A DNA stretch of 64,000 bases, taken from assembly GCA_945902075.1 (NCBI GenBank), contig CAMDMA010000001.1:124001-188000 (forward strand), read 5' to 3'. Numbering within the stretch: position 1 is the first letter of the stretch; every line of letters begins with the position of its first letter. This document shows positions 1-64,000 of this stretch, piece after piece. A program made the translations under genes and the position numbers. The notes below the pieces were generated by a model. It made no database searches. It was not told where the DNA came from and saw only the letters and a program-made list of their open reading frames with translations. Origin of the DNA: Candidatus Kuenenia stuttgartensis (lineage in GTDB: Bacteria; Planctomycetota; Phycisphaerae; Phycisphaerales; SM1A02).

Positions 1-123
1 CACGGTCGCTGTGACCTGTCCAAAAGTGTCCATGTTGAGGACGAGCGGAGCGCGCTCGCCAGGACGATCGATGGTGTTGTCGCTGACGCGACCGATGTGA
101 GAGTCTGGTGAGAGGGTCGTCAT
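1..123 (-). CDS. actC: ActC, alternative complex III NrfD-like membrane subunit (N-terminal fragment)
   Basis: Only the first 41 codons lie in the window and the gene runs off the left edge. The ATG overlaps the TGA of the upstream actB in an ATGA arrangement, which implies translational coupling. The visible N-terminus (MTTLSPDSHIGRV...) is hydrophilic and has no diagnostic motif. The identity therefore rests on the conserved act gene order, in which actC, a polytopic NrfD/PsrC-type quinol-interacting subunit of the cytoplasmic membrane, follows actB. The overlap and open frame are seen directly; the name is inferred from context. Confidence 0.6.
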   Translation of the reverse strand, partial: MTTLSPDSHIGRVSDNTIDRPGERAPLVLNMDTFGQVTATV

Positions 124-3100
124 GAGTGCGCCCCGTGATCGTGATCGTGACCGTGATCGTGATCGTGATCGTGATCGTGCCCGTGATCGTCGTGCGAATG
201 CTCGACGCCGGGATTGTTAACCCGCGCGAGATACTTCACGCGCGGCTTGGTGTTGAGTTCCTCAAGCAAGTCGTAGCTGAGCTTGCTCTTGACGAGTGCC
301 GCAACGCGGCTCTTCGAGTCGTTGAGGTCGCCGAAGACAATTGCCTGCGTCGGGCACGCTTGTTGGCATGCGGTGACAACAGCGCCATCTTCAATCGACC
401 AAGTTTCTCGGCCGCCATCCACGCCCCCTGCTTGCGCCCAAGCGTTCTTGGCACGAATCTTTGCCTCCTGGATGCGTTGCATGCAGAACGAGCACTTCTC
501 CATCACGCCGCGCGAACGCACCGTGACCTCGGGGTTGAACTGCATTCGCGACCACGCGGCTGGCTTGTCCGTGATCGGATAGTGGTCTTCGGCAATCGAC
601 TTGTAGTACTCGGGCTCGACCTTGAGGAAGCCTTCCTCGCGGGAGGGCTCGCGTCGCTGGTAATCGAAGAAGTTGAACCGCCGCACCTTGTACGGGCAGT
701 TGTTGCTGCAGTAGCGCGTGCCAATGCAGCGGTTGTAAATCATTACGTTGATGCCCTGCTCGTCATGCACGGTCGCGGCGACGGGGCAAACCTGCTCGCA
801 GGGAGCGTTCTCGCACTGCATGCATGTCAGCGGCTGGACCGCGAAACCTACGGGGCTGTCCGCGTTCGCGCCGCGGAAGTACCGATCGACGCGAATCCAG
901 TGCATCTCGCGGCCGCGCGCAACCATCGCCTTCCCGACGATGGGCACATTGTTCTCCGCTTGGCACGCGACAACGCACGCGCTGCAGCCCGTGCAAGTCG
1001 ACAGGTCGATCGACATCGCCCAGCGGTACTTCGCGCCGTCGAGGTTGTTCTCCTCCCAAAGCGAAAGCTTGTGCGCAACGTGGGTGACGTGACGCGCGAA
1101 GTCGGGATGTTCCTTGTAGTGCGTGAGGCTCGATGAGCGCACGAGACTTGGGAGTCGTGCTTGAATGCCATCGAGCGGCACACTCTCGATGAGAGCATCA
1201 GCTGCGCCGTGATCTTGCGTGTGGGCGAACTCATACCGAGTTCCAGTGAGCGCAATCGTCGCCTTACCGCCGCCAAGCGATGTGGTCGTTCGCAGCGGAT
1301 AGGCGTTAAATCCTGCGCCGTTTGCGATACGCCCACCGGCCTCAGCGCGCCCGTACCCGAGAGCGATCGTGGCGCAGTCCTCGGCATGACCGGGAAGCTT
1401 CCACGCCGCAGCCTCGATGGTGGCTGCGCCAACGGTGACCCGCATCATGTCGCCCGACTTGACGCCGAGCTTGCGCGCGGTGGCGGGTGCGAGCAACAGC
1501 GCGTTGTCCCAGGTGATCTTCGTTGCGGGATCAGGAAGCTCTTGGAGCCAGCCGAGATTTGCGAAGTAGCCGTCGGCAACCTTCGCATCGAAGATCAGGC
1601 CGACCTCCATCTCCGCACCAACAGTGGCGGCGGCGACGGTGCAAAGTGTCGCGATGCCCGATGCGTTCGCAGAAGCCATCTTGGATGCCTTCGTCGCAGT
1701 AGCTTCGACATAGCCGCGATCAAGGTTCTGCCTCCACCACGATTCGAACGCAGCGCCCGAAAGACCACTCACCTTCATGTGCGCGCGGCGCACGATTTCA
1801 TAGCTCGATGACTGCTCGTCGGCCGTCAGCGCTGCAAGGACCTCAAGTGCGCAGCGACCACCCTGCTCGTTGTCGATGATCGGGAGGATGAGCGGCTGCT
1901 GCGTTGTGATGGTGCCATCGACGGCGCGTCCATCGCCCCAGCACTCAAGGCTATGGGCGGCAGGCACGCTCCACGTGCACGCGGGGGACTTGCTTGTTTC
2001 GTTGGCGTAGAAAGAGAGATGTGCGACTTCCTTCGCCTTTGACATCTTCGCAGCAAACCCAAGATCGGCTGGCGCGTCATACAGCGGGTTTCCGCCGCAA
2101 ATCACGAGCGTTTCGATCGAGCCCGCCGCGAGCGCGTCCGCGAGTTGCTTGAGTTGTGCAGCACCGCCAGCCTCAGGGCCGTCTACCTGAACAACCGTGG
2201 TGCCGATCGCGCCAAGTTTCTCGTTGATCGCCGCGGCGATTGCGATGACCGCTGGATCTTGTCCAGCACCCGCAACCACCACTGCCTCGCGACCGGCAGC
2301 CTTCAGATCGGCCACAAGTTGCGCGAAGATTTCCTTCTGATGTTCGTCGAGGATCGAAGCGGCGCGTGGTTGGGTCGTGAGCGCGTCTGTTCCGGCAACA
2401 CCGAGTTCCTTGGCGACGAGCGCTGCGAAGAGTGCCACGTCGCTGCGGCGCAACGCGAAACGCTCGTCGGCGCTCATACCGGTGATCGTGACGGAAGGCT
2501 CCGCGACATACATGCGCGAAACAGTCTGTTTCGATGCATCGGTTTCCTCGATGCGCCGACCCTTCGCCCATGCATGCGAGTGTGCGACACCGCTGACGGG
2601 GCAGCCGAAAAGATCTGCATCGAGAACTAGAATGATCTTCGCTTTATCGAGCAGCGGCATCGCGATCTGGCTTGCGCCGAACGCCGTTGTGCTCGCGATT
2701 ACTTGGTTGTCTGCGCACATCGCGTTCCACGCACCCCACCACGCCTTGGGATAAGCCGCGAGGAAACGCGACTTCATATCGTCGAGCGTGGGGCTCCGGG
2801 AATCGTCCACAAGCACTGCAAGGCCTGCGCCAGCGTTCGCCTTGTACTTGGTGGCAATTTCGCCGCACCAAGCAGTGAAATCTGTCCACGTGCTCGGCTG
2901 ACCACTCTTGGTGAGCGCGCGACTTCGATCTGGATCGTAGAGCTCAAGAACGCGCGATTGGATGATCGAATTGGTGCCAGCGGCGAAAGGCAGCGCAGGG
3001 TTTCCCTCGAGCTTGATCGGACGACCGTCGTAGCTCTTGGCGATCACCGGCCACGCGCAGCCACCGACCTCGACGCAGGTCGCGTACCCAACCGGCACAC

Positions 3101-3392
3101 CCGCGGTGCGGCCGCTCTGCGCTTGTGAAAAGGCCACGATCTTCGACTCAGGCCAGCGACGGCACGCCGCGAGACCGGCGAGCGCGAAGCCCGCACCCAT
3201 CAACTTGATGAACGTACGACGCTCCTCGCCCGAGGCGAGGTCCTGGGCGTTTGGTCCAAACTCGCGCGCCATCAGCTCGCGGAATTCCTGCGTTTTCTCG
3301 AGATCTTCGGCGCTGCGCCAGTACTCGGCGCGCGCGATCTTGAGGCCCGTCTCGTTGCTCGCGTTGTCACAGCTCGTGCGTGATTCGTGCAT
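120..3392 (-). CDS. actB: ActB, molybdopterin-like/iron-sulfur subunit of alternative complex III
   Basis: This 1090-residue subunit of the quinol:electron-acceptor oxidoreductase alternative complex III is a natural fusion of a molybdopterin-oxidoreductase-like domain and a ferredoxin domain. The N-terminus has the typical YWRS...EF..L...EF segment followed by a twin-arginine-like motif RRTFIKLMG (about 58-66) and a hydrophobic stretch. The C-terminal 300 residues hold four cysteine clusters: CTGCSAC..C (about 800), CMQC...C..VCP (about 857), CIGTRYCSNNCP (about 889) and CSFC with ACQQACP (about 967-1014). ActB proteins usually lack a bound molybdenum cofactor. The ATG at 3392 is chosen over an in-frame upstream ATG because AAGGGA lies just before it and it begins the conserved N-terminus. 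The last 27 residues are an unusual His/Asp tail. It lies 55 bp behind actA and overlaps actC. Confidence 0.93.
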   Translation of the reverse strand: MHESRTSCDNASNETGLKIARAEYWRSAEDLEKTQEFRELMAREFGPNAQDLASGEERRTFIKLMGAGFALAGLAACRRWPESKIVAFSQAQSGRTAGVPVGYATCVEVGGCAWPVIAKSYDGRPIKLEGNPALPFAAGTNSIIQSRVLELYDPDRSRALTKSGQPSTWTDFTAWCGEIATKYKANAGAGLAVLVDDSRSPTLDDMKSRFLAAYPKAWWGAWNAMCADNQVIASTTAFGASQIAMPLLDKAKIILVLDADLFGCPVSGVAHSHAWAKGRRIEETDASKQTVSRMYVAEPSVTITGMSADERFALRRSDVALFAALVAKELGVAGTDALTTQPRAASILDEHQKEIFAQLVADLKAAGREAVVVAGAGQDPAVIAIAAAINEKLGAIGTTVVQVDGPEAGGAAQLKQLADALAAGSIETLVICGGNPLYDAPADLGFAAKMSKAKEVAHLSFYANETSKSPACTWSVPAAHSLECWGDGRAVDGTITTQQPLILPIIDNEQGGRCALEVLAALTADEQSSSYEIVRRAHMKVSGLSGAAFESWWRQNLDRGYVEATATKASKMASANASGIATLCTVAAATVGAEMEVGLIFDAKVADGYFANLGWLQELPDPATKITWDNALLLAPATARKLGVKSGDMMRVTVGAATIEAAAWKLPGHAEDCATIALGYGRAEAGGRIANGAGFNAYPLRTTTSLGGGKATIALTGTRYEFAHTQDHGAADALIESVPLDGIQARLPSLVRSSSLTHYKEHPDFARHVTHVAHKLSLWEENNLDGAKYRWAMSIDLSTCTGCSACVVACQAENNVPIVGKAMVARGREMHWIRVDRYFRGANADSPVGFAVQPLTCMQCENAPCEQVCPVAATVHDEQGINVMIYNRCIGTRYCSNNCPYKVRRFNFFDYQRREPSREEGFLKVEPEYYKSIAEDHYPITDKPAAWSRMQFNPEVTVRSRGVMEKCSFCMQRIQEAKIRAKNAWAQAGGVDGGRETWSIEDGAVVTACQQACPTQAIVFGDLNDSKSRVAALVKSKLSYDLLEELNTKPRVKYLARVNNPGVEHSHDDHGHDHDHDHDHGHDHDHGAHS
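135..188 (-). repeat. Hexanucleotide tandem repeat encoding the ActB His-Asp tail
   Basis: Nine 6-bp units (gtgatc on the plus strand, with two variants, gtgacc and gtgccc) run head to tail. Read on the minus strand they give alternating His-Asp/His-Gly residues at the extreme C-terminus of ActB. Confidence 0.9.
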
Positions 3393-3447
3393 CGTGTTCC
3401 CTTGAAGCGGCCAGCGCCGCATTTGCCTGTCGGAGCGTTCGTCGCGA

Positions 3448-4101
3448 TCAGCGGTGGCAGGTTGAGCAGTCTTCGCTCGGATTGATGTGATACTTCTTCT
3501 TCAGCGCATCGCGCTGCTCAACGCTCAGATCCGTGGCCGAATCAAACGCAAGATTGGTGATCTCGCTCGTCGGACGCAAATTGATCTCAGGATTGCGGTG
3601 GCATTCCAGGCACCAGCCCATCGAAAGCGGCGACTTCTGGTAGACGACTTCCATCTTGTCGATGCGCCCGTGGCAAGAGACACAGCCGATGCCGCGATTC
3701 ACGTGCGCGCTGTGGTCGAAGTACGAGTAATCAGGCAACTTGTGCACGCGAGTCCACTCCACTGGAAGGCCGGTCGCGTAGCTCTCCTTCACCTTGGCGA
3801 GCTTTGGGCTCTCCGGGCGAATCTGCGTGTGGCAATTCATGCAAGTCTGCGTTGGCGGCACTGATGCGTGCGCGGCTTTCTCAACAGACGTGTGGCAGTA
3901 CCGACAGTCCATTCCAAGTTGGCCCGCGTGTACCGCGTGGCTAAATGGAACGGGTTGCGGCGGCTGATAGCCGACCGCGAGTGTCTCCGGACTGAAGCCA
4001 TAGGCCACGAAGAAGACCGCGTAGAGCGGGATCGTCAGCGCAGCAACAATGATGGTCGGAAGCAGAAGGTTCGACCACCGCGGGAAGAGAAACCTGCTCA
4101 T
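3448..4101 (-). CDS. actA: ActA, pentaheme cytochrome c subunit of alternative complex III
   Basis: This 217-residue protein has an N-terminal membrane anchor (about residues 8-32, LLLPTIIVAALTIPLYAVFF) followed by five CXXCH heme-binding motifs: CRYCH, CMNCH, CVSCH, CLECH and CSTCH. That number and spacing are typical of ActA, the periplasmic multiheme subunit that passes electrons out of complex III. The start MSRFLFPRW is preferred over an upstream in-frame ATG because the intervening residues are not family-like. There is no clear Shine-Dalgarno sequence, but a 6-codon open frame ends in an ATGA overlap at this start. It is the first gene of the act operon, with a promoter at 4189-4217. 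Confidence 0.92.
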   Translation of the reverse strand: MSRFLFPRWSNLLLPTIIVAALTIPLYAVFFVAYGFSPETLAVGYQPPQPVPFSHAVHAGQLGMDCRYCHTSVEKAAHASVPPTQTCMNCHTQIRPESPKLAKVKESYATGLPVEWTRVHKLPDYSYFDHSAHVNRGIGCVSCHGRIDKMEVVYQKSPLSMGWCLECHRNPEINLRPTSEITNLAFDSATDLSVEQRDALKKKYHINPSEDCSTCHR

Positions 4102-4188
4102 CTTTGGAGGAGCTCCATGGGACGGGCGTACACGCCCGAAAAAGACAGACCGTAACTTTGTGCAAAATTTCACGAAGTCGAACTGGAC

Positions 4189-4217
4189 ATCGTAGATCCT
4201 GACGGGAAAGTCGTCAA
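4189..4217 (-). promoter_or_regulatory. Sigma-70-type promoter of the act operon
   Basis: On the minus strand a TTGACG -35 box (4212-4217) and a TACGAT -10 box (4189-4194) are separated by exactly 17 bp. Transcription would start near 4182, giving a leader of about 80 nt before actA. It is the best consensus-like promoter I found in the window. Confidence 0.6.
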
Positions 4218-4296
4218 ATGCTTGAAGACTTCGCCGACGTTATCGGCAGGGAGTTCGAAACGCGTGAATGCGCATCCCTGCCCGACTTCGAGCTGG

Positions 4297-5094
4297 TCAG
4301 AGGTCGGGAACCGGATCGATCGCAAAGAATCGACGGGCGTTGTTGAAGAGCGCGTGTCGAACCTCGTTGGGCGGGCGGGACCAGATCGCAGCAAGGGCGT
4401 CGGCAACATGCACCACGAAGCGTGGTTCATTGGGCCGAATGGTCCGGTAAGGTTCAGGCGTGAGGAACGGCGCGTCCGTTTCCACCATGACCCGCTCTAT
4501 GGGGGCGATACGCGCCGCCTCGTGCGTCTCCCGTGCCGTGCGGAAGGTCACAACCCCGGTGAATGAGACCGACGCTCCGAAATCAAGCAAGAGTCGCATT
4601 TCGCGTGGGCCTGCGGTGAAACAGTGGAAGACGAACCGCTCCGGTGGCAATCCGCTGGCCGCGAGAAGCGGAATCAGTTCATCAAACGCCTCTCGGCAAT
4701 GCACGACGATCGGCTTATCAAGACGGGGATCTTCGCGGTGCCAGCGCGCGAGCATCTCAAGTTGCGCCTCGAGAAGAGGCCGTTGCACATGCTCGGGTGG
4801 CTCCGTGTGGTGGCGGTCGAGACCGAGTTCGCCCCACGCCACGCACTTCGGATCAAGGCCAGTCGCGCGCATTTCGGCCCAATCAGTGGGCCGATCCGAA
4901 TACAGCGGATGGACGCCCGCACTTGACCAAAGGTTCGCATGCTGCTTCGCCAACGCGAGCGCACGGACAGCGTCACTGGTGGTTGTTGAGATGGTGATCG
5001 CACCGACGACCCCCTGACTCCGAGCCGCCGCAAGGATCTCGCCAACCCGACCCTCGTACTCTGGAAACGTGAGATGGCAGTGCGTGTCGACCAC
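4297..5094 (-). CDS. tatD: TatD family metal-dependent hydrolase (DNase)
   Basis: The 265-residue protein begins with the TatD signature VDTHCHL, whose two His residues bind metal. It goes on with GVHP, WGELGLD (metal-binding Glu), VVHCREA, FHCFTAG and ETDAPFL (C-terminal Asp), covering the full amidohydrolase-fold metal-site set. TatD proteins are cytoplasmic Mg-dependent nucleases; despite the name they are not part of the Tat translocon. The GTG at 5094 is chosen because it places the motif at the N-terminus and lies 6 nt after a TACGCT -10-like box, as expected for a leaderless mRNA. A longer form from an ATG at 5151 would overlap tatC. It is divergent from tatC. Confidence 0.9.
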   Translation of the reverse strand: MVDTHCHLTFPEYEGRVGEILAAARSQGVVGAITISTTTSDAVRALALAKQHANLWSSAGVHPLYSDRPTDWAEMRATGLDPKCVAWGELGLDRHHTEPPEHVQRPLLEAQLEMLARWHREDPRLDKPIVVHCREAFDELIPLLAASGLPPERFVFHCFTAGPREMRLLLDFGASVSFTGVVTFRTARETHEAARIAPIERVMVETDAPFLTPEPYRTIRPNEPRFVVHVADALAAIWSRPPNEVRHALFNNARRFFAIDPVPDL

Positions 5095-5100
5095 CCGTGG

Positions 5101-5106
5101 AGCGTA
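5101..5106 (-). promoter_or_regulatory. -10-like box for leaderless tatD
   Basis: TACGCT on the minus strand is followed by six bases and then the GTG start, so the transcript would begin at or next to the start codon. No -35 consensus is visible. Confidence 0.4.
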
Positions 5107-5134
5107 CACGCGCGGCGTACGGGTGCGACTGTCG

Positions 5135-5140
5135 TACACT
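5135..5140 (+). promoter_or_regulatory. -10-like box for near-leaderless tatC
   Basis: TACACT lies nine bases before the tatC ATG, giving at most a leader of about 3 nt. No Shine-Dalgarno sequence is present. Confidence 0.35.
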
Positions 5141-5149
5141 CGCCCCTTC

Positions 5150-6373
5150 ATGTCTCCCCGCGACCAGCCAGAATCCGACCTCGGTGCGATGAGCTTTGGA
5201 GACCACCTCCAAGAGCTCCGAACGCGGGTCTTCAAGGCCGCGATCGTGCCATTGCCGCTCGCAATCGCGCTGTTTTTCTTCGCGCCGGAAATTCGCGACA
5301 TCCTGATTCGCCCGCTGTTCGCAGCGCTGCGCTCGAATGGGCAAACCGTACAGATTCAGGCGCTCTCCCCTGCCGAGACCATCTCAACCGACATGAAGCT
5401 GGCGATCATCGCGGCGCTGTCGATCTCGGCACCGTGGGTGCTCTACCAGCTCTGGACATTTATAGAGCCGGGGCTGTACCGCCACGAGCGCCGTTATGTG
5501 TACTTTCTCGTGCCGCTTTCGTCGGTGCTGACCCTGCTCGGAATCGGGCTCTTCTATTGGGTTCTGCTGCCGTTCACACTCATGTTTCTCGTGGGTTTCG
5601 GCGCATCGCAGCCGCGTAAGGTGCCGCTCCCGGATGCCAGCGCAACAGGCGCAGTCACGGCCGTTGATGCGCCAAACGATCCCGCGGCACCGATCTCGTT
5701 CCCCGTACTTGAGGAAGATCCAACGACGCCGAAACCCGGCGACGCATGGATCTCGACGGCCGATCAAGTGCTGCGCATCGCCGTACCGACGAGAAAGTTT
5801 TCTCCAAACGCGCTTGTGCAACTCTCGGACGATCTCTCTGACGCGGTCGTCGGCCCGCAGGACGATCCGAGCAATCCACTCCTGTCGATTCTCGAGATCC
5901 CGCTGACGGTGCTCGGTGGTATCTCGCAGGTCTACCGACTCAGCGAGTATGTGTCGTTCACCCTCATGCTGCTCCTCGGCTCGGTGATCGCGTTTCAGAT
6001 GCCGGTCGTGATTCTGCTGCTTGGCTGGGTGGGGTTCATCAGCCCCAAGTTTCTTCGCGAGAAGCGCCGCTGGGCCGTTTTGATCATGGCGATCGTGGCT
6101 GCAATCGTGACTCCGCCCGATGTGATGTCGATGGTGCTCCTTCTCGGACCACTTTGGCTGCTCTACGAGTTCGGCATCGTGCTGCTTGTCATCGTTCCCG
6201 CCCACAAGGTGGCGCAAGGCCGGGTGTTCTCGGTCCGCGGTCGCGGTGGCGAGTCCGCACAAGCCGCACAGACCGACCGCGGCTTCGGTCAATACCGCGA
6301 TTCCGAGGATCGTGATTTCCCTTCGCACGGTTCGCAGGACGATGACGAACGCACCGGGAGCGGATCGTCGTGA
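5150..6373 (+). CDS. tatC: TatC, Sec-independent twin-arginine translocase subunit with enlarged periplasmic loop
   Basis: TatC is the membrane receptor for twin-arginine signal peptides. The protein shows the family signatures FGDHLQELRTRV at the N-terminus, FIEPGLYRHERR in the first periplasmic/cytoplasmic region, and the membrane segments WVLYQLW, SSVLTLLGIGLFYW, FTLMLLLGSVIAFQMPVVILLLG, AVLIMAIVAAIVTPPD and GPLWLLYEFGIVLLVIV. At 407 residues it is far longer than the usual 240-260. The excess is a soluble insert at about residues 152-258, between the third and fourth membrane helices, plus a charged 45-residue C-terminal tail. Window Tat clients include ActB and the multicopper oxidase at 55.4 kb. 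The ATG at 5150 follows a -10-like box. Confidence 0.92.
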   Translation: MSPRDQPESDLGAMSFGDHLQELRTRVFKAAIVPLPLAIALFFFAPEIRDILIRPLFAALRSNGQTVQIQALSPAETISTDMKLAIIAALSISAPWVLYQLWTFIEPGLYRHERRYVYFLVPLSSVLTLLGIGLFYWVLLPFTLMFLVGFGASQPRKVPLPDASATGAVTAVDAPNDPAAPISFPVLEEDPTTPKPGDAWISTADQVLRIAVPTRKFSPNALVQLSDDLSDAVVGPQDDPSNPLLSILEIPLTVLGGISQVYRLSEYVSFTLMLLLGSVIAFQMPVVILLLGWVGFISPKFLREKRRWAVLIMAIVAAIVTPPDVMSMVLLLGPLWLLYEFGIVLLVIVPAHKVAQGRVFSVRGRGGESAQAAQTDRGFGQYRDSEDRDFPSHGSQDDDERTGSGSS

Positions 6374-6486
6374 TCCGCCTGCCGCGTGATCGAACAGGAA
6401 CCTTCCGAGGTTCCAACAGAGGGGCGTCGAAGGACGGAGGGGCAGGCATCGCGCTTGCCCGAATCCGCCGGAGACGGAGACGAACG

Positions 6487-7038
6487 ATGAACTCTCTTCG
6501 CCTTGTGCGCAGCGCGCACTCGGGCGTGAGTGATGTCGACGTGCGCATGATGGAGCGCGCTATCCGACTCGCCCGCCAAGCAGCTCTCGACGGCGAAGTG
6601 CCGATCGCAGCGATTGTGTATCGCGGTGAGGAAATCCTCGCCGAAGCCGCCAACAACCGTGAACGCGCCGCTGATCCAACTGGTCACGCCGAAGTTGTCG
6701 CCATCCGCGAGGCTGGCAGGAAACTCGGCGAGTGGCGTCTTGATGGCTGCTCAATGGCTGTCACGCTTGAGCCCTGCCCAATGTGTGCCGGCGCCGCGGT
6801 GAATGCGCGGCTTGGACGACTCGTCTACGGCGCGACGGATCCGAAGGCCGGAGCCTGCGAAACGCTTTACAGCATTCCAAGCGACGTGCGCCTCAACCAC
6901 CGCGTCGAGATGTTTGGCGGCGTGCTTGCCAACCAGTGCGTGGAATTACTTCGCGCGTTCTTTCGCGAGCGTCGCGCCATGCAGAAAAAGGCAAAGGAAA
7001 CCGCACGCGCGGCTGATGCCGTTCGCCGCTCGGCCTAG
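6487..7038 (+). CDS. tadA: tRNA-specific adenosine deaminase
   Basis: This 183-residue zinc deaminase converts A34 to inosine in the anticodon of tRNA-Arg(ACG). The catalytic HAE motif is at TGHAEVVA (His67, Glu69) and the second zinc-binding motif PCPMCAGA at Cys97/Cys100. The downstream sequence LVYGATDPKAGACET is also characteristic of TadA. The ATG at 6487 follows GGAGACGGAGACGA, a usable Shine-Dalgarno region; an upstream in-frame ATG would add a basic, non-conserved extension overlapping the end of tatC. It is co-directional with tatC and the following HAD gene. Confidence 0.93.
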   Translation: MNSLRLVRSAHSGVSDVDVRMMERAIRLARQAALDGEVPIAAIVYRGEEILAEAANNRERAADPTGHAEVVAIREAGRKLGEWRLDGCSMAVTLEPCPMCAGAAVNARLGRLVYGATDPKAGACETLYSIPSDVRLNHRVEMFGGVLANQCVELLRAFFRERRAMQKKAKETARAADAVRRSA

Positions 7039-7123
7039 AGCGGTACTCGACATCGCGCGGTACTTGGCATCATTCGGTACCCAGCATCGTGCGAAAATCA
7101 GAAGCCTAGACCCACCGACGCCC

Positions 7124-7765
7124 ATGACTTCACGGCACCCGATCAAACTCGTCTGCGTCGACCTCGGTGGCGTGGTCGTCCGCATTCGGCGCTCACTCGC
7201 GGAGACATTGCACGCAGTCGGCGTCCCTGGTTACGCGCTCGAGTCGATCTCTGAGCCGGAGCTCATCGCCTTCCGCGAGACGGTCGGGCGGCACCAACGC
7301 GGCGAACACGACTGCGATGCATGGATCGATGCCGCACACCGCGCTCTGGGAGGGCGATTCGATCGCGAGACGATTCTTGAGGCACACGATGCCGTGCTCG
7401 TCGGCGAGTATCCCGGCGTTGCCATGGCGCTCGGCACAATCCGTCACGCGGGTGCGACGACAGCATGCTTGTCCAACACGAACGATCGACATTGGGATGT
7501 GCTCGTCGAATTGCCGAGTTTCGCAGCGATCGAACACCGACACGCGTCGCACCTACTCGGTCTTGAGAAGCCAGGTGCCGAGATTTACCGCGCATTCGAG
7601 CGCGCTACCGGCACCAAGCCTGAGGACATTCTCTTCCTCGACGACCTCGAGGAGAACTGTGCAGCAGCACGTGCGTGCGGCTGGAACACTGTGCGGATCG
7701 ATCACGAGCGCGACACGGCACGCCAACTCATCGCAGCCGCGCGCGCACACGGCGTGGCGTGCTGA
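7124..7765 (+). CDS. HAD superfamily hydrolase, subfamily IA
   Basis: The 213-residue protein has the four HAD motifs: DLGGVVV with nucleophile Asp13 (motif I), CLSNTN (motif II), a lysine in GLEKPGAEIY (motif III) and LFLDDLEEN (motif IV). The cap is helical, as in subfamily IA. Motif I has Gly where most phosphatases have a second Asp (DxD), as in YihX-like sugar phosphatases, where a DLGNV-type motif is normal. Substrate cannot be told from sequence. It converges on truD with a 16-bp gap. Confidence 0.85.
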   Translation: MTSRHPIKLVCVDLGGVVVRIRRSLAETLHAVGVPGYALESISEPELIAFRETVGRHQRGEHDCDAWIDAAHRALGGRFDRETILEAHDAVLVGEYPGVAMALGTIRHAGATTACLSNTNDRHWDVLVELPSFAAIEHRHASHLLGLEKPGAEIYRAFERATGTKPEDILFLDDLEENCAAARACGWNTVRIDHERDTARQLIAAARAHGVAC

Positions 7766-7781
7766 GCGATCGTTTGTAAGT

Positions 7782-9188
7782 TCACTGTTCGGTCGACGAT
7801 TCCGGCATATCGCCAAGCAATTCGCGGCAGAGCACCGTTGCGAATGCACCCTTCGGAAGATCAAACGCGAGCCGGATGTAGCCCCCATGCTCATCAACGC
7901 CTGCGTCAACCGCCCAATCCTGCATCGTGATGCGGAACGGTCGACGTGCGCCCTCAGCCTCAAGGATGGGAGGCGCGAAGAGTGATGCTTCAGCACCGAA
8001 GTGCGCGAGCGCGGCACGCTCGTAGGCGAGGGGCGCGCCCGCAGCAGCGACCAAACTTGGACCATGGATTGGGCCGGCCGCAGAAAGATCAAGCGCCGCA
8101 CAGCGCGCGCGAAGCGTGGCGAGTTCGTCTGCTGCTACGTCGATTGCCACTGGAAACAACGAGTTTTTCCCTGCGAGAATCGCAACGTCTCCTGGAAGGA
8201 TGTCGCTGAACGAGCCATCGGCCACGCGCGCGGCGAGCGTCGCGTTGTACACCGCGCCCTGAAGCGCGCTCATCCAGAAACTGCGGATATGACCGGGGAT
8301 CGCACGGATGGCGCCCTGCGCATCGCGACCGCGCGCGAGCGCACGCATCGCGATGCGCTCAGCTTGATCGTTGCGACCCCACATCTCAGCACCAATTTCG
8401 AAATCACCGCGGTCGTAACACTCGCGCACCGCACGCTGGTGCGGCGGAAACGGCGTGCCATGCGCACCAAGCATCTCATCAAGCGCGGCCTTCCACTCGC
8501 CGCGGGCACAAGAGAGGCCGATGACATGGTTGTTGACGCGATACCCAAACCGCTGCTCGCCGAAATAGTCAGGGATTCCGAACTTCGCGAGTTCATTCAT
8601 GCGCGTGTGCGCGGTACGAACCTTCATCGGATCGACGCCACGGATACGAATGACGAAGCGATTGCCCCGCAGATGACCGCGCCTGAGTTTATTGGTGTGG
8701 CGTTTCGCCCACATCACCGCGAGCCGGTCATGACGGAACTCGCCGACAGTTCGATCGACGGGCATGTGGATCGATAGCGTTTGCTGCGTGACCGCAACGC
8801 GATCCTTCATGCCAGCAAAGCCGATCGCCGACTCTTCGACCTTGAAATGCCGACAGATCAGGCCGAGCATCTCCGTGTGCGGCATATTCGATTTCTGCAC
8901 GCCGATATAAATGTGTTCGCCGGTACCGGACGGGTCATAGAGCGGGAGCTCCTCGACGATGAAATCCTCGGCGCGCTCTTTCAAAATGCCGCCAATTCCA
9001 GCGACCTTGGAGGCGGATGGCCCTGGGCGCGGATCGGGCCGCAACCGCGGTTCGCCGAGCGTGATCCAGTCTGATGGAAGCGCGAGACCGCAGGCGGAGT
9101 GCATCCGCCTTGGGCCGTTGGTGCTGCGACCTGGTGTCGATTCGCTGGAACCGATCCCTTCGCCCGCAGCCGAATCAGAGTCACTCAT
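7782..9188 (-). CDS. truD: tRNA pseudouridine(13) synthase TruD
   Basis: The protein (468 residues) shows the TruD hallmarks: the catalytic-Asp motif GMKDRVAVTQQ, the nearby RRGHLRGNRFVI segment, and FGIPDYFGEQRFG. It isomerises U13 in tRNA-Glu. The C-terminal half carries the TRUD-specific insertion domain and ends with FDLPKGAFATVLCRELL, the usual family ending. The ATG at 9188 overlaps the last 8 bases of the upstream bifunctional-nuclease gene, so the two are translationally coupled. The first 60 residues are low in conservation, and a start further downstream cannot be excluded. Confidence 0.92.
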   Translation of the reverse strand: MSDSDSAAGEGIGSSESTPGRSTNGPRRMHSACGLALPSDWITLGEPRLRPDPRPGPSASKVAGIGGILKERAEDFIVEELPLYDPSGTGEHIYIGVQKSNMPHTEMLGLICRHFKVEESAIGFAGMKDRVAVTQQTLSIHMPVDRTVGEFRHDRLAVMWAKRHTNKLRRGHLRGNRFVIRIRGVDPMKVRTAHTRMNELAKFGIPDYFGEQRFGYRVNNHVIGLSCARGEWKAALDEMLGAHGTPFPPHQRAVRECYDRGDFEIGAEMWGRNDQAERIAMRALARGRDAQGAIRAIPGHIRSFWMSALQGAVYNATLAARVADGSFSDILPGDVAILAGKNSLFPVAIDVAADELATLRARCAALDLSAAGPIHGPSLVAAAGAPLAYERAALAHFGAEASLFAPPILEAEGARRPFRITMQDWAVDAGVDEHGGYIRLAFDLPKGAFATVLCRELLGDMPESSTEQ

Positions 9189-9630
9189 CGTCGTCACCCT
9201 CGCCGGCCTCGATTGGAGGCTCGACATCGGGGCGATCATCGGCACTCAAGGTGAGTACTTCCTCAGCGACTTCGATCGGCGTGCGAGCCCCAACTCCGAG
9301 GGCGATGGCGTCACTTGGTCGCGCATCAACCTCGATGAGCTCACCGTCGCGGCGAATCATGAGGCTCGCGAAGTAGGTTCCAGCGTCGAGGCGATGGATA
9401 CGGATCGACTCAAGTTCGCCACCAAGCGCATGGATCGTGTTCTCGAGTAACTCGTGCGTTTGCGGGCGCAGCGGTGTTTGCCCGCGGAGACGCCTTTCGA
9501 TGGCGATCGCTTCGGCGGTGCCGATTTTGATCGCGAAACTGCGCGGCCCATCTCGTTCGGACAGCGTGATGAACTGCTCCGGACTCGAGTCAAGGATTAA
9601 CACACGGGAAAGTTCCATCGAAATCGTCAT
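9181..9630 (-). CDS. Bifunctional nuclease (BFN/DUF151) domain protein
   Basis: This 149-residue protein fits the DUF151/BFN family: an N-terminal VLILDSSPEQFITLSERDG region, IKIGTAEAIAIERRLRG, and the conserved end YFASLMIRRDGELIEVDARPSDAIALGV. Plant BFN members have DNase and RNase activity; bacterial members are largely uncharacterised. The C-terminus is highly acidic. The start is uncertain between Met at 9630 and Met at 9618; neither has a Shine-Dalgarno sequence. It is the first gene of a two-gene unit with truD. Confidence 0.85.
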   Translation of the reverse strand: MTISMELSRVLILDSSPEQFITLSERDGPRSFAIKIGTAEAIAIERRLRGQTPLRPQTHELLENTIHALGGELESIRIHRLDAGTYFASLMIRRDGELIEVDARPSDAIALGVGARTPIEVAEEVLTLSADDRPDVEPPIEAGEGDDDE

Positions 9631-9788
9631 GTAAGGCAACCGCCGGGGGAAGTCGAGGATAGCGCGACGAACCCCCTCGCGCATCGAGCATGGCGGCGTA
9701 TCAAGCATCGAGGTGTATGCAGCGGCTCGCGCGGGTTACCGTCGCGACTTGCGCGCGACGGATCGATGAACCACTTCGCCGGCAGCCA

Positions 9789-11405
9789 TCACCACGCGGC
9801 GAGGAGTATCGAGAGATCCGGCCCGCCAACAACGCAGTCCCCGTTGAGATCCGCAGGGCAGCCCCCGTCGCAATCGGCGCAAACTCCCCATGCGGAGAGC
9901 AGCAGGGAAAGGTCCGCAGCGTTGACTGCGCCGTCCTGATTGATGTCCTCGGGCGGATAAGGCAAGGGCACGGCCGCAAGTGCGGCTGCCGCGTCGAGAC
10001 GCCCTGCGCCATAGAGGGGATCAAGCCCCGGTGTACCGAGATCGCGGGCTGTAGAGACCAGATATCCGCGTACCTCGTCGCGCGTGAGACTTGGGCTGTA
10101 ACTCCAAAGTAATGCGGCGACCGCGGTCACATGAGGAGTCGACATGCTTGTTCCGCTTTTGAGCGTGTAACCGCTTGAGCCGGAGAGCGACCACACATTG
10201 GTGCCGGGTGCGCAGATGTCAGTTTCGGCGCCAAAATTCGAGAAGCTCGAGCGAAGGTCACGGTTGTCGGTCGAGGCCACTGCGATGACTTCGTTCCAAC
10301 GCGCGGGTGCGGCGATCGTGGCACTGTTGTTGTTGCCGGTTGCAGCAACGAGAATCGCTCCCTGCGCGTGCGCGTACTGAATCGCTTGCTGAAACAGCAA
10401 GCTCCCCGTGTAAAACTGCAGGCTCATGTTCAGGAGCCTCGCACCTTGGTCAACCGCCCAAGTCACGCCGCTCGCGACATTCGCCTCGAAACCCGAGCAA
10501 CCATTGACGACGACCACCGGCAAGAGTTTCGCGTTCCAAGTCACCCCGGCGATACCCACACCGTTGTTGCCCGTGGCTGCGAGGATGCCCGCGACGTGCG
10601 TCCCGTGGCCACATTCGTCTGTGGTGATGGTGGTGCCATCGGGAATGTTGATACCGGGAAGGATGCGGCCAGCGAGTTCTGGATGCGGGTCGATACCCGA
10701 ATCGAGCACGGCAATCACCAGGTTCGGATCACCGTGAGTGAATGTCCAAGCATTCGCCATGCCGATGTCGGCACCCGCGATTCCGACCACACCTCCGACG
10801 GTTTGCGCGGTGTTTCGAAGCGCATACTGGATCCAGAAGTCAGCGTCATTGGGGATCTCGGCGACCCCACCCTCAGGGTCAAGTTCGGCGTGCGCGACGA
10901 CACCTTTGAGTGCACCGATCCGCGCAACCGCGGCTCGCGCATCGCTTCCGGCGGCGAGCTCGCATCGATACCAACGGTCAAGGCCAATCGCGAAGGCTGT
11001 GGCAGCGTCCTTCGGCGGCGCCACAAAGACGCTGCGCACCGCTGAGACGCCTCCCTCGGCAAAGGCCTTCCGCGAAGTCCGCTCGGTGCTTGGGTGGCTC
11101 GAACGCAGCACGGCGAGGCCCTTCGCGTCGGTGGCAACGCGAACACCCGGCGCAAGTTGCACCAGAATGTGATCCGAGGCGAACGCAGCACCGGCCGGCA
11201 CGACCGCGGCGACCGCGAGTTGGCGATCATGTCCGACTGCGAGATCGACTTGCGACGCCGCGTGGGTTGCCGCGTGGGTTGCCGCGTGGATTGCTTCGTG
11301 CGCCTCCGCCAGAACTGCTCCGGCGAAAATCGCTGCGGTAAGCCACGCTCGCGTCGAAACGGCGAGTGCAGAGCGCTGGGGAAGGATGGGATAGTTGTGG
11401 TTCAT
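9789..11405 (-). CDS. Secreted subtilisin-like serine protease (S8) with dockerin-like C-terminal repeats
   Basis: The 538-residue protein has a hydrophobic signal region, a propeptide-like segment, and an S8 catalytic domain with the full triad: Asp in AVLDSGID, His in CGHGTHVAG and Ser in SGTSMSTPH. The oxyanion Asn region AATGNNN is also present. The C-terminus carries two Ca-loop repeats, DINQDGAVNAADLSLLL and DLNGDCVVGGPDLSILL, shared with five other window proteins and probably used for surface anchoring or sorting (inference). It is a monocistronic extracellular protease. Near the N-terminus lies a 12-bp tandem repeat giving His every fourth residue. Confidence 0.9.
   Translation of the reverse strand: MNHNYPILPQRSALAVSTRAWLTAAIFAGAVLAEAHEAIHAATHAATHAASQVDLAVGHDRQLAVAAVVPAGAAFASDHILVQLAPGVRVATDAKGLAVLRSSHPSTERTSRKAFAEGGVSAVRSVFVAPPKDAATAFAIGLDRWYRCELAAGSDARAAVARIGALKGVVAHAELDPEGGVAEIPNDADFWIQYALRNTAQTVGGVVGIAGADIGMANAWTFTHGDPNLVIAVLDSGIDPHPELAGRILPGINIPDGTTITTDECGHGTHVAGILAATGNNGVGIAGVTWNAKLLPVVVVNGCSGFEANVASGVTWAVDQGARLLNMSLQFYTGSLLFQQAIQYAHAQGAILVAATGNNNSATIAAPARWNEVIAVASTDNRDLRSSFSNFGAETDICAPGTNVWSLSGSSGYTLKSGTSMSTPHVTAVAALLWSYSPSLTRDEVRGYLVSTARDLGTPGLDPLYGAGRLDAAAALAAVPLPYPPEDINQDGAVNAADLSLLLSAWGVCADCDGGCPADLNGDCVVGGPDLSILLAAW
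11256..11304 (-). repeat. 12-bp tandem repeat in the subtilase pre-region
   Basis: About three copies of gccgcgtgggtt (plus strand) run in phase with the reading frame and encode HAATHAATHAA-like residues just after the signal peptide. Confidence 0.8.
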
Positions 11406-11630
11406 GCGCGGACGGTGTTTCAATCTACCCCTCGCTTCGACCGATGCGCCCGCCGAGTTCCGGGATTTCCCGGAGTCGGCGCGGTTTTTCCATCTGTGCG
11501 GCCGCGATCCCGCGAGGCAACGCCGCGTGTCGCTATATTCCGACCCTTCCTCGTGGGCCAACGTCGGCCTTCGCTGGCTCCTTGAGCATTTGCTCTCGCC
11601 CCGTTCTCCCGCCCCACCTCACCGATCACC

Positions 11631-12890
11631 ATGAGCACCAGCCGCCACCTCTTCACGTCTGAAAGCGTCTCGATGGGCCACCCCGACAAGGTCGCCGACG
11701 CAATTTCCGACGCTGTCCTCGACCTGATCCTCGATCATGATTCTGAGGGGCGCTGCGCATGTGAGACGCTTGTGACCACCGCGCAAGCGATTGTGGCTGG
11801 TGAGATCAAGTTCAACCACAACGCGAAGAAGAAGTTCGATGTCCAGCAGACGATCCGCGACACGATCCTGAAGATCGGCTACGACGATGCTGCGATGGGC
11901 TTCGATGGCAACGGTTGCGGCGTCATCAATCTCCTTCACGAGCAATCGGCAGACATCGCGCGCGGCGTTGTGCGCAAGTCGAAGAAGGCGCAAGGCGCGG
12001 GCGACCAGGGCATGATGTTCGGTTTTGCCTGCGAAGAAACCGACCGGCTGATGCCGCTTCCGGTGCACCTCGCCCACCGACTCGTCGAGCGTCAGGCTGA
12101 GGCCCGCGCGAAGGGAATCATCGAAGGAATCCGCCCAGACGCGAAGAGCCAAGTCACAATCGAGTATGACGGCCTAACGCCGAAGCGCGTCGAGACTGTC
12201 GTACTTTCGACGCAGCACGCACCGATGTGGAACGGCGAGAAGAAGCAGGCCGAACTCAAGAAGGCTGTCACCGATTCGATCCTCAAGCCCGTGCTTGGCA
12301 AGTGGTGGCACGACGGCGTCAAGGTCTTCGTGAATCCCACCGGGCAGTTTGAGATCGGCGGCCCACACGGCGACTGTGGTCTCACCGGTCGCAAGATCAT
12401 CGTGGACACCTACGGCGGTCGTGGTCGTCACGGCGGCGGCGCGTTCAGCGGTAAGGACCCGTCGAAGGTCGACCGAAGCGCTGCGTATATGGCGCGCTAC
12501 ATCGCAAAGAATATCGTCGCCGCGAAGCTCGCACGCTGCTGTGAAGTGCAGTTGGCGTACGCGATCGGCGTGGCTGAGCCGGTGTCGGTGCTCGTCGATT
12601 CGCAGGGAACCGGCGCAATCGGCGACGAGATTCTCTCGAAGCTCGTTCGCGAACATTTTGATCTCACACCGTACGGCTTGATTGAAATGCTCAAGCTTCG
12701 TGCGCCGATCTATTCGACGACCGCAAGCCACGGCCACTTCGGCCGCGAGCCGGGCGAGGGTGGCAAGGGAACCTTCTCCTGGGAGAAGACCGACATCGCC
12801 GCTGCGCTGAAGAAATCGGCTGGCAAGGCTGTGAGTGCACCGAAGAGAAGCGCGAGCGGCAAGCGCGCTGCTGAGCTGAGCCGAGCGTGA
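11631..12890 (+). CDS. metK: S-adenosylmethionine synthase
   Basis: MetK makes SAM from methionine and ATP. The 419-residue sequence contains the ATP-binding start [20 protein letters not shown], the GAGDQG hexapeptide signature in [12 protein letters not shown], the P-loop-like [18 protein letters not shown], and the C-terminal H-x-HFGR region. It is about 35 residues longer than E. coli MetK, partly through a short insert after VLDL and a basic, Ser/Ala/Lys-rich tail. Its stop codon overlaps the GTG start of rsmB. I looked at the 225-bp leader for a SAM riboswitch and found no convincing one. Confidence 0.96.
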
Positions 12891-14272
12891 ATCGAGAGGT
12901 GCCCGTCGGTTACTCGGCACGCGAAATCGCACTCGAGCGTATCCACGCTCAGGCACTGCGATTTCCTGACCTTGACATCGCGCCATTCGATCCGCGCACA
13001 AGTGTGGGTCATGCGGATATCGATCCGCGCGATGTTGCGCTCGCGCGTGCAATCGAGCACGCTGTCGTTCGGCGCTACCTCACGCTAATTGCGTGTGTGA
13101 AGCCGCATCTTCAGAAAAACTGGCCGATGCTCGAGAAGCCGATCCAAGCTGCGCTGCTTGGCGGCGCGGCGCAGATTCTTTTTCTCGATCGCGTGCCAGC
13201 GGCGGCGGCGGTTGATGCGAGCGTCGAATGGACGAAGCGACGCCTGCGACCGGGAGCAGGTGGGCTCGTCAACGCTGTGCTCCGCAAGGTCGCAGCGAGC
13301 GTGGCGGAGCGACTTCCTATTGGTGATCCCGCGATCGCGGATCACACGCGAAGAGACATCGTTCCGCTCGCCGATGGATCTGCGCTTCGGCTCTCGATTG
13401 AAGCATTCAATGTCGATGCTGCTGCGTGCCTCGCTGAGAAAACGAGTCACGCACGCGAGCTCATCCTTCACTGGGTGGGCGCCTTCGGCTTCAAAGAGAC
13501 CACGCGCATTGCGATGCATGATCTCGTCGATGCTCCGATGATTGTGACGCCGTTTGATGCGGCCGATCCGCGCTTCGCGGGCCGCGCGAGCGCCCACAGT
13601 GATCCGGCGTTTGGCGTGTGGACTGGGTCGCACAGCGAGCTCACGGAGACGATGGCCTCCATGCCTGATCTCCGTGTGCAAGACCCAACCTCCTGCGCGA
13701 CGGTGGCAAACCTCGCTGGGATGCTCCCAAAGGCACCAAAGGTCATCGTCGATCTCTGCGCAGGGCGGGGAACCAAGACGCGCCAACTTGCGACGATGTT
13801 TCCGAACGCGACGATTTACGCCACCGATCCGGATGACACGCGCTTCGCCGCACTCGCCCGGCTGCGCGAACGCCACCCCGGTATCAAGCCGCTTTCGCCG
13901 CAGTCGCTCTTCCGAGAAGCTGCTGGCCGCGCGGATCTCCTCCTCCTTGATGTGCCGTGCTCCAATTCCGGCGTCCTCGCTCGTCGGCCAGAAGCGCGTT
14001 ACCGATTCAGCAAGGCGCGCACACAAAGCGTGGTCGAACTCCAACAGCGCATCTCCGATCCCGCAACCGGGCTCGTCGCACCAGGGGGCGCGATCATCTA
14101 TGCGACCTGCTCGATCGAACGCGGCGAGAATGAAACGCAGTCGAAGCGCCTCGCATCGCGCTTTGGGCTCTCGCTTGTGGTTGATTGCTCGATTATGCCC
14201 GACGGTATGCCGGGCGAGCCACCCTCGCGCTACCGCGACGGCGGATACCACGCGCTACTTGTCAAAACTTGA
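12887..14272 (+). CDS. rsmB: RsmB-like 16S rRNA cytosine-C5 methyltransferase with N-terminal NusB domain
   Basis: The N-terminal about 140 residues are a NusB-type RNA-binding fold (AREIALERI..., [36 protein letters not shown]). The C-terminal half is an m5C methyltransferase with the SAM-binding motif [13 protein letters not shown], the conserved [19 protein letters not shown] and the catalytic [11 protein letters not shown]. This fits RsmB (Fmu), which methylates C967 in 16S rRNA. The start is a GTG overlapping the metK stop (GTGA), so SAM synthase and a SAM consumer are translationally coupled. Confidence 0.88.
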
Positions 14273-14527
14273 TGCGATTGAACTTGGTGTGAGCCGACTC
14301 GATACGACTCGATACGAGTGCCACCAGGCCCCCATCGGCTAGGGAACATTGCCGTGAGCCATCCGTCGGCGCTTCCCGTCAACCGTCTGAGGTTGGCTGT
14401 GACGTGTTACTACCTGACGCACGCGCAATCGTTTCCACAGCGCAGCGGCATTGCTACCATTTCCGCTTCCGCTCAAATGAGCTTCACCCGCGGCTTGCCT
14501 TCACGCAGGTCGCCAAGGCCCCGCGCC

Positions 14528-14983
14528 ATGCGCATCCTCGACATCCTCTCCCCGAGTTCCGTGAAAGTGCCGCTCCAGTCCACGGAGAAGCACGCGATCC
14601 TCGATGAACTCGTCGATATCCTCGCCGCCAACGGACTCTGCCCCGATCCCGATGGCGTCAAGCGCGCAGTCTGGGAACGCGAATCGATTCGCACCACTGG
14701 CATCGGAATGGGCCTCGCGATTCCGCACGGAAAATGTCAGAGTGTCCCCAATCTCGTCCTCGCGATTGGCAAGCCGTCTGCGCCGATTGAGTTCGGCTCG
14801 CTCGATAAGAAGCCCGTCGAGCTCGTCATTCTTTTGATCTCGAATCCCGACAAGAAGGACGACCACATTCAGGCACTGGGGAAGATCTCGAAGATCATGA
14901 CAAGTCCCGAGTTTCGCCAGCGCGCCTACGGCGCGCAGAATGCTGCCGAACTCTTCGGCCTCTTTCGCGAAGCGGAGAGTTGA
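14528..14983 (+). CDS. PTS EIIA (fructose/nitrogen-type, PtsN-like) phosphocarrier domain protein
   Basis: The 151-residue protein is a single EIIA-type-2 domain with the phosphorylatable His67 in GIGMGLAIPHGK and the ILLISNPDKKDDHIQALGKIS segment typical of EIIA-Ntr/Fru. With no PTS permease nearby, a regulatory PtsN-like role is more likely than sugar transport. The ATG at 14528 begins the conserved domain (MRILDILSP); a longer in-frame version is basic and unlike the family. It converges with the next gene, leaving a 9-bp gap. Confidence 0.87.
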   Translation: MRILDILSPSSVKVPLQSTEKHAILDELVDILAANGLCPDPDGVKRAVWERESIRTTGIGMGLAIPHGKCQSVPNLVLAIGKPSAPIEFGSLDKKPVELVILLISNPDKKDDHIQALGKISKIMTSPEFRQRAYGAQNAAELFGLFREAES

Positions 14984-14992
14984 ACGCTGCGA

Positions 14993-17014
14993 TCAACGGT
15001 GCTTGCCAAGTCGCATGTCGCCGGCCCGCTTGAGAATCGGCGCTGCCTCGCGAACACGATCCGTCGACATCAGTAACTCGCCGAGATCCTGCTGAAGTCG
15101 CCACTCGTTTGGTGCGAGTTCGATCGCGCGGAGGAGTTCTGCCTCAGCCTCCGCGAAACGATCGAGGCTACGAAGTGCGACAGCGCGCGCACGCATCGCA
15201 AAGGGATTTCCCGGCGCAAGGATCAGCGTGCGATCGACGAGTGCGAGACCTTCTTCGATCTCCTCACGCACAGGTGACTCGACGAGAATGAGCGAAAGCC
15301 GACGCATCGCGTTGAGGTCGTCCGGACGCTTCTCCACCGCGCGGCGGGCGAGAGCGAGTGCGTCATCACGTCGGCCATCCGCGAGCAGCCAGGTCACGAG
15401 TTCCTCGCGCAAATTCTCCCACTCTGGATGTGCCTCCCACTGCGCTGCTGAAAATGCCAACGCATCCTCAAATCGACCGTCGCCACGCATCACGCGCGAG
15501 AGAGATGCGGCCGTGAACTCCGTCATCCCGTCACGAACAGCCGCCGCGCGGAGGATCGCTTCTGCGCCGGCGTAGTCACCAAGCACAGCGGAAAGCCACA
15601 CGACGCTCGACTCATTGTCCCGCTGCCAGGGGCCGGGGATTCCGAAGCCGATCGGCGCGACCTGTGCAAATCGGTAAAGCGCAATGGCGCGCCGGGCGGA
15701 TGTGGCGACCGACGCATCAGGTTCGTTCTTCGTTCCGCTGAAGACAATTTCTGGAGGCATCGCGACGCGCGAGCGTTCGAAATCCGCGACCGCGACTGCC
15801 GCATTGAGGATGCCGATGTACGCAAGCGACGCGAGCACCAGAGCTGACGCCGACGCCGTCACCACGCCAGCCGTGCGCACACGACCATCGCGCTTGAGTT
15901 GCATCTGGTGGAGGCGCACATCTCGCGCACGGATCGTCTGCCAGAGCAGCCATGCGAGATACGTGGCGCACGCCGCAATTCCCGATGCAAACAGGAGCGG
16001 CACGCCGATCGCGCCGCGCATTGCGAAGAAAGTCCCAACGGCCACAGCCGCAAGCGCGAGCTCCTCGTTCCAAGTGAGATCAAAGCGTGGCTTCGCAGGC
16101 GTTTCGGTGCGAGCCTTCGCAAGAAACGCTGGCGTCCCAAATCCAACGAACAACGCCTGCTCCGGGCATGCGCTCACGCAGTCGAGACACTTCATGCAGC
16201 CTTGGTCGACCACCATGCGATAGTCGCGCACTTCTTCGTGCACGCGAACATTGGAAGTGCAGACCGCTGTGCAATGACCGCATTCGGTGCAGGCATCGGT
16301 CACCCGAATACGCACGGGCGCGAGTTCATCAAGCGGCGCGAAGAAGCCGCCGTACGGGCAGGCATAGGTGCAATATCCCTTCGCGCCGAGGAGGTAGACC
16401 GTGAGAAAGCCGCAGATAAGAAGGAACGGAATCCCGAGAAGCAATCCTGGAAAGGTGGCCCAAAAATTGGTTGTCGTAAATGACGTTGTGAATCCGGGCC
16501 ACACGAGTTCGGGGCGGGTGTAAGGCGCAATCGCGAAGCGGTACACCAGCGGCCAAAGAAACATATAGATCGCAAGCGCGAGCGGCATCCACAGCAAAAG
16601 CCGCGAGCGAAAGAGCTTCGGACGAATGCCGATGCGTTTCATCATGTGGCCGCAAAGATCTTGCAGCATCACCACATGGCATCCCCAACCGCAGAACCAA
16701 CGACCGAAGATCGCGGTGGAGAGGAGCGCGAGGCCAAAAAACACCGCGCCGACCGTGATGATGCCGTCTTTCACGGTTTCCATCGACTCAGACGGCTCGA
16801 TTGGCCGGATCGTGTTGCCAGTCCAGAGCCACTGCACGACATGAATGACCATCAACAACTGAACCACGCCAAGCACGGTTGCGCGCCGCCAACCCATGTG
16901 CGATTTCGGCGCGCGCGCACCCTTTGGAACATGCCCCCCACCGTTGCCACCGGCAGCGATCACGGGCAGAGAGAGTCCGGCACCTTGGCCTGTTGCGCGC
17001 GTTTCGCAGTTCAT
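14993..17014 (-). CDS. Membrane-bound 4Fe-4S ferredoxin (NapH/CcoG-like) fused to a TPR domain
   Basis: The 673-residue protein has about six membrane segments interleaved with cysteine motifs: FCGWGCH and YCTYACP in the membrane part (as in NapH/CcoG), then two 4Fe-4S sites, [11 protein letters not shown] and [12 protein letters not shown]. Two or three more helices follow, then a C-terminal part (about 480-673) of tetratricopeptide-type repeats. Such proteins move electrons across or along the membrane, for example in cytochrome oxidase assembly or anaerobic respiration; the exact partner is unknown. The ATG at 17014 is chosen because TAGGAT lies 7 nt upstream, a leaderless arrangement; an ATG three codons earlier overlaps that box. 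Confidence 0.82.
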
Positions 17015-17021
17015 GCAACGC

Positions 17022-17027
17022 ATCCTA
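17022..17027 (-). promoter_or_regulatory. -10-like box for leaderless ferredoxin-TPR gene
   Basis: TAGGAT on the minus strand is seven bases before the ATG at 17014, with no Shine-Dalgarno sequence between. Confidence 0.35.
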
Positions 17028-17050
17028 CGCGGACGGCTCGCGAGGTGACC

Positions 17051-17056
17051 TATACT
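17051..17056 (+). promoter_or_regulatory. -10 box for the DnaJ-family gene
   Basis: TATACT, a near-consensus -10 hexamer, ends 11 bases before the ATG at 17068, implying a leader of only about 5 nt. No -35 match is seen. Confidence 0.45.
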
Positions 17057-17067
17057 CGCGGCCGCTT

Positions 17068-18030
17068 ATGGCTTCCCGCGACTACTACGACATTCTCGGC
17101 GTCGCTCGTTCCGCGAACGCGGATGCGATCCGAAGCGCACATCGGAAACTCGCGCTGCAACACCATCCCGACCGCAACAAGTCGAAGGATGCGCCTGCGA
17201 AATTCGCCGAAATCCAGCAAGCCTACGAGGTGCTGTCGGACGACGACAAGCGTCGACAGTACGACGAGTTCATTCGCCTCGGCGGTTCGCCGGGCGCGTT
17301 TGGCTCGACTGCCGGCGCTGGTGGTCAAGGCGGCGCTGGTGGTCAAGGCGGCGCTGGTCAATCCGGATACTCGGGGCCATTTGGCGCGGGCGCAACAGGT
17401 GCGGGCGGCGGGTCGTGGAACTCCGCCGATACTCAAACTTTCGAGTCGATCTTTGGCGACATGTTTGGCGGCAGCCGAGCCGGTGGCGGTCGGGCCTCTC
17501 GTGGGCCGCGCGCGCGACCTCGCGAGCGAATGCAGTACGACGTTCAAGTTCCACTCGAAACAGTTCTCCGCGGCGGCAAGCAACCAGTTTCGATTGAGGG
17601 CGAACGCTTTGAACTCGACATCCGTGCCGGAATGGACGACGAAGACCTCGTCTCAATCCCCGGCAAACTCGACGCCGTCGTCCGCGTGCATGTCGCCGAC
17701 CACCCATGGCTCACGCGCAACGAACGCGATCTTTCCTTCGATCTACCGATCTCAATCGTCGAAGCCACGCTCGGTGCGACCATCGATGTGCCGCTTCCTG
17801 TCGGCGGAACCGTTGCGCTCAAGATACCTCCAGGCACCGCGAGCGGTAAGAAGATGCGCATCGGCGGACGCGGCTTCCCAGCAGTCGATGGCCGTCCTGC
17901 CGGCGACCTCTACGTGGTGATTCAAATCGTTCCACCGAAGGAACCCAATGAACTCACGCGGAGCCTCCTGAAAGAAATTGGAAGCAGTCTCGACAATCCA
18001 CGCGCACGAATCGCTCACTTGCGGCCATAG
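17068..18030 (+). CDS. DnaJ/CbpA-type Hsp40 co-chaperone without zinc finger
   Basis: This 320-residue J-domain protein starts with the canonical RDYYDILGV and carries the HPD motif at residues 33-35 ([10 protein letters not shown]). A Gly-rich linker follows, built partly of three near-identical GGQGGA units. Then comes a DnaJ C-terminal substrate-binding domain (EVTL..., [32 protein letters not shown]). There is no CXXCXGXG zinc-finger repeat, so it is CbpA-like (type II) rather than canonical DnaJ. Its 3' end overlaps the convergent bPH2 gene by 16 bp. Confidence 0.9.
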
Positions 18031-18596
18031 CGCTGAATCGTCTCAAGCACCTTGCCGTGCACCGTAAACGGCGCGCTCACCGACTCCCAAAACGCGTCGA
18101 ATGTGCCTCGACCCGCTGTGGCGAATCCGATCGTTCCGAGCCCGAAGATTCTCTCGCGCAAACTCTGCACGACGATGGTGTTTTGGATGCGTACGAGTGG
18201 TGCCTCGTAGAGCGCGGTACGCAAGATGCCGCGCCGCGCGATGACTCGGCGATCCGTCAACACGAAGACATGAGTCACCCAGTCAAGCCACGCCCACGCG
18301 AGACGAACGCTGGCCACGATGATGCCAACTGCGATAGCGCTCGACTCGTTCCATGGACACCAGTTCAAGGTTGCTGCGTAGGCAAGGGTGGTAGCGATCA
18401 CAACACTTGCGGCAAGCGTCCCAAGCGACGAAAGCGGTACATAGAGAATACTTGGCCGCAGCAGAAGGATGACGATTTCGTTCGGTGCGAGCGCGGTCTG
18501 CACCGCGTGTGGCACCGAGAACGACGCAGCCGCTGTCGGCGCAGCAGCAAACATCGTTTGCTTATCGCGCGGATCGCTTGAAGTCGGAATCGTCAT
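18015..18596 (-). CDS. bPH2 (bacterial PH-like) domain membrane protein
   Basis: The 193-residue protein has two membrane helices (about 48-75 and 85-105), then [16 protein letters not shown]...[28 protein letters not shown], the typical core of the bacterial PH-like domain family related to YdbS/YdbT. These proteins are envelope-associated and of poorly known function. The gene overlaps the upstream hpt gene by 35 bp in another frame, so both are probably co-transcribed. Confidence 0.82.
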
Positions 18597-19239
18597 CGCA
18601 AACTCCCATCGCGCTCAACGAACGCGCCTCGTGTCGCAGTGTCCCGACATAGGGAAGGTTTCGATAGAGATCGTCGTAATCGAGTCCGTATCCAACCACG
18701 AACTCATCATCAATATCAAAACCGACGTATTCACACGGAGTGGACATCGCAGGCGCAATGCGCTTTCGAAGAAGTACGCACGCGCGCACACTCGTTGCGC
18801 CACGCGCTTCGAACTCTGCGCGAAGCAGCCGCAGCGTCCCGCCTGAATCGAGAATGTCATCGACAATCAGAACGTGGTGTGCCTCAAGGTGTTTGGGAAG
18901 CGTGCCCACAATCGAGCTTCCGCGCGACGCTGTCGCGGTGCCACCATAACTTGACACAGTCGCGAGTTGAATGCGCATACGCCGCTGGGGAAGCGCGCGC
19001 ACGAGATCCGCTGCGAATAGCAAACCCCCTGTCATGATCGGGACAACCGTCAGTCGGCCATCAGCGTGGGAATAGTCATCGCCGATCGTCTGAGCGAGCG
19101 CACGCACGCGACTCGCGATCGCAGCGCGAGGGACGACGATGCGGTCAATGTCCTCATGAAGTCGGTCGTCATGCGATACATCATTGGTCGCAGGATCTAC
19201 GCCCGAGCTTCCGGCACCATTTGATTCACTGCGCATCAT
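18562..19239 (-). CDS. hpt: Hypoxanthine phosphoribosyltransferase
   Basis: The PRPP-binding signature VLIVDDILDSGGT, the VPIMTGGLLFAADLVRAL loop and the C-terminal YVGFDIDDEFVVGYGLDYDD...RNLPYVG identify the HPRT family, which salvages hypoxanthine and guanine. At 225 residues it has a non-conserved, polar 30-residue N-terminal extension and a short tail. Its ATG overlaps the gatB stop (ATGA), giving a gatB-hpt-bPH2 unit. Confidence 0.92.
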   Translation of the reverse strand: MMRSESNGAGSSGVDPATNDVSHDDRLHEDIDRIVVPRAAIASRVRALAQTIGDDYSHADGRLTVVPIMTGGLLFAADLVRALPQRRMRIQLATVSSYGGTATASRGSSIVGTLPKHLEAHHVLIVDDILDSGGTLRLLRAEFEARGATSVRACVLLRKRIAPAMSTPCEYVGFDIDDEFVVGYGLDYDDLYRNLPYVGTLRHEARSLSAMGVCDDDSDFKRSAR

Positions 19240-20780
19240 TGTCCGAGCCTCGACTTCAGCGCGTCATTGACATCCTTTGCGTCGGCCTTGCCGCCCGAGA
19301 GCCGCATCACCGCGCCAACGAGCCGACCGATCGCCGACATCTTGCCCGCACGCACATCATCCGCTGCCTGCGCATTCGCGGCGATCGCGGCATCGACCCA
19401 CTCAAGGAGTTTGCCTTCATCGCGCACGACGACGAGGCCGCCGCGCTCCGCCACCGCGAGCGCTGGCTCTTTCGTCTCACATAACAACCCGAAGAGCGTG
19501 TCCGCGGCCTGTGGCCCGATCGTCCCCTGCTCGCGCAGTCCAAGCACCGATGCGACTTGTGCGGCATCGATGCCCAAATCATGCACGGCGACACCGCGCT
19601 CGTTCGCGCGCTTCGCGCCTGCGTTCAGTACGATTTTTCCTGCGGCGTATCCCGCGCTCTTCTCCTCTTTGAACACACCGAGCGCGAGCGTCGCTGCAAC
19701 GCACGCTTCGTAGTAGAAACAGGTATCACGATCGTCGACAAGGTTGCGCGCATCGATATCGCTCAACCCATACACATCGCGGTAGCGCGCACGACGAGCA
19801 AGCGGTGGCTCAGGAAGCGTTGCCGCGATGCGCGCAATCCACGCATCATCGGTCTCAACTGGCACGAGATCGGGCTCCGGAAAGTAGCGGTAATCGTGGG
19901 CGTCTTCTTTCTCGCGCTGCAAGAGCGTCTTGAGCGCAACATCATCCCAACCGCGCGTCGACTTCATGCCGCGACCCATCGTGCGTCCCGTCTCGCGCCA
20001 TTCCTCGATCTGTCGCGTCGACTCGTATTCAATCGCGCCACGCAGCGCACGGAAACTGTTGAGGTTTTTCACCTCAACAATCGGTGTCTTCACGATTGAA
20101 CCATCCGCGAGGACGAGTTCTAGGTTGATGTTGGGCTCAAACCGCATGTGGCCCTTCTGCATGATTCCCTCAGTGACGCCAAGGAAGCGACAGATATTGC
20201 GAAGCTCTTGCGCGAAGGTCACAACATCATCGACGTGATCGAAGTCCGGCGCGGTAACCACTTCAAGGAGCGGTGTACCAGCGCGATTCAGGTCGACAAG
20301 CGAACCGGCGTACGCACGACCACCGGGAAGTTCGTGACCAAGCTTTCCCGTGTCCTCTTCGAGATGCGCGCGGATGATGCCGATCGCGCGCGTCGCGCCA
20401 TCATGACCGGGGATCTCGACGCGCCCATCGTGACAAAGCGGCAGGTCGTACTGTGAGATCTGGTATCCCTTGGGGAGGTCAGGGTAGTAGTAATTTTTAC
20501 GATCCCACTTCGAGTGCCGCGCAATCGAGCAGCCGAGGGCGAGGCCGACCTTCATCGACATCTCAACCGCAGCGCGATTCATCACCGGCAACGCGCCAGG
20601 CAGCGCGCAGACCACCGGATCAATGAGCGTGTTGGGCGCCTCGTCAAAGTGCGCCGGATGCGCGGCGTTCGGCACGCGGGTGAACATCTTGGTGCGGGTT
20701 GCGAGCTCGATGTGGATTTCGAGCCCAACCTTGAGGGCGGAACGAACGATCTTCACGGTCTTCGGGTCGACGGACTCCAT
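19236..20780 (-). CDS. gatB: Asp-tRNA(Asn)/Glu-tRNA(Gln) amidotransferase subunit B
   Basis: The 514-residue protein has all GatB landmarks: VGLEIHIELATRTKMF at the start, ALPGALPVMN, SKWDRKNYYYPDLPKGYQISQYD, HLEEDTGKL, DLNRAGTPLLEVVT and YRYFPEPDL, then the C-terminal YqeY-like tRNA-binding domain (ending DVNDALKSRLGQ). It transamidates misacylated tRNA together with GatA and GatC, which are not in this window. The ATG at 20780 is supported by a TACCAT box 6 nt upstream; a longer in-frame form would be Arg-rich and run through the divergent gene. Confidence 0.95.
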   Translation of the reverse strand: MESVDPKTVKIVRSALKVGLEIHIELATRTKMFTRVPNAAHPAHFDEAPNTLIDPVVCALPGALPVMNRAAVEMSMKVGLALGCSIARHSKWDRKNYYYPDLPKGYQISQYDLPLCHDGRVEIPGHDGATRAIGIIRAHLEEDTGKLGHELPGGRAYAGSLVDLNRAGTPLLEVVTAPDFDHVDDVVTFAQELRNICRFLGVTEGIMQKGHMRFEPNINLELVLADGSIVKTPIVEVKNLNSFRALRGAIEYESTRQIEEWRETGRTMGRGMKSTRGWDDVALKTLLQREKEDAHDYRYFPEPDLVPVETDDAWIARIAATLPEPPLARRARYRDVYGLSDIDARNLVDDRDTCFYYEACVAATLALGVFKEEKSAGYAAGKIVLNAGAKRANERGVAVHDLGIDAAQVASVLGLREQGTIGPQAADTLFGLLCETKEPALAVAERGGLVVVRDEGKLLEWVDAAIAANAQAADDVRAGKMSAIGRLVGAVMRLSGGKADAKDVNDALKSRLGQ

Positions 20781-20786
20781 GGGCGG

Positions 20787-20792
20787 ATGGTA
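20787..20792 (-). promoter_or_regulatory. -10-like box for leaderless gatB
   Basis: TACCAT on the minus strand is exactly six bases before the gatB ATG. It lies in a 38-bp divergent intergenic region shared with the cyclophilin gene. Confidence 0.45.
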
Positions 20793-20806
20793 ATGGGGAT
20801 TCGCGG

Positions 20807-20812
20807 CATAAT
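20807..20812 (+). promoter_or_regulatory. -10-like box for leaderless cyclophilin gene
   Basis: CATAAT lies exactly six bases before the ATG at 20819, mirroring the gatB box on the other strand. Confidence 0.45.
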
Positions 20813-20818
20813 GCGTGG

Positions 20819-21883
20819 ATGCACGCCACGCTTCTCCTCGCTTCCGCGGCACTCGTCGTCGCGGACCTCGCCCCGAAGGCTCCGTTTGCGCGACCCGATG
20901 GTGCGATTCTCGCAACGCTCTCCGGCGTCGAGGGGTCATGCGAACTCGTGCTTCTCGACCGTGACGCGAAGGAACTCGCGCGCGCGACCGCGACGCCGGG
21001 CGATATCGATCTTGCCGGGATTTTCCCTGCTATACGAGCGGCGGAACGCGCTGTGCGCGTGCAAGCGATCGTGGGCGGCGCACCCGAAGGCGCACCGCTA
21101 CTCGTCGTCCCGCTTGTGTCGCGCGCGACCATTCGTACCACCACCGACACGCGACCCGACGGTAAAACCAGCTTCACGCGCATCATCGGTTGGGGCGACA
21201 CACTGATTGATCCATCGAACACAGCGCACGCGAAACTCGCGACCGCGTGGCCAAAGACTGATCCCACACCGATGTCTGGATTCCGCGTGGAGCGCGATCG
21301 TGATGTGGTCTTCGAGACTACTGCTGGGCGCATCCGATTTGCGATGCGTGTGGATGAAGCACCGAACACCGCGCGCAACTTTGTCGAACTCGCAGCAAGT
21401 GGTTTTTACGATGGGACGATGGTGCACCGCATCGTGCCTGCCGATCGGAATGGCGTACCGTTCGTCATCCAGGGCGGCGACCCCACGGGGACTGGCGATG
21501 GCGGCCCGGGATATGACATCGCGTTAGAACCATCACGCCTCGCCCACGATTTTGGTGTCTTATCGATGGCGCGCAACGACTGGCCCGACAGTGCGGGAAG
21601 TCAGTGGTTCATCGGCCTCTCCCGCGAAGCCACCGCTCGACTTGATGGGCAGTACTGCGCATTCGGACATGCAGTCGAGGGTTCCGAGGCCATCGTGAAG
21701 ATCGCCTCGGGAGAGATCGCTGATCCGGCGACCGGTCGACCGGTGGCTCCGGAGACTGTCACCCGAGCATTTGTGATGGATGCGCCGCCTTGGACTCCCG
21801 GTAAAGGAAGACCCGACGCGCGCGTTACGCGTCCGGCGACGCCTGCCGCGACCAATGGAGTGAAGGACGTCGACGATCGATGA
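20819..21883 (+). CDS. Cyclophilin-type peptidyl-prolyl cis-trans isomerase, exported
   Basis: The last 190 residues are a cyclophilin domain: VFETTAGRIRFAMRVDEAPNTARNFVELAASGFYDG, MVHRIVP, FVIQGGDPTGTGDGGPGY and FGVLSMARNDWPDSAGSQWFI. These include the catalytic-site Arg (HRIV) and Gln. The first about 160 residues form an unrecognised beta-rich domain behind a short hydrophobic N-terminus that may act as a signal sequence. A periplasmic folding role is likely (inference). Its stop overlaps the ATG of the following MFS gene. Confidence 0.9.
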   Translation: MHATLLLASAALVVADLAPKAPFARPDGAILATLSGVEGSCELVLLDRDAKELARATATPGDIDLAGIFPAIRAAERAVRVQAIVGGAPEGAPLLVVPLVSRATIRTTTDTRPDGKTSFTRIIGWGDTLIDPSNTAHAKLATAWPKTDPTPMSGFRVERDRDVVFETTAGRIRFAMRVDEAPNTARNFVELAASGFYDGTMVHRIVPADRNGVPFVIQGGDPTGTGDGGPGYDIALEPSRLAHDFGVLSMARNDWPDSAGSQWFIGLSREATARLDGQYCAFGHAVEGSEAIVKIASGEIADPATGRPVAPETVTRAFVMDAPPWTPGKGRPDARVTRPATPAATNGVKDVDDR

Positions 21884-23181
21884 GCGCTGAGACTGTCACC
21901 AAACCGCGCGGACTGTGGAACCGAGGCTTCGTCTCGTTACTGCTCACGCAATTTTTCGAAGCCGCGAGTGACAACATCGTGAAGGACACGATCGTCTTCG
22001 CAGCCGCCGTCGGTGGTCCGTGGGAATCGATCTTCGGTGAGGGCGGCAGCGGACTTATTGCCATTCTCTTTTCTGCGCCATTCATTCTGCTCTCTGCATT
22101 TGGTGGACGCATCGCAGACCGCTACTCCAAATCACGCATCACCATACTTTTGAAGACGCTCTCGCTCGCAGTCTGCGCACTGTGTGCATTCGAGTTTGCC
22201 CGCGGCTCCGCGTACGGAGCTGTTTCCGGACTTGTTGCCTTCGCGATCGTGAGTTCGTTTTTCGGCCCCGTCAAGTACGGCATGATTGCGGAGCTCGTGG
22301 AGCCAAGACACCTCGCGCGCGCGAACGGCATCGTCAACATGGCGACCAACGTCGCGGTGATCGTCGGCGGCATCGTCGCTGGCATCGCGGTCACGCGTTG
22401 GAAGGCGAGCTTCGTCGACGGTGTACCAACGGGTAGCGCCGCCTGGGATCCTGGCATCGCCATGGCAATCGCAGTAGTCCTCGGTTTCGCAACCTGCCTC
22501 ACGCTGCCCCGGCTTCGACCGCAGAATCCGACACTGCCGGTGGATCTCAACCCGTTCTCAACCTACATCGCGACCTTGCGCGACATGTCGCGCTCGCCAC
22601 TTCTCGCGGTCTGCGGCGCATGGACCTTTTTCTACTTTGTCGCATCCGTGGTCCTCCTGATTCTGCCGGACTACTCGAGTTTTCTCGGGATTCGCGACGA
22701 GGAAACGGCGTGGCTCAAGGCCGCTCTCGGCGTAGCGATCGGCATCGGATGCGTCGTCGCCGCGTACCTCGACACTCCCGCGCGCCGCGTGTGGTTCGTG
22801 CCGCTGGGAGCTTCTGGCCTCGGACTGTCGTTTGTCCTCCTCGGCCTCGCGCCGAACAACTTTTCGATCACGCTGGCACTCCTCGTCCTCACGGGCCTCG
22901 TGGCGGGCTTCTACATCATCCCGCTTCAATCCATGCTCCAAACGCTTGCGCCCGACGACTCACGTGGCCGCGTGCTCGGCACCGCAAATGGACTGAGCTT
23001 CGTGACGGGCCTCCTTGGCGGCGTCCTTTTCTTCGCGCTTCGCGGCGTACTTCACATGCCTTCGAACCGCGTGTTTTTGGTTGTCGGCGCGGCCTGCTTG
23101 GTGATGGCAACCGTGGCGTTTGCGTGGCTCCGTCGCCAACCGAGACTTGCTCAGACAAGCGACCGAAACGCTGTCCGTTGA
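21880..23181 (+). CDS. Major facilitator superfamily transporter (LplT-like)
   Basis: The 433-residue protein has about 12 membrane helices and MFS features such as the loop GGRIADRYSKSR between helices 2 and 3. The N-terminal FVSLLLTQFFEAASDNIVKDTIVF and FFGPVKYGMIAELVEPRHLARANGIVNMATNVAVIVGG resemble the lysophospholipid transporter LplT and its relatives, including those fused to acyltransferases. Substrate remains a guess. The ATG overlaps the preceding cyclophilin stop (ATGA). Confidence 0.85.
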   Translation: MSAETVTKPRGLWNRGFVSLLLTQFFEAASDNIVKDTIVFAAAVGGPWESIFGEGGSGLIAILFSAPFILLSAFGGRIADRYSKSRITILLKTLSLAVCALCAFEFARGSAYGAVSGLVAFAIVSSFFGPVKYGMIAELVEPRHLARANGIVNMATNVAVIVGGIVAGIAVTRWKASFVDGVPTGSAAWDPGIAMAIAVVLGFATCLTLPRLRPQNPTLPVDLNPFSTYIATLRDMSRSPLLAVCGAWTFFYFVASVVLLILPDYSSFLGIRDEETAWLKAALGVAIGIGCVVAAYLDTPARRVWFVPLGASGLGLSFVLLGLAPNNFSITLALLVLTGLVAGFYIIPLQSMLQTLAPDDSRGRVLGTANGLSFVTGLLGGVLFFALRGVLHMPSNRVFLVVGAACLVMATVAFAWLRRQPRLAQTSDRNAVR

Positions 23182-23377
23182 AGCACAAACCCGCGAGACA
23201 ATGGCCGCCTTCCCGCACCGAAAGATCGAACGATTGCCAGTTTTGAACAGAATGCCCTTGCGCCCACCCCAGGTTCGGCCGAAAGTTGCGTAGAAGGATG
23301 GGTGAAGGGAGGGTGCGAAGCGCGACCCGCGCAGCGTCACTCTGCCGCCGCACACGAGAGTTTCATCGAGTTTCCTT

Positions 23378-24214
23378 ATGCCGCGACCGAACCTCATTCC
23401 AACCGCTCAGCCATCCGCCACGGTGCTCGCCGCCGCTTTGCTCGCCGCCGCGTTGTGTGGTTCCGTTGCGTTTGGACAGGCAACGCCTCCGCGCGTCCCG
23501 AGTTCGGTGCCGAGCGCAGTTCCAAGCCGCGCACCGGCGCCGAAACCAACACCGAAACCCACAGAAGACGAGCCTGCCGACCCTACCGCGCCCGCTCCAG
23601 ATTCTGTTCCCGGCAAGCAGGAGCCCAGCGACCCCATCACTCCTGAGCGCGAGGCCGACCCACAAAGCGTCCCTGGTCGACGCCCCGGTGGCGAGCCTGT
23701 CCAGCAGCCAGAGCGTCTCAATCCTGGCGTGACTCCGGGAATGAGTCCGGCCCGCCGCGCTCCCGGCGAGCCGATTGCGCCGCCGAAACCGCCAGGATTT
23801 GGTACAGCGCCTGGTAAGAAAGAGCCAAACGAACCTATTGCGCCCCCAAAGCCGCCAGGATTTGGGACCGCTCCGGGCAAGAAAGAGCCAAGCCGACCCG
23901 TTGCGCCTCCCAAGCCGCCCGGGTTTGGACAGAACCCAGGGCGAAAGGATCCCGGTCGGCCGATCGCCCCGCCGAAGCCGCCAGGATTTGGCCGCCCCGG
24001 CGGCACGCCGTCTGGATCACCGGGCGGTACGCCGTTGGCCGTTCCTCCATCCCGTGCTCCTTCGGTCGCGCCTTCAAATCCGCCAACGACCGTCCCCCCT
24101 GCGGCACGCCCGACCGCACCCGCGAAGCCAACGAACCCAATCACGCCGCCTCCTCTGAAGCCAGTGAAGCCAACCTTCCCAGCAACGCCCACGCGTCCGC
24201 CCCTCTTCCGCTGA
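23378..24214 (+). CDS. Proline-rich repeat exported protein
   Basis: This 278-residue protein of unknown function has a signal peptide (TVLAAALLAAALCGSVAFGQA, cleaved near residue 33) and a mature part that is almost wholly Pro/Gly/Ala/Lys/Arg. Four tandem 21-residue units with the core APPKPPGFG occupy residues about 131-208. No folded domain is apparent. Extended Pro-rich proteins of this kind may span the cell wall or act as linkers (inference). The gene lies in a region of exported, low-complexity proteins. Confidence 0.75.
   Translation: MPRPNLIPTAQPSATVLAAALLAAALCGSVAFGQATPPRVPSSVPSAVPSRAPAPKPTPKPTEDEPADPTAPAPDSVPGKQEPSDPITPEREADPQSVPGRRPGGEPVQQPERLNPGVTPGMSPARRAPGEPIAPPKPPGFGTAPGKKEPNEPIAPPKPPGFGTAPGKKEPSRPVAPPKPPGFGQNPGRKDPGRPIAPPKPPGFGRPGGTPSGSPGGTPLAVPPSRAPSVAPSNPPTTVPPAARPTAPAKPTNPITPPPLKPVKPTFPATPTRPPLFR
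23768..24001 (+). repeat. Tandem 63-bp coding repeats (APPKPPGFG units)
   Basis: Four imperfect copies begin near 23768, 23831, 23894 and 23957, in phase with the reading frame. Differences are mostly at third positions plus a few substitutions, so the array is not recently expanded. Confidence 0.85.
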
Positions 24215-24356
24215 GTTCGCCGAGGTGCAAGAGCACATGATGACCTCGCTGGGAAGCGTCGGGCGCTGAACCTTCAGACGATCGTTCATTGATGCAGTAG
24301 ATCCGGAATCTGAGCCCACCTCAGCAAGAGGCAAACCCATCACGGTCTGAACAACA
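24215..24356. other. Intergenic stretch between proline-rich gene and tRNA region
   Basis: No gene or clear signal is visible. It leads into the hairpin and tRNA-derived sequence at 24357-24556. Confidence 0.5.
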
Positions 24357-24378
24357 ACGCCCCCACAGAAGGGGGCGT
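24357..24378 (-). terminator. Stem-loop, possible terminator beyond the tRNA-Cys region
   Basis: ACGCCCCC and GGGGGCGT form a perfect 8-bp stem with a 6-nt loop. In the minus direction it is followed by TTGTTGTT, a weak T-rich tract. Confidence 0.4.
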
Positions 24379-24387
24379 CGTCGGAAA

Positions 24388-24443
24388 GGTCGCGGTGGGA
24401 TTTGAACCCCGCGAGCGAAGCGAGCCTCAATCCCACCGCGGCC
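24388..24443. repeat. Inverted repeat derived from the 3' end of tRNA-Cys
   Basis: The left arm at 24388-24402 (ggtcgcggtgggatt) copies the acceptor and T-arm 3' sequence of the tRNA-Cys gene 95 bp away. The right arm at 24429-24443 is its reverse complement with one mismatch. The left arm extends into a T-loop-like TTGAACCCC. No complete tRNA can be folded here, so it is a tRNA-derived relic or hairpin, not a functional gene. Confidence 0.75.
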
Positions 24444-24450
24444 GAACGCA

Positions 24451-24476
24451 AACGCCCTGCCGCGAGGCAGGGCGTT
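24451..24476 (-). terminator. Strong hairpin downstream of tRNA-Cys
   Basis: AACGCCCTGCC and GGCAGGGCGTT form a perfect 11-bp stem closed by a 4-base loop, 6 nt beyond the tRNA 3' end on the minus strand. It is followed by TTTGCGTT on that strand. It is the probable tRNA terminator or 3'-processing hairpin. Confidence 0.55.
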
Positions 24477-24482
24477 GGAGAA

Positions 24483-24556
24483 AGGTCGCGGTGGGATTCG
24501 AACCCACGAATCACGGATTTGCAATCCGTTCCCTTAGACCACTTGGGTACGCGACC
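24483..24556 (-). tRNA. tRNA-Cys (anticodon GCA)
   Basis: On the minus strand the 74-nt sequence folds into a cloverleaf: a 7-bp acceptor stem GGTCGCG/CGCGACC, anticodon stem ACGGA/TCCGT enclosing loop TTGCAAA with anticodon GCA, and a T-arm GTGGG-TTCGAAT-CCCAC. The discriminator base is U, as expected for tRNA-Cys. CCA is not encoded. It stands alone, with no other tRNA in the window. Confidence 0.95.
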
Positions 24557-24706
24557 GGGCTGTCCATCTTCGCACCAATCCCGCTTCGCGTCAAACCAAA
24601 GACACGAGAACGCAGGTCGATTGGCCGGAACGCGCGGAATCTCTCGCTCCATCGATTCATGACTTGCCCTCTCGCGTGTGAACAACGAAACTGCCGAGAG
24701 AGCAAC

Positions 24707-25654
24707 ATGGCCCTACCACTTCAGATTCGCGCCGCCACCGTCCTCACCGCCCAGGTTTTTGCAGGCACGGTTGTTTCGGTCACCTGCTTGGCGTCGACCT
24801 CTGCCGCGCAGACGGGCACAACTGCCGCGGCGACCTCGCAGCCTGTCACCGACCTCGGCGGTTATCGCCTTCCGCTCCTCCGCGAGGGGAGCATCATCGC
24901 GCGCGTGGAGGGTGATCTCGCGCAAGACCCCGACGAGAAGTTGTGGCTCTTCCGGCCAACGAAGCCGGAGGCGGGAGGACTTCGCCGTGAGTTTGTGCTT
25001 ATGCCGTCGCCAACATTCGAAGACATGCTGCAGACAGTGCGCGTCTCAGCTGTTCCCGTTGAGTTTGAACTGACCGGCCGCGTCTTCATCTACCGAGGCC
25101 GAAATTTTCTACTGCCTGAACTCGCTACGCCAATCGTCCGCTTCGACACTCGGCCCGGGGAAACGCCAAAGTTGACCGACGGTTCCAAGGTTGCGCCGAG
25201 TGGTGAGGCGAAATTTGTCGCGCCGCCGTCAACGGGTGCCGATGCGGACGACGCTGCGGTTGAGGAGATTGAACGCCGCCTCGAAGAGCGCATCGGCCGC
25301 GTACCAAGCCGGCGCGTGCCAGATCAAACAACAATTGCTCCACCCAAAGTTGTAGAGACACCGCCGATCGCGTCAGGCACGCGTTTCACACTTCGACGTG
25401 GTCGGCTCCTGCGCGATCCACAAGCGGGTTCGTGGCGATTTGTTCCGGAGCAAATGAGCGGTGGCAGCAGCGGTGATTCCTCGCTTGAAATCTTGCCTTG
25501 CCTGCTCCTTGAGCAACTTGAAATTGCGGCCCGTGAGAGCGACTCGCCGCCGGTGGTTCTGCTGTCGGGCGTCGTACTCGGCTTCGAAGGAAAGAGCTTC
25601 TTGCTGCCATCGACTTTCCGCCGCGCGCGCGAAGGTCGCGGACTTGGCGGATGA
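24707..25654 (+). CDS. Exported protein with two homologous unknown domains
   Basis: This 315-residue protein has a signal peptide (ATVLTAQVFAGTVVSVTCLASTSAAQ) and two related about 85-residue halves. Each half has the same plan: a LLREGSII or LRRGRLL start, a charged D/P segment, WLFRPT or WRFVPEQ, a middle with FEDMLQTV or EILPCLLLEQLE, and an end FELTGRVFIYRGRNFLLP or VLLSGVVLGFEGKSFLLP. An acidic, low-complexity linker joins them. I do not recognise the family. The ATG at 24707 has GAGAG upstream; an in-frame ATG further up would begin inside the tRNA-derived repeat. It converges with the next gene, 17 bp away. Confidence 0.7.
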   Translation: MALPLQIRAATVLTAQVFAGTVVSVTCLASTSAAQTGTTAAATSQPVTDLGGYRLPLLREGSIIARVEGDLAQDPDEKLWLFRPTKPEAGGLRREFVLMPSPTFEDMLQTVRVSAVPVEFELTGRVFIYRGRNFLLPELATPIVRFDTRPGETPKLTDGSKVAPSGEAKFVAPPSTGADADDAAVEEIERRLEERIGRVPSRRVPDQTTIAPPKVVETPPIASGTRFTLRRGRLLRDPQAGSWRFVPEQMSGGSSGDSSLEILPCLLLEQLEIAARESDSPPVVLLSGVVLGFEGKSFLLPSTFRRAREGRGLGG

Positions 25655-25671
25655 CGTCGATGGTCGCGCGA

Positions 25672-27234
25672 TTACATGGCGCTCCATGCCCCAAGCAATA
25701 GCGCGAGATCGGCTGCACCGACCGTGCCATCGCCGTCGAGGTCCGCAGCGCCGCCAGCTGCGCCCCACGTCGAAAGGATGATCGACAAGTCTGGCGCACT
25801 CACGATGCCATCGCCATCGAGATCGCCAAAGACACTCTCAGCACTCGGTCCAACAACGCCATCGGCTCCGATGCGCGCGGCAAACACGTCGCTCGCGCCC
25901 GTTGATGTTCCGCCCTGCCAGGTGATCATCGCGCCATTGTCCGCCGCCTGCATCGACGAAAGTCGATACTTCACGCCGACATTGGTTGCAACATCAGAGT
26001 GCCAAAGTTCTACACCCGCGGAGCTGAGTCCCACGCACTCAAGTTTGTCCTGCACTGCACTACTTGAGTCGGTGAAGAAGCACGCCACGCCGTCACCCGT
26101 ACGAGCGGCAGTCGCGAAACTTCGCGAATACACAGTGGCGAGTGGTTCGACCGCGACACCATTCGCGCCCCATTGCCGAACTCCCTTGGCAAAGCATTGT
26201 CCGAAGACTCCGTAGATCGAAGTATTCGGCGTGTTTTGGCTCCAAAACGCGTAAAGACGACCATCGGCACCGAGCGTGATCGATGGCGAAACACGCGAGG
26301 CGCTGGTCGTGGTGGTGGTCACAGCGATGCCACTTGCACCGTACTGCACCGCACCCGCAGCATTCACACGCTGCACGGAGCATTGGAGTGGGCTTGAGGT
26401 GTACCACGAGAAGTACGCGCCGCCGGAACCATCGGAGATAAACGAGGGGAAGTTGCCGAACTGCAAGGACCCGGTGGTGAATACAGAAGTTCCCGTCGTA
26501 GCCCACGGTCGCGTGCCGTCGGCGTTGACGCGATGTGCACGAAGGATCTTCGCGCCACTAAACGTGACATATCGCACGCACGAAACGATCACTGCGCCAT
26601 CCACCGAGGGCTGGATGTCCGCAGAAAATTGCGTCGCTCCCGTTTCGGCCAGTGAGACTGAGGTCGCAAAACTGGCCACGCCAGTCGCCGGATCAAATCG
26701 CTGCACGCGCGACGATGAATCTTGAATATGCACAACCCAAACGGCACCGTCGCTCGCGACGGTTACGCGGGCAACTGCGAGATACGCGCTCGCGCTCTCA
26801 GCGACAACTGCACGCCACCGGACCGAACCATCGGCGCTGAAGCAGACGAGTTTGATCGCCGGAGTCGTTCCATTGAGCGCGTCAAAAGCGACATAGGCGT
26901 TGCCAGCCGCATCACTTGCGAGGCCGTAGTCGGTCGTTGATGAGAGCGCGCGATCCTCGACCAATCGCGGCTGCGAAGTCCACGCTGCCGAACCATCCGC
27001 GTTGAGCCGCGAGAGCACCACGTCATACCCACTACCGCTGAGCATGCTGACGAAATGACCCCCCTCAGGCGCGGGCGCGAGTTTCGGTTGGACATCATCA
27101 CTCTTGGTCGCAAGCAACACGAGCGGAGTGGCTGGATCCGAGGAGTACTGCGCGGCAGCCGACCTCATGAGGGTTGTCGGAGAGGCCAGGAGGATGAAGG
27201 CGGCAAAGAGCGCGGGAGCAATCGTCAGGTGCAT
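25672..27234 (-). CDS. Secreted beta-propeller-like protein with dockerin-like tail
   Basis: The 520-residue protein has a signal peptide (APALFAAFILLASPTTLMRSAAAQ) and a long series of repeating beta-strand motifs of the kind LNADGSAAWTSQ, FSADGSVRW, VNADGTRPWAT, VNAAGAVQYG and GADGRLYAFWSQN, suggesting a beta-propeller. It ends with two Ca-loop repeats: DLDGDGIVSAPDLSIIL and DLDGDGTVGAADLALLL. The function is unknown; it is probably a surface or extracellular protein. The ATG at 27234 is chosen because it opens the signal peptide. Confidence 0.75.
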   Translation of the reverse strand: MHLTIAPALFAAFILLASPTTLMRSAAAQYSSDPATPLVLLATKSDDVQPKLAPAPEGGHFVSMLSGSGYDVVLSRLNADGSAAWTSQPRLVEDRALSSTTDYGLASDAAGNAYVAFDALNGTTPAIKLVCFSADGSVRWRAVVAESASAYLAVARVTVASDGAVWVVHIQDSSSRVQRFDPATGVASFATSVSLAETGATQFSADIQPSVDGAVIVSCVRYVTFSGAKILRAHRVNADGTRPWATTGTSVFTTGSLQFGNFPSFISDGSGGAYFSWYTSSPLQCSVQRVNAAGAVQYGASGIAVTTTTTSASRVSPSITLGADGRLYAFWSQNTPNTSIYGVFGQCFAKGVRQWGANGVAVEPLATVYSRSFATAARTGDGVACFFTDSSSAVQDKLECVGLSSAGVELWHSDVATNVGVKYRLSSMQAADNGAMITWQGGTSTGASDVFAARIGADGVVGPSAESVFGDLDGDGIVSAPDLSIILSTWGAAGGAADLDGDGTVGAADLALLLGAWSAM

Positions 27235-27478
27235 CGAACCAAGATGACCGCTGCGACGCGGCCTGCCAACCTTGAAAATTGGATTTCCCTGTATTCGGAA
27301 CCAAATCAGCAGCTTCAGTGGACCCGCCGCAACTCTGGAGCGAATCTCAGCGGGATCTGCGGGTTTCGAGGGAATCGCTGTCGGAGCAGCCGCCTCCTTC
27401 CGACCTCGCGCGACCGGGACTCTCGATTCCCTTCGTCGAAACGCCGATCCGCCCCTGCCAAGATGCGAAGGAATCCAG

Positions 27479-29644
27479 ATGCGCACGCAATCCGGTCGTA
27501 CTTCTCCCGCACCGACCCTCAATGTGACGCTTGAGCGACTGCGCTTCGCGGTGCTCACCCCGGCAATCCTCTTTGGCGCGACACTTGTCGGCACGGTGTT
27601 GCTCGGCGCCCCGGCGCATGGGGTTTGGCAAGATGCCGGAAGCCGCGGGAAAGAAGTAACCGCCCCAATGGCGAAGGACTCCCGCCGAAGCAGTGCCGCT
27701 CGACAGGAAGGAAAGCTGCCGCCGATCTCGCAACCAGCGGTATCCCAACCGCGCCCCCAGGGTCCGACACAGGGTCCGACACAGGGTCCGACACAGGGTC
27801 CGACACAGGGTCCGACACAGGGTCCGTCCCAGGGTCCGACACAGCGTCCGGCACCCACACCCGCGCCGCAAGCGCCAACCGCGCGGCAGCCCGCGAAGCC
27901 GCAGGCACCCACACCCGCGCCGCAAGCGCCAACCGCGCGGCAGCCCGCGAAGCCACAGGCCGTCGTACCAGTGCCGCAGAAGCCCATTCCTCAGCGTAAG
28001 CCTCTTGGAAAGCCCGAGGATGTACTGCCAGCGCCAACGCGCAAACCGGTGGACAGTGAGCCGATAGCCAGGAAGCCGGTGGGTAGCAGGCCGGTGGACG
28101 CGAAACCGGTAAGCCCGCGACCTGTCGTCCAAAAACCGAACGACCCGAGAGCGCCGGTTGATCGACCCGGCTCCACCTCGAAGCCGTCCGCTCCATCGAA
28201 GCCCTCACCGACAAAGCCTGAGCCCCCGCGTCGGCCGATCATCGATGATGACGCGCCAATCGCGCCCACCGTTCGCACGCCGTCGAAACCAATGGATCGG
28301 CCCGTCGACCGGCCCGTCAATCGTCCAACACCAAAGCCTATCGATCCCCCAATCACGCGCCGGCCTGACACCATCAAACCCGTGGGTTCATCGCGAGCGC
28401 CGGGCAGCGAGGGCAACGCAACGGTCAAGCCGCGACCCGAACCCCCAATCACGCGCGGCAGTGGCACGATCACCCGCGATATCTCCACGAGTGCAGACGC
28501 GGATGCGACTTCAGTGTTGTCGCGTCGACCAAATCAATTCGTCGCGAATGAAGTGTTTGGCGTGCCACTTTCACCGCAAACCGGTGGCCCGTCGTTTGGC
28601 CCTGGTGCTGGCAGCACAGGCAGCGGAAGCAATAACACTGTCGTCGTCAACAGCAACAACACGGTGATCTACAACGACAATCGCACCTACACGCAGTACG
28701 TCAACAACGTGTCCCGCTGCAACGGTTGGGGATTTGGATCGAGTTGGTCGAGTTGCGGGCCGTGCGACATCTGGCAGCCGTACGACTGTTCCGATGGCCT
28801 CTCGATCTCAGTTGGCTTTGGCAACGGCGGCTTCAGTTTCGGATTCTTCTACGGCTCGAGTTGTGCTCCGCTCTGCTCGAGTTGGTCCAACCCGTGGTGG
28901 GATGGCTACGCAACGAGTTGGACTTGCGCGCCGACGTACTCTTGGGGGCCCACGCCGTGGCGCGCGCCTTACTGGCAGCCTTACGCGTCGTGTTGGAACA
29001 ATTGCTGGAACCCGTGTGTTCCGTGGTGGAGCGCGTACTACTCCTGCGGGCCGTGTCCGATCCCGGCTTATACGCCGTGCTTCGCTTACTCGCCGATTCT
29101 CTGCTCGAGCGTTGTGTACGCGGCACCAGTCGTCGTCGCGGCGCCAGTCCTCATGGTCGCCGCACCAGTCGTGGTCCCTGCGCCTCAGCCGCTTCCGAAT
29201 CCCACAGCGTTGTGGACATTTCTTGCCGAGGGGTATGACACGGAAGCTGAAAATGGCTTTGCGGCGCTTGCTGCGGTTGATCCCGGCGAAAGTTCTTGGC
29301 TCATCGGAAAGGGATTCGCGCGCGCATTCCGCGGTGAGACCTCATGGGCATCCGACATGCTGCGGACCGCGTTCCTCACTGATGCTTCTGGCGTGACGCG
29401 CACCTCTGGTGACGGTCGCTATCTCGCTCGACTCGACGCGCTTGAACGTTCGCTTTCACCGCTCGCCAACGCAAGCCCCCCATCCGTAGACGCGCTGCTT
29501 GTGATCGCTGCAAGTCAAGCGGCGCGAGGTGACCTCTCGGCTGCCTTCTTCACCGCAACAACGGCGCAGGCGGAGGGAGATCGAACTGCTGGAACTGCAG
29601 CATTCATCGGATGGCTTCAATCGGAACTGCGCCGACGAATCTGA
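27479..29644 (+). CDS. Large exported low-complexity protein (Pro-rich, then Cys/Trp/Tyr-rich, then helical C-terminus)
   Basis: This 721-residue protein of unknown function has four zones: an N-terminal hydrophobic signal segment; a Pro/Gln/Lys-rich region (about 80-330) built of GPTQ repeats, two 18-residue PAPTPAPQ units and KPV motifs; an Asn/Ser-rich and then strikingly Cys-, Trp-, Tyr- and Pro-rich segment (about 380-550); and a C-terminal helical region (about 570-721) that may contain TPR-like repeats (YDTEAENGFAALAAVDP). The ATG at 27479 is preceded by AAGGAA with good spacing. Similar Pro/Cys/Trp-rich envelope proteins occur in planctomycetes (general knowledge); the role is unknown. 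Confidence 0.75.
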   Translation: MRTQSGRTSPAPTLNVTLERLRFAVLTPAILFGATLVGTVLLGAPAHGVWQDAGSRGKEVTAPMAKDSRRSSAARQEGKLPPISQPAVSQPRPQGPTQGPTQGPTQGPTQGPTQGPSQGPTQRPAPTPAPQAPTARQPAKPQAPTPAPQAPTARQPAKPQAVVPVPQKPIPQRKPLGKPEDVLPAPTRKPVDSEPIARKPVGSRPVDAKPVSPRPVVQKPNDPRAPVDRPGSTSKPSAPSKPSPTKPEPPRRPIIDDDAPIAPTVRTPSKPMDRPVDRPVNRPTPKPIDPPITRRPDTIKPVGSSRAPGSEGNATVKPRPEPPITRGSGTITRDISTSADADATSVLSRRPNQFVANEVFGVPLSPQTGGPSFGPGAGSTGSGSNNTVVVNSNNTVIYNDNRTYTQYVNNVSRCNGWGFGSSWSSCGPCDIWQPYDCSDGLSISVGFGNGGFSFGFFYGSSCAPLCSSWSNPWWDGYATSWTCAPTYSWGPTPWRAPYWQPYASCWNNCWNPCVPWWSAYYSCGPCPIPAYTPCFAYSPILCSSVVYAAPVVVAAPVLMVAAPVVVPAPQPLPNPTALWTFLAEGYDTEAENGFAALAAVDPGESSWLIGKGFARAFRGETSWASDMLRTAFLTDASGVTRTSGDGRYLARLDALERSLSPLANASPPSVDALLVIAASQAARGDLSAAFFTATTAQAEGDRTAGTAAFIGWLQSELRRRI
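27757..27850 (+). repeat. 12-bp tandem repeat encoding GPTQ units
   Basis: About seven and a half copies of cagggtccgaca, five of them identical, lie within the Pro-rich zone of the exported 721-residue protein. The near-identity of the units suggests recent slippage. Confidence 0.9.
27851..27958 (+). repeat. Two tandem 54-bp coding repeats
   Basis: Copies at 27851-27904 and 27905-27958 are almost identical and encode 18-residue units starting APTPAPQAPT. Confidence 0.9.
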
Positions 29645-29652
29645 AGTGACCG

Positions 29653-30531
29653 TCAGCCTGTCCACACCGAGAGCATCGACGCGAGGTCAGCCGCATCGAC
29701 TGTTCCGGATGAATTGAAATCACCACGGCCGTTGGTGCCCCAATTGCCGAGCAATACCGCGAGATCTGCGGCATTGACTTTATTGTCATTGTTGAGGTCG
29801 TATGGATTGGAGGATGGGGGCGTAAAAATCACCGTCAGTTGGGGACGAACGGTCGCCACGCTCGCCTCGTGGCTATCGAAGCGCTTGACCGACTGGTCAA
29901 CCGTCTCATTGCCCAAGACACACCAGCCGAAGTTGTTGGTCGGCGTGTTCAGCCAACCCTGCACATCCGCGACGAGCAACGCAGTCGATGCCCAGACATA
30001 GACGCCCATCGGTCCGACATTTTTGGTGGCACTGATTGTTGTGGCAAAGTCGCCACCTGGATTCGTCCACAGCTGAGTCGATCCGTAGAAACGGTGGAGC
30101 CACGTCACATCGTTGGGTTCGCTTGGCGCGCCGCCACCGCCAAACGCGACACTTGGTCCTTCGCCCCAACTCTTCGTGAAGCGCTTGAGTGAGATCGGAT
30201 ATTGGGTGGTGAGCCCAACCGCGGAGCAGTTCATGCGGAGCGAAACGCTCGTGATTGTCGAGCCTGCGGGGATGGCCGAGAGATCGAAGCGCAGCGCGCC
30301 GCGACGCAACAAGCTCCCGCCGTTCACTCCGACTTTCCCCGCGAAAAAGTAGCCCGCGGCACCGGCACTGTACGAACCGCCTGAATCCTCGATAAGCGTG
30401 TTGTCGGCGACGCTGGTCAGGGTCGCGGTGTCGGCAAACGCCGCGTTGACCGTGAATACCGTTGCAAAGGCGACCAAAGCACTCGAGACCGTCGTCGCGC
30501 AAGTTCGCATGGCAGAGAGTTCGAGAAACAT
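29653..30531 (-). CDS. Secreted DNRLRE-type domain protein with dockerin-like tail
   Basis: This 292-residue exported protein has a signal segment (TTVSSALVAFATVFTVNAAFA) followed by a DNRLRE-like beta-sandwich: DNTLIEDSGGSYSAGAAGYFFAGKV, GALRFDLSAIPAGSTITSVSLRM and DVQGWLNTPTNNFGWCVLG. This module is common in secreted bacterial proteins of unclear ligand. The C-terminus carries DLNNDNKVNAADLAVLL and DFNSSGTVDAADLASML. The start is uncertain between Met at 30531 and Met at 30510; neither has a Shine-Dalgarno sequence. It is 82 bp downstream of the endonuclease-like gene and co-directional with it. Confidence 0.78.
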   Translation of the reverse strand: MFLELSAMRTCATTVSSALVAFATVFTVNAAFADTATLTSVADNTLIEDSGGSYSAGAAGYFFAGKVGVNGGSLLRRGALRFDLSAIPAGSTITSVSLRMNCSAVGLTTQYPISLKRFTKSWGEGPSVAFGGGGAPSEPNDVTWLHRFYGSTQLWTNPGGDFATTISATKNVGPMGVYVWASTALLVADVQGWLNTPTNNFGWCVLGNETVDQSVKRFDSHEASVATVRPQLTVIFTPPSSNPYDLNNDNKVNAADLAVLLGNWGTNGRGDFNSSGTVDAADLASMLSVWTG

Positions 30532-30613
30532 GTCGTTGGTTCGGTGGGTTGACGGTTTCGGAGTCGCATTTCTTATCAATTGCGGGCGAATACGCACGAC
30601 ACGCGAAGGGCGA

Positions 30614-32458
30614 TTATCCCCAAGCGCCGAGGAGGATCGCGAGGTCGGCTGCACCCACCATGTTGTCGCCGTCGAGGTCAGCGCTTCCAGCTGTGCCCCA
30701 CTGGCCGAGCAAGGTTGCGAGATCGCCAGCGTCGACGTCTCCGTCGCCGTCCAGATCGGCCGGATTCGACGAGCCCGTGACGGTGATGGAAAGATTCAGG
30801 GTGAGGGAGCGCGTCGTCGCGCCGGGCAGGTTCTCATCGCTCGTCGAAATCGTCACGCCCAGTGGGTAGACACCCGGAGTGCGCCCGGTCGTATCGAATG
30901 AGAAACGCAGGATGGTCGGTGTCGCGCCGATGTTGGATTCCGTGGCATCGATGATGCTGAATGGCGCAGATATCGCGCTCGCACCATCAACGTCAAGCCG
31001 CGCCATCGCCGCCGTGTAGCCGAGGTTGTAGAGCGGAATCGCGACCTCTTGAACGCCCGTGTTGGGGCCGAAACTCGCAGTGGCCGTGGTCGTCGTGGTT
31101 GCGGTCTTGGGAGTCCACGATGGATTCGAATATTGCAGCACCGAACCCGTGACCGTCTTGACGATGGTGGGATTTTGCGTCCCTTCAACCGTTGTTGTCA
31201 CTGTGGCTGTTCCGCTTACGGCTCCGGCGACCGACGTATTCACCGCGAGGTTTACGGCGGTCGAGGCTGGCACAAGTGCTGCTGTGATCGATTGCGATCC
31301 AACGAGCCCGGTCGAGCCAACAACCGAGGCTGTAAGCGTGTCGGTACCCAGTGGATGCACCACCACCGCAGCGTTCGAGACCGCAACCGCAACCGTGATC
31401 CCTGTCGCTCCGCGGATGACCGGTCCAAACGACACTGGCGCGGTGACCTGCATGATCGGCGGAACCTGGTAGTCGGCAAGCACTGGCAGATGGTCGCTCG
31501 CGTCATAGAGGACGTCGGCAAGCGAGTTCGAGCGCGCAATGTCCGCGGGGTAATAGGTGTTGTTGCCGTTATTGATCGCGAGGTTGTAGTGCGCACCGTC
31601 GTTGCCAAAGGTGCGGTAGCTCCCGGGGATCAAGGAAAGCCCATCCCCGTCCTGAAATTCAGCCGTCAAGAACTGGAAATCAAAGCGATCGTCAACTCCG
31701 CCACCAATGAGCGTCCCGGTAATGTCGCGCGGTGACTGCGTGTGCTTGATCGCGTTTGCCGCCGTCGTCCAGTTGGCTGTCCCAAGTGGATCAAGGCACT
31801 GCGCGTTCCCGGCAGCGAGCATGGTGAGGTAGGCAGCTTCTATATTGTCGTACAGGTTGTAGTCACCCACGAAAATGATGTGTTGCCCAGCGCCGAGCGC
31901 ATTTGCGTTGTTTCGAAGCGCGATAGCACCGGTGTTTCGCTCCGCCGCATCGGCACTCGTGTTGCTCGCCTTGAGGTGCGATGAATAGACGTAGAGGCGC
32001 GCTGCCGTCGAGGAGTAGCCGTTGAGCGTCAAGAGCCAGCGATCACTGTTGCGTGAACCGCCGGTGGCGATATCGGCATGGCTACTTGGGACTTCCGTCA
32101 ACTTGTCGGTCCGGTAGTACATGCACTGTGCGCCGCTCGCGCCGTCTTCGGTGCCGGAGGTTGTAAATGTGCCGCGCGAGTAAGAAACACCGGGGAAGGC
32201 CGCCAGGATGTTCGTGTCAAGTTCAGCGATATCCGCGTTCCGAATCTCCTGAAAAAGCAGCACCGCTGGTGCCACTGCGAAGCCCGGCTTGTTGTCTTGG
32301 GCCATCTCAGCGAGCGCCGCGCGAAGCGCGTTCTGATCACCCGCGAGTTTGGCGAGGTTGTAGGTCACCACCCTTACCTGACCAGAGGCATCAGACGCGG
32401 CGATTGCGGCTCCAAACAGCGCTACGGAGGCAAAAAACGCGGGAAACTTCTGAAGCAT
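30614..32458 (-). CDS. Secreted endonuclease/exonuclease/phosphatase family protein with dockerin-like tail
   Basis: The 614-residue protein has a signal peptide (FPAFFASVALFGAAIAASDASG) and an EEP-fold domain with VRVVTYNLAK, the catalytic-Glu motif LLFQEIRN, VGDYNLYD and the C-terminal SDHLPVLADY. This metal-dependent fold covers secreted DNases, phosphatases and sphingomyelinases, so the substrate is open. After it come about 200 residues of Ig-like beta repeats, then DLDGDGDVDAGDLATLL and DLDGDNMVGAADLAILL. The ATG at 32458 has a GGAG motif upstream. An extracellular nuclease is a reasonable guess. Confidence 0.82.
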   Translation of the reverse strand: MLQKFPAFFASVALFGAAIAASDASGQVRVVTYNLAKLAGDQNALRAALAEMAQDNKPGFAVAPAVLLFQEIRNADIAELDTNILAAFPGVSYSRGTFTTSGTEDGASGAQCMYYRTDKLTEVPSSHADIATGGSRNSDRWLLTLNGYSSTAARLYVYSSHLKASNTSADAAERNTGAIALRNNANALGAGQHIIFVGDYNLYDNIEAAYLTMLAAGNAQCLDPLGTANWTTAANAIKHTQSPRDITGTLIGGGVDDRFDFQFLTAEFQDGDGLSLIPGSYRTFGNDGAHYNLAINNGNNTYYPADIARSNSLADVLYDASDHLPVLADYQVPPIMQVTAPVSFGPVIRGATGITVAVAVSNAAVVVHPLGTDTLTASVVGSTGLVGSQSITAALVPASTAVNLAVNTSVAGAVSGTATVTTTVEGTQNPTIVKTVTGSVLQYSNPSWTPKTATTTTTATASFGPNTGVQEVAIPLYNLGYTAAMARLDVDGASAISAPFSIIDATESNIGATPTILRFSFDTTGRTPGVYPLGVTISTSDENLPGATTRSLTLNLSITVTGSSNPADLDGDGDVDAGDLATLLGQWGTAGSADLDGDNMVGAADLAILLGAWG

Positions 32459-32804
32459 GTCGGTCTCCGGAACAAGAAACAGGGAACAAACAATCTCTAC
32501 GACCCTCAACCAAACGCTCGCGCCTGTCGCGATCAAACCAAACTGTCAAGCCCCAATGAGATGCAGCTGTGAGGGCAGCCGTGAAGTCCAACGGGTCGAC
32601 TCGTGCAACCGGAAGGACATGTTGATGAGGCATCGCAATGTAGACCCAATTCCGCCATTGTGAAGAGTGGACCTCAGCGAAGGCGCGATTCATCCGTGTC
32701 ACTCAAGGTGACGGATCCACGCACGTCCTGAAACACCCGAAAACGACCCGCTTCGCGGCTACCATCCACTTCCCTCGCGATTCCCGCGGGGAACCGGAGC
32801 AACC
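32459..32804. other. Divergent intergenic region between the EEP gene and the M16 protease genes
   Basis: Both flanking genes point outwards, so two promoters are expected here. A TACCAT -10-like box at 32760-32765 precedes the M16 gene by about 40 bp. No gene or structured RNA is apparent. Confidence 0.4.
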
Positions 32805-34673
32805 ATGCGTCACATCGCCATCGTCGTCGCCGCGATTTCCATCGCGGCCCCACTATCCGCCCAACAGGTCAACCCCGAAGTCTTCACGCTCGACAACGGG
32901 ATGAAGTTCCTCCTTTTGCCGCGAACTGATCAACCAAACGTCATCGCGGCAGGCTGGGTCGCCAAGGTCGGCTCGGTCAATGAGCGGCCGGGCATTACAG
33001 GAATCAGCCACTTCTTCGAGCACATGATGTTCAAGGGAACCGACACGATCGGAACCTCGGATGCCGCTGTCGACGCGAAGTATCGCGATGCACAGAAGTC
33101 GCTCCGCGCAAAGATGAATGAGATCACTTGGAACGAGCAGTACCGTCGCTACTTCGATGGAGAAATCAGTGATCCGTGGAATGCGGCCAACGATACCGCT
33201 GAGCTCGCGAAGCTCCGTCTTGAACTCAAGACGCTGATGGATTCGCAGCAAGGTCGACTCGGGTCAGATCGCATTGCCGAACTCCAGAAGGAAGCGACAG
33301 CAGCCGGCGACGCGGAGGCAAAAGGCCGGATCGAAACGCAGATCGAGTTGCTCAAGGCGCAGCAAGACAAAGCGCGGAGCGTCGTGAAGGATGAGTTCGA
33401 CAAGCTCTACACCGGCCAAGGCGGCTCCGGTATGAACGCGTTCACCTCGAACGATGTCACCTTCTACTTCATCAATGTGCCGGCAAACAAGTTCGAACTC
33501 TGGGCGTGGATGGAGTCTGATCGCCTCTCCAACTCTGTGTTCCGCGAGTTTTTCTCGGAGCGCGATGTTGTTCACGAAGAGCGACGACTGCGCACTGAGA
33601 GCACGCCGACCGGCATTTTCCAAGAGCAATTCGACGCGATGTTCTACGCATCGAGTGGCTACTCGTGGCCGGTCATCGGTTGGTCAAGTGATCTCAACAG
33701 CTACACCATCGAAGAGGCGATGAAGTACTGGAACATTTACTACCGCCCCAACAATCTCTGCGGAGTGATTGTCGGAGATTTCAACCCAAGTGAGGTCAAG
33801 GACACGATCCTCCGTTACTTCAGCCGACTCACTCCCGGCGAGGTTGCGCCGCCGCCGGTTGTCACGCTCGAAGTTCCGCAGCTCGCGGAGATGCGGCTGA
33901 ATGCTGAGTGCGATTGTCAGCCCTCAGTTGAGGTGCGCTACCACACCGTTCCGTTCCGGCACAAGGATTCGTACGCGCTCGATGTGCTTGCCGCGGTTCT
34001 CAACGGTCGCACCGGACGCCTCTATAAATCCATGGTCGAGGGCGACGAGATTGCGTCGAGCGCAGGTGCCGCACAGGACAGTCGCAAATACGCAGGCGCG
34101 TTCAGTTTCTCGAGCGAGGTGAAGGGCGATGCGTCGCCCGCTCAACTCGAAGAATCGTGGTATCGCCAACTGCAGAAGCTCCAAGATGAACAGGTGCCTG
34201 AACTCGAACTCCAGAAGGTGAAGAATCAATTCGCCGCCTCAAATTTCCGTCGCCTCCAAAGCAACTTTTTCTTGCTCGTGCAACTCGGCTACGGTGAAGG
34301 ACTCGGGACATGGGAAGAGATCAACGATTCACCAAAGCGTGTCGATGCTGTGACTGCAGCCGATATCCAGCGTGTGGCGAAGACGTACTTCGGCGAGACC
34401 AATCGATCAGTGGCCACCTACAAGCGCAAGGCTGGCGCGGCCGCGACGGAAGCTGACGCCGCGATTGCCGAACTTCCGGCACCGATGCAAGCACAGGCTC
34501 GCGCGGCCGCTGCTCAAATCGCAAAAGAGACCGATGCCGAGAAGCTTCGTGGCGGACTTGAGCAAATGCGCGCGCAAGCTACGCAGATCCCGCCACAGAT
34601 GAAGCCCATGGTTGATTTCATCGTGTCCAAGATTGAAGCGCGTCTCGCCGAACTCGAGTCGAACAAGAATTGA
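32805..34673 (+). CDS. M16 family zinc metalloprotease, catalytic subunit, exported
   Basis: This 622-residue protein has a signal peptide (residues 1-20, ending PLSAQ) and the inverted zinc motif HFFEH at residues 69-73, with the downstream Glu in VVHEERR. Between them is a Lys/Glu/Ala-rich, probably coiled-coil insert (about 85-200) not present in short M16 enzymes. The second half has the usual M16 C-domain features (YYRPNNLCGVIVGDF, VRYHTVPF, VLAAVLNGRTGRLYKSM). GGAG lies before the ATG. The next gene, 22 bp downstream, is the matching non-catalytic subunit. Confidence 0.92.
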   Translation: MRHIAIVVAAISIAAPLSAQQVNPEVFTLDNGMKFLLLPRTDQPNVIAAGWVAKVGSVNERPGITGISHFFEHMMFKGTDTIGTSDAAVDAKYRDAQKSLRAKMNEITWNEQYRRYFDGEISDPWNAANDTAELAKLRLELKTLMDSQQGRLGSDRIAELQKEATAAGDAEAKGRIETQIELLKAQQDKARSVVKDEFDKLYTGQGGSGMNAFTSNDVTFYFINVPANKFELWAWMESDRLSNSVFREFFSERDVVHEERRLRTESTPTGIFQEQFDAMFYASSGYSWPVIGWSSDLNSYTIEEAMKYWNIYYRPNNLCGVIVGDFNPSEVKDTILRYFSRLTPGEVAPPPVVTLEVPQLAEMRLNAECDCQPSVEVRYHTVPFRHKDSYALDVLAAVLNGRTGRLYKSMVEGDEIASSAGAAQDSRKYAGAFSFSSEVKGDASPAQLEESWYRQLQKLQDEQVPELELQKVKNQFAASNFRRLQSNFFLLVQLGYGEGLGTWEEINDSPKRVDAVTAADIQRVAKTYFGETNRSVATYKRKAGAAATEADAAIAELPAPMQAQARAAAAQIAKETDAEKLRGGLEQMRAQATQIPPQMKPMVDFIVSKIEARLAELESNKN

Positions 34674-34695
34674 TCTGGGAAAGGAACACACTCCA

Positions 34696-36174
34696 ATGAA
34701 GACCACCATCACAATCCTCGCGGCAGCAACGGCCGTGTTCGCAGCGACGGCGACGCTCCACGCACAGGGAATTCCCAAGCGTCCAGAGCAGATCGCCTAC
34801 AAGCCACTCGTATTCAATCCACCGAAGGCAGCCGACTACCGCCATGTTCTCTCGAACGGGATCGTCGTGTTTCTCGCGCCAAGCAACGAACTTCCGCTGA
34901 TCGATCTCTCGATGACTTTCCGCGGGGGTGCATTTCTTGAGCCGACAGACAAGACGGGACTCGCTGCGATGACCGCTGCGCTCCTGCGAACTGGCGGCAC
35001 TGAAAGCATGTCCCCGACTGAAGTCGACGAGCGGCTCGACTTCCTCGCCACCGAGCTTTCAATCAGCGCTGGCCCAACGGTCATCACCGCTTCGTTCGAT
35101 TCGCTGAAGTCGAATTTCGATCAGAGCATGTCGATCTTCATGGACATTCTTCAGCGCCCGCTGTTCGATACTGCGAAGCAGAAGATCGCGATCGATTCGG
35201 CCATTGAGGGGATGAAGCAACGCAACGATGATGCAGGTCCGATCCTCGATCGCGAGTGGAACATCGCGCTTTACGGCGCCGACCACTTCGAAGCGCGCGA
35301 GCCTACGGAAGCATCGATCCGCGCGATTACGAAGGACGACATGGCTGCGTTCGCGAAGAGGGTGCTCAACCCAGCGAATGTGGTCATCGCAGTGAGCGGA
35401 GACTTCGACTCGAAAGAAATGCTTGCAAAGCTTGAGACTGCTCTCGCGGCGTGGCCAAAGGGTGAGCGCATGGCGACCCCGCCGGCGCCGGTTGCAGAAG
35501 TGAAGCCCGGCGTGTTTCACATCGAGAAGGAAATCCCGCAAGGGAAGGTCTATATCGGCGCACGCTCAATGACTCGTGAAGATCCAGACTACTTCGCAGG
35601 ACTCGTGATGAACGAGATCCTCGGCGGTGGAGGCTTTACGAGCCGCATCATGAAGACTGTGCGCTCTGACGAGGGACTCGCTTACTCCGCTGGAAGTTCG
35701 CTCGATGCGGGCGTGTACTACCCGGGCGAATTCCGCGCAGGATTCCAGTCGAAGAGCCCGACTGTGGCACTCGCGATCAAGTTGATTCAGGAAGAATTCC
35801 GCAAGATGCGCGAGAACCCTGTCAGTGCAGAGGAACTCGATGTCGCCAAGAAGTCATTCATCGAAACCTTCCCGCGAGCGTTCGAGTCGAAGCCAGCGAT
35901 GCTCGGCATCTTCGTTTCAGACGAGTGGACGGGCCGAGATACCAGCTACTGGCAGGCATACCGTGACAACGTCTCGAAAGTCACGGCAGCGGATGTTCAG
36001 CGCGTCGCGCAACGCATGCTCGACATGAAGAACATGGCGGTCTTCATCGTTGGTGATTGGGACACGATTCAATCAGGCGATGCAACCAACCGTGCGAAAA
36101 TGGCTGACTTCTTCGATGATCGCGCTGAGGAACTTCCGCTACGCGATCCCATGACGATGCAACCAATGCGCTAA
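34696..36174 (+). CDS. M16 family protein, non-catalytic partner subunit, exported
   Basis: The 492-residue protein has a signal peptide (AAATAVFAATATLHAQ) and an M16 fold throughout (LSNGIVVFLAPSNELPLIDLSMTFRGGAFLEP, VIAVSGDF, NEILGGGGFTSRIMKTVRSDEGLAYSAGS). The position of the zinc motif reads GLAAMTAALLRTGG, so HXXEH is absent. Known two-gene M16 proteases pair an HXXEH subunit with such a subunit bearing an R/Y substrate-binding pair; here the RSDEGLAYS segment fits that role. It is co-transcribed with the preceding gene and ends before a strong terminator. Confidence 0.9.
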   Translation: MKTTITILAAATAVFAATATLHAQGIPKRPEQIAYKPLVFNPPKAADYRHVLSNGIVVFLAPSNELPLIDLSMTFRGGAFLEPTDKTGLAAMTAALLRTGGTESMSPTEVDERLDFLATELSISAGPTVITASFDSLKSNFDQSMSIFMDILQRPLFDTAKQKIAIDSAIEGMKQRNDDAGPILDREWNIALYGADHFEAREPTEASIRAITKDDMAAFAKRVLNPANVVIAVSGDFDSKEMLAKLETALAAWPKGERMATPPAPVAEVKPGVFHIEKEIPQGKVYIGARSMTREDPDYFAGLVMNEILGGGGFTSRIMKTVRSDEGLAYSAGSSLDAGVYYPGEFRAGFQSKSPTVALAIKLIQEEFRKMRENPVSAEELDVAKKSFIETFPRAFESKPAMLGIFVSDEWTGRDTSYWQAYRDNVSKVTAADVQRVAQRMLDMKNMAVFIVGDWDTIQSGDATNRAKMADFFDDRAEELPLRDPMTMQPMR

Positions 36175-36197
36175 GCACTCAGATCGAATTCAAAACA

Positions 36198-36234
36198 GTG
36201 CGGCCCCGGATTGCTCCGGGGCCGCACTTCTTTT
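36198..36234 (+). terminator. Rho-independent terminator of the M16 operon
   Basis: A perfect 12-bp GC-rich stem (GTGCGGCCCCGG with its complement) closed by a 6-nt loop is followed by TTCTTTT. It starts 24 bp after the M16 partner stop codon. Confidence 0.92.
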
Positions 36235-36640
36235 ATCCCCATTTCGAATCACGCAGCACGTGGGCCGTCGTGATCCGCATTGGTCGTAGCGAGCGCAAGT
36301 CGTACCTTTTCGAGGCAGAAACTTGCGCGTTCGAGCGCGTCGAGCGCGTCATGACTGCGCGAGCCGCGCGGAAGATCGCGTACGCAGGTCGGAAAGGGCA
36401 ACGGCCGCGGAGCGTCATCGAACGAGCACTCTTCGATACCACCGATCGGTGACGTTCCAACAAGCCTGAGTCCAGCGAATCCTTGCATCGGGAAAGCCCT
36501 TTCCGGTTTGCCTATCCATGGCAACCTGCTCGAAGAGCATCGGCGAACAGACTCGGTGAGTTTGCTGATGTGTCCGAATTGCCCACGTTTCGCGGAAAGT
36601 GCGCAAGGAATGCGCGATCGAGCGCGATAAGCATTGCGAT
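36235..36640. other. Intergenic region with no convincing gene
   Basis: Two short open frames exist on opposite strands but neither has a recognisable motif, hydrophobic signal or ribosome-binding site. I see no hairpin comparable to the terminator just upstream. Confidence 0.45.
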
Positions 36641-38317
36641 TCAGCTGAGCTCGGCACGAGCAGATCGCCGTGCGAGCATCCAAAGTACGCTCGTCGCCAA
36701 CGCTGCAAGTGCGAGGAAACCGCCGAAAATCGCAGCAGCGCGCATCATGCGCGACGGATCAGCCAAGGTTTCCGCATGTGAGAAGACAGTGCGACCAACT
36801 TCTTGACGCGCGTTGGCGATGCCAACTTTCAGAAGATCACTGCGCCGCTCAGAAAGGCGATTGGCGTCGGTCACGATTCCTGTCGCGACGGCGTCGAGCG
36901 TGGCGGTACTTCGATCGATCCCATTGCCCGTGAGGCTGAGACGAATGGTATCGGCGCTTGATTCGACTGAAAGCCGACTTCCAAGATCGGCAACCAGCGC
37001 ACTGCTCTCCGTATGTGTGCGTCCGCGCTCCGAAAGTCGCGCGGCAACCGCACTGGCGAAGCCATCACTCGCGATAGTAGTGCGCACCCAATCGGCGACA
37101 CCCGCCCCGCTGACCTCGCCAGACTGACGCGCCTCTGGAGCGCGACTCGTCACTTGAAGTTCGACTGTCGTGAGTACTTTTTCCGGAGCGAGTACACCTG
37201 CGACGTGCCACGAAAGCGCTGCGCAAACACTCAACCCAATTGCAGTAAACACCGCGAAACCGAGCGTTCGTGAGCGCTCCGCGCGACGAGCGAGTGATTC
37301 TTCGCTCGAGGTGAGGAGTGCGCGAAGCTCGATGAGCTCCTGCCGCTCGCGGGCGATCTCAGCGCGCTCGCCGATCCCTACGGATAGAATGGTTGCGTTT
37401 TCTGCGACTGTTTCTGACAACATTCGCGGCATCGGTATCGTATGAATTTGCCGAAGTGCCCGAAGTGCGCGTGCACGATGGCGAAGACCCTTGCGAAGTG
37501 CGGCGAGACGATCTTTACGCGTGCGAAGAAATGCTGCGGCTTGCGCGAGTTGCAGAAGTTTCGGCCCGACAAGATGCTGAATGCGCGCCTCAGCAGCACG
37601 AGCGATTTCGATTTCGTCGATGGCGGTGTTGCTCACGCTGGCTTCGGAACCGCTCGGCTCTTCCGCTGCTGCAGCGGCGGCAAACTGCGCCGCAAGCGCA
37701 GATTCAGCCGCGAGCTGCGCTGCGAGATGTCCTTCGATGCGAGCCTCGAGTTCCTGCACACGCGTTGCGTGCTGCTCTGCGAGACGCACGACTGCAGTGA
37801 GCTTTCCCGCAGCCACGGTGAGACCTTCCCGGGCCTCATCGCGCTCGCGTTCAAGCTGCGGAATAACTTCGCGCAATGCGTGAATCTCGTGCTCTTTCTC
37901 CTTTGCTTGCAATTCGAAAGCAATCGCGAGCTCTGATTCAAGCGAGATCCGCGCCGCACGCGCCGAAGCGTCGAGCCGTGCACACTCATCGGCTGCCTGC
38001 TCGGCACGACGCTCTGCATCGGTAACTGCGGAGCGAGATTCCGCGAGCTGCGACTCGAGACGAAGATGCCTTTCGAGGAGTGATGCGCGTTCGTCTTCGA
38101 GAACACGCACCTCTGCCGCTAGGTGCTCCGCTTCGCGTGCGCGTGCCGAATCATCACCTGCCTGCGCGCGAAGTCGGCCGAGCGAGCGCTCCACCTCGTC
38201 AATCAGAGCAAGCACCTCGACGTGACCAAACGACGGGGTCGTCGCGTCGGATGGCACAGCCTCGTACGACGCCAGCGGCGATGCGAATGCGTGATCGGTT
38301 GCGTTGCTCTGCGCCAT
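36641..38317 (-). CDS. Coiled-coil inner-membrane protein with Wzz-like topology
   Basis: This 558-residue protein is not a named family member I recognise. The first about 340 residues are rich in Glu, Ala, Arg and Leu with long heptad stretches (VEVLALIDEVERSLGRL, ESQLAESRSAV), predicting a cytoplasmic coiled coil. Two membrane helices (about 352-375 and 525-548) flank a soluble loop of about 150 residues. This two-helix layout with a periplasmic loop resembles polysaccharide co-polymerases (Wzz), although they lack such an N-terminal coil. It follows murJ in a minus-strand cluster, so an envelope role is plausible. Its ATG has GGAGG about 12 nt upstream. Confidence 0.65.
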   Translation of the reverse strand: MAQSNATDHAFASPLASYEAVPSDATTPSFGHVEVLALIDEVERSLGRLRAQAGDDSARAREAEHLAAEVRVLEDERASLLERHLRLESQLAESRSAVTDAERRAEQAADECARLDASARAARISLESELAIAFELQAKEKEHEIHALREVIPQLERERDEAREGLTVAAGKLTAVVRLAEQHATRVQELEARIEGHLAAQLAAESALAAQFAAAAAAEEPSGSEASVSNTAIDEIEIARAAEARIQHLVGPKLLQLAQAAAFLRTRKDRLAALRKGLRHRARALRALRQIHTIPMPRMLSETVAENATILSVGIGERAEIARERQELIELRALLTSSEESLARRAERSRTLGFAVFTAIGLSVCAALSWHVAGVLAPEKVLTTVELQVTSRAPEARQSGEVSGAGVADWVRTTIASDGFASAVAARLSERGRTHTESSALVADLGSRLSVESSADTIRLSLTGNGIDRSTATLDAVATGIVTDANRLSERRSDLLKVGIANARQEVGRTVFSHAETLADPSRMMRAAAIFGGFLALAALATSVLWMLARRSARAELS

Positions 38318-38427
38318 CTGGGGTACCTACCTCCAGGTTCGCATCGGCAGGATTCGTGGATCGCTGAAGCAGGAATGGGCAAACTCGTGCTTCGCGGACG
38401 TGAAGTACGGAATGTCCGATAGAACAC

Positions 38428-40083
38428 TCAGAGCGTCGATGTCGTGGATCCGCGGCGCAGCACCCATCCGAGTTCCGGCATGCGGAGGAGCGAGCTCATG
38501 AGCGCGAAAACCGCTCCGGCAACAGCAACTTTTGTGACGAGTCCAAGCGCGAGCGAGGCTGTGTCGACAGCCGACGGCAGGAGGCGTCCTACTCCATACG
38601 TCGCCGCTGCCATGACCGCCGTTGCCAACGCGGTGCGCACCCATGCGACGGTGACCTCGTGATCGATGATCCCAGGTACGCGCTTTGAGAGCATTTTTGC
38701 GAGCACAATCGACTGAAGTATCGAGCACAGCGCTGTCGACCAAGCGAGTCCGGCTTCGCGCAGTGGCGTGAAAATCAGCGTGATGTTGAGCGCGAGATTG
38801 AGCGCCACCATGCAGAGTGAAACGAGCACCGGCGTCATCGCTTCTTTTCGCGCGTAGAACGCTCGGGAAAAGACATGGGCCATCTGATAACTCCAGATCG
38901 CGGGAGCGTATCCAATGAGGACCCATGCAACGCGCTCCGTGTCTGCGGCGTCAAACTGGCCGCCTTGAAAGAGCGCGCCAACCGACTCACGTGCCACAAG
39001 CACGAGTCCGGCACTTGCCGGAAGCCCGATGAACACCGTCAAGCGCAGTGCGCGCCGGACGGTGGCGGCGAAAGCGGGAAGATCATTGTTCTGTCGCGCC
39101 AGCAGCGGGAAAATCGCGGTTGCGATCGAGAGACCAAAGACTCCAAGCGGAAACTCATAGAGGCGTTGCGCATAGGAAACGGAGGACATCGCGCCTTCCG
39201 CAAGCGGATACGCAAAGCCGAAAATCGTCGGTCCAATGATGGTCGGCCAACTCGCGATCAACCCATCCACCGCTGTATTGAGTTGAAGCACTCCAAGCCC
39301 GAGCATCATTGGCCCTGCCTGCAACAAGGTCGCGCGCACCGATGCCCATGCTGCGGCATCTGCGAGCACGACTGTCGGCCGCGCGGTGCGAAGCGCAACG
39401 AATGTCCATACGAGCTGCAACACGCCCGCCACAATCACGCTTGCCGCGACTATGCGAATGTGCCACGCCGGATCAAGCGAAGCCCCGAGGACGAACGGAG
39501 CAAAGCCCAGCGTCGCCGCGAGAAAGATCAGATTGAGAATAATTGGGCTGGCCGCCGTCGGACCAAAACGGCCGTGCACTTGGAGCACTGAACCGCCGAC
39601 CGCCACGAGACAAACGAGCGGCATGTACGGAAGCATGATCGCCGTGAGTTCATACGACAGTCGCACATAGCTCACACTCACGCCCGAAATCGGCACTCCA
39701 CCCACACGCATCGCAGGAGTGACGGTGTAGACAACCTCGGGAGATGCAAGCCACATCCACAAAAGACCAAGCTCGCCGAGGAGGACAATCGTCCAGAGAA
39801 GTCCAGCGAGTAGGACCAACACCAGGCCCGCGTAACGGCGCGCATGCTCCCGGTTGTCGCGCACCAGTTCGCCATAGCGCGGGATGAATGCCGATGAGAT
39901 CGCGCCTTCACCGAAGAGTCTTCGGAAAAGATTTGGCAGCACAAACGCGAACATGAACGCGTCGTTGATCGGCCCGACCCCGAACACGCGGGCCATCGAC
40001 GCCTCGCGTGCGAGCCCGGTGACTCGACTGACGAGCGTGAGTACGCCCATCAGTCGCGCGTGGTGTTCGAATCGTTCTGCCAT
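38428..40083 (-). CDS. murJ: MurJ, lipid II flippase
   Basis: The 551-residue protein is polytopic (about 14 helices) and begins with the MurJ signature LTLVSRVTGLAREASMARVFGVGPINDAFMFAFVLPNLFRRLFGEGAISSAFIPRY. Internal features such as LYEFPLGVFGLSIATAIFPLLAR and FYARKEAMTPV also match the family. MurJ flips lipid-linked peptidoglycan precursors across the inner membrane, so this lineage is expected to make a peptidoglycan wall. It lies in a minus-strand run between a small lipoprotein gene and the coiled-coil protein. Confidence 0.95.
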   Translation of the reverse strand: MAERFEHHARLMGVLTLVSRVTGLAREASMARVFGVGPINDAFMFAFVLPNLFRRLFGEGAISSAFIPRYGELVRDNREHARRYAGLVLVLLAGLLWTIVLLGELGLLWMWLASPEVVYTVTPAMRVGGVPISGVSVSYVRLSYELTAIMLPYMPLVCLVAVGGSVLQVHGRFGPTAASPIILNLIFLAATLGFAPFVLGASLDPAWHIRIVAASVIVAGVLQLVWTFVALRTARPTVVLADAAAWASVRATLLQAGPMMLGLGVLQLNTAVDGLIASWPTIIGPTIFGFAYPLAEGAMSSVSYAQRLYEFPLGVFGLSIATAIFPLLARQNNDLPAFAATVRRALRLTVFIGLPASAGLVLVARESVGALFQGGQFDAADTERVAWVLIGYAPAIWSYQMAHVFSRAFYARKEAMTPVLVSLCMVALNLALNITLIFTPLREAGLAWSTALCSILQSIVLAKMLSKRVPGIIDHEVTVAWVRTALATAVMAAATYGVGRLLPSAVDTASLALGLVTKVAVAGAVFALMSSLLRMPELGWVLRRGSTTSTL

Positions 40084-40122
40084 CGGAGTCCGTTCCTGAG
40101 GCTCGATCGCGCGCGCGGCGCG

Positions 40123-40569
40123 TCAGTTTCGGGTGGAAGCTTCAGAGGACGCGACCTCTGCGGCAGTTGGAGGCAGCGCAGCGGTACTGGCGGTCGAAGT
40201 GATCGTGATGAATCCGGATGACATGTCCGGCTCGAGCGCGCGCCGTTGAATTGCGAGTTCGAGTCGACGCGTGTCCTTCGAGAACTCCGCGACGGATCGA
40301 TCAAGGCCTGGATTTTGCGCAACCACAACCCAGCCATTCGACCGATAGCGCTCAACCGTCGATGCGAGCAAATCAGCGGCGTCGTTGCATGGTCCAGCAA
40401 GTACGAATGATCCACCGGATACGGTTCCAGCGCTGCGCCGAATATCCGCGCTTCGAACAGTCTCCATGCCATTCGGAAGCGGAACGTCTGACTCGAGCAG
40501 CATCGCGTTGCTTGAGCAACCGGCGAGCGTGAGAAACGTGGCCGCGAGGGCGCGGTTCTTGAAAGGCAT
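40123..40569 (-). CDS. Small lipoprotein of unknown function
   Basis: The 148-residue protein has a short basic N-terminus and a lipobox LTLAGC with the lipidated Cys at residue 18. The mature part contains FVLAGPCNDAADLLASTVERYRSNGWVVVAQNPGL and a Ser/Thr/Ala-rich tail. No family is recognised. Start choice is firm: TATCCT lies six bases before the ATG, as in other leaderless genes here. It sits 39 bp upstream of murJ, which it probably co-transcribes with. Confidence 0.75.
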   Translation of the reverse strand: MPFKNRALAATFLTLAGCSSNAMLLESDVPLPNGMETVRSADIRRSAGTVSGGSFVLAGPCNDAADLLASTVERYRSNGWVVVAQNPGLDRSVAEFSKDTRRLELAIQRRALEPDMSSGFITITSTASTAALPPTAAEVASSEASTRN

Positions 40570-40575
40570 CCGCGG

Positions 40576-40581
40576 AGGATA
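40576..40581 (-). promoter_or_regulatory. -10-like box for leaderless lipoprotein gene
   Basis: TATCCT on the minus strand, six bases before the ATG at 40569. Confidence 0.45.
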
Positions 40582-40590
40582 CCGCCGCAG

Positions 40591-41856
40591 TCACCTTATC
40601 GCTGCTGCGATAGATTCAGCCGCCATGCGGCCTGCGCGCATCGCGCCGTTGATGGAGGAATCTTCGGTGTGGTCGCCGGCGATGAAGACTCGTGGCCCAA
40701 TTCGGCGACGAAGCCCGCGCGCATCGGATGCTACTCCGAGGAGGTCCTCAGGCCACTGTCGCGGAATCGCATGGCGAATACGCTGGACAGCGAGCAACTC
40801 CCAACCGTCGACGGCGCGCGCGCCGAGCATCTGTCCGACGGTGCGACGCATATCTGCTGCGACATCGGTGGAAAGATCGGGGTTACTCGGGAGTAGCGTG
40901 GTATTGGCGACAAAGAGCCCACGGCCAGCCGGCGCATAGGTCGGCGCGATTGCGCTCATCGCCGCTCCATGATTCAACGACCCACGGCCGGTGCCGTTGA
41001 GAAGAAGCCAACGAGGGAGCGTGTCCGCCTCGGGCGTCGCAAACCACGCGGAGAGCGTGCTGCACCACGCCACATCGGCAACGCCCGGAACGAGTCGCGC
41101 GAGATCCTGCGCGCCTGTTGCAAGGAGAAGCGCGTCGCCAACGACGCGTTCACCGGAAGCGAGCACGACGGCAGCCCCATCGATGCGCGCGGCCGGAGTA
41201 CCAAGCCGCAGACGCGCCGACGGGATCGACGCACCCATCTGACGCGCGATCTCGCCCATGCCTTGTGCAGGCACGCAGGCGAATCCGTCCGCAAACATAC
41301 GAAGGAGAAAATCGAGGCGGCTGGCATCGGTGCGGAGCGTGGTATCGAAAAAGACGCCGCCGAAAAAACTGCGGAAAAAGGTGTCGATCGTGCGCTGCGA
41401 GATTCCTGCTGCACGGAGTCGGTCAAGCGATGTTCCGCGTGACGGACCTGGCTTGTCTGCGGGACCACGAAGTGCTGCGAGCGCGAAGGGAATCATGCGC
41501 AGCGCATCGCGCAGGGGCACGATGCCGCGGGCGACGCCCGTGAGTGCAGCGAGCGGTTCGCGCAGCGGATGCGCGATGGTTGCTGTGCGCTGACCATTCC
41601 ATACGAGAGCACCGGGACGAAAAGCTCGCAATTCAAGCGCGCGGAGATCTAAAAAGCGCGGCCCCTCGGGGTATGCCGAGAGGTACACCTGAAACCCGCG
41701 ATCAATCGTAAATCCATCGATGCGATCACTCGCGACGCGCCCACCAACGCGATCAGACGACTCAATGAGCTCGACGGTGTGACCCCCATCAATGAGCGTG
41801 CGCGCGGCAGAAAGTCCGGCAATTCCAGCTCCGACGATGACAACGTGACGCGACAT
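40591..41856 (-). CDS. FAD-dependent amine oxidase/protoporphyrinogen oxidase-like protein
   Basis: The 421-residue protein starts with a dinucleotide-binding fold ([28 protein letters not shown]) and the following [25 protein letters not shown] typical of the amine oxidase/phytoene desaturase group. The C-terminal FAD-contact motif is [26 protein letters not shown]. This matches a widespread group of NAD(P)-binding FAD proteins often annotated as protoporphyrinogen oxidase-like, with no established substrate. No carotenoid or heme genes lie nearby to decide. TACGCT is found 9 nt before the ATG. Confidence 0.85.
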
Positions 41857-41880
41857 GGGGCTGACAGCGTAGCGCGGAGT

Positions 41881-42822
41881 TCAAGCACGCGCCGCAGGCA
41901 TGCTGGCCGTCACCGTGCGCGCACAGGCGAGCGAAACAAGAATGCTTGCAACAAAAAAACTTTCTCGGAGCACGACAAAACCCGCGTGGTCGACTGTGAG
42001 TTCGTCGGGGATGGTCGCGCCGAAGCACGCTCGCGTAAAGCCTGCGAAGGCGAACATGAGTGCTGCAGTGACAGCGATCGCAACGATGATGGCGGTCAAG
42101 GCAGCGGAAGCTGGGATGCGCGGTGAGAATTGCCCGAAACGATGCCCCGAAAGTTGCATCGAAAGTTGCGTCGTACGTCTGTACTCGACGATTGTGAGCC
42201 GTTCGAGAAGCACAGTCGCACATGCGACGCCTATGAACCCAGAGAAACCGATTGGGTAAATCGCCGCTGCGAGGCATGCGTGCATTCCATGCGTCGTCGC
42301 CCATGCGTACATGGCGCCGCCGACAACGAGCACCATGACCACGCAGATCGCTGCGGCAAGAAGCCAGTTACGGCCATCCCCATACATTCGTGCATCAACG
42401 ACGACGCGACTTGCAACCGGTGGCCGGAACCGGCGCGCGGCGAAGAGTGCCCCGGCCATCAATACACCGAGCCATCCCGCCGCCATGTCGTAGGCACTGA
42501 AGACGCGACCGAGGATTTCAATCGCTTGGGTGCGTTCATCGATGTACACCCACGCGGCAGCGAACGCAAAACCAACGAGCGGTCTTCCGAGCGGTGCGGC
42601 GTGCATCGCGATCCACCCGAGCATGCCGAAGGCGATGAAATGGACAAACTTGTCGATCATGCCCGCGTCGCCAAACCCCAAGCGCGGCCAATGCGTGGCG
42701 ACGGTGACAGGTACAAGGTAGGCAACCAACACAATTTTCCACGCAACGCGTGCGCGCCGCTCGAGCTCAGCCTGGAGCGCGGCGTCGGTTGCAAGATGGA
42801 GGAGCACGGCGTTTGCGCGCAT
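41881..42822 (-). CDS. VanZ-like membrane protein
   Basis: The 313-residue protein has a VanZ-like domain: DKFVHFIAFGMLGW followed by YIDERTQAIEILGRVFSAYDMAAGWLGV, with the conserved acidic and His residues of the family. Three or four further helices follow, forming an additional unknown membrane part. VanZ gives low-level teicoplanin resistance; most relatives are of unknown function. The ATG at 42822 is used; a TTG two codons earlier (at 42828) would overlap the ParA stop. It follows parA in the same direction. Confidence 0.8.
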   Translation of the reverse strand: MRANAVLLHLATDAALQAELERRARVAWKIVLVAYLVPVTVATHWPRLGFGDAGMIDKFVHFIAFGMLGWIAMHAAPLGRPLVGFAFAAAWVYIDERTQAIEILGRVFSAYDMAAGWLGVLMAGALFAARRFRPPVASRVVVDARMYGDGRNWLLAAAICVVMVLVVGGAMYAWATTHGMHACLAAAIYPIGFSGFIGVACATVLLERLTIVEYRRTTQLSMQLSGHRFGQFSPRIPASAALTAIIVAIAVTAALMFAFAGFTRACFGATIPDELTVDHAGFVVLRESFFVASILVSLACARTVTASMPAARA

Positions 42823-42824
42823 GC

Positions 42825-44090
42825 TCAATTCCCGCGAGATCGCGTCGCTGATCGAAACGGATGATGGCTGTCATCCTGCTCACCTTCATTCGGAGCGGCT
42901 GGCAGATCCGAACTCTCGGTCGACGACGCTCTGACCGGCTTCTTCTTCTCCGTCGCGCCGCGTGGCTCCACGATGGTTTGTACGGGAGACCGGGCTGTCT
43001 CAGCCATCGGTTCGGCAGCACTTGAAGTGGAGGCGCTCTTCGCCTTCGGCTTTGCTGCAACGAGAGCGGAAGCGCCGGGAGATCGCACGGTGGTACCCGC
43101 TGATCTTGTTTCGCCGGTCGCCTCGACCACGGTCGACGCTCGCGCATTTCGGCCAAACGGTGGTGGAGCGCTCGCGGCCTTCAGGGCGGCGGCAGCGGCA
43201 GCGGCGGCAGCAACGGCCGCTGCACGAGCGGCTGCAGCAGCAGTCGGCTTGCCGGCGTGAGCATCGTCGACGCCATGGGCAAGTTCCCAGTCGCGTACGA
43301 AGCGCTCTGCGAGCGCTCGATAGTCAATCGCACCCGGACACCACGGCGCGTAGTCATAAATGGTCTGCCCGAAACTCGGCGCCTCGGCGAGCTTGATATT
43401 GCGACGAATGGCTGGCGTGAACACCTTCGCGCCGTCCCAGGGAAGGCCGCTTCCGAGATGCTCGTCGAAAAATCCGTTCAGTTCACTCACGACCTCGCGG
43501 CTGTGAGAGGTCTGCGTTTCGTGCATGCAGAGCACCACGCCTCCAACTTTGATCGTTGGATTCAGGCCCTGCGAGAGTAACTGCACCGTCTCAAGCAACT
43601 TGGTCAAACCTTGCATTGCAAGGAATTGCGCCTGCATCGGTACAACAACTTCGTCCGCAAGGCAGAGCCCGTTGAGCGTGAGTACGCCGAGGCTCGGCGG
43701 GCAATCGATCAGCACAAAGTCGAATTCATCGCGGATCGCGTTGAAGCGCTCGCGAAGAATGCGGTTTCGATCTGGATGTGACGCGAGCTCGGTTTCGGCT
43801 CCAGCAAGATCCGTCGTTGAGGGAAGGAGCCAGAGATCATCGCGAACCTGCACCATGCAATCGCGCAGCGAAACATCGGGCTCAATAAGCGCGTCATAGG
43901 CGGTACGACCGACGCTCGCGCCATCCACACCGAGATGCAGAGACAGGTGTGCCTGCGGATCAAGATCGACCAACAGCGTGCGCCGTCCAATCGAGGCGAT
44001 CGCTGCGCCGATGTTCACGGTCGAGGTGGTCTTTCCGACCCCGCCCTTCTGGTTGAGAAGTGCGGTAATGCGCGGCGGAATCTGCGACAT
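42825..44090 (-). CDS. ParA/Soj-family ATPase with long Ala-rich C-terminal tail
   Basis: The first 255 residues are a deviant Walker ATPase: ITALLNQKGGVGKTTSTVNIG (deviant Walker A), LLVDLDPQAHLS, FDFVLIDCPPSLGVLTLNGL and RRNIKLAEAPSFGQTIYDYAP. This matches chromosomal ParA/Soj. No parB follows; the gene is instead followed by vanZ-like. After residue 270 comes a disordered tail with a poly-Ala stretch, then Lys/Ser/Pro-rich sequence of about 130 residues, absent from normal ParA. Start at 44090 is supported by TATACT seven bases upstream. It may position another cargo rather than the chromosome (inference). Confidence 0.9.
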   Translation of the reverse strand: MSQIPPRITALLNQKGGVGKTTSTVNIGAAIASIGRRTLLVDLDPQAHLSLHLGVDGASVGRTAYDALIEPDVSLRDCMVQVRDDLWLLPSTTDLAGAETELASHPDRNRILRERFNAIRDEFDFVLIDCPPSLGVLTLNGLCLADEVVVPMQAQFLAMQGLTKLLETVQLLSQGLNPTIKVGGVVLCMHETQTSHSREVVSELNGFFDEHLGSGLPWDGAKVFTPAIRRNIKLAEAPSFGQTIYDYAPWCPGAIDYRALAERFVRDWELAHGVDDAHAGKPTAAAAARAAAVAAAAAAAAALKAASAPPPFGRNARASTVVEATGETRSAGTTVRSPGASALVAAKPKAKSASTSSAAEPMAETARSPVQTIVEPRGATEKKKPVRASSTESSDLPAAPNEGEQDDSHHPFRSATRSRGN

Positions 44091-44097
44091 GCCGGCG

Positions 44098-44103
44098 AGT
44101 ATA
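44098..44103 (-). promoter_or_regulatory. -10 box for leaderless ParA-like gene
   Basis: TATACT, near consensus, lies seven bases before the ATG at 44090. No Shine-Dalgarno sequence is present. Confidence 0.5.
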
Positions 44104-44137
44104 CGGAAAGCCCTCCCGAGAGCCGAGCAGTTCGGGA

Positions 44138-45784
44138 TCATTCCCGCGAGAGGATGTCGATGTCGATGGTCCGCGGAACCTCGCGCCACGGGACGACCGC
44201 AAGTGGCGCATCGAAAAACACCCCATCGAGACGGCGACGGAATCCGAGCGTGACAATCGTCCGTCCGCCCGAACGGTCGATCCACGCGGGCGGCACGGTA
44301 AAACCAATGCGATACCGGTCACTGAAAGTGCGAAAGCGGACACCACCCAAACCTTCCAGAGCGTCAGTTGGATCATCGACCGAGCCGTCCGAGCGAACGG
44401 TGATCGACGCACCGGCGGGCCCGACGATTTCAATTGCATCCCCGATAGCGCGGGGATCCGGAAGCGTGGAAGACTGAGCAAAACCGCGCGCTTCGACAAA
44501 AATCTCCCAACCTTCGAGTCGCGGGCGCAGGGCGGCGAGCGTGCGTGGAATCGGGGTCGCGGCCGACCGCGCTCCGGTCGCAACCGTGACGAGATCAAGT
44601 GGCGGCGTGAAGGCGACAAACGAGTTTCCGCCAACGCTCGCTCCGATGACTTCAGGTGATGTCGTGATTCGTCGCACCTGACCACGGTTTTCAACGCGGA
44701 GCATGTCGAGCCCCGCAACCGGAATCGGTACACCATCAATCTCCGCGCATCGTGGCCTTGGAAAGCGAACGCGCACAACCTCCGTCGGCGGGACAAGCGC
44801 GGCGAGCGGTGGCTCATCGCCCGCGAGCCACTGAATGCGCACAATTTCCTCAACGCTCGTCGGGTTTGCCATCGCGAGCACCACCTCGCCGCGCGATTCG
44901 TCGTCGATCCAAACGAGAAGTGGCGACCGCACGCGCAGCCACGACACAACCGCCTCAACCATCGCGTCTTCGCTGCGCTCTGGATCAAGCGCGAGCGAGA
45001 GCAACGCTGAAACTTCGACTGGATCAGCGATCCATGCAGCGATCGGTGCGGGCGCGGTCGAATCGCTACAGGTCGCCACCAACATCTCCGCGACCTCAGC
45101 CGCGGTTCCCTCGCTTCGAGCAGCGATGCGGGCGAGTGCGGTAAGCCACAACTCAGTCACCGCGCGTGCGGCAATCGATGATGGCGATGCGTCGTCAAAC
45201 GGTGTCGGCGCCGCCCATCCACGCAGTGCAACGCCGATGGTGAATCGGAAGCGCTCGAGTGGAAGGCTCGGGTCGGGAAGGGAGAGCAACGCGTCGCGTT
45301 CTCCCTGCGGGGCGAGCATGCTTACACGGGCGGCAATGCGCGCGAGGGTGTCTGCAGGTGCGCGATCGCGCCACGCTGGATCGATGCGCGTCGTGCCGAC
45401 AATAAGCCGCGCGCGCGGCGGAACATCGATTGGGACAGCGATCGCAAGAAACGCGTCCGTTGCCCCCGCTGGACGCGTTGCTTCGATCTCGATCGGATTT
45501 CCCGGGGTCGCCCAACGACCCACTGACACAGCTGTCACCCGCACGGGCCACAGCAACTCGCCGCGGACGGTGCCGAGGCGCTTTCCATCAACCGCTTCGA
45601 TGCCAATCTCCACAGTTCGCGACTGTGAACCCGCGACGCGCACAGGCAAAAGAAGCGGCGCACCACGCACCGCTGGCGGGCGCACCGCCAGTACGCGCAG
45701 CTCAGCCGACGCAACCGATGAAGCGATGCACGCAAGCGTTGCCGCGAGAGAAAAGCGATGGAACCACGAGCGCCGGACTGGCAT
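44138..45784 (-). CDS. Large exported protein of unknown function
   Basis: The 548-residue protein has a signal peptide (FSLAATLACIASSVASAE, cleaved near residue 29) and no transmembrane segment beyond it. The mature part is beta-rich with Pro/Val repeats (LLLPVRVAG, VEIGIEAVDGKRLG, FTPPLDLVTVATG) and a middle helical region (about 150-290). I do not recognise a domain. It lies upstream of parA with a 47-bp gap. The ATG at 45784 has TACGAT six bases upstream, so the short in-frame extension is rejected. Confidence 0.7.
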   Translation of the reverse strand: MPVRRSWFHRFSLAATLACIASSVASAELRVLAVRPPAVRGAPLLLPVRVAGSQSRTVEIGIEAVDGKRLGTVRGELLWPVRVTAVSVGRWATPGNPIEIEATRPAGATDAFLAIAVPIDVPPRARLIVGTTRIDPAWRDRAPADTLARIAARVSMLAPQGERDALLSLPDPSLPLERFRFTIGVALRGWAAPTPFDDASPSSIAARAVTELWLTALARIAARSEGTAAEVAEMLVATCSDSTAPAPIAAWIADPVEVSALLSLALDPERSEDAMVEAVVSWLRVRSPLLVWIDDESRGEVVLAMANPTSVEEIVRIQWLAGDEPPLAALVPPTEVVRVRFPRPRCAEIDGVPIPVAGLDMLRVENRGQVRRITTSPEVIGASVGGNSFVAFTPPLDLVTVATGARSAATPIPRTLAALRPRLEGWEIFVEARGFAQSSTLPDPRAIGDAIEIVGPAGASITVRSDGSVDDPTDALEGLGGVRFRTFSDRYRIGFTVPPAWIDRSGGRTIVTLGFRRRLDGVFFDAPLAVVPWREVPRTIDIDILSRE

Positions 45785-45790
45785 CCCGCG

Positions 45791-45796
45791 ATCGTA
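45791..45796 (-). promoter_or_regulatory. -10-like box for leaderless exported-protein gene
   Basis: TACGAT on the minus strand, six bases before the ATG at 45784. Confidence 0.45.
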
Positions 45797-45880
45797 CGGC
45801 GTCACGCGTCGCTCGCGTATGCTCTCGAATCAAACCGCGCCAACGAGCCTGGTGCTACCACTCGCCACGGAGCAACAAAC

Positions 45881-46333
45881 ATGCCCAATCGACCGACCAA
45901 GTACGCGATGCGTTTCACCCAAATTCTGTCCGTGAGCCTCGCGATTGCCGGCTGTGATCAATCGGCGACACCGACCGCGACGACCGAGAACGCACGTACT
46001 GAAGCCCAGGCGACCACAACACCCGCTGCGACCACAACGCCCGCTCCGACCACGCCGCCCGCAGCGACGACGCCCCCTGCTGATGACGTCAAGATCATGA
46101 AGGAGTATTGGCCCGACACCAAGCACCTCAAGTTCTACAACGAAATGCGTCGCGGGGCGAACGGGAAATGGGATCGCAACGGCCTCGGACGCGCGTACTA
46201 CAGCAGCGGAAAGCTGGAACGCGAGGGGCAATACAAGGATGGCAAGCGCGTCGGCGAATGGCGCTACTTCAGCCCGGAAGGCGAAGTGACCCGAACTGAA
46301 AATCGTGGCGACGGTGCTGGACCTGACTCGTAA
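45881..46333 (+). CDS. Small lipoprotein with MORN-like (YwqK-type) repeat
   Basis: This 150-residue protein has a lipobox LAIAGC (Cys at residue 25) after a hydrophobic segment, a Thr/Pro/Ala-rich linker (about 28-65), and a C-terminal MORN/YwqK-type repeat: GRAYYSSGKLEREGQYKDGKRVGEWRYFSPEGEV. Such repeats are common in surface lipoproteins and in some immunity proteins; nothing here points to a toxin partner. GGAG lies nine bases before the ATG. It is divergent from the large exported protein gene and converges with the next one 14 bp away. Confidence 0.75.
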   Translation: MPNRPTKYAMRFTQILSVSLAIAGCDQSATPTATTENARTEAQATTTPAATTTPAPTTPPAATTPPADDVKIMKEYWPDTKHLKFYNEMRRGANGKWDRNGLGRAYYSSGKLEREGQYKDGKRVGEWRYFSPEGEVTRTENRGDGAGPDS

Positions 46334-46347
46334 TCGCCCGCATCGCG

Positions 46348-47142
46348 TCACTCCGCGCGCGTGATCCGCGGAGGTCCGAGTCGAAGGTGGGCGTAGGGCG
46401 AGTTCGGGTCGATCGAAATCGGCGCGAGATTTCCCTGGGTGTCGTGAGAAACCTCGATATTCGCCGTCGTATTCACGGTGAGCGGCGCGCGCGTGGCGTC
46501 GCTACGACGCTGCGTTTGCGCGTCAACGGCCGTCTCTGCAGTCGACACCGAATCCTTGTTGACCCGGGCATCCACACGCGATTCCACGCGCGATTCCACA
46601 TGCGATTCCACGCGAGGATTCGCACGAGGATCGACGCGGGAATCGACGCGCGCTGAGATTCTCGCATCAATGCGGCCCTTCACCGACGCGTTCGTCGGCG
46701 CAGGATCGGGAACGGTGTGCTGTGGCCCGGGCATTCCGATGTGAAACACCGTGCCAGCTGGTACCGCGAGGTCTTTGCGTTTCGAGTCACGCGTGTACAC
46801 GCTCTGCTCGAAGACCGCGAACAGCGCGCCGTTACCACGCATCAAAAGCGTGTCGCTTCCGGGCACGCGGTAGACGCGTTGAAAGCCCGTTGGAAGTCGC
46901 GGATCCAGCGGCGACATCCGAAGGGTCGTCGAAAGTTCGTCGGTATCCTCGGTGCCTTGTTCGACGATCTCGAGCGGCGGGCGCAGCGTTCCTGCAGCGG
47001 CGGTCCCCACCGTATCTGGGACAAGGCGAACCGGGCTTCCCGGGCGAAGAATCGCCCGCGGGTCCACGACTTGAACCTCCTGCGACACGGCGAGCGCGAG
47101 GCTGGTGAAGAGCGTGGAGAGCATGAAGTCAGCGCCGAGCAT
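46348..47142 (-). CDS. Exported repeat-containing protein of unknown function
   Basis: The 264-residue protein has a short hydrophobic start (FMLSTLFTSLALAVSQ) that could be a signal peptide. A folded-looking middle follows (RLVPDTVG, PLEIVEQGTEDTDELSTTLRM, YRVPGSDTLLMRGNGALFAVFEQSVYTRD), then a region (about 155-195) of short RVDSRVDPR/VESRVESR repeats. No domain is recognised. The first Met overlaps the end of birA by 14 bp; a second Met at 47124 begins just after the birA stop and is equally possible. It is the last gene of the HIT-nadC-birA unit. Confidence 0.6.
   Translation of the reverse strand: MLGADFMLSTLFTSLALAVSQEVQVVDPRAILRPGSPVRLVPDTVGTAAAGTLRPPLEIVEQGTEDTDELSTTLRMSPLDPRLPTGFQRVYRVPGSDTLLMRGNGALFAVFEQSVYTRDSKRKDLAVPAGTVFHIGMPGPQHTVPDPAPTNASVKGRIDARISARVDSRVDPRANPRVESHVESRVESRVDARVNKDSVSTAETAVDAQTQRRSDATRAPLTVNTTANIEVSHDTQGNLAPISIDPNSPYAHLRLGPPRITRAE
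46570..46665 (-). repeat. Degenerate 12-bp coding repeats (VDSR/VESR units)
   Basis: Around seven imperfect copies of a cgcgattccacg-like unit on the plus strand encode alternating Arg-Val-(Asp/Glu)-Ser residues on the minus strand. Confidence 0.8.
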
Positions 47143-47995
47143 TGTCGGGGATATCGGTCGCGACGGAGAGGTGACTTGAGCCGCGGACAACTCGACCTCC
47201 CCATTCGGCAACGCTCGTCGAAAATGCAGGCAAAAAACGGTCTCCAGAATCGGTGCGCACCACGAGGCCGCGCATCGGATCCACCGCGCGGACCTCACCC
47301 TCGACCGGACCCTCAGGCGTTGCGAACAGCGCCTTGGAACCGCGAAGCGCGTCGCGAGCGAGAAAGGCGGCAACCAGTACGTCATCGGCCGCAACGAGCG
47401 CGCGATCAAGGGCGGCGACAAGCGCGCACAGGACGTCAAGGCGATCCGTCTTCGCGCCGAGCATGGCAAGACTCGTGGCGCGCGATTCAAGCTCTCCCTC
47501 GAAGCGAGGCTGCGCGACGTTGATACCGATGCCGATGAAGGCGTACGCCGCGCGCGGGCTGGGCACGCCGCGCGACTCGGAAACGCCGCGGGTTTCAACT
47601 AGAACTCCCGCGAGCTTTCGCCCATGGACCACCACGTCATTCGGCCACTTGATACCCACACGCGCTCCAAGCGCCGTTTCGCATGCCTCTGCGGCGGCGA
47701 CGGCACTCGCAAGCGCAAGCCGCTCAATCGACTGTGCGTCCACCACAAAGGTTGCCGCCACGCCGCCGATCGCCGTGTCTTCCCAGTTTCGTCCGAATCG
47801 CCCGCGTCCGGCGGTCTGACGCCAGGTGGTCACGAGCGTGCCGCTCGCGGCATCGCGCGTTTCTTCCGCGTCTTGCGTGGAAGCGGTTTCTGCGAGCACA
47901 ACGGTGTTCCGAAAAAGTGCGCACTCAGCGCACGCCGCGTTCAGCCGAGGTTGCCAGTTTGCAAACGGCACAACCGGAACACTCGAGGGGCTCAC
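47129..47995 (-). CDS. birA: Biotin-[acetyl-CoA-carboxylase] ligase
   Basis: The 288-residue protein has the biotin ligase motifs TASTQDAEE, TWRQTAGRGRFGRNWED (biotinyl-AMP loop GRGRFGR), IKWPNDVVVHGRKLAGVLVE and IGIGINV. There is no N-terminal HTH domain, so it is a monofunctional ligase rather than a repressor. The C-terminal small beta domain (GPVEGEVRAVDPMRGLVVRTDSGD) is present. The start is a GTG overlapping the nadC stop (GTGA). Confidence 0.93.
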   Translation of the reverse strand: MSPSSVPVVPFANWQPRLNAACAECALFRNTVVLAETASTQDAEETRDAASGTLVTTWRQTAGRGRFGRNWEDTAIGGVAATFVVDAQSIERLALASAVAAAEACETALGARVGIKWPNDVVVHGRKLAGVLVETRGVSESRGVPSPRAAYAFIGIGINVAQPRFEGELESRATSLAMLGAKTDRLDVLCALVAALDRALVAADDVLVAAFLARDALRGSKALFATPEGPVEGEVRAVDPMRGLVVRTDSGDRFLPAFSTSVAEWGGRVVRGSSHLSVATDIPDNARR

Positions 47996-48951
47996 CGCTC
48001 GCCACCCGAAGTCGAGTCGAGATCGATTCCAAGATCAAGCGCGGGTGAAGAATGCGTGATGGCGCCGACGGAAATGCGGTCCACACCGCTCGCGGCGATC
48101 CGACGCACGGTGTCAAGCCGCACGCCACCAGATGCCTCAAGCAATAGACCCGGCGCGCGGGCATCACGACGCTTGACAGCTTCCGCGAGCGTACCTGGCT
48201 CCATGTTGTCGAGAAGAATCATGTCGAGCACTCCACCGTCCAGCTCGAGCAATTGATCAAGTTGCGCGAGCGAATCCACCTCGCACTCGACAAAAGCAAC
48301 ATCTGCCAGTGAGCGCGCGCGCATCGCGGCATCACGCACACGTCCCCCAATCGCGCCGTCAGCGAAAGCACCAAGATGATTGTCCTTGAGAAGCACCGCA
48401 TCAAACAGCCCAATTCGGTGCAGTGTCGCGCCGCCGCAGCGAGTTGCGTACTTCTGCAGCGTCCGCAAACCGGGCACCGTCTTGCGTGTGTCGCAAATGG
48501 CGGCGCGAGTCCCGCGAACTGCATCGACAAATTGCGCAGTGAGTGTTGCATTGCCCGAGAGGAACGTGAGGAAATTGAGCATCGTCCGCTCGTGCGAAAG
48601 AAGCGCAATGAGCGGACCTTCAAGCGTTGCAACGCGCGTCCCCCGCACAACGCGCGCGCCGTCATCGACATGCACCGCGAGCGAGAGACCCGCGTGGCGA
48701 GCAACGATCTCTGCAACGCGAAGTCCCGCAATCACGCCGTCACCTCGACTCGCAATCTGCGCGCGTCCTCGCGCATCAGGCGAAAGAGTCGAGAGACTGG
48801 TGATATCCCCGAGTTGCGTCATTACCCCAGCAAAACCGAGATCTTCGGCGAGTGCGCGGACGACCAACTCCTCGGCATCTGCACGCGCGAGTCGTTCGAA
48901 AAGTTCGGGGAGAGCGAGTGCACTCCAATCAATGCGGGCTTGTGTGTTCAT
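47992..48951 (-). CDS. nadC: Nicotinate-nucleotide pyrophosphorylase (carboxylating)
   Basis: NadC converts quinolinate and PRPP to nicotinate mononucleotide in NAD synthesis. The 319-residue protein has EDLGFAGVMTQLGDITS, SHERTMLNFLTFLSGNAT, the signature CDTRKTVPGLRTLQKYATRCGGATLHRIGLFDAVLLKDNH, and LEASGGVRLDTVRRIAASGVDRISVGAITHS. It overlaps both neighbours: its ATG overlaps the HIT gene stop (ATGA) and its stop overlaps the birA start. Confidence 0.96.
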   Translation of the reverse strand: MNTQARIDWSALALPELFERLARADAEELVVRALAEDLGFAGVMTQLGDITSLSTLSPDARGRAQIASRGDGVIAGLRVAEIVARHAGLSLAVHVDDGARVVRGTRVATLEGPLIALLSHERTMLNFLTFLSGNATLTAQFVDAVRGTRAAICDTRKTVPGLRTLQKYATRCGGATLHRIGLFDAVLLKDNHLGAFADGAIGGRVRDAAMRARSLADVAFVECEVDSLAQLDQLLELDGGVLDMILLDNMEPGTLAEAVKRRDARAPGLLLEASGGVRLDTVRRIAASGVDRISVGAITHSSPALDLGIDLDSTSGGER

Positions 48952-49358
48952 GCGTTCAACGCGGCCTTCATACGGTTCACGAGTTCGCCCGCGTGCGCGG
49001 AGTCGAGTTTTCCAGCGTTCCATCCAACGCCAAGTCCGGCGGAGCCGATCCGCGGGATGATGTGAAAATGCACGTGCATCACTGCCTGATGCGCCATCGC
49101 ACCATTGTTCTGAAGAACGTTGTAGGCAGTCGCGCCGGTGGCGGCGAGCACTGCGCGAGCGAGCCTTGGCAGTACGCGCCCAATGGCAGCGGCACTTTCA
49201 TCCGTGAGCTCGTGGAGAAATGCCTTCGCCTCTTTTGGGATGACGAGAAGATGACCTTCCGAGAGCGGACCAACGTCAAGAAACGCGAGCACATGCGCGT
49301 CTTCGTACACGCGGTGGCATGGAAGCTCGCCAGCAAGGATCCTGCTAAAAATCGTCAT
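48948..49358 (-). CDS. HIT (histidine triad) family protein
   Basis: The 136-residue protein begins TIFSRILAGELPCHRVYEDAHVLAFLDVGPLSEGHLLVIPK and ends with the triad HVHFHIIPR. It belongs to the Hint/HinT branch of nucleotide phosphoramidases. It is the first gene of the HIT-nadC-birA overlapping series. TACACT lies seven bases before the ATG, consistent with a leaderless transcript. Confidence 0.94.
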   Translation of the reverse strand: MTIFSRILAGELPCHRVYEDAHVLAFLDVGPLSEGHLLVIPKEAKAFLHELTDESAAAIGRVLPRLARAVLAATGATAYNVLQNNGAMAHQAVMHVHFHIIPRIGSAGLGVGWNAGKLDSAHAGELVNRMKAALNA

Positions 49359-49365
49359 GACGTCG

Positions 49366-49371
49366 AGTGTA
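49366..49371 (-). promoter_or_regulatory. -10-like box for leaderless HIT-nadC-birA unit
   Basis: TACACT on the minus strand, seven bases before the HIT ATG. Confidence 0.45.
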
Positions 49372-49382
49372 GCGGGCGCCCA

Positions 49383-50714
49383 TTATGGAAACACGCCGCG
49401 TAGCTCGTAGATCTTTCCGATGCGCTCAAGGCTCGCGCACAGTGCTGCGGTACGAAGGTCGCACTCGTATCGCGTCCGAGCAACCCGAACGCGTCGCGCT
49501 GCGAGTGTCATCTGACGACGAATATGGGCATCGATCTCTTCTTTGCGGAATGAAGGTTCATGGCGAACCTCGCGCCATTCGAGCGCGCTCGCGACGTCAA
49601 CCGCGGCGCCCGCAAGAATGTCAGGAACAATCTCAATGCCCTGACGAACAAGCACTTCCTCTGCATCTGCTGTCATATTCGCGCCGCCTGCCTCAACCAC
49701 GATGCGTGCGCGACAGAGTTCAGCTCGAGCCGTGTCGAGAGCGCCATCATCCGCACACAAGACAACGATCTCGCACGGGGCCTCCCAAAAGTCACGCTCA
49801 AGCACAGTTGTTGCTGCTTCAAATCCATCGATCCCACCCGTGCGCCCGCGATGCTGCGCAAGCGCGGCAACGTCAATTCCGCCTGGCTCGTAGAGCGCGG
49901 CACCAGAAGACAGCACCGCAGTCACGCGCGTTCCGCGTGCGGCGAGAGCTTTCGCCACAGCCGTTCCGGCGTGACCGAAACCCACGATTGCCGCACGCGC
50001 AGTTTCGAGTTCCATCATGGAATCACCGAGCAACTCGTCAAGAACTGCGATGAGGCCCGTCGCGTGCATACGCCCACGTGCACCGAAGCCACCGAGTTCA
50101 GTGGGCTTTCCCATCACCGTGCGTGATTGATCCTGTCGACTTGGCTCGGGCGTTGTCTGCGCGAGCGTGTCAAAAAACCATGCCATGACCTGACTGTCGG
50201 TGCCCGCATCTGGAGCGACGACGTCATACGCCGGACCGAGTTGATGGCTGATCGCGCTGCAGTACCGACGCGTCACGCGCATAAGTTCACCTTTCGACAA
50301 CTCACGCGGGTTCGCTTTCACGCCACCAAATGCGCCACCAAATGGCACACGCACAAGCGACGCGCGCATTGTCGCGAGAATCGCATGGCCCTTCACTGTG
50401 TCGAGCGCAAGTCGCGGCGCAAAGCGCACGCCACCGAGATACGGCCCAAGCGCGTTCGAGTGCTGCACGCGGTAGCCCTTGAACAGACGGTGGTTCCCGT
50501 CGTCCATCTGCACCGGAAACTGCACCATGACCTCGCTCTTTGGCTGTGTCAGGATGATCTGTTGATGATGGCGAAGCCCAACCAGATCCGCCGCGTACAG
50601 CAGGCGCTCGGCAGTTTCATGAAACAAATTTCCATGCTGCGGAGTGAGTCCAATGTCCTCGAAGATCCGCGACGCAGCAGAACGCAGGGTTTTGGTGACT
50701 GTCGACCGTTCCAT
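49383..50714 (-). CDS. Glu/Leu/Phe/Val dehydrogenase family paralogue lacking the catalytic lysine
   Basis: The 443-residue protein has the overall GLFV (glutamate dehydrogenase) architecture: an N-terminal substrate domain (FPVQMDDGNHRLFKGYRVQHSNALGPYLGGVRFAP) and a Rossmann domain (AAIVGFGHAGTAVAKALAARGTRV). The PROSITE active-site segment normally reads GGAKGG with a catalytic Lys; here it is PFGGAFGG, with Phe129. The substrate-binding Lys of the usual PAKGG is Leu93, and a third is Arg118. The Asp in the APD motif (DVVAPDAG) remains. It is therefore probably not a classical dehydrogenase. The ATG at 50714 has TATCTT six bases upstream. Confidence 0.85.
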   Translation of the reverse strand: MERSTVTKTLRSAASRIFEDIGLTPQHGNLFHETAERLLYAADLVGLRHHQQIILTQPKSEVMVQFPVQMDDGNHRLFKGYRVQHSNALGPYLGGVRFAPRLALDTVKGHAILATMRASLVRVPFGGAFGGVKANPRELSKGELMRVTRRYCSAISHQLGPAYDVVAPDAGTDSQVMAWFFDTLAQTTPEPSRQDQSRTVMGKPTELGGFGARGRMHATGLIAVLDELLGDSMMELETARAAIVGFGHAGTAVAKALAARGTRVTAVLSSGAALYEPGGIDVAALAQHRGRTGGIDGFEAATTVLERDFWEAPCEIVVLCADDGALDTARAELCRARIVVEAGGANMTADAEEVLVRQGIEIVPDILAGAAVDVASALEWREVRHEPSFRKEEIDAHIRRQMTLAARRVRVARTRYECDLRTAALCASLERIGKIYELRGVFP

Positions 50715-50720
50715 TGATGG

Positions 50721-50726
50721 AAGATA
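50721..50726 (-). promoter_or_regulatory. -10-like box for leaderless GLFV paralogue
   Basis: TATCTT on the minus strand, six bases before the ATG at 50714. This supports that start over the in-frame ATG six codons upstream. Confidence 0.45.
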
Positions 50727-50828
50727 CGCCAATTGCGTTCCGAGGCGACGGAAACGATGAACTTCATCTCAGAAGCCGCGACGCTGCGTCGGATTCCTCG
50801 AGACCGTTTTCTTATCGGAGACGTGCGT

Positions 50829-51788
50829 TCAACGTACGAACTTCACGCGCCCCCACCAACGTGGATCGTGCATGTCGATCTGCCACTGCGGAGTCCACAC
50901 CCAGTTGTCTTCTGGCTTGCCTTTCACCTTCTCATAGGCGGGCTTCGTCGCAGCTTGGGGCTTTGATGGTTCCTGATGGATGCTGTCATTGATTGGTGGT
51001 TCCGGCGTCTTTGGTGCAGTGGTTCCTTCAAAGTTGTGCGTCCACTGCACGCGCGAAAAGTTCACCCTCCACTCGTCGCCAGGTTTCGGAACTGCGGCGG
51101 CGCGCTCCCTTTCACCAAACGAGGGTTTGTCCCAAACGGGCGGCGTAAAGGCACTCCATGGAACAGCCCATTCAAGCGTCCAACCACGGTCCGTGTCGGT
51201 GGGGTCGTTTGCGGTGCCGTCGATGTGGACAGCGGTCTTCAAGCCCGCTGCGTTCCAGCCGTGCTCTGCAGGACCACCTTCCTTGTAACGGCGATGGAGG
51301 AACAGATCGAAAATGGTTTCGAAGATGTTGACCTCGAGCTCGTAGTACTCGCGCGCATCGCCATCCGGATCGATGAACACTTCGAAGTCGTTGTCCTGAA
51401 ACACGATTTCATCGTGCTTTTTCAGGGTTCCCCAGATATGCGGCTCCTTCAATTCTGCCGCAATATAAAAGTACGTTTCGTCCCAAATCATTTTGGCGCG
51501 CGTTCGATAGCGGGGCGCAGGAAGCGCTGGACCTTGGATGTCGACGAAATCGTCGGTCCACGCAGCGTCTTTCCATGCAGCGTCATCAAGCTTGCCATCG
51601 AGCACAGGGGCTGTTGCAGTAAAGCGGCAGTCGTAGCACTTCGGTGGAGAGAGCGGCTTCTGCGGCGTCGCGTCTCCCGCCGGGGGAAACGGTGCGTCAG
51701 GCTTCACCGATTGCGCGGACGCAAACGGAAATGCGGCCAGACTTAGGGAGGCGAGGATGAGTGCGGCAAGGGCACGGGTTTTCAGCAT
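50829..51788 (-). CDS. Exported CBM9-like (DOMON/carbohydrate-binding) protein
   Basis: The 319-residue protein has a signal peptide (LAALILASLSLAAFPFASAQ) and a family 9 carbohydrate-binding-type domain: APVLDGKLDDAAWKDAAWTDDFVD, AKMIWDETYFYIAAELKEPHIWG, DNDFEVFIDPDGDAREYYELEVNIFETIFDLFL and GWTLEWAVPWSAF. Such domains are frequent in planctomycete secreted proteins and may bind sugars. The ending NFSRVQWTHNFEG...PQWQIDMHDPRWWGRVKF is typical of this group. It is divergent from the GH57-like gene, suggesting joint use in glycan handling (inference). TATCCT is six bases before the ATG. Confidence 0.82.
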   Translation of the reverse strand: MLKTRALAALILASLSLAAFPFASAQSVKPDAPFPPAGDATPQKPLSPPKCYDCRFTATAPVLDGKLDDAAWKDAAWTDDFVDIQGPALPAPRYRTRAKMIWDETYFYIAAELKEPHIWGTLKKHDEIVFQDNDFEVFIDPDGDAREYYELEVNIFETIFDLFLHRRYKEGGPAEHGWNAAGLKTAVHIDGTANDPTDTDRGWTLEWAVPWSAFTPPVWDKPSFGERERAAAVPKPGDEWRVNFSRVQWTHNFEGTTAPKTPEPPINDSIHQEPSKPQAATKPAYEKVKGKPEDNWVWTPQWQIDMHDPRWWGRVKFVR

Positions 51789-51794
51789 TCGAAC

Positions 51795-51800
51795 AGGATA
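51795..51800 (-). promoter_or_regulatory. -10-like box for leaderless CBM9-like gene
   Basis: TATCCT on the minus strand, six bases before the ATG at 51788. Confidence 0.45.
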
Positions 51801-51877
51801 CTGAAAGCCTAGGAATCGAGGCCTTTGACACAGATCACGATTGCTCGAATCGTGAACAGGATGCACACTCCTGGCTC

Positions 51878-54800
51878 ATGAAGCTCACGCTCACTTGCCT
51901 CAGCGTCGCCGCCACGATCGCCACGCCAGCTGTCGCGGAGAAGACGCACTTCACCTACCTCTGGCACATGGAGCAGCCGATCTACTGGCCCGATCGCCAA
52001 GCGGGCACCCAACGCTACGAGCGAGCATGGCAGTCAATTCTCCGCAAAGACGCGGGTGCTGCACATCCGGAAAACGATCTACGCGCGATCTTTGGACTTG
52101 ATGATCGCGTCGCGGCCTACCAGTACCGCCCGCGCGATACGGTTGGTGCAATTTCGTGGGCGAGCGAAGCTGGCGCGCAGGTTTCGTTTAGTGGCGGACT
52201 CATCGCGAACATCCAGAGTTTCGCAGAGGCGGGCGGGCAACTTGGCTACTCGACAGCCTGGTACGCGCCGTGGCGTGAATCACGTAATTGGCAGACGAGT
52301 ACGCCAGGCACCGACTCACCGCGCATGGACATCGTGATGTTCTCGTTTCATCACGCGCTGCTCCCGCTGATCGATGGCGATGCCGTGCGCAAGGAATTGG
52401 CGGTTTACAAGGAGATCTATCCACAGGCCTGGGGCGCAACGCCCACGGTTTCGCGTGGATTTTTCCCAAGTGAAATGGCGTTTTCAACGCGGCTTATCCC
52501 ATATCTCGCCGAAGCCGGCATCGACTGGGCGTTTGTATCTGGCGAAAAAGTTTCGCGTGCATGTGCGCAGTTTCCCGTGACCTACGGGTCGGGCGGAATC
52601 AACTGCGATCCGCCAAACAAGGCTGATCAACTGAACCCCGCGCAGACGAATTACAGACGCATCTCGATCTCGCGCGGTTGCGGGCCTGCCGAAGCTGTTC
52701 CGTTTGCCTTCACGCCGCATCGCGCGAAATACGTGCATCCCGAAACTGGTGCAGAGAGTTTCGCCACTGTGGTCCCATGTTCACAGCATCTCGGATGGCT
52801 CGATGGCTACAACCCGATGTCCACCAACGAACTTGGTGCGCTTGAGCCCTACAACAACCCGTCGCGACCGATGCTTGTGGTGCTCGCGCACGATGGCGAC
52901 AACGCATGGGGCGGTGGCTATTCGTATTACATGGAAGCGGTTCCGAACTTCGTTTCGACTGCGGAATCGCAGGGATACAGAGCAACTGTTGTGCAAAAGT
53001 ACCTTGCCGATCATCCAGTGCCCGCAGGTGATGTGGTGCATATTGAGGATGGTGCATGGGTCAACGCTGACGGCGACTTTGGAAGTCCGCAGTTTCTTAA
53101 TTGGAACTGGCCGCCGGTACTTGCCAACGGGACAATCGATATCGCAAATGGCTGGGCGGAGGACATCCGCAACTGGGCAGTCATCACCGCCGCGCAGAAC
53201 TATGTTTCGACCGCCGAGGAGATCCATGCCGCGCAAGGCATGCCAACCCGCACCGCGCAGATTCTCGCGCCCAACACTGCGAGCCGCGCAAGCGAACGTG
53301 CGTGGCACTTCTTTCTCGGGAGTTTAAACTCCGGCTACATGTATTACGGCACTGCTGTCGACATGGAGGTAAAGCCCACGATCGCGTGCAACGACGCAAT
53401 TGCCGAAGCAATCTCAGTCATCGGTACAGGTGTGGGTGATGCGACGGCGCCAACCGTGTGGATTCCCCAGCGTTTCCCATGGAATCCAGGCTCAACCAAT
53501 TTTGGCCCGCAATACGGCTATCAGCAATACCAGTCGAATGGCGACTTCAAAGTATGGACCTTTGTGCATGATGTCTCAGGGACGCAAACGGTCACGCTTC
53601 GGTACCGCCTTGACGACGACGGAGAGAATCCGCTCGCAAACAACGCAAACGAGTTGTACGCGCAGACCGCGGGCGTTGGTGCATGGCAGTCGATCGTGAT
53701 GACGCGACGCGCATTTCCGGCGGGAAACTATTTCAATTCGAGCAGCATCAACTTTTTCGAGATGCCCACGGCGATTGCTGATCAGTTTCACGCAGAGATC
53801 ATCGGTATACGATCGACACTCGTCGATTACTACGTCGAGGCGTCGGATGCGCGCGGGAACGTGCGGAAGAGCCCGATTCAACATGTGTGGGTTGGTGACG
53901 GGTCCGGGAGCGGCGGCGGCGGAACAGGTGCGACCGTTGTCGTCACGCCAGACCCGCTCATCGCAGGCGGCACGGCGACAGTGAGCTACGCGCCGCAAGG
54001 TGGTCCGCTTGCGAATGCCGCCACAGTGAAACTGCACTACGGATTCGATGGTTGGCAACAGGTCGCGAGCCCGGATGCCACGATGACATGGAATACGAAG
54101 TCTGCGCGGTGGACCGCGTCAATTCCCGTGTCTTCGACAGCGAATCAGTTCGATCTTGTCTTCAACAATGGCGCGGGCGTCTGGGACAATAACGGCGGCG
54201 GCGACTGGCATTTTTCCGTTACCGGAGGTCAGCCTCCCAATACGTGGACGATGGACGGCGCACGCGATACCGATGCCGTCGAGGTCGCGGTTAACGGCGC
54301 GCGCCACCTCTGGTCGGGCATCAAAGGTACGACGCTTTACGTGGCCACCGAAGACGCGGGTGAGGGCGACGACGTGTTTATTTTCGTCGCGAACGCGCGT
54401 GGTGCGCTTCGCGCAGCACCGTGGGCAAAGTCGGGACAGACCGCTGCATGGACGGCGTTTCTCGCCGACGAAAACGAGAACGATTACGAGGGCTGGTTCA
54501 ATGCAGCCGGTGGCGCTGCGAGCGGCGCATGGAATATTGCTGCCGCAACTGGCGCGAATGGCGGAGTCGTCGAGGGGACGATTGACCTCGCGGCTACCTT
54601 TGGTGTCGTGCCCGACTCATTGTGGCTCGCGGTCGGACCGTACGCGACAGGTACGGGTGGCATGCTCAGGACACTGGCGCAAGTACCCGCGAGCGTCAAT
54701 GGCAACACCACGCTCGATGCTGCGGAGTACGTCGAGGTGGCCGTATGTGCGATCACCATTCCTACAAGCGGCTCGGCGACTGGCGCGTGCTGCAGAGCGG

Positions 54801-54952
54801 ACCTCGACGCCGACGGTTTCGTTGGGGCGGCTGACCTCAGCATGCTTCTCGGCGCATGGGGGACGGCGGGCGGAGCTGCGGATCTCGACGGCGACGGCAC
54901 CGTGGGCGCCGCCGATCTTGCGGCGCTGCTTGGTACGTGGGGCGCTTGTTGA
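51878..54952 (+). CDS. Secreted GH57-like glycoside hydrolase with CBM25 module and dockerin-like tail
   Basis: This 1024-residue protein has a signal peptide (LSVAATIATPAVAE) and a GH57-type catalytic region starting FTYLWHMEQPIYWPDRQ. A segment FFPSEMAFSTRLIPYLAEAGIDWAFVSGE carries the probable nucleophile Glu, and AHDGDNAWGGGYSYY the probable acid Asp. A starch-binding CBM25-like module follows (about 690-785: VTPDPLIAGGTATVSYAP, VKLHYGFDGWQ, NNGAGVWDNNGGGDWHF), then a second beta domain. Two Ca-loop repeats end the protein (DLDADGFVGAADLSMLL, DLDGDGTVGAADLAALL). GH57 enzymes are alpha-amylases, branching enzymes or amylopullulanases, so an extracellular alpha-glucan substrate is likely; the exact activity is inferred. 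Confidence 0.8.
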   Translation: MKLTLTCLSVAATIATPAVAEKTHFTYLWHMEQPIYWPDRQAGTQRYERAWQSILRKDAGAAHPENDLRAIFGLDDRVAAYQYRPRDTVGAISWASEAGAQVSFSGGLIANIQSFAEAGGQLGYSTAWYAPWRESRNWQTSTPGTDSPRMDIVMFSFHHALLPLIDGDAVRKELAVYKEIYPQAWGATPTVSRGFFPSEMAFSTRLIPYLAEAGIDWAFVSGEKVSRACAQFPVTYGSGGINCDPPNKADQLNPAQTNYRRISISRGCGPAEAVPFAFTPHRAKYVHPETGAESFATVVPCSQHLGWLDGYNPMSTNELGALEPYNNPSRPMLVVLAHDGDNAWGGGYSYYMEAVPNFVSTAESQGYRATVVQKYLADHPVPAGDVVHIEDGAWVNADGDFGSPQFLNWNWPPVLANGTIDIANGWAEDIRNWAVITAAQNYVSTAEEIHAAQGMPTRTAQILAPNTASRASERAWHFFLGSLNSGYMYYGTAVDMEVKPTIACNDAIAEAISVIGTGVGDATAPTVWIPQRFPWNPGSTNFGPQYGYQQYQSNGDFKVWTFVHDVSGTQTVTLRYRLDDDGENPLANNANELYAQTAGVGAWQSIVMTRRAFPAGNYFNSSSINFFEMPTAIADQFHAEIIGIRSTLVDYYVEASDARGNVRKSPIQHVWVGDGSGSGGGGTGATVVVTPDPLIAGGTATVSYAPQGGPLANAATVKLHYGFDGWQQVASPDATMTWNTKSARWTASIPVSSTANQFDLVFNNGAGVWDNNGGGDWHFSVTGGQPPNTWTMDGARDTDAVEVAVNGARHLWSGIKGTTLYVATEDAGEGDDVFIFVANARGALRAAPWAKSGQTAAWTAFLADENENDYEGWFNAAGGAASGAWNIAAATGANGGVVEGTIDLAATFGVVPDSLWLAVGPYATGTGGMLRTLAQVPASVNGNTTLDAAEYVEVAVCAITIPTSGSATGACCRADLDADGFVGAADLSMLLGAWGTAGGAADLDGDGTVGAADLAALLGTWGAC

Positions 54953-55380
54953 GCAGCCCCGAGATCTCGCATCTGCCGTGAGAAACGAGGTGACATAAGT
55001 TTGAGGTGAGCCGACGAACGTCGATCATGAATTTCCACAGAGGGTGGTTCAAACGAAACGCAGTCGTCCCGAAATTTTTCGCAGGCAAGGCCAATGCTTT
55101 TTGTAGTCCGGAAAGGCGAAAAACCTTGGGTTATGCGCCCAATCTTAACTGCGCAGATACAATAAACCGCAAAAATGAGGCTTTTTGAGGGCCTAAATTT
55201 GGCTTCTGCTTCGTTCTCTAGTACGGTCGAATTCGCGGCACATTGGAACGTCGTCTCCGTCTCCAATTCTGAAAGAGATTCACGAAGCAGCCGCCGTTTC
55301 GTGTTTAGCCAATCGCAGTTTTTCTGAACGCTCCCATCGACACGTCGCCGGGAGGATGTTGTTCGTTCGCTTCAAGGCAA
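54953..55380. other. AT-richer intergenic region upstream of the multicopper oxidase gene
   Basis: This 428-bp stretch is visibly lower in GC than its neighbours, with A/T runs near 55065-55200. A 60-codon open frame at 55006-55188 lacks motifs and is not called. It probably holds the promoter of the multicopper oxidase gene, but I cannot place boxes with confidence. Confidence 0.45.
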
Positions 55381-57090
55381 ATGCCGACTGATGCCTTCGA
55401 ACCTTATTCTGCAAAAGCGAACAGTTATTTTAGATTGGTGGAGGCAGTACCTTTGCAACCTTCGATTCGGCTTTCACGCCGCCACTTTGTCGGCGGTTCG
55501 GCACTCGCGACCGGTGCGTTCGCAATCCATGCGCGTGGTCAAGACACGCTGAGCACCGATCCACCGGCAAGCCCCGCAACGATTCCGTGGCTTCAGCGCC
55601 TCCCATTCGCGCGCCACGCAGCTCCACTTCCATCGTGGGCGGCTCTCGATCCACTGCCTATCCCCGCCGCTCACCAACGCTATGACGAGTTTGCGCCGGT
55701 CAAGTTCTTCAATATGAACGTTGGCGAGTCGCTCTCCCGCCCCCACCCGCAACTCGCTGCGAGCGTCATGACGTCGTACCAAGGTTCGGTGCCAGGCGTG
55801 ACGTTCATGTGCCGCTACGGCGAGCCGGTTCTTTGCCGCATCAACAACTGTCTGCCCAACGTTGTGCAAGGCTTCGGCAGTTCCGACATCATCACGCACG
55901 TTCACAATGGCCACCACGCTTCGGAATCCGACGGTTGGCCTGGAGATTGGTTCAGCCCGGGGCAGTTTAAAGATCACCACTGGCCCAACATTTACGCCGG
56001 CGGCGACTACCTCGAGGCGAAGGGAACACTCTGGTACCACGACCACCGGATGGACTACACCGCGCAAAATACGTACCGCGGTCTCTCTGGCTTCTTCTTG
56101 CTCTTCGACTTCCTTGATAGCGGCGACGAAAACGATCCGAGTTCGGATGCACTTCGCCTCCCGAGCGGCGTACCCGACGGGGACCGTATCGAGAATTGCT
56201 ATGACATCCCCCTCGTATTTACCGATCGGCGTTACGACCGAAACGGATATCTCTCGATGGACGTCATGAACATGGACGGCGTCCTCGGAGACAAGAACCT
56301 CGTCAATGGTGCGGTTCAACCGTATTTCGAAGTTGAGCGGCGCAAGTATCGCTTCCGTTTCCTCGCGGGAGGACCCTCGCGGTTCCTTCAGCTATTTCTC
56401 TCGAACGGGATGACGTTCCAACATATTGCCAACGATGGCAACCTCCTCCCTGCGCCGCTCGAAACCGACAGTGTCCACCTCGGCGTCTCAGAGCGCGCGG
56501 ATATCGTCATCGACTTCAGCAACGTTCCAGAGTCAACACGCGAGCTCTACCTCGTGAATCGACTGGAGCAGACCAATCCCCGGACGCCCGAAACAGAGCT
56601 GCTTCCGCTGAACCAAGCCGCTCAGTTGCTCAAGTTCATTCTTAAGCCGGCAACGGCTACCGACCACAGTCGCGTACCCAACATTCTGCGTCCGCTTCCG
56701 GCGATGGATACGCCGGTCGTGCGAACTCGTGAGTGGGACTTTGACCGTACCAACGGTATGTGGACAGTGAATGGACGATTGTTTGACCACAACCGGATTG
56801 ACGCCTACATCAAGCGGGGAACCGCTGAGATTTGGCGTATCCGCACGGCTGGCGGTTGGTCGCATCCTGTTCACATCCATGTCGAAGAACAGCGCGTCCT
56901 CTCCTACAACGGAAGGCCTGTGACCAGTGGCCCGCTTTTCGCTCGTAAGGATGTATTCACGCTGAGGCAAGGCGATGAGATGGAGCTCTATGTTCGCTTC
57001 CGTGATTGGCTTGGCCGATACCCGATGCACTGCCACAACACTGTGCACGAAGATCACGCCATGATGGTTCGCCTCGAACTTGTGCCCTGA
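55381..57090 (+). CDS. Tat-exported multicopper oxidase
   Basis: The 569-residue protein has a twin-arginine signal (SRRHFVGGS at about 32-40, then a hydrophobic stretch) and all four copper-ligand motifs: HVH (173-175), HDH in WYHDHRMD (220-222), HPVHIH (495-500) and HCHNTVHEDHAMM (550-562), whose spacing includes the type-1 Cys, His and Met. It is thus a complete three-domain laccase-like oxidase of the bilirubin oxidase/CotA group. Substrate is open (phenols, Mn, Cu+). The adjacent SCO gene suggests a copper-related island. Confidence 0.92.
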   Translation: MPTDAFEPYSAKANSYFRLVEAVPLQPSIRLSRRHFVGGSALATGAFAIHARGQDTLSTDPPASPATIPWLQRLPFARHAAPLPSWAALDPLPIPAAHQRYDEFAPVKFFNMNVGESLSRPHPQLAASVMTSYQGSVPGVTFMCRYGEPVLCRINNCLPNVVQGFGSSDIITHVHNGHHASESDGWPGDWFSPGQFKDHHWPNIYAGGDYLEAKGTLWYHDHRMDYTAQNTYRGLSGFFLLFDFLDSGDENDPSSDALRLPSGVPDGDRIENCYDIPLVFTDRRYDRNGYLSMDVMNMDGVLGDKNLVNGAVQPYFEVERRKYRFRFLAGGPSRFLQLFLSNGMTFQHIANDGNLLPAPLETDSVHLGVSERADIVIDFSNVPESTRELYLVNRLEQTNPRTPETELLPLNQAAQLLKFILKPATATDHSRVPNILRPLPAMDTPVVRTREWDFDRTNGMWTVNGRLFDHNRIDAYIKRGTAEIWRIRTAGGWSHPVHIHVEEQRVLSYNGRPVTSGPLFARKDVFTLRQGDEMELYVRFRDWLGRYPMHCHNTVHEDHAMMVRLELVP

Positions 57091-57230
57091 TCGACAATCA
57101 ACATTTCCAGGCAGTGTCAGGTCGCCCTGACCTTCCGCAAAGTGAATGAAATGAGATGACGCAACATCGCTCGCTGCGATGCGCCCTGACCGGATACGAC
57201 CCGGATGCGGGCACTGAAGGTTTGAGAAAT

Positions 57231-58016
57231 ATGAAGAACAACGCTCAACAAGACACGCTGACCTCAAGCCACTCGATCCTCGGGCGCCGCAACGCGCTAA
57301 TGGCTTTGCTCCTCCCCGCGGGTGCTGCGATTTTGAGTGGGTGTGCGAGCAACCCAATCCGCACAGCTACTTCGATAGATCCCGTTCCATCGGGACCTGG
57401 CAAGACGACCTTTGCACCTGATGGGACGCGCGTCTTCCGCAACCATCGCCTCGTCGACCAGGACGGACGCGAGGTCCTCTTCTTCGACGAACTCGTCAAG
57501 GGTCAGATCTTCGCAGCCTCCTTCGGCTACGCGACCTGTAAGGGCGTCTGTTCGCAAATCGCAAGCAGCATGGGAGGAGCGTCTGAGTTGATCTCGCCCA
57601 TCATGGCAAAGCCCGTTCGTTTCTACACCTTTTCACTGGCCGAAGATACGCCTGAGCAAATGCGCCAGGCGATGATCGTTCGTGGACTCTACGGACGGCC
57701 GGGTTGGCGCTATCTCTCTGGATCTGCCGAAGCGACTCGCGACATCCGTTGGGCATTTGGCTTCGCCGAGCCAGACGAGCGCATCGATACCAATCTCTCA
57801 ACGCACACAGGCATGGCCCGCTTCGGCTACCACTCCATCGACAAGTGGAGCTCGTGCCCCGCAATGGGAAGCCCCGTCAACATCGCACGCAGCATTGTCT
57901 CGCTGTTCCCACCGGCCGATCGCCCGCGGTTCCCAGCACTCGACTACGACGGGAACAATGGCGCGCGTGAAATCCCCGGATTCAAAGACGTAAATCCCCT
58001 CGTTGCCATGCGCTAA
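57231..58016 (+). CDS. SCO1/SenC-type copper chaperone lipoprotein
   Basis: The 261-residue protein has a lipobox ILSGC (Cys38), a thioredoxin-like fold and the copper-binding CKGVC at Cys103/Cys107 in FGYATCKGVCSQ. A late His in HTGMARFGYHSIDKW is the likely third ligand. SCO proteins deliver copper to CuA of cytochrome oxidase or act as thiol reductases. Its partner may be the multicopper oxidase 140 bp upstream or the aa3-type oxidase that usually follows the act operon (outside the window). The ATG at 57231 opens the signal peptide better than the upstream in-frame ATG. Confidence 0.88.
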   Translation: MKNNAQQDTLTSSHSILGRRNALMALLLPAGAAILSGCASNPIRTATSIDPVPSGPGKTTFAPDGTRVFRNHRLVDQDGREVLFFDELVKGQIFAASFGYATCKGVCSQIASSMGGASELISPIMAKPVRFYTFSLAEDTPEQMRQAMIVRGLYGRPGWRYLSGSAEATRDIRWAFGFAEPDERIDTNLSTHTGMARFGYHSIDKWSSCPAMGSPVNIARSIVSLFPPADRPRFPALDYDGNNGAREIPGFKDVNPLVAMR

Positions 58017-58075
58017 ACACGCCGTACTTTTATGGGCTGAGCACATCGCGTTCGCGCGAAACTGAGAGACACACG

Positions 58076-58930
58076 ATGCATCGGATTTTCTTGGCTACTC
58101 TTCCACCCGCCACAATCGCGGCTCTTACCTTCACGACGCTCGTACAGGCGGATGTGACGATCGAACTCAATGATTTCCGCGCGGGACGCCTTGAGTTCAC
58201 CCAGCGCGTGGCACCCGGACAACTGATCGGCACTCTGACGGGTATCAGCATCGATGCCACGCTCTCCGACGCCAAAGAGCGAACGCGAGCAGAGGACATC
58301 TGCGTGTATCTCGTCGCGCCGCCAGTTTCCGTGTACGGAGTGCTGCAAGTCGGTGGGCTCACGCCGCTCATCAATGGATGGAATCCGCCAATCACGTCGG
58401 ATGGCCACCCCATGTGGGGATCCGGTGGCTCGGGCCGGGATGGCACGCCTGTCGTTGGCACGGTTCAACTCAGTAAGCCCATTCCGATGGACAACTCATC
58501 TCTCGCTGTCTTCGTTGGTAATGGTTACGGAGCACCGTGGTCAGAAGGAACGTGGGATGGAACTATCACCCTGCATGGCGTCAATCCGCCGTTGGGCACC
58601 GTGGACCAAGATGATGATGGTGTTCCAGACTCCCTCGACAACTGTCCACTCATCGAAAACCCCGATCAGTTTGACTGCAATGTGAACGGTGTCGGTGATG
58701 TGTGCGAGCTTGGTGACCAACCTGACTCGAACGGAGATGGATGGCTTGATCGCTGCCAGTATGAGCGTGGCGATCTGGACCTTTCCCGAAATGTCGACGG
58801 CGACGATCTTGTGATCGTGCTTTCGAATTGGAACTCTCCAAAGGCCACTTCGTCCGATCCGAGCGGCGATGGCATCTTCGACGGCGACGATATTGTGATC
58901 GTGCTCTCGAATTGGGGCTCGGCCTACTGA
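58076..58930 (+). CDS. Secreted protein with Ca-binding (thrombospondin type 3/dockerin-like) C-terminus
   Basis: The 284-residue protein has a signal peptide (ATLPPATIAALTFTTLVQA) and an N-terminal beta domain (about 27-180) that resembles proprotein-convertase-type jelly rolls (GTLTGISIDATL, GTWDGTITLHGVNPPLG). A thrombospondin type 3-like stretch follows, DQDDDGVPDSLDNCP and DSNGDGWLDRCQ, then two dockerin-like units with the ending DGDDLVIVLSNW repeated. It is related to, but distinct from, the AADL-type tails in the other window proteins. Confidence 0.75.
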   Translation: MHRIFLATLPPATIAALTFTTLVQADVTIELNDFRAGRLEFTQRVAPGQLIGTLTGISIDATLSDAKERTRAEDICVYLVAPPVSVYGVLQVGGLTPLINGWNPPITSDGHPMWGSGGSGRDGTPVVGTVQLSKPIPMDNSSLAVFVGNGYGAPWSEGTWDGTITLHGVNPPLGTVDQDDDGVPDSLDNCPLIENPDQFDCNVNGVGDVCELGDQPDSNGDGWLDRCQYERGDLDLSRNVDGDDLVIVLSNWNSPKATSSDPSGDGIFDGDDIVIVLSNWGSAY

Positions 58931-59230
58931 AGCCAATCTCTCGCGGCTGAGCTGAAGTAAGCCGCTCGCGCAACATCAGCTCCCAAAGCTACGACAACGC
59001 TGTCCACTGAAAACCTTGATCGGTTTTCCGGTGGACAGCGTTGGTTTCTTTTTCAAAAGTTGATTCAGAGAATGCATCACCCTCCCCACTCTGCGGCATC
59101 CCTTTGTGGAACGCGCTCTTTTGGTTTTAGGTGATGGAGCCCGGATACCGCTCTCGTTCAGTCTGTTGACCGCAATCTCGCGCTCTCACGGAATCCGGCA
59201 GCGCTCATTCAACCCAAAAGAGGAACGATC
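58931..59230. other. Intergenic region with terminator and promoter of the PEP-CTERM-like gene
   Basis: It contains the terminator at 58996-59053. The remainder presumably holds the promoter of the gene at 59231, which has GAGGAA before its ATG. No further gene is visible. Confidence 0.5.
58996..59053 (+). terminator. Rho-independent terminator after the 58.1-58.9 kb gene
   Basis: A stem of about 20 bp (AACGCTGTCCAC...GAAAACC with its complement, one mismatch) and a 6-nt loop is followed by GGTTTCTTTTTC, a T-rich tract. Confidence 0.9.
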
Positions 59231-59866
59231 ATGATCCGAAACATCTTGCCAGGACTCGCAACTCTCGCGCTTGCCGCGAGCGCGACCGCAAACTTCGTGG
59301 GACCGACCGCCCGTGTCACAAGCACTGTCGCAACCGGTCTCCAAGGACAGCAGCTTCGCGTCTACAGAATCTTCCTCGACTTCGATGCGGTGAATCCAAA
59401 TGCTTTCGCGCTTCTCGCGGTCTCCAACCACTTCGTGGTGTCGGGCAGCATGGCCGGGGTGATGCACGCAGATGAGGATCTCTCGTGGAACCCCGCCGTC
59501 ACAAACACAGCGATCGCCTCGATTGATTCCTATGTCACGATCAGTGGTCTCACCGGCGGGGCAGCTGGAACTGCTCTCGATCCGTCCTTCGGAATAGGTC
59601 TTGGCAGCACCATCCCGTCGCTCGCTGGGTGGTATGACGTGACGCCTCAGCTCGCAAATTCTGCCGCGTCAATCAAGGTGATGCAGATTGCGCTTGGTAT
59701 CGATGACCCAGGCTACACCGCGTCCATTCGCGTCGGCTACAAAAAAACCGGTACCACCACACCGATTTTCAACAATCTGACTTACTCGATTGGTACCGTT
59801 GTCCCCGCTCCAAGCGTGCTTGGGCTACTCGCTCTCGTCGGCCTAGTCCAACGCCGCCGTCGCTGA
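59231..59866 (+). CDS. Exported PEP-CTERM-like sorted protein
   Basis: The 211-residue protein has a signal peptide (LPGLATLALAASATA) and ends with VPAPSVLGLLALVGLVQRRRR. That is a short Pro motif, hydrophobic helix and Arg cluster, in the form of PEP-CTERM/VPxP sorting signals recognised by exosortase. The mature part is beta-rich (VYRIFLDFDAVNPNAFALLAVSNHF, YVTISGLTGG) and of unknown role. The ATG has GAGGAA six bases upstream. No exosortase gene is in the window. Confidence 0.8.
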   Translation: MIRNILPGLATLALAASATANFVGPTARVTSTVATGLQGQQLRVYRIFLDFDAVNPNAFALLAVSNHFVVSGSMAGVMHADEDLSWNPAVTNTAIASIDSYVTISGLTGGAAGTALDPSFGIGLGSTIPSLAGWYDVTPQLANSAASIKVMQIALGIDDPGYTASIRVGYKKTGTTTPIFNNLTYSIGTVVPAPSVLGLLALVGLVQRRRR

Positions 59867-60037
59867 TGACGCTGCTTGATTCCAACACGGTCCTCGCTGC
59901 AAACGAACGAGGATTTGTTTGGTTGTACCCACCAAGTCGCATCGGCACCCTTCGAGAGTCGCACCGTTCGTATCCGAAGAACTTTCTTATCACTCTCGCC
60001 TCCTCGAACTCTCGCAGGGCGCAGACTGTCGTCGCTC

Positions 60038-61360
60038 ATGCGCAATTTGCTCTCACTCTCCCTTACCGGCTCCCTGACCCTCCTGTCGGGTTGCGCGCGC
60101 GAATCGCAAATCACCTGCATGTTTGATCTGAGTGGCCCTCGTGCAACGGTCGACGAGGCTGCTTGGCGCGGTGCCCAACTCACTCGCGAGATGCCGAGGC
60201 CCGAATGGGCTGGGCAACGCAAACTCGACTGGAGTCGAAGCGAAAGCTTCATGGACTTCCCTGATCGTTTGTGGCCACGTGAAGTCCAAGCTCAAGAGGC
60301 GCGTTGGGAGCGCGCAGAGTTTGCTGCAAAGCCAGCACCAACCACCACCGAAGGGTTACGCCTCGCGACGTGGCGCGACCGTGGAAGCCAAATTGTGATC
60401 GGGTACTCCCAGCCAGATTTTTCTGCGCGCGGAATTGCTGAGTCGTCCGATGCGGCTCAGAGCAATGCTGCACCCTCCCTCGTGGTTCGCATCATCGATC
60501 CGACCTCGCCGACACGTGGAGATCACGGCGCTTTTTTCGTGTCCATCGCCGACGATGCTCAAGCCGTTGCCGCTGCGGAACACATGATGGATCACTGGGG
60601 CGGCCGATGTGCCATCGCGGTCGACTTTCAGGACCAACGCATGCATGCCCTCGCGCAGCACCTCACGCACGCCCTGCAGGCGCTCGGTGGAAGCGCGGTG
60701 GCGGTTGTGGATGTTCGCAGTGGCGATTTTGCTCGATCGTTGCAAGAGACGATCGAGGCGCACACGGACATTCGATCAATCTACGCCGCCATTGGCTCAG
60801 ACCTCGTGCCATCGGTTCTGCCGAGAATCCGCGAAGCGTGCCCAGAGCTACCGATCATGGGCTGCGAAACACTCGATGTCCCCGCAACCGATATTGCGAT
60901 CAATGGAGCGACGAGCGAGGTTTACTACTCCGCGCAAGCGTGGTTTGGTGATGACGCGGCAATTGAATCCACCCGCTTTGCGTCCTACTACCGCATGACA
61001 TACGGGCAGGAGCCAACGGCTGAGGCTGCTCTCGCATTCGATGCCGCCAACATCGCGCTTTTCGCGTATGTCAAGGCGTTACGCAGCGATCCGTCCGAGA
61101 GGCCCAGTGGCGCAGCACTCGCCTATGAAATCGAGTCGCTCGTGAGCTTCCCCGGCGCGACAGGCCGAATCTCGTATCGACACGGTGCTGTTCCGATGAA
61201 AGATGTCTGGATAGTCCGTGTACGAGACGGAAAGCGCTCGCTTGCGAATTCCGTCTTGGCAGATCGTCGAAAGGCTTACCGCGATTCTGACCTCGTTTCG
61301 GTTCCGAGCGACGCCACCGAGAGCATTGAACAATCCTCACCGCGCTCCGAAAATGAGTGA
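60038..61360 (+). CDS. Periplasmic-binding-protein-like lipoprotein (Leu/Ile/Val or receptor type)
   Basis: The 440-residue protein has a lipobox LTLLSGC near residue 19 and then a type I periplasmic-binding fold: DDAQAVAAAEHMMDHWGGRCAIAVDFQDQRMHALAQHLTHALQALGGSAVAVVDVRSGDF, SIYAAIGSDLVPSVLPRIREACPELPIMGCETLD, and YYRMTYGQEPTAEAALAFDAANIALFAYVKALR. This is the pattern of branched-chain amino acid ABC binding proteins and receptor ANF-type ligand domains. No permease genes are near, so it may be a sensor rather than a transporter part. Its stop overlaps the next gene by 8 bp. Confidence 0.78.
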   Translation: MRNLLSLSLTGSLTLLSGCARESQITCMFDLSGPRATVDEAAWRGAQLTREMPRPEWAGQRKLDWSRSESFMDFPDRLWPREVQAQEARWERAEFAAKPAPTTTEGLRLATWRDRGSQIVIGYSQPDFSARGIAESSDAAQSNAAPSLVVRIIDPTSPTRGDHGAFFVSIADDAQAVAAAEHMMDHWGGRCAIAVDFQDQRMHALAQHLTHALQALGGSAVAVVDVRSGDFARSLQETIEAHTDIRSIYAAIGSDLVPSVLPRIREACPELPIMGCETLDVPATDIAINGATSEVYYSAQAWFGDDAAIESTRFASYYRMTYGQEPTAEAALAFDAANIALFAYVKALRSDPSERPSGAALAYEIESLVSFPGATGRISYRHGAVPMKDVWIVRVRDGKRSLANSVLADRRKAYRDSDLVSVPSDATESIEQSSPRSENE

Positions 61361-61943
61361 CACGGCGATCCATTTTCTTGCTGTCACCGTCACGCTCAGC
61401 GAAGATGGTGCGCCACAACTTCGTCGCGAGGTTCTCCCGCTTGAGATTGGCTACCTGCGGGTGGAACTTCGAACAGCAAAGACATCGTGCCATGTTGTCA
61501 TCGATACGACGGCGGAATCTGTCGTACTCAGTACTGCTGGCCTCGGAGAGGCCGAGGTCGAACTCGACTTTCTCGTCTGTGAGCGCGACCAACCGCCAAT
61601 CGCAACCGATGACGCTGAGTCATCGATTTGTAGACCACGCCCCTCCACTGCAACTGCGAACCTTTCGCGGGCGATCTACTCCGTCCCGAGCAAGCCGTGT
61701 CCCCCCAAGATGTTCGGGCTCGACCGATGCCCGATCGAAGCATGGGCCATAGGCGACGATGTCAGCGCGCAAACTGTGATTACCGATGGATCAGGGCGCA
61801 TCTTCGCTCGCCCATCGAACGGGCGCACGCCAGCCTCGGAACCAATTCAACTCCCACTTGGCCGCTATCTCCTTCGCTCCATTCGATCACGGGGCATGAG
61901 CATCGCGCGCATCGCATGCGCGCCGCATACGCGTATTGACTAA
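61353..61943 (+). CDS. Unknown protein overlapping the binding-protein-like lipoprotein
   Basis: This 196-residue protein of no recognised family starts at an ATG inside the last codons of the upstream gene and is therefore translationally coupled to it. It has no signal peptide. The first half is regular beta-strand-like (IHFLAVTVTLSEDG, LPLEIGYLRVELRT, CHVVIDTTAESVVL, AEVELDFLV). The second half is polar and contains five Cys residues. It could be a cytoplasmic partner of the lipoprotein (inference). It converges with the kinase gene, 35 bp away. Confidence 0.6.
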   Translation: MSDTAIHFLAVTVTLSEDGAPQLRREVLPLEIGYLRVELRTAKTSCHVVIDTTAESVVLSTAGLGEAEVELDFLVCERDQPPIATDDAESSICRPRPSTATANLSRAIYSVPSKPCPPKMFGLDRCPIEAWAIGDDVSAQTVITDGSGRIFARPSNGRTPASEPIQLPLGRYLLRSIRSRGMSIARIACAPHTRID

Positions 61944-61978
61944 CCATGCGTACAAAGATGTGAGGAGCCGCGTTCGAT

Positions 61979-63118
61979 TTATCCGAGAGGATCCCACGCC
62001 GATAGAGGAACTGATGGATTGGGACCACGGCGAGCGAGAACTTCCTCCGCAATCGCGGCCCGGAGCGCTGCAGCAAATAGTGCGGCCGACTTCGGACGAC
62101 AGGTCAACTCGATTGAAAGCGCTGTATCAATGACTGCCGCCAAGCGTTCACTGACATCAGGAGCAAACTGACGCACCGGAATGCGGCGTTCAAAGAGAAT
62201 CGCTCGCAAGAGTGGCATGGTCCCTGTTTCACCGACCTCGTAGGGAAGCCGCGCCGTGAGCAATTCGTAGAGCAGCACCGCGCACTGGTAGACATCGGTT
62301 GCTGGGCCGACACGCGATGCGCGCCCATCTGCTTGCTCCGGACTCATGTATGCAAAGCTACCCATGAGATTTCCGGTGATCGTGCGCACACCGGTGCGGC
62401 GGCTATCTTCTGGCGCGAGGCGTGCGATACCAAAATCAAGTAGTCGGGGGACTCCATTCGGCTCTACCAGCACATTGAGGGGCTTGAGATCGCGATGGAC
62501 GACACCGCGTACATGCGCGAACTCAAGAATGTCGAGAATCTGAGCGGCGATTTCAACCCGCAGTGGAAGATCGCGGGGCGTTTGACGAGCCCAGACATCG
62601 AGTGTTTCTCCAGCAACACGCTCCATGACGAGGTAGAGACGCCGTTCGGATGTCGACCCCGCTTCAATCACGCGAACGATGCCAGGGTGGCGCAAACTTG
62701 CGAGTATGCGGCACTCCTGCCGGAAACGTTGCAGCATCGAGTTGGTTGCTGTCGCCGCGAGCACTTTGATCGCGATAGGTGCACCATCGATGGAGCGTGC
62801 GGCGTACACCGATGCAGTTCCACCGATCGCGAGACGCTGTTCGAGCACATATCCCTTGATGACTGGCGGGCATTCGTCTTCCGAATCGTCGACGAATCGC
62901 GGCTCGATGAACGGACTCACCCGAATCTCCTCAATCCGAGTGGACTGAATTGAAGACTCTTCGACCGTATCAAGTAACAACTCAACCTCGCGGCGCAGGT
63001 CATCAGCGAGGCGCGCGAGATCGAGGAACGCATGCCGCAGCTCAGGTTTGAGCTCCACTGCTGCATCGAAGATGCGACGGATCTCGCGCCATCGACGAAC
63101 GTCGGTCACCCCGTTCAT
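61979..63118 (-). CDS. Ser/Thr protein kinase (PKN type) paired with an ECF sigma factor
   Basis: The 379-residue kinase has an N-terminal extension (about 1-85) of the kind found beside ECF sigma factors (WREIRRIFDAAVELKPELRHAFL...REVELLL). A full kinase domain follows: LAIGGTASVY (glycine loop), catalytic Lys118 in IAIKVL, HRDLKPLNVLV, DFGIA and FAYMSPEQ. There is no transmembrane segment and no extracellular sensor domain, so it is cytoplasmic. The ATG overlaps the sigma factor stop (ATGA). ECF groups linked to Ser/Thr kinases are known in planctomycetes, where the kinase is thought to control the sigma factor in place of an anti-sigma. Confidence 0.93.
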   Translation of the reverse strand: MNGVTDVRRWREIRRIFDAAVELKPELRHAFLDLARLADDLRREVELLLDTVEESSIQSTRIEEIRVSPFIEPRFVDDSEDECPPVIKGYVLEQRLAIGGTASVYAARSIDGAPIAIKVLAATATNSMLQRFRQECRILASLRHPGIVRVIEAGSTSERRLYLVMERVAGETLDVWARQTPRDLPLRVEIAAQILDILEFAHVRGVVHRDLKPLNVLVEPNGVPRLLDFGIARLAPEDSRRTGVRTITGNLMGSFAYMSPEQADGRASRVGPATDVYQCAVLLYELLTARLPYEVGETGTMPLLRAILFERRIPVRQFAPDVSERLAAVIDTALSIELTCRPKSAALFAAALRAAIAEEVLARRGPNPSVPLSAWDPLG

Positions 63119-63672
63119 TCGACTCTTGCCTCCGGTTGACTCTCGGCCGGCAGACCTCGGTACTGCCGCTCAAGAAATGCGCGCGCGAAACGCCAGTCGC
63201 GCTCGACCGTTGGCACGCTCACCCCAATGACGCGCCCGATCTGTGCCATTTCCATTGCGCCGAAAATCCGCAATGACGCCACTTGAGCTGATCGATCGTC
63301 CGCCCGGGTCAACGCCGCCAGTGCGTCTTCAAGTTCGAGCACGCCTGCGACATCGTCCGGCTTACTTGGTTCAAAGGTTTCGAGGTCCATCCCACGACGA
63401 CCACGCCCGCGCTTCGCAGAGGATCGTCGGCGTGCATGATCAACGAGGACATTGCGGAGGATGAGTGCCGCAGTCGCTGCGAAGTGCTCCTCCGACGCGA
63501 ACTCGCTGGACTCGCGATGCGCGAGCTTGAGAAACGCCTCATGCACAACCGCAGTTGGCTGCAGCGTGTGCCCCGCGGGTTGTCCGCGCATGTGCATCGA
63601 GGATAACTCGTGGAGACGGTCGTAAATCCGCTCAAACAACTGTGACAGGCTCGGAACTTCAACGGAAGCCAT
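63115..63672 (-). CDS. ECF-family RNA polymerase sigma factor
   Basis: The 185-residue protein is a planctomycete-type ECF sigma factor: region 2 includes FERIYDRLHELSSMHM, AVVHEAFLKLAHRE and HFAATAALILRNVLVDHARRRSSAKRG; region 4 is ALAALTRADDRSAQVASLRIFGAMEMAQIGRVIGVSVPTVERDWRFARAFL with a clear HTH. It is first in an operon with the overlapping Ser/Thr kinase gene. The ATG at 63672 has GAGGGTGG upstream, preferred to the ATG at 63693. Confidence 0.93.
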   Translation of the reverse strand: MASVEVPSLSQLFERIYDRLHELSSMHMRGQPAGHTLQPTAVVHEAFLKLAHRESSEFASEEHFAATAALILRNVLVDHARRRSSAKRGRGRRGMDLETFEPSKPDDVAGVLELEDALAALTRADDRSAQVASLRIFGAMEMAQIGRVIGVSVPTVERDWRFARAFLERQYRGLPAESQPEARVE

Positions 63673-63895
63673 TGCACCACCCTCGTCGTACAACCCGGCG
63701 AGACCAGCGCGGCAGCAGGACGATGCTCCACACGCAGTCGGGTGGGAAGGAAATCAAGCAACAGGGCTCAGCGCTGAAACACAACGACCAAGCTCGGGAG
63801 GCCTGGCAATCGTCTCTTCCGAGACGCACGCCACCGCCAACAACAAGTTGCATCCTCGCGCCATCATCCACCCTACTTCACGAGGAGAACCAACC
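63673..63895. other. Intergenic region upstream of the ECF sigma gene
   Basis: It likely carries the sigma operon promoter on the minus strand and that of a rightward transcript ending at the window edge. No gene is called here. Confidence 0.4.
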
Positions 63896-64000
63896 ATGAC
63901 GCACTTTTTCAGCGAGGCAAGCGAACTTTGGTTCAGATACTTGAATCGATCTAAAACTTTTATCTTGTCGTCTGCGCGTTGCCCGCGCGTGACCTCCATG
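63896..64000 (+). CDS. Possible start of a gene running off the right edge
   Basis: An ATG at 63896 is preceded by AGGAG with a spacing of about nine bases, and the frame stays open for the 35 codons to the window end. The encoded residues (MTHFFSEASELWFRYLNRS...) match nothing I recognise and base composition is AT-rich, so this may instead be a leader region of the next gene. Confidence 0.3.
   Translation, partial: MTHFFSEASELWFRYLNRSKTFILSSARCPRVTSM

Follow-up and report, generated by a model that had tools for sequence, protein, structure and literature searches.

Does a gene that reads as a glutamate dehydrogenase (GDH) along its whole length, with phenylalanine in place of the catalytic lysine, encode an enzyme, and if it does not, what is it kept for? 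We addressed this question for a locus on the minus strand of a 64,000-nucleotide stretch of planctomycete DNA, referred to here in its entirety as the window. The original prediction, made from the letters alone, described the product as a paralogue of the GLFV dehydrogenases that had become a pseudoenzyme, for example a regulator or an NAD(H) sensor, or that catalyzed a changed reaction.

Results

The window protein has a GDH fold and lacks the active-site lysines

The ORF of 443 amino acids starts with an ATG at 50714 and ends with a stop codon at 49383-49385. In a Pfam search, PF02812 (E 3.9e-44, 149.9 bits) and PF00208 (E 1.1e-37, 130.5 bits) both exceeded their gathering scores and together covered most of the protein, which places it in the GLFV dehydrogenase superfamily. 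The NCBIfam models for GDH stayed far under their cut-offs (best 254.7 bits versus 620), and the closest sequences in the PDB were hexameric GDHs. An AlphaFold2 model computed from 13 sequences (mean pLDDT 79.7, pTM 0.82) matched GDH chains with TM values of up to 0.85 on the query. With both domains present, an uninterrupted frame, and a model that matches GDH chains, the full-length GDH fold of the original prediction was confirmed.

The GDH mechanism requires a catalytic lysine and a catalytic aspartate. Residue positions of the window protein were placed by alignment with relatives (Table 1), and we refer to them by K89, K113, and K125, which we take to be the clostridial numbers of the two substrate lysines and the catalytic lysine, and by D165 for the catalytic aspartate; proteins with K/K/K/D at these positions are called live below. 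The position of the catalytic lysine of active hexameric GDHs is occupied by Phe129. The plus strand reads AAA at this codon, which is TTT on the coding strand, so that the predicted GGAFGG could be read directly. Neither substrate lysine is present: the alignment bears out Leu93 at the lysine of PAKGG, and the other lysine had rightly been called an arginine, with the wrong number (Arg118 instead of Arg117). The catalytic aspartate is there, as Asp169 of the APD motif. Among the coenzyme motifs, GxGxxG is present, and two other elements are not: the aspartate at the end of β2, an acidic residue that presumably holds the coenzyme ribose, and the asparagine of EGAN, both invariant in 32 live rows of the alignment, are replaced by Ser269 and Gly344. 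The claim that the Rossmann domain and the APD aspartate remain thus stands for the glycine motif and Asp169, whereas the contacts to the coenzyme are eroded. Further changes at sites invariant in the same 32 rows are Met201 for the threonine of TGKP, and Val372 for glycine and Ala377 for tyrosine, both near what we take to be the serine of the C-terminal substrate site. Judged by its residues, the window protein is very probably a pseudoenzyme.

Table 1. Coordinates of the pseudo-GDH gene, its informative residues, and its neighbours in the window
Feature	Position	Strand	Remark
birA-like biotin/lipoate ligase family gene	47129..47995	minus	
nadC (quinolinate phosphoribosyltransferase)	47992..48951	minus	
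HIT-family hydrolase gene	48948..49358	minus	downstream neighbour
Predicted pseudo-glutamate-dehydrogenase gene	49383..50714	minus	443 aa, stop codon included; ORF and Pfam
C-terminal RGVFP	49386..49400	minus	equivalent C-terminus lines leucine pocket in Thermus GDH
Gly344	49683..49685	minus	position of Asn in EGAN coenzyme motif
Ser269	49908..49910	minus	position of acidic residue at β2 end
Rossmann glycine motif GFGHAG, residues 245-250	49965..49982	minus	kept
Asp182	50169..50171	minus	equivalent of Thermus GDH leucine-site Asp; 66/66 clade
Asp169	50208..50210	minus	catalytic Asp position, D165 type; Glu in 5/11 genus copies
Arg150	50265..50267	minus	equivalent of Thermus GDH leucine-site Arg; 66/66 clade
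Phe129 codon TTT	50328..50330	minus	catalytic Lys position, K125 type (GGAKGG)
Arg117 codon	50364..50366	minus	substrate Lys position, K113 type
Leu93 codon	50436..50438	minus	substrate Lys position, K89 type (PAKGG)
CBM9-like protein gene	50829..51866	minus	upstream neighbour

Loss of the catalytic pair extends over ten genera

Searches of 61 genomes and then of the family of 181 genomes led to orthologous loci, and 87 of them were fetched. The window genome (G000) belongs to genus g1; many of the genomes are incomplete MAGs, and each absence reported below is weaker for that. Sixty-six loci come from ten genera that yielded no live form (g1, 11 copies; g17, 4; g50, 1; g60, 10; g55, 14; g18, 7; g2, 1; g62, 1; g6, 2; and g41, 15), 19 are live, and the other two belong to g9 and g42; a g60 fragment (G197, residues 12-108) falls outside the fetched set. 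The catalytic lysine is gone in 52 of the 66 clade copies and the catalytic aspartate in 40, and no copy keeps both. Position 129 holds alanine in 23 copies, phenylalanine in 17, lysine in 14, tyrosine in 10, and methionine and cysteine in one each, and it is uniform within genera (Phe in 15/15 copies of g1 and g17, Ala in 15/15 of g41, Tyr in 10/10 of g60). At position 169, 26 copies have aspartate, 24 glycine, and 16 glutamate. All three lysines are absent from the 10 other g1 copies found and from the four g17 copies; these two genera are the only ones without the substrate lysines (15/66), and K89 and K113 are both kept in the remaining 51 copies. The coenzyme site shows a mixed state, with GxGxxG kept in 66/66 copies, neither aspartate nor glutamate at the end of β2 in 22/66, and the EGAN asparagine retained in 11/66. 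Orthologue search and alignment thus agree with the original prediction, in that relatives within the genus do not keep the lysines and the loss is common to all 11 g1 copies. Because independent assemblies carry the same residues, sequencing error is removed as an explanation.

Genus g55 (14/66) retains the catalytic lysine and has glycine at the catalytic aspartate in 14/14 copies. Inactivity is less certain there than in the rest of the clade, as only the aspartate is lost; these copies (L040, L041, L046, and others) possibly represent an intermediate state. The catalytic lysine is also lost in L016 of g9, which has serine and lies outside the clade, and in L102 of g42, an unplaced fragment with alanine.

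The closest live relatives (g61, g45, g47, and others) are 41-51% identical to the window protein. All 19 live relatives examined read K/K/K/D, and most have another immediate neighbourhood. A GTDB scan gave at least 582 confirmed relatives, and among the best 80 of these, 69 read K/K/K/D. The remaining 11 of the best 80, which stand outside the trees, have the residue signatures and the neighbours of the clade; nine have planctomycete titles, including MAGs from Baikal and Lac Pavin, and the titles of the other two are uncultured bacterium and Chitinophaga pinensis. Two contigs with a pseudo-GDH of the g60 type, L120 and L122, bear the titles Chitinophaga pinensis and Phycisphaera mikurensis NBRC 102666 and look mislabelled.

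The clade is nested among live planctomycete GDHs

Trees were computed without the four trait columns. The first left out the fragments L100, L101, and L102 and the distant paralogues L104-L107, and the second was built from 65 chosen rows. The clade copies formed one group in both trees (64 clade rows, SH-aLRT 96; 41 clade rows of 65, bootstrap/SH-aLRT 98/95), nested among live planctomycete GDHs, and the nearest live genus was g61, with moderate support (SH-aLRT 88; 92/89 in the second tree). Parsimony on the 65 rows gave three changes for the presence or absence of the lysine and two for the live or dead state. Neither a tree with all lysine-less clade rows as one group (p-AU 0.23) nor one with g55 and g60 as one group (p-AU 0.21) was rejected; the lysine may have been lost once or several times inside the clade, both courses being compatible with the tree tests.

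The clade shares a gene neighbourhood

Of the 64 clade loci with a 1-kb flank, 59 have a CBM9-like gene no more than 500 bp upstream, compared with none of 18 live loci in the family and none of 13 in the other families of the order. On the downstream side, a HIT gene occurs within the same distance in 54 of 57 clade loci, 1 of 17 live loci in the family, and 0 of 12 live loci in the order's other families, and nadC or birA is found downstream in 54 of 57 clade loci. HIT is on the same strand as the pseudo-GDH in 36 of these 54 loci and on the opposite strand in g55, g60, and g2, so that a shared operon is not general. The original prediction had taken the nearby nadC as a hint; this hint proved weak: both HIT and nadC/birA follow in most clade loci, but the strand of HIT flips in three genera. 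In the live loci L114 and L115, HIT, nadC, and birA lie 1.8-5.0 kb downstream, which suggests the same ancestral region.

Two other genes of the window were noted. On the other strand, a GH57-like protein (51761-54952) adjoins the CBM9-like gene; its match to a starch-binding module stays below threshold, and its C-terminus carries a repeat that resembles a dockerin by eye. At 46348-47160 there is an ORF with no Pfam match and a run of Arg-Val-Asp/Glu-rich repeats, whose relatives follow birA in g41, g60, G001, and G003.

The gene is under purifying selection and can be lost

Median NG86 dN/dS values of the pseudo-GDH were 0.112 in g1 (55 pairs), 0.049 in g17, 0.046 in g18, 0.078 in g41, 0.074 in g55, 0.083 in g60, and 0.098 in g6 (one pair). 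These ratios are rough, because dS approaches saturation in several groups, with 27/105 pairs saturated in g41. Live GDHs of g45, g47, g54, and g61 gave 0.029-0.184, and the neighbours in the genera of the clade 0.114-0.323 (nadC), 0.148-0.293 (birA), 0.056-0.125 (HIT), and 0.065-0.163 (CBM9). The constraint on the pseudo-GDH is therefore stronger than that on the adjoining nadC and birA and about equal to that on HIT, whose dN/dS is the lower of the two in g1. The pseudo-GDH is under purifying selection and is not drifting. With no internal stops and a loss common to the orthologues, these ratios uphold the view that the frame is intact and decay unlikely.

No copy was found in 5 of the 16 g1 genomes searched. 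G003 (97% complete) has HIT, nadC, and birA on a 122-kb contig without a pseudo-GDH; G001 also has the three genes, and the 1 kb left before its contig ends gives no match to a GDH. The job of the pseudo-GDH is thus dispensable, as the gene is missing from some members of the genus, and cleanly so in G003.

A large GDH accompanies the pseudo-GDH

With the window protein as the query, 65 of the 66 clade genomes gave a single match, and the extra match in the remaining one, G139, proved to be a 46-residue terminal fragment of this type of protein; the search found no second small GDH. That the window holds no second GDH, as originally stated, is accurate for the window and incomplete for the genome, which has one large GDH and one other PF02812 match, a fragment that resembles Leu/Trp dehydrogenases and is cut by the contig end. 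This gene (L002:1447-1929, contig 70 of G000) sits beside an ORF that by eye resembles an acyl-CoA dehydrogenase.

The large GDH (PF05088), of about 980-1130 aa and of an architecture different from that of the small GDH, was matched in 160 of the 181 family genomes; a match is present in 62 of the 66 clade genomes, compared with 11 of the 19 live ones (Fisher p 0.00045, kinship ignored), G192 being scored as lacking it because no PF05088 row matched. It is also present in G003, G024, G026, G029, G030, and G061, none of which has a small-GDH match. GGAK, GPDE, and EGAN are intact in the four large GDHs read, those of G000, G065 (clade), G202 (live), and G003. Since these motifs are intact in all four, the copy of the window genome among them, catalysis has probably moved to the large GDH. 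The copy of the window genome is an ORF of 1131 aa (L205:1449-4844, contig 15 of G000), whose residues 173-439 weakly match PII-uridylyltransferase models and may form an ACT-like region.

No GOGAT match (PF01645) above 100 bits was found in the ten genera, and their weak matches of about 20-30 bits are taken for other proteins. GOGAT is patchy over the 181 genomes, exceeding 100 bits only in g5, g8, g19, g22, g44, g48, g49, g51, g57, and g58. No alanine dehydrogenase match above the cut-off was found in g1; some genomes of g41, g55, g50, g62, and g2 have one. The sole glutamine synthetase match of the window genome (G000:C52:9744-10277) scores 78 bits, is restricted to model positions 21-195, and sits in a frame of 765 aa, perhaps a GlnN-type enzyme. 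The idea that these genomes have no route from ammonium to glutamate and that the pseudo-GDH secretly makes it was dropped when the large GDH was found.

The leucine site is kept, and the protein resembles Thermus GdhA

Residues equivalent to the leucine site of Thermus GDH are kept throughout the clade (Table 1). Arg439 is present in 63/63 and Pro443 in 62/62 of the clade rows with a letter there, and Arg439 is found in 100% of clade rows and 87% of live rows. As the leucine-site residues are equally conserved in live relatives, they may be structural rather than ligand-binding. Overall, 48 sites, including the C-terminal Pro443, are at least 97% conserved in live and clade rows alike, and 29 sites conserved in live rows are lost in the clade. 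The lost sites include the catalytic pair, the surroundings of the catalytic aspartate, the EGAN asparagine, and the GGVxVSYFEW segment, and some have no known role. On the alignment, this pattern is the one expected of a regulatory shell, and the residues kept may again be structural.

Thermus thermophilus GdhA is described as a catalytically inactive, regulatory protein that forms a hexamer of four GdhA and two GdhB, and a figure legend there assigns chain A of PDB 3AOE to GdhB (PMC9570180). Chain 3aoe_E, a GdhA chain, reads GPAKGG, MTLKAA, GGAAGG, and LGPDLGAD, that is, K/K/A/D. The GdhA chains of 3AOE (those other than A and B) share with the window protein the GDH fold, the loss of the catalytic lysine, and the leucine-site arginine and aspartate (Arg150, Asp182, and RGVFP in the window protein); as in g41, they have GGAAGG, and GPDxGAD instead of PAPDxxT. 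GdhA differs in that it keeps the K89 and K113 lysines, both lost from the window protein, and in that it has a catalytic partner, GdhB, whereas searches of the clade genomes turned up no small catalytic GDH. The clade, moreover, is nested inside the planctomycete GDHs. Of the 50 fold matches listed, chains 3aoe_C and 3aoe_D were the most similar in sequence (35% identity), and GdhA ranked 3rd among the PDB matches for the active-site stretch and 18th for the stretches of the coenzyme domain and the N-terminus. Since GdhA is no closer than other GDHs in these last two stretches by sequence search, the likeness looks convergent, although the top identity of its chains among the listed fold matches speaks against this. 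A Thermus-style heterohexamer with a second small GDH was rejected because the partner gene was not found in the 66 genomes, which keeps the window protein out of the GdhA system.

Discussion

We found no report of a planctomycete pseudo-GDH among open-licence papers. The protein described here is a clade-wide, selected pseudoenzyme, and we infer that its job is most likely regulatory or sensory. Loss shared by the orthologues, together with purifying selection, argues for a pseudoenzyme and against a decaying gene, as the original prediction had it.

On balance, we lean toward a GDH-shaped protein without catalysis that is kept for a noncatalytic job. A small GDH of the hexameric type would have lost catalysis and been retained for such a role, the large GDH having taken over the chemistry and so freed it. 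The hexamer might bind leucine or a similar molecule at the intersubunit allosteric site and change shape, and this change would act on a partner protein in the manner of a regulator. For a regulatory or sensor role as such, we see the chances as evenly balanced, and leucine is a doubtful candidate for the ligand. Tentatively, the protein may be a stand-alone amino-acid-sensing regulator with the GDH fold, which has held the oligomer and the allosteric pocket while the catalytic residues eroded in a different way in each lineage and which acts without a small partner.

Could the pseudo-GDH instead be a regulatory subunit of the large GDH, bound to it as GdhA is to GdhB? The similar replacements in Thermus GdhA, the top identity of two of its chains among the listed fold matches, and the high share of clade genomes with a large GDH would fit. 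We nevertheless consider this unlikely: a small catalytic GDH that would correspond to GdhB was not found in the clade genomes searched, the large GDH has another architecture and also occurs in G003 without a small GDH, and sequence search shows no special closeness to GdhA beyond the active-site stretch.

It is rather improbable that the protein is still an enzyme of altered chemistry whose pocket of Phe129, Arg117, and Leu93 acts on another substrate. The GDH mechanism needs the lysine and the aspartate; position 169 is not aspartate in 40/66 copies, and the window protein has lost its coenzyme contacts. The lysine has been replaced in five ways (Phe, Ala, Tyr, Met, and Cys) that vary by genus, which speaks against one shared new chemistry, and the changed reaction of the original prediction has lost ground on that account. 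On the other hand, residue 129 does not vary within any clade genus that contributed more than one copy, most copies keep K89 and K113, and dN/dS is low, as would suit an active site in use.

Improbable, too, is a remnant of moonlighting, in which the ancestral GDH bound a transcription or ribosome factor and the second role alone was kept. GDHs with such roles are published. RocG and GudB of Bacillus subtilis are GDHs that also inhibit the regulator GltC (PMC6794564), and YwlG of Staphylococcus aureus, a possible pseudo-GDH, binds HPF (PMC9522360). A remnant of this kind would explain how catalytic loss was tolerated while the surface was held. The analysis points to no partner gene, however, and for GOGAT, whose genes are under GltC control, no match in the clade genera exceeds 100 bits; RocG and GudB, which share a regulatory role with our proposal, also differ in being active enzymes. 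YwlG is likened here by description, as a GDH-related protein; the same source reports that, as a recombinant protein from E. coli, it has no dehydrogenase activity by itself and that its overexpression can make up for lost GDH activity (PMC9522360).

The NAD(H) sensor of the original prediction is very improbable, even with GxGxxG kept in every clade copy and nadC nearby: Ser269 and Gly344 replace contacts invariant in the live rows, and the clade at large often lacks the β2 acid and mostly lacks the EGAN asparagine. Decay or assembly error, for which the gene's absence from some members of the genus might be cited, can be dismissed, given a dN/dS of 0.11 in g1, no stops inside the frame, and the same residues in independent assemblies.

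The Thermus precedent works beside an active small GDH, whereas the ten-genus clade was found with the inactive form only. The clade is thus a natural experiment on the noncatalytic functions of a central metabolic enzyme, and its proteins could allow the allosteric site to be studied in the absence of turnover. For annotation, such genes should not count as glutamate dehydrogenase in metabolic models of these planctomycetes, and the large GDH should be considered.
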